From contig JAOTVS010000008.1 in the NCBI GenBank assembly GCA_029863275.1, forward strand, positions 1 through 54,626: a stretch of DNA of 54,626 nucleotides, written 5' to 3'. Numbering within the stretch: position 1 is the first letter of the stretch; the number at the start of each line of letters is the position of its first letter. Origin of the DNA: Candidatus Nitrosopumilus sp. GTDB lineage: Archaea > Thermoproteota > Nitrososphaeria > Nitrososphaerales > Nitrosopumilaceae. Below, piece after piece: positions 1-54,626 of the stretch. A program made the translations under genes and the position numbers. The notes under the pieces are model-generated. The model saw only the letters and a program-made list of their open reading frames with translations, was not told where the DNA came from and searched no databases.

Positions 1-197
1 ATTACTTGCAAAGACTAGAGCAGGAAAAAATAGAGCAAGAAAAAGCATACGCTGAGCAACTCAAAAGAGAAGCCGCAGAAGCTGCGGCAAGATCTCAGGC
101 AAGTGCAGGATCTACTCGTGGTAGTCTCCCAAAAGGATTTGAGACAAAACCAGAACCTGCAAAATCATCTAGAGGCACACTACCAAAAGGTTTCTAG
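1..197 (+). CDS. C-terminal part of a charged coiled-coil protein (5' truncated by the window edge)
   Basis: The frame is open to the left edge, so this is the tail of a longer gene and the TTG at 6 need not be its start. The visible 63 residues begin with a Glu/Lys/Ala-rich stretch (EQEKIEQEKAYAEQL) typical of a single alpha-helix or coiled coil. They end with two copies of a short motif, RGSLPKGF and RGTLPKGF, about 25 residues apart, the second forming the extreme C-terminus. The repeated basic, aromatic tail could be a binding motif, but I recognise no family and assign no function. Confidence 0.6.
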   Translation, partial: YLQRLEQEKIEQEKAYAEQLKREAAEAAARSQASAGSTRGSLPKGFETKPEPAKSSRGTLPKGF

Positions 198-358
198 CCT
201 TTTTCTAATTTTTTATTAAAATTTAATTCCTCCACAAAGGAATTTTTAAATCAAATAGCAGATTAGAGATTATTTTTGATTAAATTTCAGTGATTTAGAG
301 GCTAAAGTTAGTTTCTAGTTTTGTTTTGAATTAAATATCCCTTTTGTTAACTAGGTTT

Positions 359-616
359 ATGGAAATTCACGTATACGATACCTATGTCAAAGCCGCAGAT
401 GGTCATACTATGCACTTTGATGTAATTACTGGTGAAAAAGATCATGATAAAGCCATCACATATGGTAAAGAGTGGTTAAAATCAATCGGTGAGGAAAATT
501 CAGTAATGACAACAAATGAGTGTCAATTCTGCCATTCACAAGGCGCACCAGAGCCTGTAGAACAGGCAATTAAGGAAAAAGGCTACTTTATCCAAAAAAT
601 GGAAGGCTGTCCTTAA
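359..616 (+). CDS. DUF2024 family protein
   Basis: An 85-residue soluble protein starting MEIHVYDTYVKAADG, which matches the DUF2024 pattern as I know it: an N-terminal beta strand 'IHVYDTYV', a middle 'GKEWLKSIGEE', then ECQFCHSQGAPEPV and a C-terminal 'KGYFIQKMEGCP'. A TTG 15 bases upstream would add five residues, but the ATG aligns with the family start, so I chose it. The two Cys of CQFC and the terminal Cys could bind metal. The family has structures but no established function. The gene appears monocistronic, preceded by a TA-rich leader. Confidence 0.8.
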   Translation: MEIHVYDTYVKAADGHTMHFDVITGEKDHDKAITYGKEWLKSIGEENSVMTTNECQFCHSQGAPEPVEQAIKEKGYFIQKMEGCP

Positions 617-672
617 TCATTTTTTCTTTTTTACATGATAAAGTATTTTTTAGATCATTTATTGTAAAGAAT

Positions 673-855
673 ATGGTAGAACAAAAATATTCAAAATGGA
701 CAGTAGAAGGAGATAAGAAAATTAAATGGATTTGTGGTTGTTTTCAAACAGCAGATGATTATTTCAAATTCTGCGATAAACACAATAAAACTTTGAAAAA
801 GGCAATCCGGGCTCAGGTAGATGAGTTAGATATGACACTAATTGTTGAAGATTAG
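673..855 (+). CDS. Small hypothetical protein
   Basis: A 60-residue protein with ATG start and a mixed charged composition. It has a WICGCF segment near residue 20 with two Cys one residue apart, a basic middle (KHNKTLKKAIRAQ) and an acidic end (DELDMTLIVED). It has no membrane segment or signal peptide. Its stop overlaps the stop of the convergent pyrophosphatase gene by three bases, so the two genes share their 3' end. Codon use and length support a real gene, but I cannot name a family. Confidence 0.6.
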   Translation: MVEQKYSKWTVEGDKKIKWICGCFQTADDYFKFCDKHNKTLKKAIRAQVDELDMTLIVED

Positions 856-2891
856 ATAGATATTATTGCAACAAAGGCAGATACAAAGACAATCGCAATT
901 GTGTTGAGTAATTTAATTACGGTGTTAAGGGCAGGACCAGCAGTATCTTTGTATGGATCGCCAATAATATCACCTACTACTGCAACTTTGTGAATTTCAG
1001 ATCCTTTTTCGCCTTTCATCTCAACTAGCTTCTTAGCGTTGTCCCATGCACCGCCAGTGTTTGCTAAGTGATATGCCAATAAGATCCCAGTAACGACTGC
1101 ACCCATCAATAATCCTGCCACTGCAGTTGGTCCTAACAAAATACCTAAAATTATTGGAGAGATAATTGCAACAATTGCAGGTTTCCAAAGTTCTTTAATT
1201 GAGGCAACAGTGGCAATATCCACACATTTGGCATAATCAGGCTTGGATTTTCCTGTAAGAATCCCAGGATCTGCTTTGAATTGCCTTCTAACCTCATCAA
1301 CCATTTTTCCTGCAGCTCGAGAAACACCGTTGATTAATTGACCTGTGATAATAAATGGAATTAAACCACCAATCAACAACCCGACAATAATTGCAGGATT
1401 GGTCAAACTGTAATCTAATTCTAGCACGCCTTCAAAGATATGGGATGCTTCAAATTGAAATGCTTGAATCATTGCCAAAGCAGCCAATGCAGCACTTGCA
1501 ATTGCAAATCCTTTGGTAACGGCTTTAGTAGTATTTCCGACTGCATCTATTTCATCAGTAACTTTACGGTTTTCCTCACCCATTCCAGTCATCTCAACAA
1601 TTCCTCCTGCATTATCTGCAATTGGACCAAATGCATCTATGCTTAGAACAATTCCTGCCAGACTCAACATTGCCATTGCAGTAAGAGAGGTTCCAAATAT
1701 TCCATAAAGTACTGGATCTGCACCTTCTGGAGCAGCTGCTGATGCAATGCTATAAGAAACGATTATTGCAATAACCAGTGCAATCATAAATGGTCCAGTT
1801 GATTGCATTCCTTTGATTATTCCCATTAACGTTAATGAGGCATACCCCCATTTTGCAGAGTCTGCAATTTCTTTTACCGGTTTTTGTTTGTAACTGGTGT
1901 AATAATCTGTAATTTTTTGAATTATTGGAACTAAGATTACTCCAATTACTGTGGATCCAAACAAAGCATATGATGCAGAAGAGTCACCAATAAATTGTGT
2001 AATAAATACAAAGTTCAATCCAATGGCAATAGCTGCTGAAACATAAAATGATCGATTAAGCGGTTTCATTACATCAGTAATATTTTTAGAGCCTACAATT
2101 ACAACTCCAATGATTGATGCAATCATTCCCGAAGAGCCAATTAAAAGTGGATAAAGGAAAAAGTTTGGAGCTCCAATTAATGCCGCTATTAATAACGCTG
2201 CAAGAATTGTAACAATATAAGATTCGTAAACATCAGACCCCATTCCTGCTGCATCACCTACATTATCGCCCACATTATCTGCAATGGTTGCAGGATTCCT
2301 TGGATCATCTTCTGGAATATTTGCTTCAACCTTTCCTACTAAATCTGCTCCCATGTCAGCTGCTTTAGTAAAAATTCCTCCCCCAATTCTGATAAACAAT
2401 GCAATAAGACTAGCTCCAATTCCTACACCTGCAATCGTAATTGGGTCGGGGTAAATCATGTAAAGACCGGTAATTGCCAAAAGTGCCATTGCCGGTACGG
2501 CAAGACCAACAGTAGCTCCACCCCTAAAGGCCATAGCAAATGTTTTTCCTAGTCCACTTCCACTTAGATTAGCAGCTCTTACTGCTGCTTTTACAGTGAT
2601 TTTTAATGAAATAATTCCTGCAACTGCTGAAAGAGCCGCACCTACGGCAAATGCAATGCCATTTGATGGTGTAAGGAACACTCCAATGATAACTGTTAAT
2701 GCTATTGCTACGGGAATAATAATTTTCATTTCTCTTTTTAGAAATGCCGCAGCTCCTTCCTTGACTGCATTTGAAATTTCCATCATTTCCTTTGTTCCAG
2801 AAGGTTGTTTTGTAATCCATGCAACCAATCCTCCTGCAACTAAAAATGATGCAATACCTGCCATAAAGGGCAGAATTTCAGCAAATTCCAT
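852..2891 (-). CDS. hppA: Membrane-bound proton-translocating pyrophosphatase, K+-independent type
   Basis: A 679-residue, multi-spanning membrane protein that couples hydrolysis of pyrophosphate to ion pumping. The substrate loop is clear: DMGADLVGKVEANIPEDDP, followed by the Asp-rich NVGDNVGDAAGMGSD. A second acidic cluster lies near the C-terminus (VGDIIGDPYKDTAGP). Lys456 in GNTTKAVTKG is the residue that, in studied family members, marks K+-independent enzymes (Ala in K+-dependent ones); it favours H+ pumping. Full length for the family. It would recover energy from PPi released by biosynthesis. The SprT-like gene lies 36 bases upstream on the same strand. Confidence 0.95.
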   Translation of the reverse strand: MEFAEILPFMAGIASFLVAGGLVAWITKQPSGTKEMMEISNAVKEGAAAFLKREMKIIIPVAIALTVIIGVFLTPSNGIAFAVGAALSAVAGIISLKITVKAAVRAANLSGSGLGKTFAMAFRGGATVGLAVPAMALLAITGLYMIYPDPITIAGVGIGASLIALFIRIGGGIFTKAADMGADLVGKVEANIPEDDPRNPATIADNVGDNVGDAAGMGSDVYESYIVTILAALLIAALIGAPNFFLYPLLIGSSGMIASIIGVVIVGSKNITDVMKPLNRSFYVSAAIAIGLNFVFITQFIGDSSASYALFGSTVIGVILVPIIQKITDYYTSYKQKPVKEIADSAKWGYASLTLMGIIKGMQSTGPFMIALVIAIIVSYSIASAAAPEGADPVLYGIFGTSLTAMAMLSLAGIVLSIDAFGPIADNAGGIVEMTGMGEENRKVTDEIDAVGNTTKAVTKGFAIASAALAALAMIQAFQFEASHIFEGVLELDYSLTNPAIIVGLLIGGLIPFIITGQLINGVSRAAGKMVDEVRRQFKADPGILTGKSKPDYAKCVDIATVASIKELWKPAIVAIISPIILGILLGPTAVAGLLMGAVVTGILLAYHLANTGGAWDNAKKLVEMKGEKGSEIHKVAVVGDIIGDPYKDTAGPALNTVIKLLNTIAIVFVSAFVAIISI

Positions 2892-2927
2892 ATTATACTC
2901 AGCTTGCCTAAATCTTGGAAATATAAA

Positions 2928-3305
2928 TCAAATAGCAGAGATTGTTGCTCTTTTTCGATATGGTAAAAATGTTTTTCCTCTTAGTCCCTGACGAACTAGT
3001 TTGTTGAATCTTTTACCATGTGCAAGATATGGAAATCTCAAATGAATTAGTTCATGAACAAGAGTGTTTTCAAGTGTTTTCTCATCAGGGATTTTCCTCA
3101 CGTTAATGAAAACTAAATTGTACTGCAAATAAGATACACCATAATATTTGTACGCAGAAGTTCTTCTACCTTCTGTCATTTCTTTAGGCATATCTAAGAC
3201 CTCTTTTGTAGATAGAAGAATCCGTGGTTCTGGAATAGAAAAACGGCTCGAATAGATTCCAATTTTTTCTAATATTTCTAATTGAAGGTCAGGGGTTAAT
3301 TTCAC
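2928..3305 (-). CDS. SprT-/YgjP-like zinc metallopeptidase domain protein
   Basis: A 125-residue soluble protein with a GTG start. It carries the zinc-peptidase signature HELIH near residue 90, followed about 10 residues later by a third possible ligand in AHGKRF. This HExxH...H arrangement and the compact size fit the SprT-like/YgjP (WLM-related) group. These proteins are small metallopeptidase domains without an obvious secretion signal. Substrate is unknown. It lies directly upstream of hppA on the same strand and may be cotranscribed with it, though no functional link is evident. Confidence 0.7.
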   Translation of the reverse strand: MKLTPDLQLEILEKIGIYSSRFSIPEPRILLSTKEVLDMPKEMTEGRRTSAYKYYGVSYLQYNLVFINVRKIPDEKTLENTLVHELIHLRFPYLAHGKRFNKLVRQGLRGKTFLPYRKRATISAI

Positions 3306-3507
3306 AATGTTTTTTAAATTAATTGATGTTTATCTTAGAACGTTAATTTTTTGTACAAATAGAGTATAACGCATTTGATAATAATAAATTGTGCAAAAAA
3401 TTCTAGTGTTGTTTATTTTGCTCGTTTCTATAAAGATGAATTAATAGGGTCAGATTATTTTATAGTGTAATCACGAATCATACAGCCACCGTCTCATCAC
3501 ACCCCAA

Positions 3508-4005
3508 TTATTTCATTGAATCAAGTAGTTTTTGTGTTTTATTTCTAATTTCTGGAGTAATCTTGACAATTACTAAACCTTCATTCGGTTGGCCATACAT
3601 TACCACCGAATTTTCGGGAGCATAGACGCAAACTGGAAGAACTAAAAGATCTTCCTCCCCATTTACCAAAATTCTAACAGGCGTAGGAGAGATTACGGCT
3701 TTTTTTATTATTTCAATACTTTGATTGGTTACCTCAGCAGCAGGATTATCACATCTGAGAAAAGTTGAAATTTCAAAATTTTCAGGAATATTTCGCTTTA
3801 TTCTTTTTTCTTGTCCGTCAATTATTTGTAAAGACGGAATAATGCCAAAATCATTCAATTTCTCTGTAGTTCTATCCCCTACAGTAATTATGTAAGAAAT
3901 TCCGGAAATATGTTTTTGAATATTTTTTTTGTCAACCTCACTTTCTGGCAGTAATTCACCTAAAGGAATTTTCAAATGTTCTCTTAGGTTATCTGGTAAT
4001 TTCAC
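3508..4005 (-). CDS. GTP-dependent dephospho-CoA kinase (DUF359)
   Basis: A 165-residue soluble protein matching the archaeal GTP-dependent dephospho-CoA kinase family, which performs the last step of CoA synthesis. Recognisable blocks are P-G-L near the N-terminus (IPLGELLPE), the ITVGDRTTEKL segment, PSLQIIDGQEKR and, in the middle, a RCDNPAAEVT segment ending in conserved GEEDLL. It starts with GTG, 11 bases after the stop of the Mrp-type ATPase on the same strand, so the two are very probably one operon. The last 24 bases encode a basic tail. Confidence 0.85.
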   Translation of the reverse strand: MKLPDNLREHLKIPLGELLPESEVDKKNIQKHISGISYIITVGDRTTEKLNDFGIIPSLQIIDGQEKRIKRNIPENFEISTFLRCDNPAAEVTNQSIEIIKKAVISPTPVRILVNGEEDLLVLPVCVYAPENSVVMYGQPNEGLVIVKITPEIRNKTQKLLDSMK

Positions 4006-4016
4006 AAGAATCGAGA

Positions 4017-5129
4017 TTAATTAGTACTAGCCTCTGGAGCAGATTCTTCATTGTTGTTTTCAGATGCCATTTCTTCTTGCAACCTTGATGCAAGAATGCT
4101 GCATTGACCAGCAATATTTTTTGCAGCCTTTCTAAATGCAATAGCACTTGGAGAATCAGGGTTTGAAATCATAATTGGTTTGCCTAAGTCAGAACCAGAC
4201 ATTATTCCAGAGTTTAAAGGAATTTCACCCAGAAAAGGAATTTTAAACTGTTCGCTTATTTTTTTGGCACCACCATCACCAAAGATATAGTGTTTATCAT
4301 TACAGTTAGGACAAATAAAGTGACTCATGTTTTCTACAACACCAATAATTGGGACATTTAGTTTTTCAAACATTCCAATTGCTTTTACTGCCACATTACT
4401 TGCAACATCTTGAGGAGTCGTTACTACTAAGATTCCGGTAATAGGAATTGTTTGTGCAAGTGTTAGTGGAATATCACCTGTTCCTGGTGGAAGATCTACA
4501 ATTAGATAATCCAAGTTAGACCAATTAGTATCAACCAAAAATTGTTTTAAAATACCAGAAATAATTGGACCTCTGTAAATTGCAGCTTGATGAGCTTGCT
4601 CAGCAAAGAAACCAAACGATACCACTTGAAGTCCATTTGAGTCTGCAGGCTGTAGTTTATTGTCTTCTACTTCCATATACCCATCTTTCATTCCGAGCAT
4701 TAATGGAATACTTGGACCATAGATATCTGCATCAAGTAAACCAACTTTAGCTCCAGTTTGAGATAATGCCAAAGCCAAATTCAGTGATACTGTAGATTTT
4801 CCAACACCTCCTTTTCCGCTTGCAACACCAATGATATTTTTCACCGTTTTCATCGCAGTGTCTTCATCCAGTGAACGACCTTCCATAACTTTAGCAGTAA
4901 CATTAAGATCAAATTTCTTTACATCATTTAACTCACCAATTACTTTTCTGACATCATCTTCAATCTCGACATTAAATGGACATGCCGGAGTTGTAAGCTC
5001 CAAAGTAAATTTTAGATTGCCATCGTTAAGCTCCAAATCTTTTATCATTCCCATTGAAACAATATCTTTTTTCAAGTCCGGATCAATTACAGTACTGAGT
5101 TTTTCAAGAACTTGATCTATGCCAACCAA
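4017..5129 (-). CDS. Mrp/NBP35-type Fe-S cluster carrier ATPase with N-terminal MIP18-like domain
   Basis: A 370-residue protein. Residues 1-85 form a MIP18/DUF59-like domain containing TTPACPF. Residues 95-345 form the ParA/MinD-like ATPase with a deviant Walker A (SGKGGVGKST at about 104-113), DADIYGPS and the LIVDLPPGTGD block. The CPNC motif in the C-terminal third is the bridging Fe-S site of the family. This two-domain architecture is usual for Mrp/ApbC carriers that hand clusters to apo-proteins. The C-terminal 25 residues are acidic and probably disordered. Starts with TTG; no in-frame ATG lies nearby upstream. The divergent RNA polymerase operon shares the 117-base promoter region. 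Confidence 0.93.
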   Translation of the reverse strand: MVGIDQVLEKLSTVIDPDLKKDIVSMGMIKDLELNDGNLKFTLELTTPACPFNVEIEDDVRKVIGELNDVKKFDLNVTAKVMEGRSLDEDTAMKTVKNIIGVASGKGGVGKSTVSLNLALALSQTGAKVGLLDADIYGPSIPLMLGMKDGYMEVEDNKLQPADSNGLQVVSFGFFAEQAHQAAIYRGPIISGILKQFLVDTNWSNLDYLIVDLPPGTGDIPLTLAQTIPITGILVVTTPQDVASNVAVKAIGMFEKLNVPIIGVVENMSHFICPNCNDKHYIFGDGGAKKISEQFKIPFLGEIPLNSGIMSGSDLGKPIMISNPDSPSAIAFRKAAKNIAGQCSILASRLQEEMASENNNEESAPEASTN

Positions 5130-5246
5130 TGGTGAAAACGGCCTGTTACTTTATTTAAACATAAGTCAAATAGAATACCCTCAAAAGCATATAATATCCA
5201 CAAATTCTTTCTTAAAATCAACCTAAATTACCCAAAGATTCATAAA

Positions 5247-5876
5247 TTGAAATTTGAGGAAATATCACAGTTGTTTTCTATATCTACTTTAGGTGATGTC
5301 GTTAGGATTCCCCCAAGCTTGTTTGGAACTACACTAAAGAAAGCAGCATTGAATATTCTCAAAGAAAAGTACGAGAGTATGATTAACGCTGATTTGGGTT
5401 ACATTATCATGATTTTAGATGCCAAAGTAGAAGAGATGGGAAAAATGATAGCAGGAGATGGTGGAACTTTCCATAAAGTTGAATTTGATGCTTTAACTTT
5501 TTATCCAAAACTTCAAGAAATAGTTCAAGGAGAAATTGTAGATATTACAGACTTTGGAGCATTTGTAAGAATAGGACCAACTGATGCGCTATTACACCTA
5601 TCACAAGTTATGGATGATTATCTAAAAAGTGATGTAAAATCTGGAATGATTCTAGCTAATCAAAGTGGAAGAACATTAAAAGTTGGATCAACTTTACGTG
5701 CAAGAATTACGGCAGTTTCGTTAGGTAAAGCAGCTACAATGGGAAAAATTGGAATCACATGCAGACAGCCATTCCTTGGTGCCAATGAATGGATTGAAGA
5801 GGAAATAAAAAAGGCAAGTGGAGGTTCGGATGAATCTGCAAAGTCCACAGAAGAAGTAAAAGCTGAGGCAAGTTAA
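5247..5876 (+). CDS. rpoE1: DNA-directed RNA polymerase subunit E' (Rpo7/Rpb7)
   Basis: Archaeal Rpb7 homologue that forms the polymerase stalk with Rpb4 and helps open the promoter. The N-terminal RNP-like domain contains DVVRIPPSLFGT. The S1/OB domain follows from about residue 90 (GEIVDITDFGAFVRIGP, DALLHLSQ). The longest frame starts at TTG 5247. The TTG at 5271 gives MFSISTLGDVVRIPP, which matches the usual N-terminus better, and it has a purine-rich GAGGA (5257-5261) at ribosome-binding distance, so it may be the true start. The tail is acidic. Spt4 follows after two bases. Confidence 0.93.
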   Translation: MKFEEISQLFSISTLGDVVRIPPSLFGTTLKKAALNILKEKYESMINADLGYIIMILDAKVEEMGKMIAGDGGTFHKVEFDALTFYPKLQEIVQGEIVDITDFGAFVRIGPTDALLHLSQVMDDYLKSDVKSGMILANQSGRTLKVGSTLRARITAVSLGKAATMGKIGITCRQPFLGANEWIEEEIKKASGGSDESAKSTEEVKAEAS

Positions 5877-5878
5877 AG

Positions 5879-6067
5879 ATGGCCCGAGAAATGGCTTGTA
5901 GAAAATGCAAGTTTGTTACCATTGGTAAAGTTTGTCCCAACTGTAAATCATCAGATTTAACACCTGATTGGAATGGAGTGGTCTTAATAGTAGAGCCAAC
6001 ACATTCTCAAATAGCAGCTACTCTTGGTATTAAAACAAAAGGCAAGTATGCCATCAAAGTGACATAA
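5879..6067 (+). CDS. spt4: Transcription elongation factor Spt4 (RpoE'')
   Basis: A 62-residue zinc-ribbon protein with four Cys at positions 7, 10, 19 and 22 (CRKC, CPNC) followed by the conserved SDLTPDWNGVVLIVEP and the terminal GKYAIKV. This is the archaeal Spt4, which pairs with Spt5 (NusG) to keep RNA polymerase processive. It starts two bases after the stop of rpoE1, the usual archaeal arrangement, so it is cotranscribed with it. Full length for the family. Confidence 0.95.
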   Translation: MAREMACRKCKFVTIGKVCPNCKSSDLTPDWNGVVLIVEPTHSQIAATLGIKTKGKYAIKVT

Positions 6068-6124
6068 AAAATAATTTATAACTACACCAAATCATTAAAA
6101 TTCCAACCAAATTATTAAACAACG

Positions 6125-6943
6125 TTGGCATTCAATTTAAAAAAAGAATTACAAAGTTTTTTGTCTGAAGATGTTGGTAAAGGAGATATTACAAGTTCTC
6201 TTTTAGCCAAAAAAAAAATTTCAGCTAGGATAATTTCACGAGAAAATGCCATTGTTGCAGGAGTTAAATTTGCAAAAGAGATTTTTGAGATCAAAGGATG
6301 TAAAGTTCAAATTCTAAAAAAGGATGGTCAAAAAGTAAATCCAAATCAGATAATAATGATTATTTCAGGGGATGCAAGAAAAATCCTTACCTGTGAAAGA
6401 ACCGCTTTGAATCTTTTAACTAGAATGAGTGGGATTGCCACTCAAACAAGAAATCTTATAGAAAAAATTCCAAATAAGAAAACAAAACTTTATGCTACTC
6501 GAAAAACTGCACCCGGTCTAAGGTTTTTTGATAAAGAAGCAGTAAAGATTGGTGGAGGAGAAAAACATCGATTAAAGCTAGATGAAATGGTGATGATTAA
6601 AGACAATCACATTGCAGTTAGTAATTCTCTTTTAAATTTGATCCAAAGTGCTAAAAAACGATATAAAAAATTTGAAGTAGAGGTTGAGAATAATTCAGAT
6701 GCAATTTTAGCTGCAAAAGAAGGTGCTACAATAATTATGTTAGATAATTTTTCCCCAGCCCAAATAAAAAAAACCATTCAGAATCTAAAAATAAAGAAAC
6801 TTCGTCATAAGGTCAAAATTGAAGCTTCTGGAGGAATTACATCAAGAAATATTTCCCAGTATGCTAAAACAGGTGTAGATATAATTTCAGTTGGCAGTAT
6901 TACTAATTCTGTAAACGGAATAGATATGAGCTTAGAAATTTAA
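6125..6943 (+). CDS. nadC: Nicotinate-nucleotide pyrophosphorylase (quinolinate phosphoribosyltransferase)
   Basis: A 272-residue enzyme that converts quinolinate and PRPP to nicotinate mononucleotide, CO2 and PPi in de novo NAD synthesis. It has the N-terminal EDVGKGDITS, the ERTALNLLTRMSGIAT helix, ATRKTAPGLR and GGGEKHR substrate motifs, and the barrel segments EVEVEN, IMLDNF, EASGGI and DIISVGS. It starts with TTG 57 bases after spt4; no ATG fits. The stop overlaps the convergent TPR gene. The partner genes nadA and nadX lie just beyond on the opposite strand, so all three pathway genes cluster here. Confidence 0.94.
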   Translation: MAFNLKKELQSFLSEDVGKGDITSSLLAKKKISARIISRENAIVAGVKFAKEIFEIKGCKVQILKKDGQKVNPNQIIMIISGDARKILTCERTALNLLTRMSGIATQTRNLIEKIPNKKTKLYATRKTAPGLRFFDKEAVKIGGGEKHRLKLDEMVMIKDNHIAVSNSLLNLIQSAKKRYKKFEVEVENNSDAILAAKEGATIIMLDNFSPAQIKKTIQNLKIKKLRHKVKIEASGGITSRNISQYAKTGVDIISVGSITNSVNGIDMSLEI

Positions 6944-7344
6944 TTATTTTTTGCAGACTCTATTTTTTTCAACAATTCTGCAACACCTTTGTTTTTAGGA
7001 TCAATTTCTTTAATCGTGTTGCAATTGTTGATTGCTTGTACAAAATTGCCTAATCGAAAATAGGAATTGGCATTTAGAATCAAAACATCAATATCATGTG
7101 TAGCGATTTTCAGTGATTTTTCAAAATACGAAATCGCCGTTCTGTATTTACCTCTCATGTAATAAATTCCCCCTACTATAAACAAAATATTATTTTCATC
7201 AGGATCTTCTTTTAAAATTTTAGATCCAATTTTCAAGGCAGAATCATACTTTTTTTCTTTTACTAATTGTCTCAGTTCCTTCTTTTTCTTTGAAATATTT
7301 TTTTTCTGTGGATCCTTTGATCCCAAACCAAATAGTCCTACCAA
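6940..7344 (-). CDS. TPR-repeat protein
   Basis: A 134-residue soluble protein starting at TTG. The first 30 residues are strongly basic (KKNISKKKKELRQLVKEKK). Two to three tetratricopeptide repeats follow, with characteristic spacing: YDSALKIGSKILKEDPDE, YRTAISYFEKSLKIA and FVQAINNCNTIKEIDPKN. TPRs mediate protein-protein contacts; the partner is unknown. The stop overlaps the nadC stop by two bases in convergent orientation. The gene is 90 bases upstream in map order from nadA but both are read leftward, so nadA could follow it only with its own promoter. Confidence 0.75.
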   Translation of the reverse strand: MVGLFGLGSKDPQKKNISKKKKELRQLVKEKKYDSALKIGSKILKEDPDENNILFIVGGIYYMRGKYRTAISYFEKSLKIATHDIDVLILNANSYFRLGNFVQAINNCNTIKEIDPKNKGVAELLKKIESAKNN

Positions 7345-7437
7345 CCTATCATCAAATCAGTGTACCCAAATAATACCCTTAATGAGCCTAAAACTAAAAA
7401 ATCAAAAAGATATTGGGAATAAAAAAAATCTGTTATG

Positions 7438-8394
7438 CTAACTAATTGCAAGCATTCTATCTATTGCCAACCTTGCCTTGTCTGCGATTTCTTTAGGTAC
7501 AGTAACCTCGTACTTGTCTTCAACTAGAGAGTCATATACTTTTTCTAGAGTGTTCATTTTCATATATTGGCATTCTGCCTTATCTGATGCAGGAAGAAAT
7601 GTTTTGCCAGGATTTTGTTGTCTCATACGATACAAGATTCCAGTTTCCGTTGCTACAACAAAGTTTTTTGTAGCAGAGTCATGTGCGTGATTTAACATTC
7701 CTTCGGTAGACAATATTGAGACTTTTCTATCATCATAGCTCCCTGATGCCAAATCATACATCATTGGAGTGGTGCAACTGCATTCTGGGTGAATTAAAAA
7801 TTCAGCTTCTTTCATAGAATTTAATTTTTCTGTAACATCATCTGGAGTAATTCCTGCATGAACGTGACATTCACCTGCCCAAATATGCATATTTTTTCTT
7901 CCAGTCATCTTTGCAACGTAAGAGCCCAAAAACATATCAGGTAAAAATAAGATATCCTTTTTTTCAGGGATTGCCTTTACAACATTTACTGCATTTGATG
8001 AGGTGCAACAATAATCCAGTTCGGATTTAATTTCAGCAGTAGTATTTACATATCCAACTGTAATTGCATTAGGATTTTGTTTTTTCCAATTTTTTAATTC
8101 ACCTAGTGTAATAGAATCAGATAGTGAGCAACCTGCTTGCAAATCCGGAACTAATACTTTTTTGTTAGGACTGATAATTGCAGCAGTTTCTGCCATAAAG
8201 TGAACACCACAAAACAAAATTGTTTTTTGGTCAACTTTGGCTGCTTGTCTCGATAGACCTAAAGAGTCACCTGTAAAATCGGCAACATCTTGAATGCCAG
8301 GTATTTGGTAATTATGAGCTAGAATTACGACATCTTTTTGTTTTTTTAGACGTGTAATCTCTTCTTGTAATTTTGAAGTATCTTGAACTAACAT
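7438..8394 (-). CDS. nadA: Quinolinate synthase
   Basis: A 318-residue [4Fe-4S] enzyme that condenses iminoaspartate with dihydroxyacetone phosphate to quinolinate. Motifs seen are ILAHNYQIPGIQDVADF near residue 25, FCGVHFMAETA, the DLQAGCSL loop and YVNTTAEIKSELDYCC. Three Cys that fit the cluster ligands lie in DYCCTSSN, HPECSC and KAECQYM. Starts with ATG. nadX (aspartate dehydrogenase), which would supply iminoaspartate, lies 94 bases upstream on the same strand, consistent with a nadX-nadA transcript. Confidence 0.95.
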   Translation of the reverse strand: MLVQDTSKLQEEITRLKKQKDVVILAHNYQIPGIQDVADFTGDSLGLSRQAAKVDQKTILFCGVHFMAETAAIISPNKKVLVPDLQAGCSLSDSITLGELKNWKKQNPNAITVGYVNTTAEIKSELDYCCTSSNAVNVVKAIPEKKDILFLPDMFLGSYVAKMTGRKNMHIWAGECHVHAGITPDDVTEKLNSMKEAEFLIHPECSCTTPMMYDLASGSYDDRKVSILSTEGMLNHAHDSATKNFVVATETGILYRMRQQNPGKTFLPASDKAECQYMKMNTLEKVYDSLVEDKYEVTVPKEIADKARLAIDRMLAIS

Positions 8395-8488
8395 AGTACA
8401 TAATAAAATAATGAATTATTGAATTTAAAGAATAAGAAGATGCCCATTATATTATCAAATATTGGCAATACAGGCAATTTTTGCCATA

Positions 8489-9307
8489 TTATGTACCAAT
8501 TTGAATTTCATTTGAGCAATATTTTCTCAAAGTTTCTATCGCAGAAAGAATTGCCAATCTGCTTGTTTTAGGATTACTGGAATCAGGATAATTTTCAATT
8601 GTAAAAGTCATTTTTCCAAAAATTCCTGAAGCTTCAATATGATGAGTATTTTTATCAGTTTTAGGATCTGCTACCAATTTGACTTTGGTGTTTTCACTTC
8701 CCATACCAGTAAGAGACAATAAAGCTGCTACGTTGATGTTTGCAGGAAATAGAGTAACTGCTTGTTTTGCAGTACCTTGAAAAATCACAGTTTCTGAATC
8801 AATAGAGTCCAAATCAATTTGTGCGGTTTCAAAAAATTTTGCCCCTTTTAGGGATCGTGGATGTTTTGTTGTAGTGATGGATAAAGAATCTAATTCGTTT
8901 TGAACAGATTTTATTCCATCCAAACCTGCAATTGCGCCAGATGGAAGATAGATTGTTTTTTTGAAATCTTTACATGCATCAGATAAAATTTCATAGATAG
9001 ACTCGTCAAGTAATGCCCCTGCACTCATAATCATCAAATCTTTTTTATTTTGCAAGATACTCAATGCAATATCTTTCACTGCATCTTGTGATGCAGCTTC
9101 AACGATAATATCAATTGGATTTGATGATAATAAATGAGGATTTTCAGATATGATTGGAGTGTGTGTTAATTTTTCAACTAGTTTGGATGATGCAGTTTTG
9201 GATTCATCATAAACATGTGTTAGTCGTGCTGGAATTTGTCCAGAGTCAATTGCCTGGGCTATTTGAGTTCCAATAGCCCCGCACCCTAACAAACCAATTT
9301 TCTTCAT
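8489..9307 (-). CDS. nadX: L-aspartate dehydrogenase
   Basis: A 272-residue NAD(P)-dependent enzyme that oxidises aspartate to iminoaspartate, the first step of NAD synthesis in organisms lacking NadB. The Rossmann motif GLLGCGAIGTQIA opens the protein. Family blocks include DIIVEAASQDAVKD, MIMSAGALLDE and YLPSGAIAGLDGIKS, and the C-terminal half has NINVAALLSLTGMGSE and HHIEASGIFGKMTFTIEN. Starts with ATG. It sits immediately upstream of nadA, which uses its unstable product, supporting channelling or coordinated expression. Confidence 0.93.
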   Translation of the reverse strand: MKKIGLLGCGAIGTQIAQAIDSGQIPARLTHVYDESKTASSKLVEKLTHTPIISENPHLLSSNPIDIIVEAASQDAVKDIALSILQNKKDLMIMSAGALLDESIYEILSDACKDFKKTIYLPSGAIAGLDGIKSVQNELDSLSITTTKHPRSLKGAKFFETAQIDLDSIDSETVIFQGTAKQAVTLFPANINVAALLSLTGMGSENTKVKLVADPKTDKNTHHIEASGIFGKMTFTIENYPDSSNPKTSRLAILSAIETLRKYCSNEIQIGT

Positions 9308-9491
9308 TAAATAAATTAAAATATTATCTCCTAATTAATTTAGTCAATTATCACCGATTGACTATAATCTAAAATTTGTCGTAGATTGGCATTATCAAAG
9401 ATAATTTTCCACTGTTCTTTTCAGGGTAATTGCGATTCAAAAAGTGGGATTCATCATCAATCTATTTAAGATTAAAAAAAGAAGTATTACT

Positions 9492-10517
9492 GTGAGTAAA
9501 TTGTTAAAAAGTAAAATTATTTTTGGATTTACTTTATTTTTGATATGTTCTATGGTAATTCCTGTAAATGCAGAAATTGAAGCACCAAAGAAACAATTGA
9601 AGAAAGGAATCCCCATTGAAAATATTACTTGCAAGATTGGCCTTGATCTAATAATTCGAAATAATGGTTCTCCAGCTTGTGTAAAACCCAGCACTGCAGA
9701 AAGGTTTCAAAGTTTAGGGTTAGCCCAAAGCCCAATTAAATTCACAGATTTAGAAAACAAAGTTGAACGGTCGCAAGTATCAAAGGAGTCAAATGTCCAA
9801 TTCAGAGATGCTCAAAATCAAATTGAATCTATTCCAGCATCAGGAGGTTCATCTGTAAATTTTTACGTTACAGATGATGATTTGAATATTGCCCATGCAG
9901 GAGTGGATATAGTATTCACCGCAGGGCTACTAGAATTTACTATCAATGGAATTCCTGTTGAGGGCCCTGAAAAAATGATTGAGACTGGTCCTGATACAGG
10001 GGTTTTTTATGCAAAGTTACAGCTTCCTGAAACGATTAATGGAAGACCCATTAATCAAGACGACATTGTTGAGGTGCGGTATATGGATGAATCCGATGTA
10101 TCTGGTGAGAAACGGGTTTTGGTTAAATCAATTTCTCTGAGAAACACGTATGCTCAGATTCAGACATCTGCAGATAAAACAAGAATAGGCCATGAGTTTA
10201 TCCTTCGTATCTATGAACCGGATGCAAATAGAGACTCCAAAGATGTTGATAGAATTCCATTAAACAGATTAGAATACCGAGGAGAAGGAGGAATTAGAGT
10301 TTCTCTATCTAATCCAAGTTTTGATGCAAGCTCTAGCTACCTTCTTGAAACTGGTGAAAATACAGATATTTTTGAAGTAAAGATAAAAATTCCTCGCCAA
10401 ATTGATGGAGATGTAGTCCACATTGGAGACTGGTATGAAATCCGTTATATAGATACCACCACACCGTCTGGAACCTCGGAAAAAATAATCCTAAAAGGAA
10501 AAATTGGATTAAAATAG
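9492..10517 (+). CDS. Secreted protein with two S-layer-like beta domains
   Basis: A 341-residue exported protein if read from GTG 9492; a longer frame starts at GTG 9444 but would put 16 basic residues ahead of the signal. From 9492 the N-terminus is a textbook signal peptide with a likely cut after NA in PVNAEIEAP. Two similar beta-sandwich units follow, each with a D-D-x-N block and an ETG-T-F motif (TDDDLNIAHAG/ETGPDTGVFYAKL and EPDANRDSKD/ETGENTDIFEVKI). The same pattern occurs in thaumarchaeal S-layer-type surface proteins. No membrane anchor is visible. Role inferred: cell-surface structure. Confidence 0.65.
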   Translation: MSKLLKSKIIFGFTLFLICSMVIPVNAEIEAPKKQLKKGIPIENITCKIGLDLIIRNNGSPACVKPSTAERFQSLGLAQSPIKFTDLENKVERSQVSKESNVQFRDAQNQIESIPASGGSSVNFYVTDDDLNIAHAGVDIVFTAGLLEFTINGIPVEGPEKMIETGPDTGVFYAKLQLPETINGRPINQDDIVEVRYMDESDVSGEKRVLVKSISLRNTYAQIQTSADKTRIGHEFILRIYEPDANRDSKDVDRIPLNRLEYRGEGGIRVSLSNPSFDASSSYLLETGENTDIFEVKIKIPRQIDGDVVHIGDWYEIRYIDTTTPSGTSEKIILKGKIGLK

Positions 10518-10572
10518 TATTTTCAAAATTGAATTAGAGACAAAGATATACTTGTGATTTTTCATGTGAATA

Positions 10573-10761
10573 TTGGAGATTGGAAATTTAGCCTTAGGGA
10601 TAGGGCTAGTAATAATGGGAGTAATCACTGTTTTTGTCGGTCACTATTTTAGCAAAAGGATTGGAATTTTGCATGTTATGATTTACTTTATGGCATCATT
10701 TGTCTTGTTGACAGGCGTTTTGTTACTTTTTGTACATGACAAACCTCCGATATTTTTCTGA
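10573..10761 (+). CDS. Small two-helix membrane protein
   Basis: A 62-residue hydrophobic protein starting at TTG. Two predicted membrane helices are separated by a short basic turn: LALGIGLVIMGVITVFVG, then YFSKRIG, then MIYFMASFVLLTGVLLLFV. It ends in HDKPPIFF. A nearby upstream ATG (10564) is followed at once by a stop, which supports the TTG. It lies 55 bases after the secreted beta-domain gene and may share its transcript. No family recognised. Confidence 0.55.
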   Translation: MEIGNLALGIGLVIMGVITVFVGHYFSKRIGILHVMIYFMASFVLLTGVLLLFVHDKPPIFF

Positions 10762-10897
10762 AAAAGTTTTTTGCCAATTTTTTAAAAATTGAGTAAATTA
10801 TTTCCAAATAAATATTCATAATAAAAGATTTTCATATTTAAAAAATAATAAAAAAAGTCCCCCATAACTTTAAAAATTAATCAAGGAACTTTGGATT

Positions 10898-11152
10898 TTA
10901 TGCTTTTTTCTTTGCATTTGTGATTGCTCTAGCAACAATAATTGTCAGTATCACTGCAATGATGGTAACAATGATTGCATAGATCAACATTGGGCCAATA
11001 CTTTCTGCCTCTCCAAAGATTTCTTTAAAGATGGCAATTATTGCGCCGTTCCATGCCAATGCTGCAATCAGACCAAATGCTGCAGTTACTAGTGCACCTA
11101 TTTTGTCAAGAACTTGAACCTTTAGTGGCTCTTCTTTTACTTCGTCTGCCAT
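10898..11152 (-). CDS. DUF5654-like small membrane protein
   Basis: An 84-residue protein when read from ATG 11152. The frame stays open 24 codons further upstream to a possible start at 11224, but the ATG gives MADEVKEEPLKVQVLDK, the expected soluble N-terminus. Two membrane helices follow: IGALVTAAFGLIAALAWN and MLIYAIIVTIIAVILTIIV, with a basic tail (RAITNAKKKA). The AFGLIAALAWN...IF block fits the DUF5654 family as I know it. Function unknown; the charge pattern suggests a cytoplasmic tail. Confidence 0.7.
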   Translation of the reverse strand: MADEVKEEPLKVQVLDKIGALVTAAFGLIAALAWNGAIIAIFKEIFGEAESIGPMLIYAIIVTIIAVILTIIVARAITNAKKKA

Positions 11153-11311
11153 TAGTAATTCATCGCACAAATCTTTCCCATTTAAGGGAATTGATGTATT
11201 CCCAAAAAGGGTTTTGCTAGGCACGAAATTTTCATTTTGCTAAAAATCAGAGTTCAATTGTCAACATTTCGTATAACCTAAAGATTTTATTCAAAAAAAA
11301 TAACCATTTTT

Positions 11312-12148
11312 GTGCTCAATACTGTCTATAAAGATGCAATAATGAATAGGGACAAGATGCTCTCTGTTCTAAGAGGTCCAAAATTTGAGCAAATTCTTCA
11401 AAAAGCAAGGGAAAATTGGGTGCAATATCAACCGACAAAATATGAGGCAGTAATTGCAGGGATTGATTCAAGTTTTAACAATACTAAATTTCAAGGAATT
11501 GAGCTTTGGGCGGCCACTGCAGTTTCAATAAAATCAAATGGGGAGATATTAGCTGACCTCCATGATTCAGGATTAGGTTCTGATATCGACATTTCCAGAA
11601 TTGCAAGTAAAATGGAGATTGATGCATGTGAAAAAACGGTTGACGAGGTAGACTTGGTATTAATGGATGGATCCCTTCATTCACAGTTTATGACCAGACA
11701 ATCAACCCTTGATACCTTAATGGTGAAAACTATGAAAAAGAAAAACAATGTTATTTTTATAGCAAAGACATCAAATACAAAAAAGCAGTTTGAAAAACTT
11801 GGGTCTCTTGCAGGAGATATTTTTTATTACAACCATATTAATAAATCACCTGGATTTTCAAAACTATTTGTTGAGAAAAAATATGGACATGATAAAACAA
11901 TTGCATCTACATTTGTAAGATTAAGTGAATCAACACCAATAATCAAATTAGAGTTTTTAGGAGAAGATCATCCGGAAGAGGAAATAAAAAAAGAACTGAA
12001 TAAATTATACAAAAATAGTGTAGGCGGATATCCATATGCCCTAAAGCTTGCTCATAATAACTGTAAAATATCCGACAAGGAACTTTCAAAAATGGTAAGT
12101 TTGTTGGGGTTAAGTAATGAAATCGGGTCAAGAGAGGTTTTGGGATGA
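11312..12148 (+). CDS. nurA: NurA 5'-3' nuclease
   Basis: A 278-residue nuclease that works with the HerA translocase to resect DNA ends for homologous recombination. The NurA core opens with AVIAGIDSSF (Asp52) and continues with VDLVLMDGSL and a conserved KTSN near residue 155; these acidic residues form the Mn-dependent RNase H-like active site in the family. GTG start. The stop codon overlaps the herA start as ATGA. It is the first gene of nurA-herA-mre11-rad50; a TA-rich region directly upstream probably holds the operon promoter. Confidence 0.9.
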   Translation: MLNTVYKDAIMNRDKMLSVLRGPKFEQILQKARENWVQYQPTKYEAVIAGIDSSFNNTKFQGIELWAATAVSIKSNGEILADLHDSGLGSDIDISRIASKMEIDACEKTVDEVDLVLMDGSLHSQFMTRQSTLDTLMVKTMKKKNNVIFIAKTSNTKKQFEKLGSLAGDIFYYNHINKSPGFSKLFVEKKYGHDKTIASTFVRLSESTPIIKLEFLGEDHPEEEIKKELNKLYKNSVGGYPYALKLAHNNCKISDKELSKMVSLLGLSNEIGSREVLG

Positions 12149-13677
12149 GTTTAGGTTATGTTATAGGAGAATCAAAACCAACTTTTGTAACTGCTCTGAC
12201 ATCAAGACCACTTTCAGTTGGAGAATATGTTATTATCGATACGAATGAAGGAAAAATTTTGGGATTGGTAGAGAAATCAAAAATATCAAGTGCTGCATTT
12301 GCAGATGTTAGAAATTTTGATGAAGCAGCAGAAAGCACAGAAATTGCTGAGATTAACAAGCGAGACAAAACCTTTACTGCAAATATTGGAATTCTTGGAT
12401 TTCTAGATAAATTATCAAAAGGACAATCCATAATTCCTGCAATACCTCCCATACCAGGTACTGAAATAAGCCAACCCTCCAAAAATGAATTAGAATTAAT
12501 TTTTAGCTCATCAAAAGAAGGGTGGGTAAAAATTGGTAGCTTGTTAAGGAATAAAACAATCGAGGCCAAGATCAATTTAGATAAAATTGTTTCAAGGCAT
12601 TTAGGAATTTTAGCGATGACAGGGATGGGGAAAAGTAATTTGGTTTCTCTTATTACAAAACAAATTGGACAACTAAAGGGTACAGTAATTATTTTTGATT
12701 ATCATAATGACTACACCAGTCTAAATATTCCCCGAATCAATGTTATTGATGCAAAAATTAATCCAAGGTTACTTGATGCAGATCAGTTATCAGAGGTTTT
12801 AGAAATTAGAGATGGTGCAAATGTTCAACAAAGAGTGCTGCGAATGGCATTTACAAAAAGTGTTAAAGAATCAAAAGAATTTTGGTCCAAGTTAGAAAAT
12901 GAATTAGAATTTATCGTAAATGCTGAGGATAAGAAACTAAAAGAAATTAGAACTTCGGCCTTTAGAGTTCAAGACATTGTAGAGGAAGCTCAAAACAGAT
13001 TTGAAGATATTTTAGATCCCGACATGGGAGATCCCATTAGCTTCATAAAAGAAGGAAAAACCAACATTTTGAATATTTCTGAATTGTCAGAAAAACAGGC
13101 TAATGTGGCACTGGCATTTTACTTGCAACAATTACTAAAAGACAGAAAGGATGCAAGCCTAGCACAACATGGTAAATCAAAAAGAGAGCGAAATTATAGA
13201 TTTCATTCACCAATTTTTGTAATTATTGAAGAAGCTCACGTTTTCATTCCAAAGGATCACGATACTAGCGCAAAATACTGGGCAGCAAAAATTGCACGGG
13301 AAGGGAGAAAGTTTGGATTAGGGCTTGGAATTGTTTCTCAAAGACCCAGAAGTGTTGATCTTAATGTACTAAGCCAAATGGGTTCCTTTGCAATTATGAA
13401 GATAATTCAAGAAGATGATCAGCGCCAGATAGCCTCAGCCACTGAATCTACTAGCCGCGAATTAATTTCCCAGTTAACATCTTTGAACGTAGGTGATGCA
13501 GTTCTTGTTGGTCAATGGACTAACCTTCCATCTTTGGTTCATGTTGATGAAGTCAAAGAAAAGGTAATGGGTTCGGATCAAAGTGCAGTTAATGCATGGG
13601 CAAATGCTGAAAAGATGAATGAAATTGCAGTAGAATCAACACAAGGGTTGATTCAAAAAGATTTATTGTTGGATTAA
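12145..13677 (+). CDS. herA: HerA DNA helicase/translocase
   Basis: A 510-residue hexameric FtsK/HerA-family ATPase that pumps DNA to NurA during end resection. The N-terminal 130 residues form a HAS-barrel-like domain. Walker A is GMTGMGKSN at about 155-165, Walker B is FVIIEEAHVFIP and the sensor region is GLGLGIVSQRPRSVD. An arginine finger candidate lies in AREGRKFG. The start overlaps nurA by four bases and the stop TAA is directly followed by the ATG of mre11, so translation is very probably coupled. Confidence 0.94.
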   Translation: MSLGYVIGESKPTFVTALTSRPLSVGEYVIIDTNEGKILGLVEKSKISSAAFADVRNFDEAAESTEIAEINKRDKTFTANIGILGFLDKLSKGQSIIPAIPPIPGTEISQPSKNELELIFSSSKEGWVKIGSLLRNKTIEAKINLDKIVSRHLGILAMTGMGKSNLVSLITKQIGQLKGTVIIFDYHNDYTSLNIPRINVIDAKINPRLLDADQLSEVLEIRDGANVQQRVLRMAFTKSVKESKEFWSKLENELEFIVNAEDKKLKEIRTSAFRVQDIVEEAQNRFEDILDPDMGDPISFIKEGKTNILNISELSEKQANVALAFYLQQLLKDRKDASLAQHGKSKRERNYRFHSPIFVIIEEAHVFIPKDHDTSAKYWAAKIAREGRKFGLGLGIVSQRPRSVDLNVLSQMGSFAIMKIIQEDDQRQIASATESTSRELISQLTSLNVGDAVLVGQWTNLPSLVHVDEVKEKVMGSDQSAVNAWANAEKMNEIAVESTQGLIQKDLLLD

Positions 13678-14820
13678 ATGTTATTTTCACATATTTCAGA
13701 TACTCATTTGGGTCTAGTGCAATATGCCTCAGAAGAGCGAGAGCAAGATGTTTACCTATCATTTAATGAATCCATCGATACATCAATTAAGGATCATGTA
13801 GATTTTGTAATATTTGCTGGAGATATTTTCCATGTTCCAAATCCAAGTGGAACTGCTATTGTTCAAATGGCAAATGCCCTCAAAAGATTAAAAAAAAATA
13901 GCATAGACTCTTTTTTTATTTTAGGAGAACATGATATTAGTAGAATTCGAACTACACCAATACCTTATGTGTATCATAACTTGGAATTCTCAAAATATAT
14001 CGGACAAGGAAAACCCATAGAATACAAAGGGGTATTATTAGCAGGTTTTGATAAAATTAGAAAAGCAGAGATTTCACGATTTGAAGAAAAATTTTGTGAA
14101 GTTGACAAAATAGCAAAGACACACAATGGTCACAAAATTTTGGTACTTCATCAAGGAATTACAGAGTTTAACAAGTTTGCAGGAGAATTACAATCAACAG
14201 ATCTTCCAAAGAATTTCACATACTATGCTATGGGGCATCTTCATGATATGGATAATCGAAATTTTAATCATTTAGGGGGTCCTGTTGCATATCCGGGTTC
14301 AATTGAGATTACAACAAGTGAGGGAATTAAAGAAAGTAAAAAGGGATTTTTTGAGATAGATATCTCTGAGAAAGAAGCTAATCCCAATTGGATAAAATTG
14401 GATACAAGACCTCAATTTTCATTTAAAACAAACTATGAGGAGTTGGCCAAAACAATCGTTGAAGCAATAAAAAAGGTCTCATCATTCGAAAGGAAATCCA
14501 TTGTGGAGATTAAAATTCAAGGAGAAAATATTGAGACTGACTATATTCAAGCTCAAATTAGCCAGCTTCAGGCACAAACATTGAGATGTTTTTGGAGAAT
14601 CATATCAAAAAATGCTTTAGATTCATCGATATTTCTAGACAGACCAAATGTGATTAATGATGAAATGTTCAGGTTGTCAATCAGGGCGTTAGGATCTGAA
14701 CAAATTGCAAACTTTGCCATAAAAGAATTACTTCCACCTTTGGCACAAAATCAAATCAAAGAAGCAACTCAAGTTATTTTAGAGAGTTTTGAAAATTTTA
14801 AAAAAGAGAAAGCAAAATGA
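13678..14820 (+). CDS. mre11: Mre11 nuclease
   Basis: A 380-residue calcineurin-like nuclease, partner of Rad50 in double-strand break processing. Phosphoesterase motifs are Asp8/His10 (SDTH), Asp49 (AGDIF), 83-GEHD-86, LHQG and GHLHD. The residue numbers coincide with those of Pyrococcus Mre11, where position 84 is the metal-binding Asn; here it is Glu. The C-terminal cap and Rad50-binding region are shorter than in eukaryotes. The gene is joined to herA with no spacer and overlaps rad50 by ATGA. Confidence 0.95.
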   Translation: MLFSHISDTHLGLVQYASEEREQDVYLSFNESIDTSIKDHVDFVIFAGDIFHVPNPSGTAIVQMANALKRLKKNSIDSFFILGEHDISRIRTTPIPYVYHNLEFSKYIGQGKPIEYKGVLLAGFDKIRKAEISRFEEKFCEVDKIAKTHNGHKILVLHQGITEFNKFAGELQSTDLPKNFTYYAMGHLHDMDNRNFNHLGGPVAYPGSIEITTSEGIKESKKGFFEIDISEKEANPNWIKLDTRPQFSFKTNYEELAKTIVEAIKKVSSFERKSIVEIKIQGENIETDYIQAQISQLQAQTLRCFWRIISKNALDSSIFLDRPNVINDEMFRLSIRALGSEQIANFAIKELLPPLAQNQIKEATQVILESFENFKKEKAK

Positions 14821-16895
14821 TTACATCAATAGAATTAGGTGATTTTCTATCACATAAAGAGACAAAATTAGATTTTGAAAATGGGGTAACTGTTTTTGTA
14901 GGACAAAATGGTGCAGGTAAATCAAGCATCATAGATGGGTTAACTTTTGCATTGTTTGGTCAACACACAAGAAAATCTAACAAAGGTTTGATAAAACGTG
15001 GTGCGATACAAGGATTTTCAAAAGTTTTTTTTACAATTAATAGCAAACAATACGTAGCTGTTAGAAAAATAGATAGTAAAGGAGGATTGGCAGCTAGGTT
15101 TTCTGAAGTAACAGATGAAGGAATTAAAGAAATCGCAGCTGGAGAGAGAAAACAATTTGGAGAATCAATGACAAATGAAATTGAAAAAATAATTGGTTTG
15201 GATTTTGAAAAATTAAAAATTGCATCTATAGTTCAACAGGGAGAACTGAATTCAATTATCAAAGCAAAACCAAAGGAATTCAAGGAATTAATCAATGCAG
15301 TCATTGGTATTGACAAATTAGATGTAGCTTCAAACTCTATGAAAGAGGCTACTAAAGATTTTCGAGAAAAAATACGAGGAGATGTTGGATACGATGATAC
15401 TCATGCCGATATTTTATTACGAGATTTAGAAACACATCAAAATCAACTAAAAGAAGCAATACCCAAAAAAGAAAATTTAAGTAATGAGCATAAACAATTA
15501 CAACAAGACCTTTTAGATTTACGGATACGTGTTGAACAAGACACTCCTAAAATTGAAAAAATAAAACAATTAGAATTAAGAAAACAAGAACTTCAAGCTT
15601 ATGCTAGAGAGGCAATCCACGAAATTCAGCAAGAAATTTTACAAAACGAGCGTAAAATACGAGATTGTGAGGGATGTTTTCAGAGTATTGAATTAAAAAG
15701 AGACTTAGAATCCAAGGTGGAAAAAGTAGATTTGGCCATAGATGGAGTCCAAAAGAAAATTCAAGAATTATTCAATCAAGCAGCATCACTTAGAGAAAAA
15801 CAATTACTTGCTACCAAACTTCAATTGAAGGATAATAGATGCCCTGTTTGTGATTCAAAAGTTGAAAAATTAAACCCCTTGTTTCAAGAAAAGCATCTTA
15901 AAGAAGAACTTGTTTTGATTCAGGAAAATATTGTTGCATCAAAAAAAGAACAAGAAATGTACAGTAAAAAAAAGTTGGAATTTGTAAAAAAGTTACAAAT
16001 TGCTCGAGATGCTGAAGCAGTTTTGAAAGCCCATTCAATTAACAACGAGGAAGAGTTGAAAAAAATTAAAGAAGAAAACAAGATTAAGAAAATAAATGTT
16101 CAGAAAATTCCCTCATCCTCAACTAGCAACCTCGTGGAGATATCTCAAATCGACTTACACTCTAAAATAATTTTTGAAAATATTTTAAATTTAGAAAAAG
16201 ATGTCAAGGGATTTGATGAGATTGAATTTACAAAACTCAAAAATGCTATTAATGAAAAACAATCAAATCTTTCACTTATTGATCAGCAATTAGGAGCAAT
16301 AACAGAAAAAATTTCAAAGAGTGAGGAGCAAGTAAAAATAATTGAAAAGGCAATTATTGAATTAAAAACAGTAAAAGAATACATGACTCAGTTAGATTCA
16401 ATTCAATCAAATATTTTCAGCAGAGATGGTTCTGTTGCAACAAGTCTTAGATCATGGGCACTAAACACCATTTCAGCAAAAGCGTCTGAGTATCTTACTT
16501 TACTAAATACCAAAATTCAAAGAATGCAATTATCAGAAAAAGCAAGAGATATCACTATTACATGTTTTTCAAAAAAAGAGGTTTTAGATTTAGAATCATT
16601 AAGTGGAGGAGAACAGGTAAGTGTTGCCTTGGCTTTGAGGCTTGGTATGGCTAAACTCTTGGGATCCTCAAATCTTAATTTAATGATACTTGATGAACCG
16701 ACTACTCATCTTGATGTTGAAAGAAAAAAATCATTGGTTGAAGTATTATCCCAATTATCAAACATCTCAAATTCTGATATGGCAATGCAGTTTATAATTA
16801 TAACACATGATGCAGAGATATTTGAAAATTCTGCAGTTGAGAGAATATACAAATTTGAGTCAGATGAAAAAGGAAGTAAAGTTACAGCACTATAA
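14817..16895 (+). CDS. rad50: Rad50 SMC-like ATPase
   Basis: A 692-residue ATPase, short for Rad50 because the coiled coil is brief. Walker A is GQNGAGKSS (Lys35), the Q-loop region contains SIVQQGELN, the zinc hook is CPVCDSK near residue 342, the ABC signature is LSGGEQVSVALALRLGMA and Walker B is LMILDEPTTHLD. A second Cys pair, DCEGC, lies about 60 residues before the hook. With Mre11 it tethers and processes DNA ends. It is last in the operon; its stop lies four bases from the convergent cupredoxin gene's stop. Confidence 0.95.
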   Translation: MITSIELGDFLSHKETKLDFENGVTVFVGQNGAGKSSIIDGLTFALFGQHTRKSNKGLIKRGAIQGFSKVFFTINSKQYVAVRKIDSKGGLAARFSEVTDEGIKEIAAGERKQFGESMTNEIEKIIGLDFEKLKIASIVQQGELNSIIKAKPKEFKELINAVIGIDKLDVASNSMKEATKDFREKIRGDVGYDDTHADILLRDLETHQNQLKEAIPKKENLSNEHKQLQQDLLDLRIRVEQDTPKIEKIKQLELRKQELQAYAREAIHEIQQEILQNERKIRDCEGCFQSIELKRDLESKVEKVDLAIDGVQKKIQELFNQAASLREKQLLATKLQLKDNRCPVCDSKVEKLNPLFQEKHLKEELVLIQENIVASKKEQEMYSKKKLEFVKKLQIARDAEAVLKAHSINNEEELKKIKEENKIKKINVQKIPSSSTSNLVEISQIDLHSKIIFENILNLEKDVKGFDEIEFTKLKNAINEKQSNLSLIDQQLGAITEKISKSEEQVKIIEKAIIELKTVKEYMTQLDSIQSNIFSRDGSVATSLRSWALNTISAKASEYLTLLNTKIQRMQLSEKARDITITCFSKKEVLDLESLSGGEQVSVALALRLGMAKLLGSSNLNLMILDEPTTHLDVERKKSLVEVLSQLSNISNSDMAMQFIIITHDAEIFENSAVERIYKFESDEKGSKVTAL

Positions 16896-16898
16896 TGA

Positions 16899-17966
16899 TT
16901 AGATAACTACTATCTTGCCTACCATCCAAGGATGCACCATACAATAATAATCAAATTCTCCTGAATCGGTAAAAGTAAACTCCCATGATTGATTCACCAT
17001 AATCATACCTGAATCAAAATTAACATCTGGACTTGGAGGGACTCCACTAGTAACCGTATGGGCTGCAGAATCAATATTATTCCAAATCACCGTTTGGCCA
17101 GAATTAATTTCGACTTGATAAGGAAGATAGCATTCGTTAGTTAGTTCACATCCAAGCTGACCTGAGCCTATTGCCATCGTAACCTCTACTGGACCAGAGA
17201 GTTGTTCTTCTACTATAGGTTCTTCAGAAACAGTTTCTTCTGGAATTGATTCTTCAGAAGTTGCAATTATTTCTTTAAATTCATTTACAATAATTTCTCC
17301 AGTCATCCAGGGATGAACTATACAAAAGTAAGGATAGAGTCCTGGTTCATCAAATTTAAAATCAAAAGTACTCCCAGGCATAAACAAACCACTATCGAAA
17401 ATACCTGATGGTCCATCTGCCACACTTCCTGCAGTTACAGTATGAGCTGCAGTATCATCATTACTCCATGAAACAGTATCTTGAACTTGAATTGTTAGAG
17501 AATACGGAATATAGCATTCGTTAGTTTCTTCACATCCTGTAACTCCGCTTCCTTCTGGAACTGACACCATATGAGTTTGAGGAGCTAATGGTGATCCCAT
17601 AGATGGAGTTGTTATTGGTTCTGTAACTGGTTCTGTAATTGGTTCTGTAATTGGTTCTGTAACTGGTTCTGTAACTGGTTCTGTAACTGGTTCTGTTGTT
17701 GACCCAGGTGTTGATTCGGATTCACCTTCAACACATTCACCGGGATGAGATAACTCCACATTTGCAAAATGTAGCATACATAAATTACCATATGTCTTTC
17801 CATCCATACCACATTGTGGTAACCACTCCATCGTACAAACAGTTGGTTTTTCTCCAGTTGGCATGGCAGGAGCTTCTGACAAATATCCAGGATCCATTGC
17901 AATCATTCCCAAGATAGCTGCAATAAGTAAACCGACGACAATAATTATTCCATAAGTTAGATTCAT
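16899..17966 (-). CDS. Membrane-anchored Kazal plus two-cupredoxin protein
   Basis: A 355-residue surface protein. The N-terminus has one membrane helix (IIIVVGLLIAAILGMIAM). A Kazal-like Cys module follows, with six Cys from CTMEWLPQCG to HPGEC. Then come seven Thr-Glu-Pro-Val/Ile repeats and two plastocyanin-like domains. Each domain has the type-1 copper ligands His...Cys-x4-His-x4-Met-type (HTVTAG...FCIVHPWM and HTVTSG...YCMVHPWM). It probably carries electrons outside the membrane, a hallmark of ammonia-oxidising archaea. ATG 17966 sits one base after the stop of the HEAT gene with a GGTGG ribosome site; a GTG at 17975 is an alternative. Confidence 0.88.
   Translation of the reverse strand: MNLTYGIIIVVGLLIAAILGMIAMDPGYLSEAPAMPTGEKPTVCTMEWLPQCGMDGKTYGNLCMLHFANVELSHPGECVEGESESTPGSTTEPVTEPVTEPVTEPITEPITEPVTEPITTPSMGSPLAPQTHMVSVPEGSGVTGCEETNECYIPYSLTIQVQDTVSWSNDDTAAHTVTAGSVADGPSGIFDSGLFMPGSTFDFKFDEPGLYPYFCIVHPWMTGEIIVNEFKEIIATSEESIPEETVSEEPIVEEQLSGPVEVTMAIGSGQLGCELTNECYLPYQVEINSGQTVIWNNIDSAAHTVTSGVPPSPDVNFDSGMIMVNQSWEFTFTDSGEFDYYCMVHPWMVGKIVVI
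17611..17697 (-). repeat. 12-base tandem repeat coding TEP(V/I)
   Basis: About seven near-identical 12-base units (ggttctgtaact on the plus strand, with aat/aac variation in one codon) lie within the cupredoxin gene. They keep frame and encode the linker between the Kazal and copper domains. Copy number is likely to vary between strains. Confidence 0.85.
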
Positions 17967-17967
17967 T

Positions 17968-18456
17968 TTATCCACCCGTCAACTTGGCAAATTTTTCGTT
18001 TTTGCTTAATTTTTCCATAAATTCAATATTAGATAGTGCAACTACCGCAGATTCTACAACAGGTTTATCAGGATCATTCAAGGCTTTTTCTAGTGCATCT
18101 TTTGCCTCTTTTGATCCAATTACTCCAAGTGCAATTGCAGCTTCATGTCTTACAAACATGCTAGAATCATTTAGAGTTGCATCAATAAGAGGGCTTATTC
18201 CGCTAGAAAGACACATTTGCCCTAATGAGAATGCAGCCTCATGTCTTACTAGTTCATTTTCATCATGTTTGAGAACTTTGGCAATATGAGGAACTTTATC
18301 TTCACCACCAAAGTCTACTAAAATACAAGTTGCTCTAGTTCGGATAACATAATCAGGATGATCTAAAAGATTTACAAAATACGTAGTGTCTTTTTGTTCA
18401 TATTTTTTCTCCATTTCTGCAAAGATTTGTAATCTATCTTCAGTCACTACTTGCAT
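17968..18456 (-). CDS. HEAT-repeat protein
   Basis: A 162-residue soluble protein built of about four HEAT repeats. The repeated pattern is a helix pair with D-x-V-R: DHPDYVIRTRATCILVDFG, DENELVRHEAAFSLGQM, DSSMFVRHEAAIALGVIG and DPDKPVVESAVVALSNI. Such solenoids are scaffolds or, in the PBS-lyase-like branch, chaperones for cofactor proteins. The gene is upstream of the two-cupredoxin gene with one base between stop and start, so the two are translated together. This suggests a possible role in assembling or regulating the copper protein, which is inference. Confidence 0.82.
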   Translation of the reverse strand: MQVVTEDRLQIFAEMEKKYEQKDTTYFVNLLDHPDYVIRTRATCILVDFGGEDKVPHIAKVLKHDENELVRHEAAFSLGQMCLSSGISPLIDATLNDSSMFVRHEAAIALGVIGSKEAKDALEKALNDPDKPVVESAVVALSNIEFMEKLSKNEKFAKLTGG

Positions 18457-18677
18457 TTGGTTTTGGAGGTTTTTGTGTCCTATATTAGGTTAATCTAGAT
18501 TACGCACAATTTTGAAAATTAATTATTGTAAAAAAACGCCTTTCTTAAATTCAATGAAGTTCTAATGAATACTGAGGTCAAGGCCTAAACAAAAAGGGAA
18601 TAGTGAGTGTATGATTGCGTCTAATCGTGTAAAAATGGCTTTGAATCTCACAATTTAGTTCATAGGAAGGTGAAATA

Positions 18678-18797
18678 ATGTTTGTTTGTAGAAAATGTGG
18701 AAAAGAAGTAAAAGAAGAGGAAAAATCTCATGAATATCAATTGGACCACCGTAGAGGAAAAGTGTCAAGTGATAAGATTTGTTCTGAGTGTAACTAG
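18678..18797 (+). CDS. 39-residue zinc-ribbon microprotein
   Basis: An ATG-started gene preceded by a strong ribosome site, GGAAGGTG, eight bases upstream. The product begins MFVCRKCGKEVKEEEK and ends DKICSECN. Two CxxC pairs (residues 4-7 and 35-38) are separated by a charged segment containing His, which is the layout of a single zinc ribbon. It is too short for most gene finders. Function unknown. It lies alone ahead of the redoxin gene. Confidence 0.7.
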   Translation: MFVCRKCGKEVKEEEKSHEYQLDHRRGKVSSDKICSECN

Positions 18798-18850
18798 ACA
18801 ATAGAATTCAAAAAATAATCTCATCGACATGAGATCTTTAAAATTCAGAT

Positions 18851-19549
18851 ATGTATTTAATGGAAAAAAGGGAATTAGGTTTAATGAGTGCAGTAATCGG
18901 CCAAAAGTCACCTAGTCTAGGGGTATCAGAATGGGTTCAAGGTGCACCAACCAGCCTAGATCAGGAAAAAGATAAGATTGTGCTAGTAGAAGTATTTCAA
19001 GTGAATTGTCCAGGATGTTTTATGCATGCAATCCCAGAGGCCATAGAAATTTACAATAAATACAAAGATGAGGGAGTGAGGGTTTTAGGAATTGCTACGG
19101 CTTTTGAGGATTTTGATAAAAATACATTAGAGAATTTGAAAATGCTCGCAGAGACAGGTGAAGTAATCGGGGAGACAAAAAAGGCTCTGTCAATGTATGG
19201 GCAATTAAAAGATGGCAACAAATTGCCTTTCAAGATCCCTTTTCCATTAGGAATGGATAACCTAACCAAAGTTAATGGAAAGGTGACCCAAGACCAAATT
19301 ATGAAATTCATCTATCCTCAAATTCCAGAGTTTGATTCACAACCAGAAGAATATAGAAATCAAATAATTCAAAGAGTAAAAGATCATTTTAAATCAAGAG
19401 AATACACTCCAGAGACTTTTGAGAAATTTTCACTCCAGGGTACCCCATCAACCATTCTGATTGACAGAAAGGGGATTTTAAGGGATGTGTCATTTGGTCA
19501 ATCAGGACATTTAGACTCTATGATTCAAAAATTAATCAATGAAGAATAA
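18851..19549 (+). CDS. Thioredoxin-fold (TlpA/AhpC-like) redox protein
   Basis: A 232-residue soluble protein with a thioredoxin-like fold. The active-site motif is FQVNCPGCFMH (Cys53 and Cys56), preceded by KIVLVEV and followed by the redoxin block VRVLGIATAFEDF. The cis-Pro region is LQGTPSTILIDRKGILR. No signal peptide is seen, so it appears cytoplasmic. Insert sequence between the motif and the cis-Pro is long (about 140 residues). The first ATG is at 18851; MEKREL (18860) and MSAVIG (18884) are alternatives. Function: thiol-disulfide exchange or peroxide reduction, not resolved. Confidence 0.8.
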   Translation: MYLMEKRELGLMSAVIGQKSPSLGVSEWVQGAPTSLDQEKDKIVLVEVFQVNCPGCFMHAIPEAIEIYNKYKDEGVRVLGIATAFEDFDKNTLENLKMLAETGEVIGETKKALSMYGQLKDGNKLPFKIPFPLGMDNLTKVNGKVTQDQIMKFIYPQIPEFDSQPEEYRNQIIQRVKDHFKSREYTPETFEKFSLQGTPSTILIDRKGILRDVSFGQSGHLDSMIQKLINEE

Positions 19550-19624
19550 CCCTGTAAAAATTATTAGTTATTTTTAATTTTGACTTTTATGTTGCAAAAA
19601 AGATCCAAATCATTTTCTAGAAAT

Positions 19625-19873
19625 TCAGGATTTAGAATTTTTAGGTTTGAGGTCTTTAGTTTTTGTAGATTTTTGGCTCTTCTTAGGAGTTTTTTCCAAT
19701 AGAGTAATTGCTTTTTTATTAGAAAGCAACCATGCTTTGAACATTTGCTCAAAAACACCGTCTAATTTGCTATTATTTGACCTACCAATCTGTAGTTTGT
19801 AATTTTGCCAGGCTTGTATAATCGATTTATTATTTTTCTTGAGAAAAGATAAGGCTTCTTTTTTCCCCAACAT
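19625..19873 (-). CDS. Small lysine-rich hypothetical protein
   Basis: An 82-residue basic protein starting at ATG. The first 60 residues look like amphipathic helices (EALSFLKKNNKSIIQAWQ, GVFEQMFKAWLLSNKKAI). The last 25 are Lys/Ser/Thr-rich and probably disordered (PKKSQKSTKTKDLKPKNSK). It is on the opposite strand to, and convergent with, the redoxin gene. I recognise no family; the composition would fit a nucleic-acid-associated protein, but that is a guess. Confidence 0.5.
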   Translation of the reverse strand: MLGKKEALSFLKKNNKSIIQAWQNYKLQIGRSNNSKLDGVFEQMFKAWLLSNKKAITLLEKTPKKSQKSTKTKDLKPKNSKS

Positions 19874-19930
19874 ACAGTTTTGGCAAGTGGAGTATTTTAT
19901 GTGTTAAGGTAAAGATAATCTGGATTGAAT

Positions 19931-20011
19931 CTATCGAAAAATTACAATTACTATGGATAATGCCGCAACAATGCAAAATCCTCCAATTAGCGCAAGTTTG
20001 TCATTTGTCAC
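19931..20011 (-). CDS. Candidate 26-residue single-helix membrane protein
   Basis: From a GTG the frame reads MTNDKLALIGGFCIVAALSI and ends VIVIFR. That is a short charged N-terminus, a 20-residue hydrophobic helix and a terminal Arg, the layout of a single-span microprotein. No clear ribosome site is visible, and the frame is open further upstream without an ATG. It fills part of the otherwise empty stretch between the lysine-rich gene and DoxX. Low confidence. Confidence 0.3.
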   Translation of the reverse strand: MTNDKLALIGGFCIVAALSIVIVIFR

Positions 20012-20094
20012 AAATAATTTTGATTCGTGTAAAATAAAAACAATACATTTCTGAAATTAAAAAAGGAATTTTGAAAAATAAAAATATCGAAAAC

Positions 20095-20568
20095 CTAGTG
20101 TAAACAGCGAGGTAACTTTTTTACGATGTGGGAGAGAGATACACGTCCAGGTCCTGCAACAATAATCACAAGACTTGCAGCAAGTAGGATTAGATCCAGC
20201 TCATATGCACCATCTCCTGTGAGATTTGATGCACCTTTGACATAGAATATTGCACCCAGCATGATAATTGATAGAAGTGAAGCAGAGATTCTAGATAAAA
20301 CTCCTAAAATTAGCAATATTCCAGGAATTGTTTCAGCCAAAGCAATTGGAATTTGCATTTCAGCTGGAAGACCTAGTGGTCCAGTAAGAAAATTCACAAA
20401 ACCAGGATTAAATTTTCCTGTTCCATGAGCAATGAATATCACTCCAATGGCGGTTCTCAAACCCATAAAAGCAATATCATGAAGTTTATTTTCCCGAAAA
20501 TTGGCTTCAGTCAACTCTTTTTCTGTCTTTTTTAGAAAATAAAAGTAAACGGGGTTAGGATCACACAA
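20095..20568 (-). CDS. DoxX family membrane protein
   Basis: Four membrane helices with DoxX hallmarks: LRTAIGVIFIAHGTGKF, the PLGLPAEMQIPIALAETIPGILLILGV segment, then two further helices. Small DoxX proteins are quinone-associated or redox-sensing membrane proteins; the substrate here is unknown. The longest frame begins at GTG 20568, but TTG 20514 (MTEANFRENKL) would give a more usual 139-residue protein, and I cannot decide. The C-terminus carries KLPRCLH. No clear operon partner. Confidence 0.82.
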   Translation of the reverse strand: MCDPNPVYFYFLKKTEKELTEANFRENKLHDIAFMGLRTAIGVIFIAHGTGKFNPGFVNFLTGPLGLPAEMQIPIALAETIPGILLILGVLSRISASLLSIIMLGAIFYVKGASNLTGDGAYELDLILLAASLVIIVAGPGRVSLSHIVKKLPRCLH

Positions 20569-20653
20569 ACTATTGCATAGTTTTGTTAGACCTAGATTGA
20601 ATAATTATTATCGCTAAAAATTTAAAATCCAAAAACGAGATATCTTCAAAATT

Positions 20654-20740
20654 TCAAAGGCTAAACAACAATGACATTATAGAATAATAAACAATCACGC
20701 TGACTACAATAGCAATAACTCCAATTGTTGATTTTTTCAT
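20654..20740 (-). CDS. 28-residue membrane microprotein coupled to the CFI-box gene
   Basis: Its ATG overlaps the stop of the upstream CFI-box gene as ATGA, the standard sign of translational coupling. The product reads MKKSTIGVIAIVVSVIVYYS and ends IMSLLFSL: two Lys then one hydrophobic helix. The position, start codon and composition together support a real gene. A GAGGAT stretch lies 14 bases upstream inside the CFI-box gene. It may be an accessory subunit of that membrane protein. Confidence 0.55.
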   Translation of the reverse strand: MKKSTIGVIAIVVSVIVYYSIMSLLFSL

Positions 20741-21567
20741 CTTTTTCTTATCCTCATTACAATAAGTATAGGAGTCACAAAATACATTCCCAAATTTAGA
20801 AGGATAACACTAGAACCATAAACTATTGCTTGAATCTCTGAATTCATATCCACGTTATTCAAAAGTGAAAAGGAAAGTAATAAAGGCGTAATTCCAATTT
20901 TTACAGCTTCTTTGAACACTGGAAATTCTCTTTCCAGATCTGCAACTTGTGGGCTGAAAGAATAATAGAAAGTATTAAAAGAGCTCATAAAATATAATCC
21001 AGATTTTGTTTGTAATAATTTATGGTCTCGTAATTCTCTTAATTGCTGTACTTGTGGTGCAAGCTCAGAATTAAAAGTAGCTGTAGCAACAAGACAACCA
21101 CCACCTTCTGGTAAATTATTTTCCTGACCAGACGTAACATTATTTTCAAATATAATTATTTCATCCATATCTTCTAGATAGTTTGTAGCAAACACATCCA
21201 CTCTATTATTTCCCGTACCCGTAAAGTTGAGAGTGACAAAGGCAATTTTTTCATTTGTTTTAATTTTTGGATAATGTTCCTGATCATTTAGATAAAAAGT
21301 AAAATTTCCACTTAGCAAGTTTTTAGGTATAATAATCTCACCTAAATTATTTTCAAGACTACTAATTATATGAAATGTAAGTTGTTTTTTATTTTTATCA
21401 AATTCAACTTCCTGTACATCAAAATTAGAGGTGACAGTTATTTCAAATAAATGGCCAGCAGTTTCTATATCAAATCGATTAACAAGACCCGTAGCATCAG
21501 AAAGAGCACCAAAGGCAGGGGTAAAAACTAAGAGTAACAAAGAGGGAAGTAATAATTTAAAGTTCAA
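20737..21567 (-). CDS. Exported/membrane protein with CFI-box C-terminal domain
   Basis: A 276-residue protein. A signal peptide (LLLPSLLLLVFTPAFG) is followed by a beta-rich extracellular domain to about residue 150. The next block, GGGCLVATATFNSELAPQVQ, then LRELRDHKLL, FYYSFSPQVADLE, matches the CFI-box C-terminal domain (C-[FL]-[IV]-A-T-A...). Two membrane helices close the protein, ending MRIRKR. Its TTG start lies two bases after the stop of the L15e gene, an unexpected operon partner, and a 28-residue microprotein follows with a 4-base overlap. Role unknown; the domain is thought to be a surface-sorting or processing signal. Confidence 0.72.
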   Translation of the reverse strand: MNFKLLLPSLLLLVFTPAFGALSDATGLVNRFDIETAGHLFEITVTSNFDVQEVEFDKNKKQLTFHIISSLENNLGEIIIPKNLLSGNFTFYLNDQEHYPKIKTNEKIAFVTLNFTGTGNNRVDVFATNYLEDMDEIIIFENNVTSGQENNLPEGGGCLVATATFNSELAPQVQQLRELRDHKLLQTKSGLYFMSSFNTFYYSFSPQVADLEREFPVFKEAVKIGITPLLLSFSLLNNVDMNSEIQAIVYGSSVILLNLGMYFVTPILIVMRIRKR

Positions 21568-21569
21568 TT

Positions 21570-22028
21570 CTAGACAGCTGGAGGACCAATTCTATTTCTT
21601 AATTCTTTATCCTGAGCGATTCTGGGGTGTTGAGGATCAGCCAAGATTGTTTCAAACCAATAATGCATTCCGTCTTTGTAAACAAAGTATGAACCCAAAA
21701 GTTTCATGTTAGGATATCTTTCAAGAACCCTTCTGTCTGCTACGGATTTCATGCTATCATCAGCCTTTATACGAGTTACACCAAGATGTTTTGGTCGTCT
21801 TCCGCCACGTGGTCTTTGTTTTCTCATACCACCGGTTCCAACCCTCATTCTAACCACAACAATGCCTTGTTTTGCCTTGTAGCCTAGCCTTCTTGCTCTT
21901 TGAATTCGACTTGGTTTATCGATTCGAGTTATTGCATTTTGTTTACGCCAACCAACTACTCGATCACGGATATCAGTAGAATTTTCATTCCATAGTCTTA
22001 TCCACACCTTATCTTGTAAACTAGGCAT
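21570..22028 (-). CDS. rpl15e: 50S ribosomal protein L15e
   Basis: A 152-residue basic protein of the archaeal/eukaryotic large subunit. Diagnostic segments are RVVGWRKQNAITRIDKPSR, RARRLGYKAKQGIVVVR, RGGRRPKHLG and the C-terminal VYKDGMHYWFETILADPQHP. ATG start. Slightly shorter than the usual L15e because the N-terminal 'YKY' extension is missing. The CFI-box gene follows after two bases on the same strand. Confidence 0.96.
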   Translation of the reverse strand: MPSLQDKVWIRLWNENSTDIRDRVVGWRKQNAITRIDKPSRIQRARRLGYKAKQGIVVVRMRVGTGGMRKQRPRGGRRPKHLGVTRIKADDSMKSVADRRVLERYPNMKLLGSYFVYKDGMHYWFETILADPQHPRIAQDKELRNRIGPPAV

Positions 22029-22240
22029 AAGGGCACTAATAAAATCCCCTTTAATAACTGAAATGGAGTCATCAAGCCTAGAATATGATAATCTTTAAAA
22101 ATCTCTAAGAGTGGGCTACTAACCTCACTCAAAGAGTCGCGTCCGCAGAAAACTCGATAATCAAAATGTAAATTTATCATTAAAAAAGATTCCTGAGAAA
22201 TTCTGCCAGTTTTTATTACCAAACAAAAATATTTTCCAGT

Positions 22241-22870
22241 GTGAAAACGGTTTTTCTAATTTTAATGATTTTTGCCACATTATTTGTCATTTTCCCAAAT
22301 GCATCAGCGGTGCCCTCAATTCAAATCCTTTTAGATCAGACAACTTTTAGCTATGGTGAAAAATTAATCTATACAATAGAGGTAAGTGAGATAACAGGAG
22401 ATCTTGCCATAATTCACATCAGAGATGACGTAGGGAAAGGAAGTAGTGCCATACCCATTGAGATCTCAAATTTAAAAACAGAAGTCCCATCACCATTTCC
22501 ATTTGAAAAACAGATTTTCCCAGAAGGAAAATACTTTATTGATTTGCAATATTCAGGCGCAGAGTATACCGCAGAATTTAATCTAGTTGATTCTGGAAAT
22601 ATTGTAATCCCATATTATACCAAAGAGATTGCAATTGGTTGGATAAATAATGAATTATCTGGAGGAATTTTTATGGATGCAATACAAAAAACAGTTGAAA
22701 CTGACATCATTAATTTTCCTTATTTGATTGATAAAGAAAGTATGAATAAAATTTTCATTCCAGAGTGGATAAAAATAATTACAATTTGGTGGGTAGATGA
22801 AAAAATCTCTGATGAAACCTTTGTAAATGCATTTCAGTATTTAATTGATAATAAAATTATTTTAGCTTAG
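22241..22870 (+). CDS. Secreted protein with C-terminal WW-type repeats
   Basis: A 209-residue protein with a GTG start, a signal peptide ending FPNASA, and a beta-sandwich domain of about 100 residues (IQILLDQTTFSYGEKLIYTI). The C-terminal 80 residues hold two copies of a helical motif: IAIGWINNELSGGIFMDAI and, more typical, IPEWIKIITIWWVDEKISDE followed by FQYLIDNKII. The same repeat ends the protein at 45.5 kb. It is common in secreted thaumarchaeal proteins; I know of no assigned function. The next gene begins four bases after the stop. Confidence 0.68.
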   Translation: MKTVFLILMIFATLFVIFPNASAVPSIQILLDQTTFSYGEKLIYTIEVSEITGDLAIIHIRDDVGKGSSAIPIEISNLKTEVPSPFPFEKQIFPEGKYFIDLQYSGAEYTAEFNLVDSGNIVIPYYTKEIAIGWINNELSGGIFMDAIQKTVETDIINFPYLIDKESMNKIFIPEWIKIITIWWVDEKISDETFVNAFQYLIDNKIILA

Positions 22871-22874
22871 AGAG

Positions 22875-23396
22875 ATGAACAAATATTCGATTATTACTGT
22901 AATTGCAATAATTGTAATAATTATTCCTATATTATATGGACTATGGAGCATCTATGCTGTTGAACAATTGCAGGTAAGAACTCCAAATAGTGAATTTAGA
23001 TATTTTGAAATGTCAAATGATGAGAAAATCCAATTATGCAACCCTTTACCATTTTTTGTTAGTTTCAACGGATTGAAAATTTCAACTTATTATGCAGATG
23101 AACTTAAAGGGGAATTTGAGCTTGGACAAACAAAAATTGAGCCACAAATATCTGAAGTCATAGAGGGAAATTTTTACTCGGAAAATTTTTCAGAATCACA
23201 GTATTTTTTATTACACATGGATTGGGAATTTTATGATGAAGGGGCAATCAGATTAGACCCAAGCAAAATGCTAGTAATAACAAATTTTGAGACTAAAATA
23301 ATTGGAATAATACCATATCAAACTACAATTACACAGTCAGGTTTTGAGTTTATTCAAATGATGAATGAAGACTCAAAATGTGGAAATTCTGATTAA
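22875..23396 (+). CDS. Membrane-anchored hypothetical protein
   Basis: A 173-residue protein with ATG start. One N-terminal membrane helix (IITVIAIIVIIIPILYGLW) anchors an extracellular domain of about 140 residues rich in beta strands, with a possible disulfide between the Cys in KIQLCNPLPFF and the Cys near the end (DSKCGNSD). It follows the WW-repeat gene by four bases, so both are probably made together at the cell surface. Its stop overlaps the stop of the convergent PTPE-repeat gene. No family recognised. Confidence 0.6.
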   Translation: MNKYSIITVIAIIVIIIPILYGLWSIYAVEQLQVRTPNSEFRYFEMSNDEKIQLCNPLPFFVSFNGLKISTYYADELKGEFELGQTKIEPQISEVIEGNFYSENFSESQYFLLHMDWEFYDEGAIRLDPSKMLVITNFETKIIGIIPYQTTITQSGFEFIQMMNEDSKCGNSD

Positions 23397-24241
23397 GAAG
23401 ATTTGCTTGCTTTAGACATAATTCCAAGAACTATACCAATTATTCCGGCAATAACAAAGGCTGCAACAAAACCATAAATTAATTCTCTTCCGAGTGATTT
23501 GGTAATAGAGGAAGAAGATCCAGATTTAGCGATACATATCCCATCCTTTAGAATAGCACCTTCTCCACATCTTTCATCCACAATACAAACTCCATTCTTT
23601 AGAATGGTTCCTGATCCACATTCAGTTTTTGGCTTATCATCAACTTTAACATCATTTGTTGGTATAAGAGTAAGATCTGGTGTTGGTTCTGGTGTTGGTT
23701 CTGGTGTTGGTTCTGGTGTTGGTTCTGGTGTTGGTTCTGGTGTTGGTTCTGGTGTTGGTTCTGGTGTTGGTTCTGGTGTTGGACTTCCAAATACGGAGCC
23801 AATAATTTCAACTTCATCTGTTCCTGAAGGAAGCGTTATACTCAAAGTTCTAGTTTTTGCAGTTGTTATGGTTTCAAAATAATTAGGTTCATCACCATCA
23901 GCTAAAACAATAAAGGCGTCATCTTCGCCCAGATAAAGAGAATCAAAGAAACTTCGCTCAAATGTTACATCTAAGATTCCAGGAGAATTTCCAACATTTA
24001 CACTAAATATTAGTGAGACAAAATCCAGGTCTGCCTCGATTGAAGAAATAGATACACCTTCACCAAAATATTCAACTTCAAATGCATTTCCTTCAACAAT
24101 AACTGTTGCAGTTTCACCATAAACTGAATTGGATATAGATGATAAGAAAATCAATCCAAGAGAAATTATGATAATAAAATTAAGATTAGAAATACTTTGT
24201 ATTTTGGGTATTATGTTAGGTATGCCCTGATATTTCAACAA
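23393..24241 (-). CDS. Surface protein with PTPE linker and Cys repeats, C-terminal membrane anchor
   Basis: A 282-residue protein starting at TTG, with an N-terminal signal (FIIIISLGLIFLSSISNSVYG), a beta domain to about residue 150, then a Pro-Thr-Pro-Glu linker of eight to nine units. Two short Cys modules follow: CGSGTILKNGVC and CGEGAILKDGIC, a repeat typical of thaumarchaeal surface proteins. The C-terminus is one membrane helix (YGFVAAFVIAGIIGIVLGI) with a basic tail. The arrangement suggests a stalked domain anchored to the membrane. Function unknown. Confidence 0.68.
   Translation of the reverse strand: MLKYQGIPNIIPKIQSISNLNFIIIISLGLIFLSSISNSVYGETATVIVEGNAFEVEYFGEGVSISSIEADLDFVSLIFSVNVGNSPGILDVTFERSFFDSLYLGEDDAFIVLADGDEPNYFETITTAKTRTLSITLPSGTDEVEIIGSVFGSPTPEPTPEPTPEPTPEPTPEPTPEPTPEPTPEPTPDLTLIPTNDVKVDDKPKTECGSGTILKNGVCIVDERCGEGAILKDGICIAKSGSSSSITKSLGRELIYGFVAAFVIAGIIGIVLGIMSKASKSS
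23676..23783 (-). repeat. 12-base tandem repeat coding PTPE
   Basis: Nine almost perfect 12-base units (tctggtgttggt on the plus strand) encode the Pro-rich linker of the surface protein. The antisense strand also stays open through it, producing a shadow frame. Confidence 0.9.
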
Positions 24242-24342
24242 GAATTTTCCCCAAAATTGGTGTTAAAAAGATTAAGACGATATTTAATCACGTATCAGTC
24301 AAGCTTTTTTAGTTATTTTTTGATGTGATCAGAGTATTTGAC

Positions 24343-25275
24343 TCAAATTACGCCTCTAAGAATCTGAATAATTTTTTCTCCTATTACATTTGCTGCAAGA
24401 GATTGTGCTTCTTTGGTTTGAGCGCCAATATGAGGAGTAAGAATGACATTATCTAATTCTGCCAATCTAGTTCCAATTGCAGGTTCTTTTTCAAAAACAT
24501 CCAATGCTGCACCACCCAGATTCTCATTTTTTATTGCCTCATAAAGTGCATCCTCGTCTATCACACCTCCCCTAGAGGTGTTGATAATTTTTGCAGTTTT
24601 TTTCATTGTCGATAATTTTTGAGAGTTAATCAAATGATATGTTGAATCTAATAGAGGCACATGAATCGAGACAAAGTCAGAACTTTGTAAAAGCGTGTCA
24701 AGATCTGCTTTCATCAATCCAACTTCTTTAGAAAATTCTTCATCTATTGGAATAACATCATAACCAATAATATTCATGTTTAATGCTTTGGCAAGTCTCC
24801 CCAATCTCTTTCCAATATTACCCATGCCAATAATTCCTAAATATTTTCCACGAAGTTCTGTTCCTTTCAGTTCTTTTTTTAGCCATTTACCATCGCGTAT
24901 TGCTCTATCACCCCTTGCAGTTTGGCGTGCTAATGATAGCATTAATCCTAAAACTAATTCTGCAACTGCATTCATTGCTCCTTCTACTGCATTGATTACA
25001 CGAATATTTTTTGCTTTAGCTGCATCTTGATCAACATTGTCAAGGCCGACACCTACACGTGCAATAATTTTACAATTCTCTGCCTTTTCAATAATTTCCT
25101 TAGTTAATGTTGTTCTGCTTCGAACAATGACGATATTGAAGCTAGATATTTTTTCTTGGATTTGTTGAGGAGTAATTGTGGGTTCATAAGAAACTTTTAG
25201 CCCATTATCTTCTAAAATCTTATTTAAAATTGGATCTACCTCATCACAAATTAAAACTGAATCCTCAAATCCCAT
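24343..25275 (-). CDS. serA: D-3-phosphoglycerate dehydrogenase (short form)
   Basis: A 310-residue NAD-dependent dehydrogenase that starts serine synthesis from 3-phosphoglycerate. Family motifs are RVGVGLDNVD, NAVAELVLGLMLSLAR, the nucleotide-binding GIIGMGNIGKRLG, INTSRGGVIDE, ALDVFEKEP and TPHIGAQT with the catalytic His. It lacks the C-terminal ACT and intervening domains of long SerA, as in many archaea, so it is probably not feedback-regulated through ACT. A related D-2-hydroxyacid dehydrogenase is possible, but the block pattern favours SerA. Confidence 0.88.
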   Translation of the reverse strand: MGFEDSVLICDEVDPILNKILEDNGLKVSYEPTITPQQIQEKISSFNIVIVRSRTTLTKEIIEKAENCKIIARVGVGLDNVDQDAAKAKNIRVINAVEGAMNAVAELVLGLMLSLARQTARGDRAIRDGKWLKKELKGTELRGKYLGIIGMGNIGKRLGRLAKALNMNIIGYDVIPIDEEFSKEVGLMKADLDTLLQSSDFVSIHVPLLDSTYHLINSQKLSTMKKTAKIINTSRGGVIDEDALYEAIKNENLGGAALDVFEKEPAIGTRLAELDNVILTPHIGAQTKEAQSLAANVIGEKIIQILRGVI

Positions 25276-25566
25276 GAGATTTCAACCGATCTACTGAATA
25301 TATTTCATTAAAAAAATTACGGGATCAAACCAAATGGCAACTAGATTTAGTCACATAATTTCAGATCTAAAAAGAATTAGATAGTAATGGTTTATTTGAA
25401 ATTTAAAATTCCAGCTAAAATCCAATTTTTATTTTGTAAAATGAAGAATCTAAAATATTAGATTTGATTTCATAGGATCGCCATTGAGTTTTAACCATTA
25501 GTTGATTTTATTCCTAATAAAGTCAATTCGATCAAGGTTTAAATAATTCCATTTAATTTTTCGTAT
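25276..25566. other. Gene-free stretch upstream of the microprotein, with a hairpin
   Basis: Nothing longer than 16 codons is seen. It contains an imperfect hairpin (arms 25502-25512 and 25516-25526) that resembles a sequence at 45421-45450, and the TATA box for the microprotein at 25567. Confidence 0.4.
25538..25545 (+). promoter_or_regulatory. TATA box of a leaderless microprotein gene
   Basis: TTTAAATA is centred about 26 bases before the ATG at 25567, the distance from archaeal TATA box to transcription start. It predicts a leaderless mRNA. Confidence 0.5.
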
Positions 25567-25650
25567 ATGAAATGTCAATGTAACACAAACTTGTTGTGCA
25601 TGTTTCACTACATTCAAAAAAACCCCGATTCCATTAAACCAAAAAATTAG
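25567..25650 (+). CDS. Candidate 27-residue Cys-containing microprotein
   Basis: The frame reads MKCQCNTNLLCMFHYIQKNP and ends DSIKPKN. Cys at 3, 5 and 11 and His at 14 could bind one metal ion. A TATA box sits at the right distance for a leaderless transcript, and the gene occupies an otherwise gene-free 450-base stretch. Short length keeps confidence moderate. Confidence 0.42.
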   Translation: MKCQCNTNLLCMFHYIQKNPDSIKPKN

Positions 25651-25731
25651 AGCCAGTGGTATTTTCTAATAAAGATAGAAAATAGTGCAGGCCTCAATTT
25701 TTCATTTTAAGAAAAAATTTCACATATAATA

Positions 25732-26502
25732 TCATATTCTTGAGAAGAACAGATTTAATGAATTTTCAAACATTTTGTTTAAATCCCTTAGACGAGAAGA
25801 ATCTATAGACAAAGTTTCTTCATTAAACCATTCCTTAGCCAGGTACAAATCCCTATTCATCTCAACTTGAATCCAAGGAATGGGATTATTGCCATATGTT
25901 TTGGTAATATGTCCCCCATGAAATGGATCATTTAGTGAGATATTCCTACGGTCAATCTCATATGATTCAGACATACATGACGCTAAAAGTTCAATCATTT
26001 GACTAGATGATGTTTTTCCATCTTGATTGGAAAGACAAAACATCGGTCGTTTCTTTTTATTTCCATCAGGAGACACGTTTGGTGCCACAGATGCCATGGA
26101 ATGACAATCCAAACACAATTGTAAATTCAATTCATGAATACTTTTTTGAATTGACTTGTGATACGGTTTGTAATACATTTCAACTAATACACTTCTTAGA
26201 GAATCATCAGGTTCTCCACCTGGTTTGTAAATTGGTTTTTCATAACATGTAGCACTTTTTATCATGCCATCTGGGTTCTGAGGAGGGAGATCTTGCAATG
26301 ATCTATTGAGATCTACAAACGCTCTTGCAATATTTGTCTTAATCACACCTTCCACTTTTTCACCTAAATCATACATTTCAATTACAAAAGGGTCAGAATC
26401 ATCAAACAGATCCTTTTCAAGTATACATAAATGACCATCAAGCTCTGGAGGTTTTTTTGTTCCACCATGTGGAATAGAAAGCAAAACAGGTAGTTTGGTC
26501 AA
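25732..26502 (-). CDS. N-formylglutamate amidohydrolase family protein
   Basis: A 256-residue soluble enzyme of the N-formylglutamate amidohydrolase/HutG2 family. Motifs seen are SIPHGG near the N-terminus, ANIARAFVDLNRS (read TNIARAFVDLNRS here), LCLDCHSMASV and the late EMNRDLY. The His and Asp residues in these blocks coordinate the metal in the family. It would release glutamate from N-formylglutamate or a related N-acyl amino acid. Its TTG start overlaps the stop of the gamma-glutamyltransferase gene (TTGA), so the two are translationally coupled and may act in one catabolic route. Confidence 0.85.
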   Translation of the reverse strand: MTKLPVLLSIPHGGTKKPPELDGHLCILEKDLFDDSDPFVIEMYDLGEKVEGVIKTNIARAFVDLNRSLQDLPPQNPDGMIKSATCYEKPIYKPGGEPDDSLRSVLVEMYYKPYHKSIQKSIHELNLQLCLDCHSMASVAPNVSPDGNKKKRPMFCLSNQDGKTSSSQMIELLASCMSESYEIDRRNISLNDPFHGGHITKTYGNNPIPWIQVEMNRDLYLAKEWFNEETLSIDSSRLRDLNKMFENSLNLFFSRI

Positions 26503-28130
26503 TCCAATCCCCCAGCAGTCCCATCACGCCTAATTTCTGCAACACCCTGGAATCCTGGTTGGGTTTGTAGTTTCATTACAGCATGAATTGCACCATGATA
26601 AAATGAATATCTATCCTTCACTGAAATTTCATATCCCATTTCTTTGAGAAAATTAATTATTTCAGTACGAAATCCACCTTCCTCTATGCTAATTGTACCA
26701 CCTATAGCACAATGAAACCTTGGTCTTTTGATTGCCTCATCCATTGATAGATCACCGTCAACTATTCTAGAAAGAAACTGAGTTACAGTTGAAAAAATTC
26801 TCTGACTTCCTGGACTGCCCATTACAATCCATAATTTTTTGTTAAGAAAAACCAGCGCAGGTGAAACTGAAGTCCATGGTATTGCATTTGGTCGAATAAA
26901 ATATGGATGATTGGGATTTGTAAACTCAAATGCAGACATGTAATTATTGTAAAGAAATCCAAGACCTTCGGCTGCTGCTTTTGAACCATATGCAAGCTCT
27001 ATTGATTGAGTTATCCCAACAGCATTTCCCTCATCATCCATTGTTGAAAGATGAGTTGTATCTTCTCCACCAAAATCAGGATCTATCATTGGCAAGGTTG
27101 CATCCATGGAATTGTGAATTGATTCTGCCATATGTTTTGCAAAGGATCTTTGTAAATGTACTTTGTCTTGAATTTGATCATAAGTATGACGATTAAAAGG
27201 AACTTGAACTCTGTGTAAAAATGCCTTTCTAAATGTCTCTGCAACAAAATGATATGAGCTAGGTTTGGAGCTACGTAAAAACTTGGAAGGTAGATGATTA
27301 AGCATCATTAATGTAAGTAACAAAGTTCTTCCTGCAGCCGGTGGAGGTAAGGTTACAACTGACACACCCCTATAATTTCGACTGAGGGGTTTTTTCTCCA
27401 TGGGTTCTGGTATGTAGGCTAAATCTTCCTCACGAATCAAGCCATGGTTTTGTTTCATATCCTGTTCAATTTTTTTTGCAATTGGCCCATGATAGAAACT
27501 ATCAAAACCTTGTTCTGCAATTATTGATAGTGTATCAGCAAGATCATCCTGAATGAATCTATCACCCACATCATAAGGAATAAGTCCGTCTTTAAGGAAA
27601 TATTTTGCCCCAGATTTGGATTTAATTGAAAGAAAACTTTCTAACTCTCTTATTTGTAAATCATGCTGAAGTTGTGTAATTTTATAACCCTTTTTTGCAA
27701 TCCTAATCGATGGACTAACTATTTTGGCCCAATCTAGTCGACCATATCTACTATGTAAAAAACCAATTGTTGCAAGCGTACTTGGAACAGTAGTTGCCTT
27801 GTATCCAAATTTACGATTTCTTACTTTGGAAAAAATCGATGAATGTGCCAAAGATGGAGAACGGCTTGAACCATCCACTGCAATGGATTTTCCATTAATG
27901 TGGATTATTGCCATTGATTGACCACCAATCCCTGATGCTTGAGGTTCACAAACTCCTAATGCCAAAGCAGTGGCACATGCGGCATCTATTGCATTACCAC
28001 CTTTTTTGAGCATTTCAACTCCTGCTTTTGTGGCTTTAGGAAACGCAGATGCCACCATTCCTTTTTTTGCAAATGAAAATTTTTTGTCATCAGAAACCGT
28101 GAAAGAATTTTCTATTTTTTCAATATTCAT
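26499..28130 (-). CDS. ggt: Gamma-glutamyltransferase family protein
   Basis: A 543-residue N-terminal nucleophile hydrolase. Features are GVCEPQASGIGG, the DTTHLSTMD block whose Thr (about residue 358) is the catalytic nucleophile exposed by autocleavage, GITQSIELAYGS and the late VMGSPGSQRI. Length is normal for the family. No signal peptide is visible, unlike the periplasmic bacterial enzymes, so it may be cytoplasmic. Thaumarchaea are not known for glutathione, so the substrate may be another gamma-glutamyl compound. The N-formylglutamate hydrolase follows with a 4-base overlap. Confidence 0.92.
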   Translation of the reverse strand: MNIEKIENSFTVSDDKKFSFAKKGMVASAFPKATKAGVEMLKKGGNAIDAACATALALGVCEPQASGIGGQSMAIIHINGKSIAVDGSSRSPSLAHSSIFSKVRNRKFGYKATTVPSTLATIGFLHSRYGRLDWAKIVSPSIRIAKKGYKITQLQHDLQIRELESFLSIKSKSGAKYFLKDGLIPYDVGDRFIQDDLADTLSIIAEQGFDSFYHGPIAKKIEQDMKQNHGLIREEDLAYIPEPMEKKPLSRNYRGVSVVTLPPPAAGRTLLLTLMMLNHLPSKFLRSSKPSSYHFVAETFRKAFLHRVQVPFNRHTYDQIQDKVHLQRSFAKHMAESIHNSMDATLPMIDPDFGGEDTTHLSTMDDEGNAVGITQSIELAYGSKAAAEGLGFLYNNYMSAFEFTNPNHPYFIRPNAIPWTSVSPALVFLNKKLWIVMGSPGSQRIFSTVTQFLSRIVDGDLSMDEAIKRPRFHCAIGGTISIEEGGFRTEIINFLKEMGYEISVKDRYSFYHGAIHAVMKLQTQPGFQGVAEIRRDGTAGGLD

Positions 28131-28277
28131 TTTTTCCTTACTTTCAATTTTTTTGACCTTGTTTATTAATCAAATTACAAATACGACTAAGCAAAAGTGT
28201 GAATCATAAACTACTCTTTTATGTAAAAACAATTAACTTTTCTACTATAAGACACTGTTTTCTGCAAATATTTTAGC

Positions 28278-28613
28278 ATGGTACAGACTAAAGCTCAAAG
28301 AAGTGCAGCTGCACTAAAGGCAGCCAGAACTAGAAAAAGAAATGCAAAGCTAAAAGCCGAAGAGGCTTCAAGGTCTTCTTCAAAAAGAAGAAAAACAACA
28401 GCATCTAGAAAAAATTCTGCTCAGACTGCACCTAAAAAAAGTAGTGTAAAAAGAACTGCAAAACGTACAACTGCAAAACGTACAACTGCAAAACGTACAA
28501 CTGCAAAACGTACAACTGCAAAACGTACAACTGCAAAACGTACAACTGCAAAACGTACAACTGCAAAACGTACAACTGCAAGAAAAATTTCTACACAAGG
28601 AAAAAGACGATAA
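28278..28613 (+). CDS. Histone-H1-tail-like basic repeat protein
   Basis: A 111-residue, extremely basic protein (ATG start). Residues 1-55 are Lys/Arg/Ala/Ser-rich (AALKAARTRKRNAKLKAEE). Then eight Ala-Lys-Arg-Thr-Thr units follow, and the tail is RKISTQGKRR. There is almost no acidic or hydrophobic content, so the protein is probably disordered and binds DNA or RNA, like histone H1 tails or bacterial AlgP/Hc1-type proteins. Thr/Ser spacing would allow modification. The gene stands alone between ggt (divergent) and a DUF6659-like gene. Confidence 0.7.
   Translation: MVQTKAQRSAAALKAARTRKRNAKLKAEEASRSSSKRRKTTASRKNSAQTAPKKSSVKRTAKRTTAKRTTAKRTTAKRTTAKRTTAKRTTAKRTTAKRTTARKISTQGKRR
28454..28582 (+). 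repeat. 15-base tandem repeat coding AKRTT
   Basis: Eight perfect 15-base units of aactgcaaaacgtac run from 28454 to 28573, with a partial ninth. No synonymous differences are seen between copies, pointing to recent expansion or gene conversion. Confidence 0.92.
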
Positions 28614-28772
28614 ATGCATCTTAATCTCTTTTTAGGGTTATCAGGTAGCCAGAAACTAAAAAGTGACTTCAACGAATAATCCCATTTTCCATTCTTTCTT
28701 TTTTAATATTTTCAATAGGGAGATTCAAAAAACATTTTATTTTTTCATTGATAAATAATTTGATAATTTTAA

Positions 28773-29165
28773 TTAAATCGAAGTGATTTTGATATCATCA
28801 AACAATTCTTCAGCTCTTTTAATTATTTTTTTATCATCAGAATTGGGTTCTGCTGAAATTAAGACCAAATTCTTTCCTATTGGAACTGTAATTATTAATT
28901 GATTTTTTCGTCTAGAGGCAATGTAATCTATAGGTCCTAAAACATCATTCAGATCTTGTCTCATTTGATAGTCCAATTGCATTTGCATGTAAACCATCCT
29001 AACCTTATCATCAGACAACAAAGAAGGTTGATTCTTCCTAAACCCACCTGCAATCAAATTCCCAAGTTGATTAATCACTCCAACATGTCGGATATTTTCC
29101 TCCTCTAAGAGTTTCTTGCATGCTTCATCTAATTTTTTTATTTCATCCACAGAAAGTATAACCAT
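28773..29165 (-). CDS. DUF6659-like protein
   Basis: A 130-residue soluble protein with ATG start. The core reads IRHVGVINQLGNLIAGGF, then a helical stretch (VRMVYMQMQLDYQMRQDLND) and LIITVPIGKNLVLISAEP. A paralogue at 51.9 kb shares the same order: IRFAGMVNKQGRKIVGGF, a Met-rich helix and ANIITIPHKDDLMLLSTEP. The fold resembles roadblock/LC7 or profilin-like small sensory domains in its 'V-N-x-x-G-x-x-x-x-G-G' turn, but that is inference. The name DUF6659 is from memory and not checked. Confidence 0.55.
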   Translation of the reverse strand: MVILSVDEIKKLDEACKKLLEEENIRHVGVINQLGNLIAGGFRKNQPSLLSDDKVRMVYMQMQLDYQMRQDLNDVLGPIDYIASRRKNQLIITVPIGKNLVLISAEPNSDDKKIIKRAEELFDDIKITSI

Positions 29166-29238
29166 GTATTAAAAAAGGTATTCAACAATTTTAATTAATC
29201 TATTTTTTTAATTGCAAAAAAAAATATTTTATCTTGAA

Positions 29239-29415
29239 TTATCCCTTAATTTTTAAATAAGTAAGTAAAATACCTGCTGCAATTCCCCCAATAAGGATAC
29301 CCAAACCAGTCAACCATCCTTCAGAAAACCAACTGTAATTTGTCATAATTAAAAATCCAATTAAACTAGCAATAGTAATTACCAGATAGAAGATTAGAAT
29401 ATTTTTATTAATATT
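29239..29415 (-). CDS. Hydrophobic two-helix frame directly after a tandem UGA stop
   Basis: After the SHOCT gene ends in TGA TGA, the same frame stays open for 57 codons: NINKNILIFYLVITIASLIG, FLIMTNYSWFSEGW, LTGLGILIGGIAAGILLTYL, KIKG. It has two convincing membrane helices. The only in-frame ATG (29346) would keep 35 residues and cut the first helix. An ATG at 29419 overlaps the SHOCT stop but is one base out of frame (ATGAAATAT...). Either a rare start such as ATT is used, or one extra A breaks the start. The coordinates given are the open frame. Confidence 0.4.
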   Translation of the reverse strand, partial: NINKNILIFYLVITIASLIGFLIMTNYSWFSEGWLTGLGILIGGIAAGILLTYLKIKG

Positions 29416-29418
29416 TCA

Positions 29419-29844
29419 TCAAATCCTATCTAAGATTTCTTTTTTCTTATTCTCAAATTCTTTTTCTGTGATTATTCCAAGTTCTTTTAGTTTTGCAAGT
29501 TCACTTAACAATTCTAAACTAGATTTACCATATTGTGTACCAATCCTTATTCTGCCCACAAATTTTTCAAATAAACCAAAAATTATCTCTCTAATTGTGA
29601 CAAATCCTTGGATTACTTTTCGCTTGTATTTGGTTTTATCTTTTGCGTCCATTGATCTTATTTTATTAGACTTTATTTGCGCTTCCTGTACAATAGAACT
29701 ATCCTTTGCTTTGTCAATGCCCATTTTGATATTTTTATCAATTTTTTGTGATGTGGTAACAGCAAGATCAATTGAACTCTTCAATACATCATTTGCTTTT
29801 TGTTTAATGTTTAGAAATGAATTTTTTGATCCTTTCGATTCCAA
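29419..29844 (-). CDS. SHOCT-domain protein
   Basis: A 141-residue protein. Residues 1-70 are helical and charged. The C-terminal 35 residues form a SHOCT domain (ELAKLKELGIITEKEFENK, KKEILDRI), a short motif found at the ends of membrane-associated proteins and thought to mediate oligomerisation. No membrane helix lies within this gene, but a hydrophobic frame follows immediately after its double stop. ATG start; it is divergent from the DUF4352-like gene. Confidence 0.75.
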   Translation of the reverse strand: MESKGSKNSFLNIKQKANDVLKSSIDLAVTTSQKIDKNIKMGIDKAKDSSIVQEAQIKSNKIRSMDAKDKTKYKRKVIQGFVTIREIIFGLFEKFVGRIRIGTQYGKSSLELLSELAKLKELGIITEKEFENKKKEILDRI

Positions 29845-29934
29845 ATTCTGTGTATTTCACTAAATCTAAAGTATATTTTAACTTGTACCATTTTTGAAAG
29901 ATTTAACAACGGCTTTAGAAATTATCGCATATAA

Positions 29935-30480
29935 TTGGCAAAAAAGTACATAGTTGTAGCCGTTTTAATCGGGATAGTATTGGGGTCTCTAGGAATGTAT
30001 TTTTCCAATTATGGGTTAAACTACTTGGGAATTGAAGAGATATCAATACCCTCAATGATTGAAGAAAAACCTAGCATAATACAAACTCAAAATCTTCCAA
30101 CAAGTATTATAACAAATGATTTACAATACAAACTTCTTGAAGTAAAAAAGACAGACTTTGGAATTAACGGCGAAAAACCACTAGATGGAGGGATTTTTTT
30201 AATAACTAAAGTAGAGATAGAAAATTTTGGTAAACGAGAAGTTATTGTTTATGGGGAAAATTGGTTTTTAAAAGATCAAGATGACAGAATATATGCACCA
30301 AAAACATTCAATGCATCACCTGAACAAAATAAAAATATTTTTAGTATTAGAATCCCACCCGGTTTTAAAATTGTTCAGGACATTGGTTTTGAAATTCCAC
30401 TAAGATTAGATTCTGTACGAGAGTTATATGTTGCAAATAAATCGTTTGAATCAGAACCGATCTTTCTAGGTCTTGTATAA
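29935..30480 (+). CDS. DUF4352-like secreted or membrane-anchored protein
   Basis: A 181-residue protein with a TTG start. The N-terminal helix (VVAVLIGIVLGSLGMYF) is a signal anchor. Residues 55-175 form an immunoglobulin-like beta domain of the DUF4352 (telomeric-repeat-factor-2-like) type: LLEVKKTDFG, FLITKVEIENFGKREVIV, DQDDRIYAP and IPPGFKIVQDIGFEIP. Such domains are extracellular and of unknown function. Upstream, the SHOCT gene is divergent, so the 90-base gap holds both promoters. Confidence 0.65.
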   Translation: MAKKYIVVAVLIGIVLGSLGMYFSNYGLNYLGIEEISIPSMIEEKPSIIQTQNLPTSIITNDLQYKLLEVKKTDFGINGEKPLDGGIFLITKVEIENFGKREVIVYGENWFLKDQDDRIYAPKTFNASPEQNKNIFSIRIPPGFKIVQDIGFEIPLRLDSVRELYVANKSFESEPIFLGLV

Positions 30481-30564
30481 TTCAAGAATAAATTTTTTAA
30501 TAAAATAATCTGGTTTTAATTTTTTAAAGACAATCTAGTTTTTTGAATCATTCAAGAAAATATG

Positions 30565-30600
30565 TTATTTGACAATATTATATTATTTGACAATATTATA
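30565..30600. repeat. Tandem 18-base direct repeat upstream of the ThDP enzyme gene
   Basis: The sequence ttatttgacaatattata occurs twice in immediate succession (30565-30582 and 30583-30600), followed by a partial third copy. It lies about 100 bases before the next gene and could be a paired protein-binding site. Confidence 0.6.
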
Positions 30601-30701
30601 TTATTGTATAATCCAAAAGATATGCTTGGCAATAAAACTAAAAAATAATATTATATTTTAGATAACTTTATCTACATTAGAAAATATTTATTGTTAACAA
30701 C

Positions 30702-32453
30702 GTGTCAATAGACTCTGAAACTTCTCCGGGTAAATCATCTTCAAGTATAAAAAATAATCAGAATAAAATCAAGGCCTCAGATTTATTGGTAAAATGCCTA
30801 GAGACCGAAAATGTTGAGTACATCTTTGGAATTCCAGGAGAAGAGAATGCAGATTTAATGATCTCACTTTTAGAATCCAAAATCAAATTTATTTTAACTA
30901 GACACGAACAAGGTGCTGCTTTTATGGCAGATGTTTATGGACGGCTGACAGGAAAGGTAGGAGTTTGTTTAGCAACTTTAGGGCCTGGCGCTACAAACCT
31001 GGCTACAGGAGTAGCTAATGCAAATATGGATAGGTCTAGGTTACTTGCCATCACAGGTCAAAAGGATTCACACCTACTTCACAAAGAAAGCCATCAGAAC
31101 ATGGATGTGATTACAATGTTTAAACCCATAACTAAGTGGAACTGGTCTATCAGAAACGCCAAAAATATTCCAGAAATCGTTCGAAGATCTTTTAAAATTG
31201 CCTTGGAGGAAAAACCAGGAGCTACTCATATTGAATTACCTCAAGATATTGCAAAAAGGAAATCAGATATCCCGCCAATTATTCCCCAAAAGATCTATAG
31301 GCCGACTGCAAATACTAGACTAATCAAAGAGGCATCTTCAATGATTCTAAATTCAAAAAAACCCATGGTATTCATTGGAAATGGATGCATTCGAGAAGAT
31401 GCAAGCGAATCCATTCGTAGATTCGTTGAAAAAACCGGTTTATTTTCAATGAACACATTCATGGCAAAAGGGGTCATAAGAGATGACCATGATAGACATC
31501 TAAGAACTATAGGAATCAAAGATGCAGATCACGCACTTCTTGCAATGAATGAGGCAGATGTGGTGATAGCCATAGGAATTGATCTTGTTGAATATAGTCC
31601 GATAAGTTGGAATTCTAAATTAGATAAAAAAATAATTCATATTGATTTTACCCCCTCTGAGGTTTATACATTTTATAGGCCTGAAATAGAGATTGTCTCA
31701 GATATAAAATTTGCAATAGATTCTATTTTAGAAGACATGGAAATTCAACAACAAAAAAATCCAGATAAAATAATTTTGCCCCGAAAAGATATGCCTGAGA
31801 CCTTTAGGAAAATACAACAAGAAGTAGAGACTAGAATTCAATCTTTTACAGATGATCTATCATATCCCATACAACCGGAGAAATTAATTATTGATGTTCG
31901 AGATGCACTGGATGAAAAGGATATTGTTCTTTCAGATGTTGGGGCCCATAAATTATGGATTGCCAAAATATACGAAACCTTTGAACCAAATACATGTCTT
32001 ATTCCAAACGGTTTTTGTTCTATGGGGTTTGCTCTACCTGGTGCCATAGCTGCCAAGATGGTTTATCCTCAAAGGAATGTTGTGGCGTTGTGTGGTGATG
32101 CAGGCTTTTTGATGAATGTGCAGGAACTGGAAACCGCTGCAAGGCTAAAGACTCCGATTATAATCATAGTCTGGTGTGATGGAGATTTGGGATTGATATC
32201 ATTAAAACAATATGATGAATTTGGTAAAACAGGGTTTACAGAATTTGATAATCCTGATTTTGTTAAACTAGCTGAAAGTTTTGGAGTCAATGGATATCAT
32301 GTAAAATCGGTTAAGGAATTTCAAGAGAAATTAGATATCGCAAAAAAGGAAAAAGAGAAACCAACCATTATTGCAGTGGATGTAGATTATTCAAGAAATC
32401 GTGTTTTACTTGATGATGATTTTAGCAAATTTGTTCAGGATCCAAAAAACTGA
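30702..32453 (+). CDS. Thiamine-diphosphate enzyme, acetolactate-synthase-like (AlsS type)
   Basis: A 583-residue ThDP enzyme. The PYR domain has GIPGEENADLM with the catalytic Glu nearby in RHEQGAAFMADVYGR, and LGPGATNLATGV. The central domain spans roughly 215-370. The PP domain has CGDAGFLMNVQELETAARL followed by VWCDGDLGLI, a variant of the GDG...NN cofactor motif. The pattern FKPITKW plus NIPEIV is closer to catabolic acetolactate synthase (AlsS) than to IlvB. Start GTG with a Ser-rich, basic 20-residue leader. Substrate remains uncertain; other carboligases are possible. Confidence 0.75.
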   Translation: MSIDSETSPGKSSSSIKNNQNKIKASDLLVKCLETENVEYIFGIPGEENADLMISLLESKIKFILTRHEQGAAFMADVYGRLTGKVGVCLATLGPGATNLATGVANANMDRSRLLAITGQKDSHLLHKESHQNMDVITMFKPITKWNWSIRNAKNIPEIVRRSFKIALEEKPGATHIELPQDIAKRKSDIPPIIPQKIYRPTANTRLIKEASSMILNSKKPMVFIGNGCIREDASESIRRFVEKTGLFSMNTFMAKGVIRDDHDRHLRTIGIKDADHALLAMNEADVVIAIGIDLVEYSPISWNSKLDKKIIHIDFTPSEVYTFYRPEIEIVSDIKFAIDSILEDMEIQQQKNPDKIILPRKDMPETFRKIQQEVETRIQSFTDDLSYPIQPEKLIIDVRDALDEKDIVLSDVGAHKLWIAKIYETFEPNTCLIPNGFCSMGFALPGAIAAKMVYPQRNVVALCGDAGFLMNVQELETAARLKTPIIIIVWCDGDLGLISLKQYDEFGKTGFTEFDNPDFVKLAESFGVNGYHVKSVKEFQEKLDIAKKEKEKPTIIAVDVDYSRNRVLLDDDFSKFVQDPKN

Positions 32454-32518
32454 TGATCTGGTTTTTATTTAAAAAGGATGATCAATTAACGATTTTGTTA
32501 CATATGGAGAAATAATAA

Positions 32519-34306
32519 TTGGTTGAATCAGGTGTTACAGAATTCCTAGCTCTACTCGCATTATTGTTAGGTGGTGGAATGATTGGGGCTGGAATTATGA
32601 AGAAAATAAAATTCCCTACAATAATTGGATTTATTTTAATTGGAATGATTGCAGGTCCATATGGAATAGGGATTGTAGAAGATATCGAATTGATTAATCT
32701 CCTTGCAGAACTTGGAATAATTATTTTGCTGTTTGTCGTTGGCTTGGAATTTAGTCTTCAAAAGCTTCGTAAAGCAGGAATTAAGGCAATCATTGTTGGC
32801 TTAACAGAGTTATCAATAATGTTCTTTTTAGCTTATGTTGGAGCTTTTTCTTTTGGTTGGTCGCATATAGAGGCTCTATATCTTGCAGGAATCCTGTCAA
32901 TTAGTAGTACTGCAATTTCACTCAGATTAATGCGGGATTTAAAACTAGTAAAAACAAAAGAATTCAACACAATAATTACAATTTTAATCGTAGAAGATCT
33001 TGCAGCTGTCTTGTTACTTGTAATACTAGGAAACGCATCTGCAGGTGCTGGAATTGAAATTGCCGATGTAGGAATCTTGATACTTCAAAGTCTTGCTTTC
33101 TTTGTAGTTGCTTTAGCTGCTGGCATAAAACTAGTTCCAAAGCTTTTAGAAAAAATCCATGGACTTGATATTCCTGAAGGGCCATTCATAACCGCCTTAG
33201 CCTTAGGGTTTGGTCTTGCAGTTTTAGCACATTTCCTAGGACAAAGTTCCGCAATTGGGGCATTTATCATGGGCATGATAATTGCATCATCAAAACACTC
33301 CGAGTCCATAATCCGAAGAGTTTTGCCATTACGAGACTTTTTTGGAGTAATATTTTTTGTTTCAATTGGAATGCTAGTTAACATTTCAGAGATTCCAGGA
33401 GTTGCCCTAATTTCAATCCCCATTGTTATTTTGGCTGTTTTTGGTAAATTTGTGGGTAACTTTTTTGGTGCCACCATGTCGGGCCATGATCTTGCTGGAG
33501 CATCCACAATAGGAACAGTGATGGTGCCTAGAGGGGAATTTTCATTCATAATGGCAAAACAAGCAGTAGATACGGGGGCAGTTAGAGATGCCATGTATCC
33601 TGTCACGATGCTTGTTACTTTGGCCACAATGTTGTGCATACCGATTTTGATGAAAGTAGTTCCCACACTGGCAGATAAAAGAAGCTTGGTTCCCATGAGC
33701 TTAATTAATCCCATATTCATCGTAGGAAAATTTTTCAATCAAATTATGCAATCCTCAGATGATAATACAATCCTAAATAAAATGCTCAAAAAACATGGTC
33801 CCAAACTTTTCATAAATGTGATTATTGTAATTGCAATTTTGGCAGTCATTGACTATTTCAATGATGAGATTATCAATTTACTTACTAGTGCAGGAATTCC
33901 ACTTTTAGTGGAACCCGAACTGTTTTTAACAATTCTAAGTGTTATCCTAATTGCATACCCAATAATTTCCCTTTTAGGTAAAGTTGAAAAAATAATTACA
34001 AACATATCAGATATAATATCTACCAAACTTTTACCTGGAGATACAAGTGAGATTGAAAGTAAGCCACTTCATAGATTAATTCGAAATATTGTTTTTGTTG
34101 GAGTTATCTTGATGATGGTTGCACTCATAGAGCCATACATAGCACAAATATCTGAAATTGAGTTTTTCTCTATTATTTTTTCATTGATAGCGTTAGGTAT
34201 TGCTCTTATTCTAATTGTAGACACCATATTTGTATTTCACAAGCTTTCGCATGGCCATATTATGGAAAGTCTTCTCAAAGAAGATGAGAAACCTCACGAA
34301 GAATAG
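32519..34306 (+). CDS. Kef-type monovalent cation:proton antiporter (CPA2)
   Basis: A 595-residue membrane protein, about 12 helices in the exchanger domain plus three further helices near the C-terminus. Family blocks are LLGGGMIGAGI, FPTIIGFILIGMIAGP, ILLFVVGLEFSL, LSISSTAISLRLMRDL and GQSSAIGAFIMGMIIA with SESIIRRVLPLRDFFGVIFF. It lacks a TrkA-N domain; the C-terminal 180 residues are membrane helices and acidic tail instead. Starts with TTG. Together with the MscS channel downstream it suggests osmotic or pH balance. Exports K+ or Na+ in exchange for protons. Confidence 0.85.
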   Translation: MVESGVTEFLALLALLLGGGMIGAGIMKKIKFPTIIGFILIGMIAGPYGIGIVEDIELINLLAELGIIILLFVVGLEFSLQKLRKAGIKAIIVGLTELSIMFFLAYVGAFSFGWSHIEALYLAGILSISSTAISLRLMRDLKLVKTKEFNTIITILIVEDLAAVLLLVILGNASAGAGIEIADVGILILQSLAFFVVALAAGIKLVPKLLEKIHGLDIPEGPFITALALGFGLAVLAHFLGQSSAIGAFIMGMIIASSKHSESIIRRVLPLRDFFGVIFFVSIGMLVNISEIPGVALISIPIVILAVFGKFVGNFFGATMSGHDLAGASTIGTVMVPRGEFSFIMAKQAVDTGAVRDAMYPVTMLVTLATMLCIPILMKVVPTLADKRSLVPMSLINPIFIVGKFFNQIMQSSDDNTILNKMLKKHGPKLFINVIIVIAILAVIDYFNDEIINLLTSAGIPLLVEPELFLTILSVILIAYPIISLLGKVEKIITNISDIISTKLLPGDTSEIESKPLHRLIRNIVFVGVILMMVALIEPYIAQISEIEFFSIIFSLIALGIALILIVDTIFVFHKLSHGHIMESLLKEDEKPHEE

Positions 34307-34375
34307 CATATGAAAAATAAAATCAAAATAATTTTAGCCGAAAACAGAATTTCTAACTAAGAAAAATCAAATGGA

Positions 34376-34398
34376 AACGAATTAATTTGTAATTCGTT
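34376..34398. promoter_or_regulatory. Inverted repeat upstream of the MscS-like gene
   Basis: AACGAATTA and TAATTCGTT are perfect 9-base arms around a 5-base spacer, ending 20 bases before the ATG. It could be an operator for a dimeric regulator. Confidence 0.45.
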
Positions 34399-34418
34399 AA
34401 CTAGGATTACGTATATCT

Positions 34419-34892
34419 ATGGAATTTGAGGTAATTGTAAAGGCAATAATTTCTATCCTGCTCTCATTGATTATTTTCTTTGGAGCAAGATTTTTCTTTT
34501 CAAGAAAACTGTCAGAAATGCAAGGGACCCAAAAACTAGTTGGGTTAATTTTCGTAATTATTTTAGGATTGGAATTGACATATCTTGGAGTTTTGTTTGA
34601 TTTTTTTTCATTAGCAGCTAGCGTTATTGCATCAGTAGGGGTTGCTTTTGCTCTTGTATCCTTTGCCCTTCAAAACCACCTAAAAAATATTGTATCAGGT
34701 ATAGGACTTTATCTAAATCCACGAATATCAATTGGAGATTTAATTGAAATTGATGGTAAAAAAGGTACTATAACAGAATTTCACTTGATGAGAACCATTG
34801 CCTTAACTGATGATGGAGTATTCATGAACATTCCAAATTTGAAATTTACTGAGACACTTACATTAATTTCTCACAGAAAACAAGTAAACTGA
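34419..34892 (+). CDS. Small MscS-family mechanosensitive channel
   Basis: A 157-residue protein, shorter than bacterial MscS (about 286). It has about three membrane helices, the pore-lining helix being ASVGVAFALVSFALQNHL, followed by the conserved beta domain start NPRISIGDLIEIDGKKGTI, MRTIALTDDGVFMNIPN. The C-terminal alpha/beta domain is absent. It should open under membrane tension and release solutes in osmotic downshock. ATG start preceded by an inverted repeat. The Kef antiporter lies upstream on the same strand. Confidence 0.85.
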   Translation: MEFEVIVKAIISILLSLIIFFGARFFFSRKLSEMQGTQKLVGLIFVIILGLELTYLGVLFDFFSLAASVIASVGVAFALVSFALQNHLKNIVSGIGLYLNPRISIGDLIEIDGKKGTITEFHLMRTIALTDDGVFMNIPNLKFTETLTLISHRKQVN

Positions 34893-34920
34893 ATCTGGCT
34901 ATATATTAAAAACTTAAAAA

Positions 34921-35094
34921 TCAAAATGTTTGTTTTGCTAATTTAGTCTTTAAAAAAATCTTTGATGGAGCATAATATTTTATACCAATTTTTGTAAGAT
35001 ATTTGTTTTTAATTAAACCAATAATAGTTAGATCTAGTTTGAAAAAAAGATAAGCAAGCCAACTTGTTGCCACTTGAAATTTTTTATCAGCCAT
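34921..35094 (-). CDS. Small basic hypothetical protein
   Basis: From ATG 35094 a 57-residue protein: MADKKFQVATSWLAYLFFKL, then DLTIIGLIKNKYLTKIG and a Lys-rich tail. Calculated charge is strongly positive, with one weak hydrophobic patch. It is convergent with the MscS gene. A TTG 15 bases upstream is also possible. No family recognised and the short length makes it uncertain. Confidence 0.4.
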   Translation of the reverse strand: MADKKFQVATSWLAYLFFKLDLTIIGLIKNKYLTKIGIKYYAPSKIFLKTKLAKQTF

Positions 35095-35190
35095 AGGCAA
35101 TCTTGCCAAATAATTAGTACTCCAAATCCTCCTCCGAGAATGAGGATTTTTTTATATTGGACAAATTTCAATTTTGATTAGAAATACCAT

Positions 35191-37356
35191 TTAATGTCCA
35201 GCACATTTGTAAAGCACAGACGCCAATAATGCTGCACGATCTACAATGCTATCATGGACAATACTTTCCTTAGTAGACCTATAGTTATGTCCTAACGGCC
35301 CAAAGCCATCTAAAGCTGGTAGTGCTGTTGGAACATTACTTATATCAGAAGATATTATTTGAGAGTATTTTTTTATTTTAATTTCATGTTTTTTAGCTAA
35401 ATCTTCTACTAGTTCATAAAATTTTGTATCTGAGGGTTCTTCTGATACTGGTGGCCTAGTTTGAATTTTGTTAATCGCAACATCTAATTTTTTGAAACCA
35501 GATTCTCTTTTTTTCATTAAAGTTTGGATCTTTGAATCAAGCAGTTCTCCAAGTTTTTCAGTTTTGTAGGCACATGTTAATGATAATGTTGCATAGTTAG
35601 GAGAATGTCCGTGAGATCCTTGGGCAATTACAGCTGTGGTACTTAATCGATAATTTTTTTCGTCCTTTGATATTTTTTCAATTGCAGTCAATTTTTTTCC
35701 TAGTACAGGTATTATTCCATGAATGTTTGAATTTGATTGATCCGTTGAAGTGAATCGTATTTGATAATCTTTCCGTCCATAACAGGTTGTAATAATTCCA
35801 CCATCTATGCTGCCAGATTTTAATCCTATTATATATCGAGATTTTTTGGAATAAAATTTTACAAATTTCTTGCTGAACCTTCCACCCAAACTATCATCCG
35901 TGGTCAAGAATATAGCACAACGAATTTTTTTCAATTTTTTTGCAAATCGTAATGCATGCAATGCACCCAACATTACTGCAATTCCCCCTTTACTTTCAGC
36001 TATTCCTGAACCTACAATATGATCGCCGTTTTCATGGTAATTTATCAAATCACCAGGACCATAATGTGTGTCAATATGTGAAATTAACAAAACGTCGTTT
36101 TCAGGTTCGGAGTGATTTTTATAATAATGAAAATCTCCCACATCTTGTTGTTTATGAGTTTGTTCAGAAAAGCCCAAGTGGTTCAAGCGTTTTGTAATTT
36201 TTGCTCCAAGGAGATTCACATTATCAATGTTGTAAACGTGAGTGTTAGTATTTACGAAATCCCTTAAAGTATCTTTAATACTTTGAAGGTGCCCTCTCAA
36301 ATAAGTTCTTGAAACAACTCGTAATGGCTGGGTAAGATCAACTTCGCTTTCAGGGTGTACCATTGAAGAACCGAAATATCTAATGACAGCAACATCAAGA
36401 ATTTTATTAATTAAAGATTCATACGTATAACCTGCAGTTTTAGCTGCGTAATAAAATGAACCGCCAGTACCAAGACTTGCCATTGAATTTAATTCAAGAA
36501 TATAGAGATTTTGATCCTTGTCCATTCTAAAATCAACCCTACTGTAATCATTTAATCCCAAGGAGGCAAATGCATTTTTGCACATTTGTATCATTTCTTG
36601 TTCTTTTTCCTTGGATAATTTTGCAGGACATGTTTTGCCCACGCCGCCTGTTTTCTTTTTATCAGTTATGGTTTGTATTTGATCAGGATGATCCAAATTA
36701 ATTTCAACTATTGGGAGAATCTCCATGTTAGGATTATTCCCAAGTATTCCTACAGCAAATTCACGTCCTGAGATAAATTGTTCTACGAGAATATCTTGTT
36801 CAAATTTTTCGATTTGTACTTTTACTGCAGCTCTAAGATCTTCCCAATTATCCACTACCTCCATTCCCATGGATGTGGATTCTAGTTTTGGTTTAACAAT
36901 AACTGGAAAAACTAAATCATCATGTTTATCCTCAGGAGTTCTAAAGACCCAAAATCCTGGAGTAGATATGTTATTTTTTTGTAAAATAATTTTAGTCATT
37001 ACTTTGTCTTGAACAATTGCATGTCCTGCCGGTCCTGATCCTATGTAAGGAATGCCAAGCATTTCCATCATTGCAGGTACATGTGTGTAACGATTTTGAC
37101 CCTGTATTCCATATGCCATATTGAAAACCATTCCAGGGGTTTCGCCTGCAACTACTTTTGGCATAAATTCGCGTAATTCATCTGCAAGATGAATATCGCC
37201 TTCAACTACTTTTACTGTATGGCCACCTTTTTCTAAGGCCCTTGCAACTCTCTCAACAGCTTTGGAACTATAATGTTCCTTTGTGGTCATTCCAAAGACA
37301 TTGATTACATCGTTAGGATCAATTTGAGTTTCGTTATAAATTAGAGCTACTTTCAA
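35191..37356 (-). CDS. ATP-grasp ligase (D-Ala-D-Ala ligase-like) fused to an M20-peptidase-like domain
   Basis: A 721-residue two-domain protein. Residues 1-335 form an ATP-grasp ligase: GMVFNMAYGIQG, PYIGSGPAGHAI, VIVKPKLESTSMG, LVEQFISGREFAVG and the Mg-binding LYILELNSMASLG. Residues 385-715 resemble an M20 amidohydrolase: ISHIDTHYG (His427, Asp429), GSGIAESKGG (Glu454), TTDDSLGG (487-489) and the late GPLGHNYRSTKE. The canonical Asp of the second motif is Glu, and the catalytic Glu-Glu pair is Asp-Ser, so catalysis is probably changed or lost. Archaea make no peptidoglycan; the ligase likely joins other amino acids. Start choice is ATG. Confidence 0.85.
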   Translation of the reverse strand: MKVALIYNETQIDPNDVINVFGMTTKEHYSSKAVERVARALEKGGHTVKVVEGDIHLADELREFMPKVVAGETPGMVFNMAYGIQGQNRYTHVPAMMEMLGIPYIGSGPAGHAIVQDKVMTKIILQKNNISTPGFWVFRTPEDKHDDLVFPVIVKPKLESTSMGMEVVDNWEDLRAAVKVQIEKFEQDILVEQFISGREFAVGILGNNPNMEILPIVEINLDHPDQIQTITDKKKTGGVGKTCPAKLSKEKEQEMIQMCKNAFASLGLNDYSRVDFRMDKDQNLYILELNSMASLGTGGSFYYAAKTAGYTYESLINKILDVAVIRYFGSSMVHPESEVDLTQPLRVVSRTYLRGHLQSIKDTLRDFVNTNTHVYNIDNVNLLGAKITKRLNHLGFSEQTHKQQDVGDFHYYKNHSEPENDVLLISHIDTHYGPGDLINYHENGDHIVGSGIAESKGGIAVMLGALHALRFAKKLKKIRCAIFLTTDDSLGGRFSKKFVKFYSKKSRYIIGLKSGSIDGGIITTCYGRKDYQIRFTSTDQSNSNIHGIIPVLGKKLTAIEKISKDEKNYRLSTTAVIAQGSHGHSPNYATLSLTCAYKTEKLGELLDSKIQTLMKKRESGFKKLDVAINKIQTRPPVSEEPSDTKFYELVEDLAKKHEIKIKKYSQIISSDISNVPTALPALDGFGPLGHNYRSTKESIVHDSIVDRAALLASVLYKCAGH

Positions 37357-37398
37357 TTTTTTTAAATAATTCCGAATTCCAATAAATCTGGATCAATT

Positions 37399-37563
37399 TT
37401 AACTTTTCTTGGGCTTATTCTGTTCCCAGATTTGCTCGTTAATTTTATGGCACTTGCAGTTCTCAGACTTTCCTTTACAATCTTTTTGGTGTAACGGTTT
37501 ATCACATTTGTTACAATCAGGATCTCTCCAGCTTGCTTGATTCCCGCAATTGGTACATCGCAT
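37399..37563 (-). CDS. 54-residue zinc-ribbon microprotein (copy 1)
   Basis: ATG-started frame reading MRCTNCGNQASWRDPDCNKC, then DKPLHQKDCKGKSENCKCHK and INEQIWEQNKPKKS. Seven Cys form CxxC, CxxC, a single C and CxC, enough for two metal sites. A paralogue at 44976-45140 is about 60% identical over its whole length and shares the GNQASWRDPDCNKC block, confirming that both are real genes. It lies in the gap between the ATP-grasp fusion and a cupredoxin protein. Function unknown; the pattern is zinc-ribbon-like. Confidence 0.75.
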   Translation of the reverse strand: MRCTNCGNQASWRDPDCNKCDKPLHQKDCKGKSENCKCHKINEQIWEQNKPKKS

Positions 37564-37599
37564 AATTGTAAATTTTATTTTTTTTATTAATTAAGGTTT

Positions 37600-38439
37600 T
37601 CAATAATAGTTTAATTTCATTAAAGAACCTGTCTGCTTTTTGCTAAACAAAACTATCATGGCTATTGATGAAATTAAAACAATTATTACCAAATCGGTAA
37701 ATTCAGGAATTATAGTAGCGCCAGTTATTGTTATGGATTTTGAGGTAGGAGGGACATCAGCAATTACAAGAAGAGTGAGTCCATCTTCAAATTTCTGAGT
37801 GAAATTTTCAGTAGAAATACCATCAATAGATACTGATGATATTCCACTGATCAAATTCGAAGGAAGAAATAATGTCAATGTATTATCATCACTCATACTC
37901 CTACCCTGTAATTCAAATGAAATTGTTTTTGAAGCCTCATCAACACTTGCGCTACTAAGTAAACGATTAAACTTGTACTCTAGATTAAACAACGTTTTCC
38001 CATCCCCTACATCAGATGCTACATTTGGTAAAAAGCTATTACCGCTAACTACACTGACCAATCCGGTCATCCATGGATGTATAGTACAATAATATGGAAA
38101 ATCTCCCTTTTCTGTAAATTTGTGTACAAAAACATCTCCTGGACCAAGATTTCCGCTATCAAAAATTCCATCAGGGCCACTTTGAGGATTGCCTGAAACT
38201 ACTGTGTGACTTGCAGTATCTGCATTTTTCCAGTGAATGACCTCACCAACAATTATTTCAATAAAGCCAGAGGTATCACCATCTTTTTCGCTTGACCAGT
38301 GAAAAGGGGAATTTGGATCTGCAGACCCAGATGGAATTGTAATATCATAAATTATTCCAGCATATGCGACAGAAAAAAATGGTACAACCAATAATACAAG
38401 GATTAGACCAAGAGTTAATTTTTTCAACTGTTGTGCCAT
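37600..38439 (-). CDS. Exported cupredoxin with C-terminal PEF-type membrane anchor
   Basis: A 279-residue protein with a signal peptide (GLILVLLVVPFFSVAYA) and one plastocyanin-like copper domain. The copper ligands are visible: His in ASHTVVSG, then Cys, His and Met in YYCTIHPWMTG. A beta domain of about 110 residues follows (SASVDEASKTISFEL). The C-terminus is IPEFTDLVIIVLISSIAMIV plus a basic tail, close to the archaeal PEFG-CTERM sorting signal though Gly is replaced by Thr. It is likely a surface electron carrier. ATG start. Confidence 0.85.
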   Translation of the reverse strand: MAQQLKKLTLGLILVLLVVPFFSVAYAGIIYDITIPSGSADPNSPFHWSSEKDGDTSGFIEIIVGEVIHWKNADTASHTVVSGNPQSGPDGIFDSGNLGPGDVFVHKFTEKGDFPYYCTIHPWMTGLVSVVSGNSFLPNVASDVGDGKTLFNLEYKFNRLLSSASVDEASKTISFELQGRSMSDDNTLTLFLPSNLISGISSVSIDGISTENFTQKFEDGLTLLVIADVPPTSKSITITGATIIPEFTDLVIIVLISSIAMIVLFSKKQTGSLMKLNYY

Positions 38440-38589
38440 AGGGTATTTTTAATATAAACACACAATACAAAATTCATTACTGAAAATACTGTATTAATAG
38501 GGCTGATTGAAAAATTGAAATGATTTAGTTTATTTTCAATAATGATATTTTAAATCACCATTATACCTAGTAAATGGCACTCTTATTTA

Positions 38590-39582
38590 TTGGATTTAGT
38601 GATCATTGAAATAATTACAATAGTAATTCTTATCGGATTTTATGCTCTATTTAGTGGACTTGAAATTGCAATAGTTGGTACCCGAAGATCAAAAGTAATG
38701 CGACTTTATCGTAAAAAAATTCCTGGGGCAGCATCCCTTTACAAACTAAAATTAAATCCAAGCAGAATGATTGCTAGTGTTAATCTAGGAAATACGCTTG
38801 TAAATGTAGCATCTTCAGTATTAGCAGCAGATGTTGCAATCAATCTATTGGGAAATCAAGGGGTAGGATTAGCTATTGGTATTATGACTTTTGTGATTCT
38901 TGTATTTGGGGAGATTTTACCAAAAACATACTCAAATGTCCAATCCGAAAGAGTTGCTTTACGTTTTAGCCGATTCCTATTGGGATTTACATATGTAATG
39001 TACCCTTTTGTGATTGTTTTGGAGCACATTACAAAGTCATTTTTAAAATTAGTTGGAGGAAATTCCTATCCAAAGGCAATAACTGAGGAAGATATCAAAG
39101 AAGTAGTTGATTTAGGACTAGCAGAAAAAGCAATAGAAAAAGAAGAACATGAGCTGGTTCACAGGGCACTCGAGTTTGATGACAAACCAATTATTGATGT
39201 TATGACACCTAGACAAAATATTTTTTCTCTAGAAAAAGATCGTATATTGTCTGATGTATTCTCAGAGATTGAAAAAAAAAGATATTCACGAATACCGATA
39301 TATTCCAAAAATCCTGATAATATAGTAGGAGTTTTGCACATTTGGGACATTGCTCGTCTTTCTGAAACCCAATATCAAGTAACGCCGCTTTGGAAAATTA
39401 CAAGAAAACCATTTTTTATTTCCTCAGAGACAAAAATTAGTGAATTACTTTTAGATCTCAAAAAAAATTCAAGTCATATGGCAATCGTTCAAAATAAAGA
39501 CAATCAATTAGAAGGAATAGTGACAATTGAGGATCTAGTCGAGGAAATTGTCGGGGACATTCAAGGAGAAGTTGAAAGATAA
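38590..39582 (+). CDS. CNNM/CorC family protein (DUF21 plus CBS pair), copy 1
   Basis: A 330-residue membrane protein. DUF21 occupies residues 1-170 (FYALFSGLEIAIVGTRRSK, GIMTFVILVFGEILPKT) and a CBS pair lies in 190-325 (DVMTPRQNIFSL, RYSRIPIYSKNPDNIVGVLH, MAIVQNKDNQLEGIVTIEDLVEEIVGDI). It lacks the C-terminal CorC_HlyC domain of its paralogue at 43.5 kb. CNNM/CorC proteins are linked to Mg2+ or Na+ transport. The TTG start is confirmed because the two proteins align from residue 1 to the shared FSGLE motif without a gap. Confidence 0.87.
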   Translation: MDLVIIEIITIVILIGFYALFSGLEIAIVGTRRSKVMRLYRKKIPGAASLYKLKLNPSRMIASVNLGNTLVNVASSVLAADVAINLLGNQGVGLAIGIMTFVILVFGEILPKTYSNVQSERVALRFSRFLLGFTYVMYPFVIVLEHITKSFLKLVGGNSYPKAITEEDIKEVVDLGLAEKAIEKEEHELVHRALEFDDKPIIDVMTPRQNIFSLEKDRILSDVFSEIEKKRYSRIPIYSKNPDNIVGVLHIWDIARLSETQYQVTPLWKITRKPFFISSETKISELLLDLKKNSSHMAIVQNKDNQLEGIVTIEDLVEEIVGDIQGEVER

Positions 39583-39630
39583 ATCCTAATTAATTTACAT
39601 TCAAGGTATCTATTACAAGGCTGGTTAAAG

Positions 39631-40941
39631 TTAATTAGGAATTTTTTCATTCAAACCGATATTTTTTAGGAATTTGTTTATCTCACTTTGAGCGTGCTTT
39701 CTAACTTTAATTCTATCCTCCTTCGTTGTCGATTTTGAGGCAAATCGTAATATATTGTCCATAAGATGAATACCTTCTTTGGCACCTTTTTTTAACCCCA
39801 ATTGATACAACATTGGCAGATTTGCTAGATTTGATGTTTCCTTTATTTTAATTTCTGGAAGCTTGATAGTATTTTTTTTAGGGGATTCAAGTTCAATGAA
39901 TTTTTCTACGGCCTTTGATAATAAAAAGTCAAGATTTTCAGAGATATTCATTTCGAGTTTTGTAGTCTTTTCCTTTCGTGCCATCATTACTATTCTTTTA
40001 ATTTTAAGAAGAGCTTGATTAGTCTCTACTGAATCAAAATCTTTCATGGTAAGATTCAACCCAAAATCTTCCTTAAATGTTGAAATAATATACGATAATG
40101 CCTCCTTTCTACAAGATGTCTTGGTTGTTCCAAAAGGACAATTATCACAATTTGTAGTAAAGTATCTTGCCCCCCTCTGACCAAAACTTGACAGAGTTAT
40201 TTTTTCTTGATCCCGTAATTTACCAATGGTTCTAGATACAAGACCCTCATCGATAACAAGTGCCTTTGAAATTTCTTGGTTAGAGAATGAGCCCTCATCA
40301 ATTAATTTTAAAATTTCTTGCTCTAAATCTCCAGGAGATCTCCTTGATGGCTCAGCAATAGCATCTGCTAAATAATGAAAAACTAACTTGTCTTCAATCC
40401 CATGATTAATTATGAATGTTTTTCCATCAAACTCTGCATCCAATCCAGATAATGTTTCTTCTTTGATAATTTTTGAGAGAGTTCTATCTAAATTTTTAAT
40501 TTTAAAATCTTTTAAAAGATTAGATATTTCATCTTTTGAAATTCTTGTTTTACCAGAAATAAAAAAATGATACAATGCCCATCTAATTTTTCTTTCATCA
40601 CTTCTCTCAATTAATCTTAAAAGATTGCAAAAGTCATCTATTTTTTTCCATTGAATATCTGAAAACTCTTCATTTTCCTTTTTGATAAATAAGGACTTGT
40701 CTAATTTTTTTGTAAATTCATCAAATTGAGTTGTGATTTCTGATTTTTTTGTTTTTCCTGATTGTTTTATTTTTGTGCTTTTTGAAATTAACTCCAAAAT
40801 ATCATTTTTAGATATGATAGTCTCATCACGAATAGATTTAGTTTCATATCTTAAAAATTCAAAAAACCCTAATGAATTATCAAGAATTGAGGCTGGTGAA
40901 AAAACCCTAAGTGCAGTTAAATTTGGAATCGATAATCCCAT
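39631..40941 (-). CDS. Winged-helix protein with a Cys cluster
   Basis: A 436-residue soluble protein. A helical N-terminal half is followed by a winged-helix region around 200-260 (EQEILKLIDEGSFSNQEISK, IDEGLVSRTIGKLRDQEK) and a Cys cluster NCDNCPFGTTKTSC, which could bind zinc or an Fe-S cluster. The C-terminal 150 residues are helical and Lys-rich. The architecture suggests a DNA-binding regulator that senses metal or redox state; this is inference. ATG start. It is convergent with the CNNM gene. Confidence 0.6.
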   Translation of the reverse strand: MGLSIPNLTALRVFSPASILDNSLGFFEFLRYETKSIRDETIISKNDILELISKSTKIKQSGKTKKSEITTQFDEFTKKLDKSLFIKKENEEFSDIQWKKIDDFCNLLRLIERSDERKIRWALYHFFISGKTRISKDEISNLLKDFKIKNLDRTLSKIIKEETLSGLDAEFDGKTFIINHGIEDKLVFHYLADAIAEPSRRSPGDLEQEILKLIDEGSFSNQEISKALVIDEGLVSRTIGKLRDQEKITLSSFGQRGARYFTTNCDNCPFGTTKTSCRKEALSYIISTFKEDFGLNLTMKDFDSVETNQALLKIKRIVMMARKEKTTKLEMNISENLDFLLSKAVEKFIELESPKKNTIKLPEIKIKETSNLANLPMLYQLGLKKGAKEGIHLMDNILRFASKSTTKEDRIKVRKHAQSEINKFLKNIGLNEKIPN

Positions 40942-41029
40942 GTAGAGTCTAAAATAGTTGATTATTTATGCCTACAAGGTCAGCTATATGACTAATTTTT
41001 TTATTTAGTTTTTTATCTAGATTCGTTTT

Positions 41030-41824
41030 TTATCCTATTTCCTTTCCGCAATGGGGACAATGTTTTGCAGATTGTCGTTTTTTACGTAATTCTTCTGTAA
41101 ATGCAGAAGCCATAATTCCGGTAGGAATTGCATAGACTGCAATACCAATTACTGCAACTCCTGCAGCTATTAATTTTCCTGTAACAGTTATTGGATAAAC
41201 ATCACCATATCCTATGGTAGTTAATGTAACAATTCCCCACCACATTGATTTCGGAATGCTGGAAAAGGCTTCGGGTTGAGCTTCATGTTCTGCATAATAC
41301 ATTAAACTTGATGCAAAAATCAACACAATAAAGAGAATAAAAAAGGCAACAGCCAAGTCGCCGACTTTGGACTTAAAAACTTCGCCAAGTGTTTGCATTG
41401 GATCTGAATATCTAGCAAGTTTGAATAATCTAAATAGTCTCAAGAGTCGAATTACTCTTATGATTCTAGTATCTGTTACTACAAATGGCAAGAAGAATGG
41501 AAGTATTGCTGCAAGATCAACTAACATCATTGGGGTAAACAAAAATCTAATTCGAGCAAATTTGGTATTTTGATATTTTGGATTAAACTTACATACAATG
41601 ATTCTAGTGGCATACTCTATAGTAAAAATAATTATTGAAAAGACTTCAAATGGAGTAAAAAGATAACCATATTCATCTAAAACAGATTCTTCTGTTTCAA
41701 TTATCACAATGATAACGTTTATTGCAATTAAAGAAATAATGAAAATCTGAAAACTTTTTGTAATTTTGTCATTTGTTGTTCCCTCAAGAATTTCATATGC
41801 TCTTTGTAAAATTGGATGGTTCAA
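41030..41824 (-). CDS. Voltage-gated potassium channel (six-helix) with C-terminal CxxC
   Basis: A 264-residue channel of the Kv/KvAP type. The S4 voltage sensor is a regular Arg ladder (TRIIRVIRLLRLFRLFKLAR), and the pore carries the K+ selectivity filter TTIGYGDVYP. The C-terminus ends in a single zinc-ribbon-like pair, KHCPHCGKEIG, unusual for such channels. The gene starts with TTG one base after the stop of the CorA-like gene, forming CNNM-CorA-Kv as one operon. Confidence 0.93.
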   Translation of the reverse strand: MNHPILQRAYEILEGTTNDKITKSFQIFIISLIAINVIIVIIETEESVLDEYGYLFTPFEVFSIIIFTIEYATRIIVCKFNPKYQNTKFARIRFLFTPMMLVDLAAILPFFLPFVVTDTRIIRVIRLLRLFRLFKLARYSDPMQTLGEVFKSKVGDLAVAFFILFIVLIFASSLMYYAEHEAQPEAFSSIPKSMWWGIVTLTTIGYGDVYPITVTGKLIAAGVAVIGIAVYAIPTGIMASAFTEELRKKRQSAKHCPHCGKEIG

Positions 41825-41825
41825 C

Positions 41826-43469
41826 TTAGATCCATTGTTTATTTTTAAACCAAAACAGCATGATCACTACAATAATTAACATGACTCCAAGCATTACAAA
41901 GTAACTTCCTTCCCATTGTAGTTCTGGCACATAAGAGAAATTCGTTCCATAAACTCCAGCAATGAAGGTAATCGGAATAAAAATACTAGCTATAATTGTA
42001 AGGGTTTTCATGACTTCGTTCATTTTATTGCCTATGCTTGAAAGATAAGTATCAAGCATCCCACCTATCATTTCTCTCAAGCCCTCAATGTTATCCATTA
42101 CCTGAACAGTGTGGTTGTAAACATCATGAAGATACGCACGTGTAGAATCTTGTATGATCTCAGATTCCATTCTATCAAATCTGTCTATTACTTCTCTTGT
42201 AGGCCAGATTGATTTTCTTAGTATTATCATTTCCTGTTTTAGAGTATGTATGATTTGTAAAGTATTTGGAGTAGGATTTTGCATTAAATCTTCCTCAATT
42301 TCTTCAGTCTGAATTCCAATCTTTTCCATTACTACGTAATAATAGTCAATTATTGCATCAACTAAAGCATAAGCTAGGTAATCACCACGTCTTTCCCGGA
42401 TTTTGCCAACATATTTTTCGAGTCTTTCTCTAATGGGCTCAAAGACATCATCTTTTGTTTCCTGAAATGACAAAACATAACTTTTTCCAACAATAAAACT
42501 AATCTGCTCCATGAATAGTTCATTATTTGATAATATGTGGGGAAGTTTTAGAATTATTTGCAAGTAATCCTCATGGTCTTCTATTTTTGGGCGCAATTCT
42601 GTATTCATAATGTCAGCCTGGACCAAAGGGTGGATGGAGTAGTGGTCACCAATCTTATGAATTACATCAGCATCATGAACACCAATAACATTAGTCCAAG
42701 TTACCGTAGATTCATCATGAGGGATCAGACATTCATCAACGTTATCTTTTGTGTGACGCGAAAATTTTTTGTTGTCATATTCAATATGATCAAAGGAAAC
42801 CTTCTCGACGAGTTTTTCCCCAACATGAACTAGTGCACCTGGATGTAATCCTACAGTATCAGAAGATGTTTTGGAATCACCAGGTTTTTTGTTTAATAAT
42901 TTTGTAATTTTTGGAATATGAATAAAATCTATTTCATTTGTAATTGATGTTACTTTAGAGGTCTTGCTTATTACTCCAACGAGAATAAATCCTGCAAGGA
43001 TGGAGAACAGTAAACTTATTGCAAGGGGTCCAACATCTCCATCTAACGCGGCTTGATATATTGCTTGTACATCAGTGGACTTGTTAATTTCTACCATTGA
43101 TCCTATTATTAGATCAATTAAAAAGAATAAAAATGAAATAATAGCGCCTACCACAACTGCAGTGACTGCAGTAATTTTTTGGGGTATGTCAATATCTTTT
43201 TCTTGTTTGTAAGGATAAATGTATTTTTTATTTTTTACAATCAAAATTGCAATTACGGTAATAATGATTGTAGATATTATCCACCAAGTGATAAACCATA
43301 TTCCTTCGCTGGAGTGAATCTTCTCTAATCCAGAAATTAGATCTTGTACGTGGCCAGTTAGCGGTAAGGATAACAAGGATGTTGCGACGACGACAAAAAT
43401 TTGATAAACAAATGCAAATACAAATCCAAGGACTAGTCTATTTAAAATAATTCCAAATTGTTCTTTCAC
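41826..43469 (-). CDS. CorA-like divalent cation transporter with extra N-terminal membrane domain
   Basis: A 547-residue protein. The last 350 residues form a CorA-type transporter: a cytoplasmic domain (MNTELRPKIEDHEDYLQIIL), a long helix and two C-terminal membrane helices around AGVYGTNFSYVPELQW. The pore motif is YGTN where CorA normally has YGMN. The first 185 residues are unexpected: about four additional membrane helices (LVLGFVFAFVYQIFVVVATS, IITVIAILIV, AVVVGAIISFLFFLIDLIIG, SLLFSILAGFILVGVI). Starts at GTG, overlapping the CNNM stop as GTGA. Confidence 0.85.
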   Translation of the reverse strand: MKEQFGIILNRLVLGFVFAFVYQIFVVVATSLLSLPLTGHVQDLISGLEKIHSSEGIWFITWWIISTIIITVIAILIVKNKKYIYPYKQEKDIDIPQKITAVTAVVVGAIISFLFFLIDLIIGSMVEINKSTDVQAIYQAALDGDVGPLAISLLFSILAGFILVGVISKTSKVTSITNEIDFIHIPKITKLLNKKPGDSKTSSDTVGLHPGALVHVGEKLVEKVSFDHIEYDNKKFSRHTKDNVDECLIPHDESTVTWTNVIGVHDADVIHKIGDHYSIHPLVQADIMNTELRPKIEDHEDYLQIILKLPHILSNNELFMEQISFIVGKSYVLSFQETKDDVFEPIRERLEKYVGKIRERRGDYLAYALVDAIIDYYYVVMEKIGIQTEEIEEDLMQNPTPNTLQIIHTLKQEMIILRKSIWPTREVIDRFDRMESEIIQDSTRAYLHDVYNHTVQVMDNIEGLREMIGGMLDTYLSSIGNKMNEVMKTLTIIASIFIPITFIAGVYGTNFSYVPELQWEGSYFVMLGVMLIIVVIMLFWFKNKQWI

Positions 43470-44734
43470 TGTTTATCTTCCTGAATAGAACTTATTTTTT
43501 GTATACGAATTTTTGTAGGTCTATTTTTTTCTACCTTCTCAACAGTAAATTTCAAGGAATTCAGGGTTATGGTATCCAAAGGCTTCGGAATATCTTGGAG
43601 CTTTTCATGTAAAAGGCCACTTAACGTCGAATAATCAACACCATATAGAATTTCGGTCTTGAAAAATTGGTTAATAACATCAATTTCTACATCACCGTCA
43701 GTTAAGATGGTGTCAGAATCAACTTTCAGGTATGGTGGGTTTTGTGGATCAGTTTCATCATAAATTTCACCCACTATTTCCTCAATAAGATCCTCAAGTG
43801 TAACTATTCCTTCTACTCCGCCAAATTCGTCTACAACAATTGCCATGTGCATATTTTTTGCTTGCATTTGCTTGAGCAAGCTGCTCATTTGCTTTTCTTG
43901 TGAAACAAAAATTGGTTCTCTTACCAACTCACCTACAGATTTCTTTTGTAATTCTGTATCATGAAGATGTTTTAAAATATCTCGAACGTGAAGTACACCA
44001 ACAATATCATCCAAATTCTTTCCAAATATTGGAATTCTTGAATGTCCACTTTGATGGATCTGATTAGCAGCATCTACAAGAGTAATATCCTTTTGAAGGC
44101 TAAACATTTTGGTCCTTGGTACCATCACTGAGCGAATTACACTGTCGTTGAATTCGAGAGCACTCTGCAGTAGATCTCTTTCATGTTTTTCTAGTGCTTG
44201 ATCTCTATGACCTTGATCAATAATTCCACTAATCTCTTCACCTGTTAGAGCTGGAGGAAAATATGAACTTCCAGTAACTTTGATTATTCCTCTGGATATT
44301 TTCTCTAGTATCCAGACTGCAGGATAAAACACATAGCTAAAAATCAATAAAACTCTGCTAAATCGTAAAGAGACCTTTGTTGCATTTGCATTACAGTATG
44401 TCTTTGGTGTCACTTCTCCAAAAATAATAATTAGAAACGTCATTATCCCTACGGCAATTCCTAAGCCGTTTTCTCCAAAAATTTCAATGGATACTACTGT
44501 TGCCAACGAGGCTGACCCAATATTTACAAGATTGTTCCCAAGATTTACACTTGACATCATCCATCCAGGATTTGATTTGAGTTTTTGTAGAGATTTAGAG
44601 CCTTTCACCTTATCTTTGACTAGTCGTTCAATAGTTGCTTGACTTGTTCCAACCAAAGCTACCTCAAGCCCACTGAAAAATCCAGATAAGCCAATTAATG
44701 CTGCAAGGGCAGCTATTTCATACTCAAGTGCCAT
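43466..44734 (-). CDS. CNNM/CorC family protein (DUF21, CBS pair, CorC domain), copy 2
   Basis: A 422-residue protein with DUF21 (LSGFFSGLEVALVGTSQATI), a CBS pair (VMVPRTKMFSLQKDITLV, GHSRIPIFGKNLDDIVGVLH, MAIVVDEFGGVEGIVTLEDL) and a C-terminal CorC_HlyC domain (DVEIDVINQFFKTEI). It is the complete form of the shorter paralogue at 38.6 kb. It is first in an operon with the CorA-like transporter (4-base overlap) and the K+ channel, supporting a role in divalent cation balance. ATG start. Confidence 0.92.
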   Translation of the reverse strand: MALEYEIAALAALIGLSGFFSGLEVALVGTSQATIERLVKDKVKGSKSLQKLKSNPGWMMSSVNLGNNLVNIGSASLATVVSIEIFGENGLGIAVGIMTFLIIIFGEVTPKTYCNANATKVSLRFSRVLLIFSYVFYPAVWILEKISRGIIKVTGSSYFPPALTGEEISGIIDQGHRDQALEKHERDLLQSALEFNDSVIRSVMVPRTKMFSLQKDITLVDAANQIHQSGHSRIPIFGKNLDDIVGVLHVRDILKHLHDTELQKKSVGELVREPIFVSQEKQMSSLLKQMQAKNMHMAIVVDEFGGVEGIVTLEDLIEEIVGEIYDETDPQNPPYLKVDSDTILTDGDVEIDVINQFFKTEILYGVDYSTLSGLLHEKLQDIPKPLDTITLNSLKFTVEKVEKNRPTKIRIQKISSIQEDKQ

Positions 44735-44975
44735 TTATTCAAAATCCCCCAATTTTACAAAAGTAAATAATTCATTCTTTTCAACAATGATTGTATGAAT
44801 AATATCTTTCAAATGAAACCTATATGCTCCTCTAAAGAGACTCTAGCAAATGTAGAATTTATACTAATCCTAAACATTTCTGGTTTATGACTAGTTTTGA
44901 TATTGGTTTCATTACCAATTAAAACAAATCTCATAACGTTGGGTTTAATTTCTTGTTGGATTTATACTCATATAA

Positions 44976-45140
44976 TCAAGTCTGAGCGGCTTTTTTCTGC
45001 TGCCAGGTCTTTTCATTAAATTCATGACATGCACAATCCGCAGATTTTCCTTTACAATTTTTTTGATGAAGGTTTGCATCACATTTATTGCAATCAGGAT
45101 CTCGCCAGCTTGCTTGATTCCCACAGTTAACACATCTCAT
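44976..45140 (-). CDS. 54-residue zinc-ribbon microprotein (copy 2)
   Basis: ATG-started, MRCVNCGNQASWRDPDCNKC then DANLHQKNCKGKSADCACHE and FNEKTWQQKKAAQT. The seven Cys are at the same positions as in copy 1 at 37.4 kb, while the C-terminal tail diverges. Its ATG overlaps the stop of an upstream 41-residue gene as ATGA, so translation is coupled. Function unknown; two zinc sites are likely. Confidence 0.75.
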   Translation of the reverse strand: MRCVNCGNQASWRDPDCNKCDANLHQKNCKGKSADCACHEFNEKTWQQKKAAQT

Positions 45141-45262
45141 CTGTATTCACGGTTATGTTTTTTTGTTTTCTTAAAGAATTCCCTTTGCCGAAAACTCTTT
45201 TCGTCATTTCCCAGAGCCGTTCCATAAATTTCTTCAAGACGCTCCTCAAAATTTTGACTCAT
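45137..45262 (-). CDS. 41-residue charged microprotein upstream of the zinc ribbon
   Basis: Starts at ATG with a clear GAGGAG ribosome site nine bases upstream. Product reads MSQNFEERLEEIYGTALGND, EKSFRQREFFKKTKKHNREYR: an acidic helix followed by a basic one. Its TGA overlaps the ATG of the zinc-ribbon microprotein. The strong ribosome site and the coupling support translation. I recognise no family. Confidence 0.6.
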   Translation of the reverse strand: MSQNFEERLEEIYGTALGNDEKSFRQREFFKKTKKHNREYR

Positions 45263-45494
45263 TTTGGATTTCTCCTCAATAAAGAATTCAGAGTCAATTC
45301 TATTTTCTCTTTTTTTTCTTGGATTTTATTATATAGAGATTCCATTTTTCTGATGGTAATTTCGAATTATGAATAATTAAAGATCACTAAAATTGAGATT
45401 AGCTTGGTTTTTGTTACCTAGTTGATTTTATTCAGGATCAAGTCAATCCTAACTCGAGTAAGATATTGATTGAAAACTTGTTATTTCAAAAAAA

Positions 45495-46517
45495 TCAAAT
45501 AATAATAATTTTGTTTTCTATCAAAAATGTAATTCCTTTTAGAAATTCATTTTCATCAATCTGTCCATCAGCCCACCATTTGGCAGTATTTTTTATCCAT
45601 ACAGGTATATTTTGATTTGAAGCAAAAATAGATTCATGATTATATGTAATTTGGATTATTTTTTCCTTGATTAAAAATTCTATACCGTTTAAAAACTCTG
45701 AATCACTAATCATTCCATCAGACCACCATTTGGCATTATTTTTTATCCAATCTGGAGCCTTTTGAAACAGAGACTCTGGATAGCCTAGTACTTCAAAAAT
45801 TGATTTTGCTGGAAATTGAGAATCAAACCAATCGCGATATTGTTCTTCTGTATTATAACGATCTACGTAATACCATGCAGATTTTTCATTATCAGGGAAT
45901 CCTTCTATGTGTGTAGATTTGTAACCAACAACTTCAAAAATAGAAAGCCCTTCAAAAGTTGAATCAAACCAATATTTGTATTCATTTTCACTAAAGTATC
46001 GGTCAAAATAATAATTTGGAGATTTTGTAGGATTTGGAAAACCCGCCACTATTAATTTTGGATCTTTTTTTGGTTTTTCACCCAGAGATTCTAAGGGCTT
46101 GATTGGTTGAGTTGTAGTAGTGTTCTGATTTGACTCCATTGGAGGATTTGGCTCCTCTATTGGTAGTTCGGGTTTTTTAAAACTAAATTGTTTTTCAAAC
46201 ACTTGTTCATTGTAAACTACTTTTATTGAATACATGCCCTCCTCAATCCATTTAGGCCCTTGAGTTTTGTAAGATTTAGAAAAAGTGCCATCACTTTTAG
46301 GTAAAAATTGGTCTATCACTACAATGTCTGATTGTTGGGGATTGAGAATTTGAAGTCCAATAAAATTTCCTGCTGCATATGATAGCTTGCCTGAAATCCT
46401 AATAGTATCTCCAAAAGTATAATTTGATTTATCAATAGACAGTGTATCGGCGTACACGGATGAAAATAAGCTACATGTCAATAACAAAAAAATAAATGAA
46501 AAAACGAGATACCTCAC
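45495..46517 (-). CDS. Secreted protein with paired Tyr/Trp repeats and WW-type repeats
   Basis: A 340-residue exported protein (signal YLVFSFIFLLLTCSLFSSVYA). Residues 25-125 form a beta sandwich. Two 45-residue repeats follow, each of the form G-F-P-N/D-x(5)-Y-x(3)-R-Y-x(2)-E-x-Y-x-W-F-D-S (YYFDRYFSENEYKYWFDS and YYVDRYNTEEQYRDWFDS). Two WW-type repeats end it: APDWIKNNAKWWSDG and IPVWIKNTAKWWADG, each closing with FLI-x-K/N-K-I-I. The last motif is shared with the protein at 22.2 kb. Probably a surface protein; the repeats may bind other surface components. Confidence 0.68.
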   Translation of the reverse strand: MRYLVFSFIFLLLTCSLFSSVYADTLSIDKSNYTFGDTIRISGKLSYAAGNFIGLQILNPQQSDIVVIDQFLPKSDGTFSKSYKTQGPKWIEEGMYSIKVVYNEQVFEKQFSFKKPELPIEEPNPPMESNQNTTTTQPIKPLESLGEKPKKDPKLIVAGFPNPTKSPNYYFDRYFSENEYKYWFDSTFEGLSIFEVVGYKSTHIEGFPDNEKSAWYYVDRYNTEEQYRDWFDSQFPAKSIFEVLGYPESLFQKAPDWIKNNAKWWSDGMISDSEFLNGIEFLIKEKIIQITYNHESIFASNQNIPVWIKNTAKWWADGQIDENEFLKGITFLIENKIIII

Positions 46518-46616
46518 TGAAAACCATTTTCTGATAAGTCAAATATACCTTCTTTATCGAAAAAAACTCTAGTTATTATTAAAAAGATTAATCTCCTAGA
46601 AGTAGTTTGAGATTCT

Positions 46617-47420
46617 GTGGATCTACAGAAAACAGCTAAACGGGGAGTAGAGAACATTCTTTCAAAGCAGAATCCAAATATGGCAGATATTTTGTTTAAA
46701 GAAAAAAATGTTCAAGTAGTCAAAGTAGATAAACTGGTCCAGGAAGTACAAAATAGAGTATATGGTGCATTAAAAAAAAATTCTCAGTATTCAGACGTTA
46801 CAAAGGATTCAGATGATTTTTTAAGAAAAAATATTCTTACCAGAATTCCAATGGTTGTATTGTATGTGGATTTGGTTGGCTCAACTCAACTAATTATGGA
46901 GTTACCGCAAAATCAACTAGCAGCAATAATTAGTTCATTTGCTCAGGAGATGGCATATGTAATTAAACAACATAGGGGATTTATTTTGAAATTTGTAGGA
47001 GATGCAGTAATTGGGTACTTTATTAAAAAAGAACAGGTTCGAGTAGCTGATAGTGCCGTAAGCTGTGCAGAATCAATGATTAAGGTTCTCAAGATGGGCA
47101 TAAATCCAGTTCTGCAACAATATGATTATCCTGATTTACAAGTAAAAATTGGAATCGACTATGGTGAGAATACTATAATTCTATATGGAGACGATGAAGA
47201 TTCACATGTAGATCTCCTTGGTCCGTCGATGAATATGGCAGCCAAAATACAAAGTCGTGCCCATCCTGATCAAATCCTAATCGGGGAGTTAGTTTTTGAG
47301 AAATTACATCCGCCTATACAAGAATATTTTAAAAAAGTTGAATGGGGAAATAATGAATGGAATTACAAAAGTAAAATCACTGGAAAAGAATATTCAGTTT
47401 ATTCATATATTGGAAAATAA
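46617..47420 (+). CDS. Class III adenylate/guanylate cyclase domain protein
   Basis: A 267-residue soluble protein. The cyclase core begins at about residue 80: VVLYVDLVGSTQL supplies the first metal-binding Asp, and GFILKFVGDAVIGYF the second. Further on, VKIGIDYGENTI, GPSMNMAAKIQSRA and DQILIGELVFEKL complete the fold. The N-terminal 75 residues are not a known sensor domain. There is no membrane segment. GTG start. It would make cAMP or cGMP; no receptor is recognised here. Divergent from the WW-repeat protein. Confidence 0.83.
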   Translation: MDLQKTAKRGVENILSKQNPNMADILFKEKNVQVVKVDKLVQEVQNRVYGALKKNSQYSDVTKDSDDFLRKNILTRIPMVVLYVDLVGSTQLIMELPQNQLAAIISSFAQEMAYVIKQHRGFILKFVGDAVIGYFIKKEQVRVADSAVSCAESMIKVLKMGINPVLQQYDYPDLQVKIGIDYGENTIILYGDDEDSHVDLLGPSMNMAAKIQSRAHPDQILIGELVFEKLHPPIQEYFKKVEWGNNEWNYKSKITGKEYSVYSYIGK

Positions 47421-47541
47421 ATCCACTGTTTGTTAATTGCAAACTAGCTGGAAAAATATTTAAAGAAATCAATTTTGGTAGAAAATGCTTTCTAGACAAA
47501 TGGTTGGAAAAAAATAATTCAAAAACAATTTGTCCAATTAA

Positions 47542-48489
47542 TTATTGCCGATACAATAAAAATATCACGTATCCTATGAAGCCTATAACAAGAAATATTC
47601 CTTCCTTTCTTGAAATTACAAACCCAGAACGCATGATTGGAATTAGTACAAGACTAAATGCCAACATTATTCCAACATCAATTAGGATTTGCTCATTAAC
47701 AGTTATGCTTGAAATCAGTGATGAGATTCCAAGTATTGCCAGAATATTGAAGATGTTACTTCCAACAATATTTCCAACGACAAGATCTGTATGACCTTTT
47801 CTTGCAGCAACCACTGATGTTATTAATTCTGGCAGAGAAGTTCCTATTGCCACTATCGTTAATCCCATGAATAGTTCTGATATTCCAAAATTAGTTCCTA
47901 TGATTACTGCATTATCTACAGTAAGAAATGATCCTACAGTTAAGAGTAATAAGCCTGCTATTATTGAAATGATGGATTTTGAAAAGAGATTTTTTTGTAA
48001 TACTTGTGAACTCTGAATCTCTTCAATGTCTGTATCTTTTTTTGAGCTACGGTAACTGTACCATGTAAAAACAATGATTCCAATAACAAGTAACGTACCA
48101 TCCAAAAAATCAATTTTACCATCTAAAATTATTGCAAGTAGCAGAAATGAAATTCCAATCATTATTGGAACTTCTTTTCTTATTGCTGATTTTGAAACAA
48201 CTATTGAACTGATAATGGCAGATATTCCCAGAATTAGCCCAATATTGGCAATATTACTTCCTACAACATTTCCCAAAGCTACATCTGGCAATCCTTGCAT
48301 CGCAGAAGAAATACTTACAGCAAGTTCTGGAGTCGAGGTTCCAAAAGCTACTACAGTTAAGCCAATCACTAACTGACTGACACCTAGTTTATTTGATATT
48401 GCAATTGATCCTTTTACTAGCCATTCTGCACCAAAGTAAAGCATGGTCAAACCTCCTCCTACAAGTAAAAAATTGAAAATTAGCTCCAT
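47542..48489 (-). CDS. Na+/Ca2+ exchanger family protein (CaCA, YrbG-like)
   Basis: A 315-residue, ten-helix antiporter built of two inverted halves. The alpha repeats are clear: [18 protein letters not shown] with [16 protein letters not shown], and [20 protein letters not shown] with [16 protein letters not shown]. The G-T-S-x-P-E motif in each carries the Ca-coordinating Glu. It would expel Ca2+ (or another divalent cation) in exchange for Na+ or H+. ATG start. A structured region lies 67 bases upstream of its start and may belong to its 5' leader. Confidence 0.92.
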
Positions 48490-48555
48490 GACGTATAATT
48501 TCTAGTTAATTGATAATTTTAGGATTCTAAAAGTCTGATTGATTCGTTTTGCCTT

Positions 48556-48637
48556 TCAAAAGAGTGAATTCTATGAAGGCAGACCTGCATCTGGAAAGGG
48601 AATGTGCAGCTGTCTTATCACGAATTCACTTAAAATA
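48556..48637. ncRNA. Candidate structured RNA or 5' leader element with nested stems
   Basis: In an AT-rich gap lies a GC-richer segment with perfect 9-base outer arms AGTGAATTC (48563-48571) and GAATTCACT (48622-48630). Inside, AGAC-CTGCA (48581-48589) pairs with TGCAG-ct-GTCT (48605-48615), leaving a two-base bulge and a purine-rich apical loop. TATA-like boxes exist on both sides, so strand is unclear: plus would give a free RNA or leader of the zinc-ribbon gene, minus a leader of the exchanger. Confidence 0.4.
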
Positions 48638-48666
48638 TGTTATACTCCCAAATTATTAAAGTAGAG

Positions 48667-48717
48667 ACTAGTTGATTTGATCTAATTTTAAATCAACTAG
48701 TTCTTAGTTAATTAACT
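48667..48717. promoter_or_regulatory. Hairpin plus palindrome upstream of a zinc-ribbon gene
   Basis: ACTAGTTGATTT (48667-48678) and AAATCAACTAGT (48690-48701) are perfect 12-base arms around an 11-base spacer. A perfect palindrome AGTTAATTAACT (48706-48717) follows four bases later. The next gene starts 33 bases further on. It could be a terminator for the candidate RNA or an operator. Confidence 0.45.
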
Positions 48718-48750
48718 GAAAGAAATCATTATTTTTCAGAGATAATAAAA

Positions 48751-48951
48751 TTGAACATGTATGATACAAAAACTATCTCATGTAGTAGTTGTGGAAAATG
48801 TATTGGGGAAATTGAATACGATGCTGAAGTCATACTTCCTAAATGTGGATCGTGTGCAAATCCAATGCCTGATGGAGATAAAATATTGTATACAATAAGT
48901 CATTTCCAAAACCAGCCTTCCAAATTGACAAAAGATCCATTAATTGCATGA
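48751..48951 (+). CDS. Zinc-finger-like small protein (YDTKTI family, copy 1)
   Basis: A 66-residue protein, MNMYDTKTISCSSCGKCIGE, then an acidic strand and PKCGSCANPMPDGDK. Five Cys: CSSCGKC (three) and CGSC (two). A relative at 52.3 kb starts NVYDTKTITCS and has no ATG at the third codon, so the TTG at 48751 is the likely start in both. The C-terminus (FQNQPSKLTKDP) is polar. A GNAT gene follows three bases after its stop. Function unknown. Confidence 0.6.
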   Translation: MNMYDTKTISCSSCGKCIGEIEYDAEVILPKCGSCANPMPDGDKILYTISHFQNQPSKLTKDPLIA

Positions 48952-48954
48952 GAA

Positions 48955-49614
48955 ATGTCTGTTCCAAAGCATGTAAGAAAAAGTTCGGTATTAATTAGAA
49001 CCATGACAAAAAAGGATATTCCAAAAGTGGTAGAATTACAAAAGGTTGCATTTCCTTACATGGCCGCCGAAGGAGTTTATTGGAAACCCGAACAACTGGA
49101 AAAACATTTGAAGGTTTTTCCTGAAGGTCAATTTGTTGCAGAGTATCATGATAAAATAGTTGGTTCTTGCAGTAGTTTGATTATTACACTAAAATCGGAA
49201 TATGAAGACCATACGTGGAGATCAGCATGCGGTGATAGTTTTTTTAAAAATCATGATCCAAAAGGGGATTCTTTGTATGGTGCAGATGTTTCAGCACATC
49301 CTGATCATAGGAGACTAGGAATTGCTACAAAACTTTACGATGCAAGAAAAACACTAGCAATAAAGCTAAATTTAAGAAGAATAATTGCTGGTGCAAGATT
49401 ATTCAATTATTGTGACCATGCAAAGGAATTCACTCCTTTAGAATATGTTGCCAAAGTAAAGCGTCATGAAATAAAGGAACCCGTCTTGTCGTTTCAGATA
49501 CGAAACGGATTCAAATTCATCAAAATACTCCCAAATTACATGAAGGATCCTAGGTCATTAAACAATGCAACTTTTATTGAATGGAAAAATCCGCATTTCA
49601 TAGAAAAATCATGA
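48955..49614 (+). CDS. GNAT family N-acetyltransferase
   Basis: A 219-residue enzyme with the GNAT fold: VLIRTMTKKDIPKVVELQ at the N-terminus, DVSAHPDHRRLGIATKLYDA containing the acetyl-CoA pyrophosphate loop R-R-x-G-I-A, and a C-terminal NGFKFI segment. In bacteria a similar acetyltransferase is fused to a carbon-nitrogen hydrolase; here it stands alone but is followed by an amidohydrolase whose start overlaps its stop, suggesting a related two-step process. Substrate unknown. ATG start. Confidence 0.85.
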   Translation: MSVPKHVRKSSVLIRTMTKKDIPKVVELQKVAFPYMAAEGVYWKPEQLEKHLKVFPEGQFVAEYHDKIVGSCSSLIITLKSEYEDHTWRSACGDSFFKNHDPKGDSLYGADVSAHPDHRRLGIATKLYDARKTLAIKLNLRRIIAGARLFNYCDHAKEFTPLEYVAKVKRHEIKEPVLSFQIRNGFKFIKILPNYMKDPRSLNNATFIEWKNPHFIEKS

Positions 49615-50411
49615 TAATAGATTGCCATGTTCATGTGAATCAATATGAACTAACTGAGCATGTCCCACTACTTGAAGACAGATTAGAGATGCTCCAAACT
49701 GAAATGATTAATAATAATGTAGACTATGCAATAATTTTGTCTTCCTACAAAGTTAATTCAGAAAGACCCTCAACCAAAAAAATTATCGATGCGATCAAAA
49801 AATATGATAACCTAGGCGTTGCAGCTGGATTTACAATTGATAATCATACTGATGATGACCTTAAAAATTATAGAAATCTGATCAAGGAAGGTCAAATTAA
49901 GGCAATGAAAATTTATTCGGGTTATGAACATTATTACCCGTATGATGAAAGATATCAAAAAGTATACGATACTTGTATTGAATTTGATATTCCAGTAATG
50001 TTTCATACCGGAGATACCTATTCTGAGAAGGGAAAGTTACGTTTTTCAAGACCTCTTAATTTAGATGACGTAGCAGTGGATAATCCTGAACTAAAGATGG
50101 TAATGTGTCATCTTGGAAATCCCTGGATTCAGGATGCACAAGAGGTAATTTACAAAAACAAAAATGTCTATGCAGACGTGTCAGGACTCGTAGTCGGATC
50201 CTTTGATCACTTTTTTGAAAAAATGATGAAAGAAAAAGTTGCAGAATTGATAAACTTTGCCGGAGAGCCAAGATACCTATTGTATGGTACAGATTGGCCC
50301 ATTAGTAGTATGAATTCTTATCTTAATTTTGTGGCAAAACTCAACATCAAAAAAGAGTTTAGGGATAATTTTATGTACAAAAATGCAAAGAAGCTTTTTA
50401 AAATATCATAA
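49611..50411 (+). CDS. Amidohydrolase-family TIM-barrel enzyme
   Basis: A 266-residue protein if read from ATG 49611, which overlaps the GNAT stop as ATGA; an earlier ATG (49581) would put 10 unlikely residues first. The family metal motif is at the very start (MIIDCHVHVN), with MFHTGDT, MVMCHLGNPW and the final LYGTDWPIS blocks giving the remaining metal or catalytic His and Asp. This is the amidohydrolase_2 (decarboxylase-like) type. Substrate unknown. Confidence 0.87.
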   Translation: MIIDCHVHVNQYELTEHVPLLEDRLEMLQTEMINNNVDYAIILSSYKVNSERPSTKKIIDAIKKYDNLGVAAGFTIDNHTDDDLKNYRNLIKEGQIKAMKIYSGYEHYYPYDERYQKVYDTCIEFDIPVMFHTGDTYSEKGKLRFSRPLNLDDVAVDNPELKMVMCHLGNPWIQDAQEVIYKNKNVYADVSGLVVGSFDHFFEKMMKEKVAELINFAGEPRYLLYGTDWPISSMNSYLNFVAKLNIKKEFRDNFMYKNAKKLFKIS

Positions 50412-50816
50412 GATATTTTTTTTACAAATTATTTAACCCTAAATTAATGAAAAATAAAATCATTAAAGTCAGATTAGTTTTTGAGATTATTTTTTAAGAA
50501 ATAATTTTACAGTTGGAAGAGTAGATTAATCCAAAAGATATCAATTTTTCTTGTATCTAATGGGCGAACTTAAGAAACTATCTATATTTTAGATTACCAC
50601 CTCTCATCAATTGAAAAAGTCTACATTATGTATAGCATGAAAGATTATTTTCAACCAATTATTCTTTTTATATTGATACTGTTTTGTCTCCAAATTCATT
50701 TCTTATCATTATTCCTACACTGGGAACTTTAGTCAACAGGATTTTCTTCTTTTTAATTTTAGTAATTTCTTTACTGTTTATCTATTTTAGGCCTTGAGAT
50801 TTTCAAGATTAGAATT
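50412..50816. other. Gene-free stretch between the amidohydrolase and the CdvB gene
   Basis: Very AT-rich. A 34-codon frame from ATG 50629 (MYSMKDYFQPIILFILILFC) and a 37-codon frame from a TTG (ending LVISLLFIYFRP) are both hydrophobic but overlap one another. Neither has a ribosome site or clear promoter. I see nothing definite. Confidence 0.35.
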
Positions 50817-51449
50817 CTAGTATTTTGAAGTTAACCCTGATCGAATCTCAGTTGGAGTTATTGGGAATTTTTCTCCAATATGATTTCCTGCTACAGATGA
50901 TGCTTCCTCCAAGATTAATTCAGTTTCCTCATTAGAATCAAAACTACCCTCAAAACTACCTTCAAAGGTGTTTGACACTAGCCCGCCTAATGCATCACCC
51001 ATCGCTGTAAATTCTGCATCTGCCTCTGGAATGAATTTTGATAATGCAGGACCAATTTGTCTCATGGCAGACATTGCAGGTCCTAATGCATGCATCATAT
51101 CACCAAGCTCATTTACAGTGGTTAATCTCATCTTAACTTGTTCTATGGAAATCTTCATGTTTCCAATGACTTTTTTATGCTTGCGAAGTTCAACTAACTC
51201 GTTTGCTAAAATTTTTGCCTGTGAAATGTTTTGGTTCTGTTTGGCCTGCACGATTCTTGAAAATAGCTTTGCATCTTTTTGATCTAATTTTTGTGACATA
51301 AATTCGAGTTTGTTTATTGGATTACTTAATTGTCTGGTTGCACCTTCTACTCGAGGTTTTAATGGTCCTTCCTTGTGAATTGAACTTCCAATTTTATCTG
51401 CGATACTTGCAGTATTCTTTGGGGTCCAACTTTGCTCAAAGTTAGTCAC
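50817..51449 (-). CDS. ESCRT-III/CdvB-family protein
   Basis: A 210-residue helical protein of the archaeal CdvB (SNF7-like) group that builds membrane-scission filaments in cell division. The basic helix (KLEFMSQKLDQKDAKLFSRI) is followed by the VELRKHKKVIGNMKISIEQVKMRL helix and the Met-rich LGDMMHALGPAMSAMRQIGP block, all typical of archaeal ESCRT-III. Short acidic repeats (FEGSFEGSF) precede the end. It lacks the winged-helix domain that recruits CdvB to CdvA, so it looks like a CdvB1/B2-type paralogue. GTG start. Confidence 0.85.
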   Translation of the reverse strand: MTNFEQSWTPKNTASIADKIGSSIHKEGPLKPRVEGATRQLSNPINKLEFMSQKLDQKDAKLFSRIVQAKQNQNISQAKILANELVELRKHKKVIGNMKISIEQVKMRLTTVNELGDMMHALGPAMSAMRQIGPALSKFIPEADAEFTAMGDALGGLVSNTFEGSFEGSFDSNEETELILEEASSVAGNHIGEKFPITPTEIRSGLTSKY

Positions 51450-51640
51450 AATAAATTATCTTCAAATTTCATCCATAATCCCAGAGGTGAATGAAATTGA
51501 TCAAACCGGATTGATTTTTTTAGGTGTGTAAATTCAATTAAGAAGTCTTCATGCCTATAACAATCAGGAAAATTATTTCTCCAAATCTGAAAATGTGAAT
51601 AAATATGAAACATATAATTTCTTAAAAAATTATGAAACAA
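51446..51640 (-). CDS. Doubtful small gene upstream of CdvB
   Basis: A 64-residue frame rich in His, Phe and Trp (MFHIYSHFQIWRNNFPDCYR). Its stop overlaps the CdvB GTG start as GTGA, which suggests coupling, but its composition resembles no family and its region may simply be the CdvB leader. Low confidence. Confidence 0.25.
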   Translation of the reverse strand: MFHNFLRNYMFHIYSHFQIWRNNFPDCYRHEDFLIEFTHLKKSIRFDQFHSPLGLWMKFEDNLL

Positions 51641-51668
51641 TTTTACAATTAATGCCTTAGTTCAAATT

Positions 51669-51917
51669 TTGCAATACAAGGTTACTTTTTTGATGAAAGG
51701 CATGCCACAGAAGAATTGTTATTATAAAATATTACAGAAAGCAAGGCCCTTCATGTCAACAATCTTAATTCAAAAAGAATATGAGACTAGAAATATTTTG
51801 CATCCAAAATATTCTAGAAAAAAACTTGAGCAGAAATTCAGGAAGAATTCAAATTTTGGTTGGCAAGATCTAGCAGGGTTATTCCGAATTCCATTAGATA
51901 ACGGAGATGAGATTTAG
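51669..51917 (+). CDS. Small basic hypothetical protein
   Basis: An 82-residue frame starting at TTG; ATG 51693 (MKGMPQKN) is an alternative. Basic and rich in Lys and Tyr (KEYETRNILHPKYSRKKLEQ), ending FRIPLDNGDEI. It directly abuts the DUF6659-like gene (stop TAG followed by TTG), which supports cotranscription. No family recognised. Confidence 0.45.
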   Translation: MQYKVTFLMKGMPQKNCYYKILQKARPFMSTILIQKEYETRNILHPKYSRKKLEQKFRKNSNFGWQDLAGLFRIPLDNGDEI

Positions 51918-52313
51918 TTGAAATATGATCAATTTTATTTTTATGAGAATGCATGCCATCAAATGAGTGAAGTTCCTGGAATAAGATTTGCAGGGATGGT
52001 TAACAAACAAGGGCGAAAAATTGTTGGTGGATTTAGTCCAAGTATTGACCCTTTAGAAAAAGACGTACAAAAGATAGAGATGTTGATGATGGAGATATCT
52101 TTAGACCTTTCAATGAGAAAAGAGTTTGATTGTTCCTTGGGCAATATTTGCGCAATTGTATCATATCGAGAAAAGGCAAATATTATCACCATTCCTCATA
52201 AGGATGATTTGATGCTCCTATCAACAGAGCCAGAATTAGACATCCACAAAGTAATCCAAATAGCTCAAAATAGTCTGAATTCTAACAAAATCATTGAGGT
52301 CAAGACACCTTGA
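51918..52313 (+). CDS. DUF6659-like protein, copy 2
   Basis: A 131-residue protein paralogous to the one at 28.8 kb: PGIRFAGMVNKQGRKIVGGF, a Met-rich helix (KIEMLMMEISLDLSMRKEF) and ANIITIPHKDDLMLLSTEP. Relative to the first copy it has the same domain order and length from the first residue, so the TTG start is consistent. Its stop overlaps the TTG of the next zinc-finger gene as TTGA. Probable small sensory or regulatory domain; function unknown. Confidence 0.55.
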   Translation: MKYDQFYFYENACHQMSEVPGIRFAGMVNKQGRKIVGGFSPSIDPLEKDVQKIEMLMMEISLDLSMRKEFDCSLGNICAIVSYREKANIITIPHKDDLMLLSTEPELDIHKVIQIAQNSLNSNKIIEVKTP

Positions 52314-52495
52314 ACGTCTATGACACCAAAACTATAACTTGTTCTAAAGGTAGAAAATCCCTCGTGGAAGTCGATTCTGATGAATTGGTTATTTGTCCAG
52401 CATGTAGACACTATTCATCTCTACTTCAAGTGAGAGGAACGCCTCAAAATCAGCCTAAGGGCAGAACTTTATTTTTAATCCCTCAGGTAGCCTAA
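52310..52495 (+). CDS. Zinc-finger-like small protein (YDTKTI family, copy 2), partly degenerate
   Basis: A 61-residue protein related to the gene at 48.8 kb (NVYDTKTITCS versus NMYDTKTISCS). It keeps the CPAC pair but the first cluster, CSSCGKC, has become CSKGRKS, losing two Cys, so it cannot hold the same metal site. The TTG start forms a 4-base overlap with the DUF6659-like gene. It may have changed function or be decaying. Confidence 0.55.
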   Translation: MNVYDTKTITCSKGRKSLVEVDSDELVICPACRHYSSLLQVRGTPQNQPKGRTLFLIPQVA

Positions 52496-52523
52496 TTTTT
52501 TTAAATTCTTTGTGGTGATGAAT

Positions 52524-52730
52524 ATGCCTGATGAATCATGTAGAAAATGTGGTGGAGTATTACTAGATTATTCCCTATGTGGAAAATGCAAAGATGCTAC
52601 ACGTTTTATTTGTAGAATTTGCGGCACAATTACAGTAGAGCAATTTCATACTGCTCTTTGTTTTAATCTGGTAAATTATGATGAAAAAATAATTCCATAT
52701 CCTCCATCAAGGCATGCCACAAGCCAATAG
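52524..52730 (+). CDS. Triple CxxC zinc-ribbon protein
   Basis: From ATG 52524 a 68-residue protein: MPDESCRKCGGVLLDYSLCG with CGKC and CRIC. Cys pairs are separated by 9 and 7 residues, then a lone Cys in FHTALC. GGTGAT just upstream fits a ribosome site for this ATG; GTG/ATG codons at 52512-52518 are alternatives. A minus-strand protein at 53.5-53.9 kb has the same Cys layout. Function unknown. Confidence 0.6.
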   Translation: MPDESCRKCGGVLLDYSLCGKCKDATRFICRICGTITVEQFHTALCFNLVNYDEKIIPYPPSRHATSQ

Positions 52731-53206
52731 ATATTTTTTAATTTTAATTTTGCACAATGTTTTTAGTGCGACATAAATACAGCATGTTAAAAGGATACCT
52801 TCGAATCCAGGCAGCATAATTTATGACGCACAATTTTCAATTATTGCAGACTGTTCCTTTTGTTTGAGTAGAGACATTATTACAAACATTAAAGCGTGTC
52901 CTAAAAAATCATTACAACCAAAATATTTGCTAGTTAATACGGACAAGGAATAATTTCTAGGTAAAATTTCACGACCAATTAATTTCTTATACGTATCATT
53001 TTGGGTAATAATGAATGGATTTGAACCTGAAAACTCTCAATTTTCATGAAAATACCAAACACCGAACAATTTAAAAATGTGAGAATATTATTTTGATCAA
53101 ATTAATCTAATATCAATTTGACATGAATTATGGTTATTGTAAAATTTTAATATTTTATGGTGAATTATTTGTTACCTAGATTTTCAATTTGAAACAATTG
53201 TTTTAG
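52731..53206. other. Gene-free stretch, possible gene remnant
   Basis: A frame from 52775 to 52952 without a start codon contains ADCSFCLSRD and KACPKK, hinting at a decayed Cys protein. Otherwise AT-rich, with frames of no more than about 16 codons. No RNA gene is seen. Confidence 0.35.
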
Positions 53207-53527
53207 CTAATATCTTAAATTCATGGACTCTATTAAATCCTGAAACTTCCTATACTCTGTTATGAAATTATATCCTTTTTCAGTAATGAAAAAAACATTT
53301 TTTCCATTATCTGTGTTTGATTTTATTAATCCTGCAGAAAGTAGTTTGCCACATTTGTCCATAGTGGGATAGTGGGAAAGATTGGCTCTTCTTGAAATAG
53401 ATGAAATTATCACTCCCTCTCGTCCAGCATTTAGAATTACGTCTAAAACATCTCCCAAACTGTGCATTTGGGTTCGATATTTGTTGGACTCAAATTTTTT
53501 TTCTTCTAATAATCTATCGACCGTCAT
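53207..53527 (-). CDS. Winged-helix regulator
   Basis: A 106-residue protein from ATG 53527, which has a GGGATGG ribosome-like stretch upstream; the frame extends to 53569. The winged helix is plain: LDVILNAGREGVIISSISRR, ANLSHYPTMDKCGKLLSAGL and the wing GKNVFFITEKGYNFI. This is the HTH_45-like/ArnR-like group common in archaea. It follows a triple zinc-ribbon gene by five bases. It may control the neighbouring small genes, but there is no direct evidence. Confidence 0.75.
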   Translation of the reverse strand: MTVDRLLEEKKFESNKYRTQMHSLGDVLDVILNAGREGVIISSISRRANLSHYPTMDKCGKLLSAGLIKSNTDNGKNVFFITEKGYNFITEYRKFQDLIESMNLRY

Positions 53528-53532
53528 TTTTA

Positions 53533-53889
53533 TTATCCCATCCCTTTTCTGCCTTTTCCATATTTCCAATTCTTTGAATTTTGTGTCATCGTATTTGCAA
53601 ACGATATTAGTTCTCTACAAGAATTATGCGAATCAATTCTTTCTGTGGTATCACAATTAGTACATTTTCTTATAGTTGATCTTTTACAAAATATACAGTT
53701 AGAGTTAGGCACCATAGGGCCTTTACACATATTACAGGAATACAAAATATTTTGTGAAAAGCTATCCACACTTGCTGCTTTGTGGGTTGTGCGGGATTGA
53801 TTAGGCATGTTTTTGAGAGAATTTATCCCATTTGTTGAGTAATTTTCCCGTGAAATTTTCATTCTCAAGGTGCCCATAAAAAAAATCAT
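53533..53889 (-). CDS. Triple CxxC zinc-ribbon protein with disordered N-terminus
   Basis: A 118-residue protein. The first 45 residues are polar and probably unfolded. The Cys region reads YSCNMCKGPMVP, CIFCKRS and KCTNCDTTERIDS, then a lone Cys in HNSCREL. The spacing matches the 52.5 kb protein (pairs separated by about 9 and 6), so they are paralogues. ATG start, although a shorter start is possible. It is upstream of the winged-helix gene in one transcript. Confidence 0.6.
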   Translation of the reverse strand: MIFFMGTLRMKISRENYSTNGINSLKNMPNQSRTTHKAASVDSFSQNILYSCNMCKGPMVPNSNCIFCKRSTIRKCTNCDTTERIDSHNSCRELISFANTMTQNSKNWKYGKGRKGMG

Positions 53890-53988
53890 TGCTTGTTATT
53901 TGATAATTACTTGGAATTTGTGGTATGCCTTTTTTTATTAATATTAGTGATGTTTAAATCCGGATATCTTTGATCTTGGCTAGTACAC

Positions 53989-54626
53989 TTGAAAATATCT
54001 TTGGTAATAATTGCAGTAATGTTTGGAGTGTCATTAACCTTTTCTATTGTTGGACTGATTACTTTTGATCTTAGTGTACAAGAGATAAAGAAGTTGCTAG
54101 GTTCTAGAAATGAGGGATTTGCATTTAACATGATGCAAGGTCTGGACAAGCATACTGAAAAAAGAATATCTGGATTTCAGGATTTAACCAATCTTAGCTT
54201 AATTCATGCTGCATTAATTAATTCTAATGAGGATTTTAAAAAAATTCTAGATATTAAAGAATATTTGAATATCAAAGATAAAGACATTGAATTTTCTGGT
54301 ACAACTCCTTTTATTGGAAGTGATGTAGATGAAGCCCTTACTGGTGAGCTAAGAGACATTATTGAATTTTATCGCGATGAATACAACTATGATGTCGTAG
54401 AAGAATTATTTGTCACAAATGCTCATGGGGCAAATGTAGCATTAGCTACAGGCACTTCAGATTATTCTCATAGTGATGAGGAATGGTGGCAAATAGCAAA
54501 TAGTACTGGCCAATATTTAGGTAAATTGGAATTTAATGAAATTTATGATGGTTATTCAATAGACTTTGCCTTTAGAGTAAATGATGAGAATGGAAATATT
54601 CTTGGCATCTTGCGAGTCTTAATTTC
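53989..54626 (+). CDS. Cache-domain sensor protein, N-terminal part (truncated by the window edge)
   Basis: The frame starts at TTG 53989 and is open to the right edge (212 codons). The N-terminus is a membrane helix (MKISLVIIAVMFGVSLTFSI). The extracellular region has Cache-domain hallmarks: FVTNAHGANVALATGTSDYS, then DEEWWQIANSTG, FAFRVNDENGNILGILRV. Such domains sense small molecules and feed a histidine kinase, cyclase or chemoreceptor beyond the window. A TATA-like TTTAAAT lies at 53953. The minus-strand frame opposite is a shadow. Confidence 0.72.
   Translation, partial: MKISLVIIAVMFGVSLTFSIVGLITFDLSVQEIKKLLGSRNEGFAFNMMQGLDKHTEKRISGFQDLTNLSLIHAALINSNEDFKKILDIKEYLNIKDKDIEFSGTTPFIGSDVDEALTGELRDIIEFYRDEYNYDVVEELFVTNAHGANVALATGTSDYSHSDEEWWQIANSTGQYLGKLEFNEIYDGYSIDFAFRVNDENGNILGILRVLI

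Follow-up and report, generated by a model that had tools for sequence, protein, structure and literature searches.

Gene content of the locus

The window analyzed here, a 54,626-nucleotide contig stretch from Candidatus Nitrosopumilus sp., carries at positions 35191 to 37356 of the minus strand a single intact open reading frame that encodes a protein of 721 amino acids. The frame opens with a TTG codon and has no internal stop; homologues start at the identical residue, many of them with ATG. Its N-terminal half (residues 1 to 330; 36367 to 37356, minus strand) is a Ddl-type ATP-grasp ligase domain, matched by PF07478 over residues 143 to 320 (E value 1.5e-34, 119.7 bits against a cut-off of 24) and, among solved structures, best by the Ddl enzyme 5d8d (4.1e-28). 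The C-terminal half (residues 345 to 721; 35194 to 36324, minus strand) belongs to the M20 family, with a PF01546 match over residues 423 to 716 (2.9e-9, 37.6 bits against a cut-off of 24.6). A GNAT domain was not found in the fusion by Pfam.

The closest relative of the M20 half among solved structures is carboxypeptidase G2 (CPG2; 1cg2, 1.3e-10 by sequence). An AlphaFold model of the full fusion gave pLDDT values mostly between 70 and 95 in the M20 half and below 50 for residues 1 to 168; the model was thus used for the M20 fold only, and statements on ligase geometry derive from sequence alone. Structure prediction had been proposed as a check on the original prediction of an ATP-grasp ligase fused to an M20-like domain, and a Foldseek search with the predicted M20 model ranked CPG2 first (1.4e-25). 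The intact reading frame, the two Pfam matches and the homologues confirm that architecture. A longer version of 928 residues, in which low-complexity insertions separate and interrupt the domains, was seen at L061 (4402 to 7185).

Two further genes lie 7 kb from the fusion on the same strand, and had been missed in the original prediction. The first, at 26499 to 28130 (minus strand), encodes an Ntn hydrolase of the gamma-glutamyltransferase (GGT) family (PF01019, 6e-113; TIGR00066, 375.6 against a cut-off of 357.85), in which the Thr nucleophile (T358) is present. The second, at 25732 to 26502 (minus strand), overlaps the end of the GGT gene by 4 bp and encodes an enzyme of the N-formylglutamate amidohydrolase (FGase) family (PF05013, 4.2e-45) that keeps the conserved His, Asp and Glu positions of its family. 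In the same region, an ORF at 28278 to 28613 (plus strand) encodes a Lys/Arg-rich protein of 111 amino acids with tandem KRTTA repeats that resembles a histone-H1-like DNA-binding tail, and a surface protein is the probable product of an ORF at 23393 to 24241 (minus strand), whose translation contains a stretch of PTPEPTPEP repeats and a hydrophobic segment at the C terminus.

Distribution of the fusion and its partners

The fusion was found in 37 of the 200 Nitrosopumilaceae genomes sampled. All 37 also encode the GGT, and the remaining 163 genomes contain neither gene. The nominal probability of this agreement, 3e-41, is overstated since the genomes are related and the counts are not phylogenetically independent. 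Of the 37 genomes with the fusion, 36 also have the FGase gene, and the one exception (G001) stops at a contig edge; the FGase gene immediately follows the GGT gene in 35 of 40 matches. Of 38 fusion copies, 36 are located at most 13 kb from a GGT gene, and for 14 the distance is no more than 200 bp, with both genes on one strand. The order fusion, GGT and FGase on one strand was observed at L051, L057, L059, L060, L061, L062 and L068. At L041, L052, L053 and L055 the GGT and FGase genes are separated from the fusion by a few genes, among them those for CorA and K+ channels. At L042, three diverged GGT paralogues (1737 to 3446, 4214 to 5905 and 8219 to 9865; 59 to 64% to the GGT of the window) flank one copy of the fusion.

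GGT and FGase are obligate partners of the fusion, and the three genes form a module. Within genera the module occurs patchily, which favors its gain or loss as a unit. The co-occurrence of the trio points to an as yet uncharacterized pathway for a small peptide-like compound.

Genes encoding the two domains separately in close relatives would have spoken against a genuine fusion, and a search of 200 Nitrosopumilaceae and 398 Thermoproteota genomes detected none; the handful of matches that were split correspond to contig ends or to drafts interrupted by stop codons. Standalone Ddl-like ligases do occur in other Nitrosopumilaceae (L063 to L066), but are distant (30 to 33%) and sit on a long branch. 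A scan of IMG/VR revealed no virus-borne copies of the fusion. Neither the fusion nor the module was found described in the literature searched, which did not extend to the amidoligase survey of Iyer et al.

The ligase half is probably not a D-Ala-D-Ala ligase

The ATP-grasp catalytic residues K118, K155, E192, R273, D275, E288 and N290 are invariant among the homologues, as is E27, which we align with the first-substrate Glu of DdlB. The fusion thus shares with the DdlB/VanA class the fold family, the ATP-grasp residues and the first-substrate Glu (E27) and Ser (S162). However, the omega-loop Tyr and the HSL motif that form the second D-Ala site of this class are absent, and DKKK and GGSF stand in their place. 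Scores also remain below the cut-offs of the NCBIfam Ddl models among the matches listed, the best reaching 168.6 against 243 and another 153.4 against 245.65. In addition, Mur_ligase_M and Ala_racemase_C were not found in the same genome, which is 98.95% complete and in which the controls were positive. We reject an ordinary Ddl because of the scores below the model cut-offs, the lack of the substrate motifs and the absence of peptidoglycan genes, and the role outside peptidoglycan synthesis that had been proposed for the enzyme gains support from the genome content. Taken together, these features suggest that the ligase half is probably an amino-acid ligase of another specificity.

The M20 pocket appears to be rebuilt and maintained

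In CPG2, a His, a bridging Asp, two Glu and a second His bind the metals, a further Glu is catalytic, and the HxD motif also contains an Asp. Alignment to 1cg2 places H427, E454, S489, K513 and R693 of the fusion at the five metal-ligand positions, the corresponding CPG2 and fusion motifs being SHMDT and SHIDT, GIADDKGG and GIAESKGG, TDEE and TDDS, SFEP and GLKS, and YHS and YRS. Fold, overall alignment and the HxD motif are common to both proteins, whereas in the fusion the bridging Asp is replaced by Glu, the base Glu by Asp and three zinc ligands by Ser, Lys and Arg.

Conservation of these positions was evaluated in 27 homologues of down to 53% identity, including a subfamily at about 55%. 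The His and Asp of the HxD motif (H427-I428-D429; 36070 to 36078, all pocket coordinates being on the minus strand) are invariant in this set, as are E454 (35995 to 35997), D488 (27/27) and K513 (35818 to 35820), which replaces a zinc-ligand Glu. S489, which forms with D488 the counterpart of the base Glu and a zinc-ligand Glu (35890 to 35895), is present in 26 of 27, and R693 (35278 to 35280), at the position of the last zinc-ligand His, is Arg in 25 and Lys in the other 2. Five of the seven catalytic-equivalent columns are invariant, as compared to 51 of 377 across the M20 domain (P = 6e-4). Median dN/dS values were 0.05 in the ligase half and 0.11 in the M20 half. The HxD, Asp and Glu-pair motifs are intact in two other M20 proteins encoded by the same genome.

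The assignments of the original prediction, Glu454 for the bridging Asp and Asp488-Ser489 for the Glu-Glu pair, were right by the CPG2 alignment, and K513 and R693 add two zinc-ligand losses to the three changes it had named. It had also considered that the catalytic Glu residues might be supplied elsewhere; no aligned alternative was found in the CPG2 alignment or among the 27 homologues, in which the remaining zinc ligands are replaced as well. The domain therefore has the fold and the PF01546 signature of an M20 metallopeptidase, but neither its five metal ligands nor its general-base Glu, at whose position D488 is found. Pocket conservation and dN/dS rule out a decaying pseudogene. The near-invariance of the pocket in the 27 homologues argues for a re-tooled pseudo-hydrolase that has been rebuilt and kept, and this pocket would be metal-free.

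Relatives of the ligase and the GGT

A search of 72,556 plasmid records with the ligase half gave its best matches on rhizobial symbiotic plasmids (42.8%). In a tree of 42 ligase domains, which was sampled without bacterial chromosomes and carries a long-branch warning, the fusions and the rhizobial ligases were joined with support of 100/100, apart from the standalone archaeal ligases. The rhizobial sister clade (for example, Bradyrhizobium WP_011090946.1), 43 to 44% identical, resembles the archaeal module in that a GGT of the same type is encoded two genes away in Bradyrhizobium, and the GGT of this cluster is the best match of the window's GGT among 745 plasmid records. In contrast, the rhizobial ligases are standalone proteins devoid of an M20 domain, and the genes of the Bradyrhizobium cluster encode, in order, a lysine 2,3-aminomutase, the GGT, a 7TM protein and the ligase. 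No FGase match was found in the rhizobial stretches examined.

Other genes near related ligases are those for an aminomutase and panD in Mesorhizobium, a diaminobutyrate transaminase in S. meliloti, and KamA, SbnA and a diaminobutyrate transaminase in Thioflavicoccus. In six other Thermoproteota (L111 to L114, L116 and L117), a related ligase, 31 to 38% identical, adjoins a gene for a KamA homologue, and the LAM_C domain was present in both homologues tested (L111 and L117). These ligases differ from the fusion in being standalone proteins beside the KamA gene, while some of their kin are fused to other domains. A C-terminal GNAT acetyltransferase domain follows the Ddl-like ligase at L115 (5189 to 6868) and L117 (8394 to 9896), and a methyltransferase domain precedes it at L118 (5321 to 7324) and L119 (4305 to 6305), all in other Thermoproteota.

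These neighbors of related ligases suggest that the wider ligase group uses beta- or diamino acids as substrates, although an aminomutase beside the rhizobial ligase is no proof of what the archaeal enzyme uses. The genome under study has a KamA-like gene (L105, 2115 to 3479, on contig C100), but it is unlinked to the module and its product lacks LAM_C. This KamA-like gene is found in 128 of the 200 genomes: all but one of the 37 that have the module (36), and 92 of the 163 that do not. Given this broad distribution and the lack of LAM_C, the case for a fourth module member is weak, and the KamA-like protein is only a weak candidate for the supply of the substrate. This radical SAM gene is immediately followed by a gene for a type I glutamine synthetase.

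Possible functions of the module

We consider it somewhat more probable than any other outcome taken together (about 0.55) that the fusion is the ligase of a three-gene module, composed of the Ddl-M20 fusion, the GGT-family enzyme and the FGase-family enzyme, that makes a peptide-like metabolite, with the M20 half binding or scaffolding without cutting. The ATP-grasp half would activate a carboxylate with ATP and couple it to an amine on another amino acid, for which a diamino, beta-amino or glutamate-like acid is the likeliest choice. The M20 half retains the CPG2 fold but, having lost the two-zinc site and gained the basic K513 and R693 at metal-ligand positions, may bind the substrate or product or hold the enzymes together. 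The GGT- and FGase-family enzymes might then remove or transfer acyl groups of the product, for its maturation or turnover. We infer the ligase activity and its substrates, the non-catalytic role of the M20 half and the order of the steps from sequence. A bolder proposal, to which we would give slightly less than an even chance, is that this is a so far undescribed archaeal biosynthetic module for a peptide-like metabolite whose ligase and GGT are shared with rhizobial symbiotic plasmids, and in which a former zinc-peptidase domain with conserved Ser, Lys and Arg serves as a metal-free binder of substrate or product.

The identity of the product as a compatible solute is speculative. In this special case, which we regard as possible yet clearly the less probable, the module would make a dipeptide-like osmolyte in outline as N-acetylglutaminylglutamine amide (NAGGN) is made. 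The NAGGN system consists of a GNAT/ATP-grasp fusion, an asparagine-synthase-like amidotransferase and an M42 peptidase. Both systems encode an ATP-grasp dipeptide ligase together with a peptidase-family gene, but M20-like, GGT and FGase parts take the place of the NAGGN set in the module. Genes for a K+ channel, a CorA-type protein, a Kef-type antiporter and MscS are found around the module in the window and in several relatives, and marine Nitrosopumilus lineages have gained osmolyte genes and MscS channels in the course of osmotic adaptation (PMC7554672). However, these neighbors vary, the tight copies at L051, L057 and L060 have no channel genes within the stretch seen, and an osmolyte of this kind was absent from the literature found.

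The original prediction had offered a bifunctional or a substrate-holding enzyme for peptide-like metabolites. Substrate holding and the peptide-like metabolite remain the best reading, whereas a second, hydrolytic activity is unlikely. Under the latter, the M20 half would still hydrolyze a peptide or an amide by a one-metal or metal-free mechanism via H427, D429, E454 and D488, so that the protein would switch between synthesis and degradation. The invariant HxD motif, acidic residue at position 454 and D488, as well as the purifying selection on the pocket, are compatible with such an activity, but three of the five zinc ligands have become Ser, Lys and Arg, of which Lys and Arg would repel a metal, and the module already encodes two dedicated hydrolase-family partners.

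Slightly less likely still is a salvage route, in which GGT and FGase would degrade acyl-glutamate or gamma-glutamyl compounds and the ligase would recycle the parts. Acyl-glutamate bonds are the classical targets of the GGT, FGase and CPG2 families, all three of which meet in the module. Against salvage, the GGT has no apparent signal peptide and its recognition of gamma-glutamyl groups is doubtful. R114, N411, Q430 and D433 of the E. coli GGT, which bind the alpha-amino and carboxyl groups of the gamma-glutamyl moiety, correspond to S88, E378, Y397 and A400 in the window's GGT, with an Arg conserved two residues further on; with these changes, the enzyme may act on something other than gamma-glutamyl compounds. 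Finally, a D-Ala-D-Ala ligase serving an envelope polymer, for which the nearest solved structures being Ddl enzymes would speak, is highly improbable in view of the missing Mur ligase and alanine racemase C domain, the Ddl model score far under its cut-off and the absence of the omega-loop Tyr and HSL motif.

Ammonia-oxidizing archaea rank with the most abundant microbes of the sea, and much of their small-molecule metabolism is still to be assigned. A trio of genes that comes and goes together, and that only a scattered minority of species carries, provides a compact and testable lead to a metabolite yet to be assigned. The ligase-GGT pair shared with rhizobia suggests transfer between bacteria and archaea, and the M20 half illustrates cleanly how a metallopeptidase has become a conserved domain that is poor in metal.
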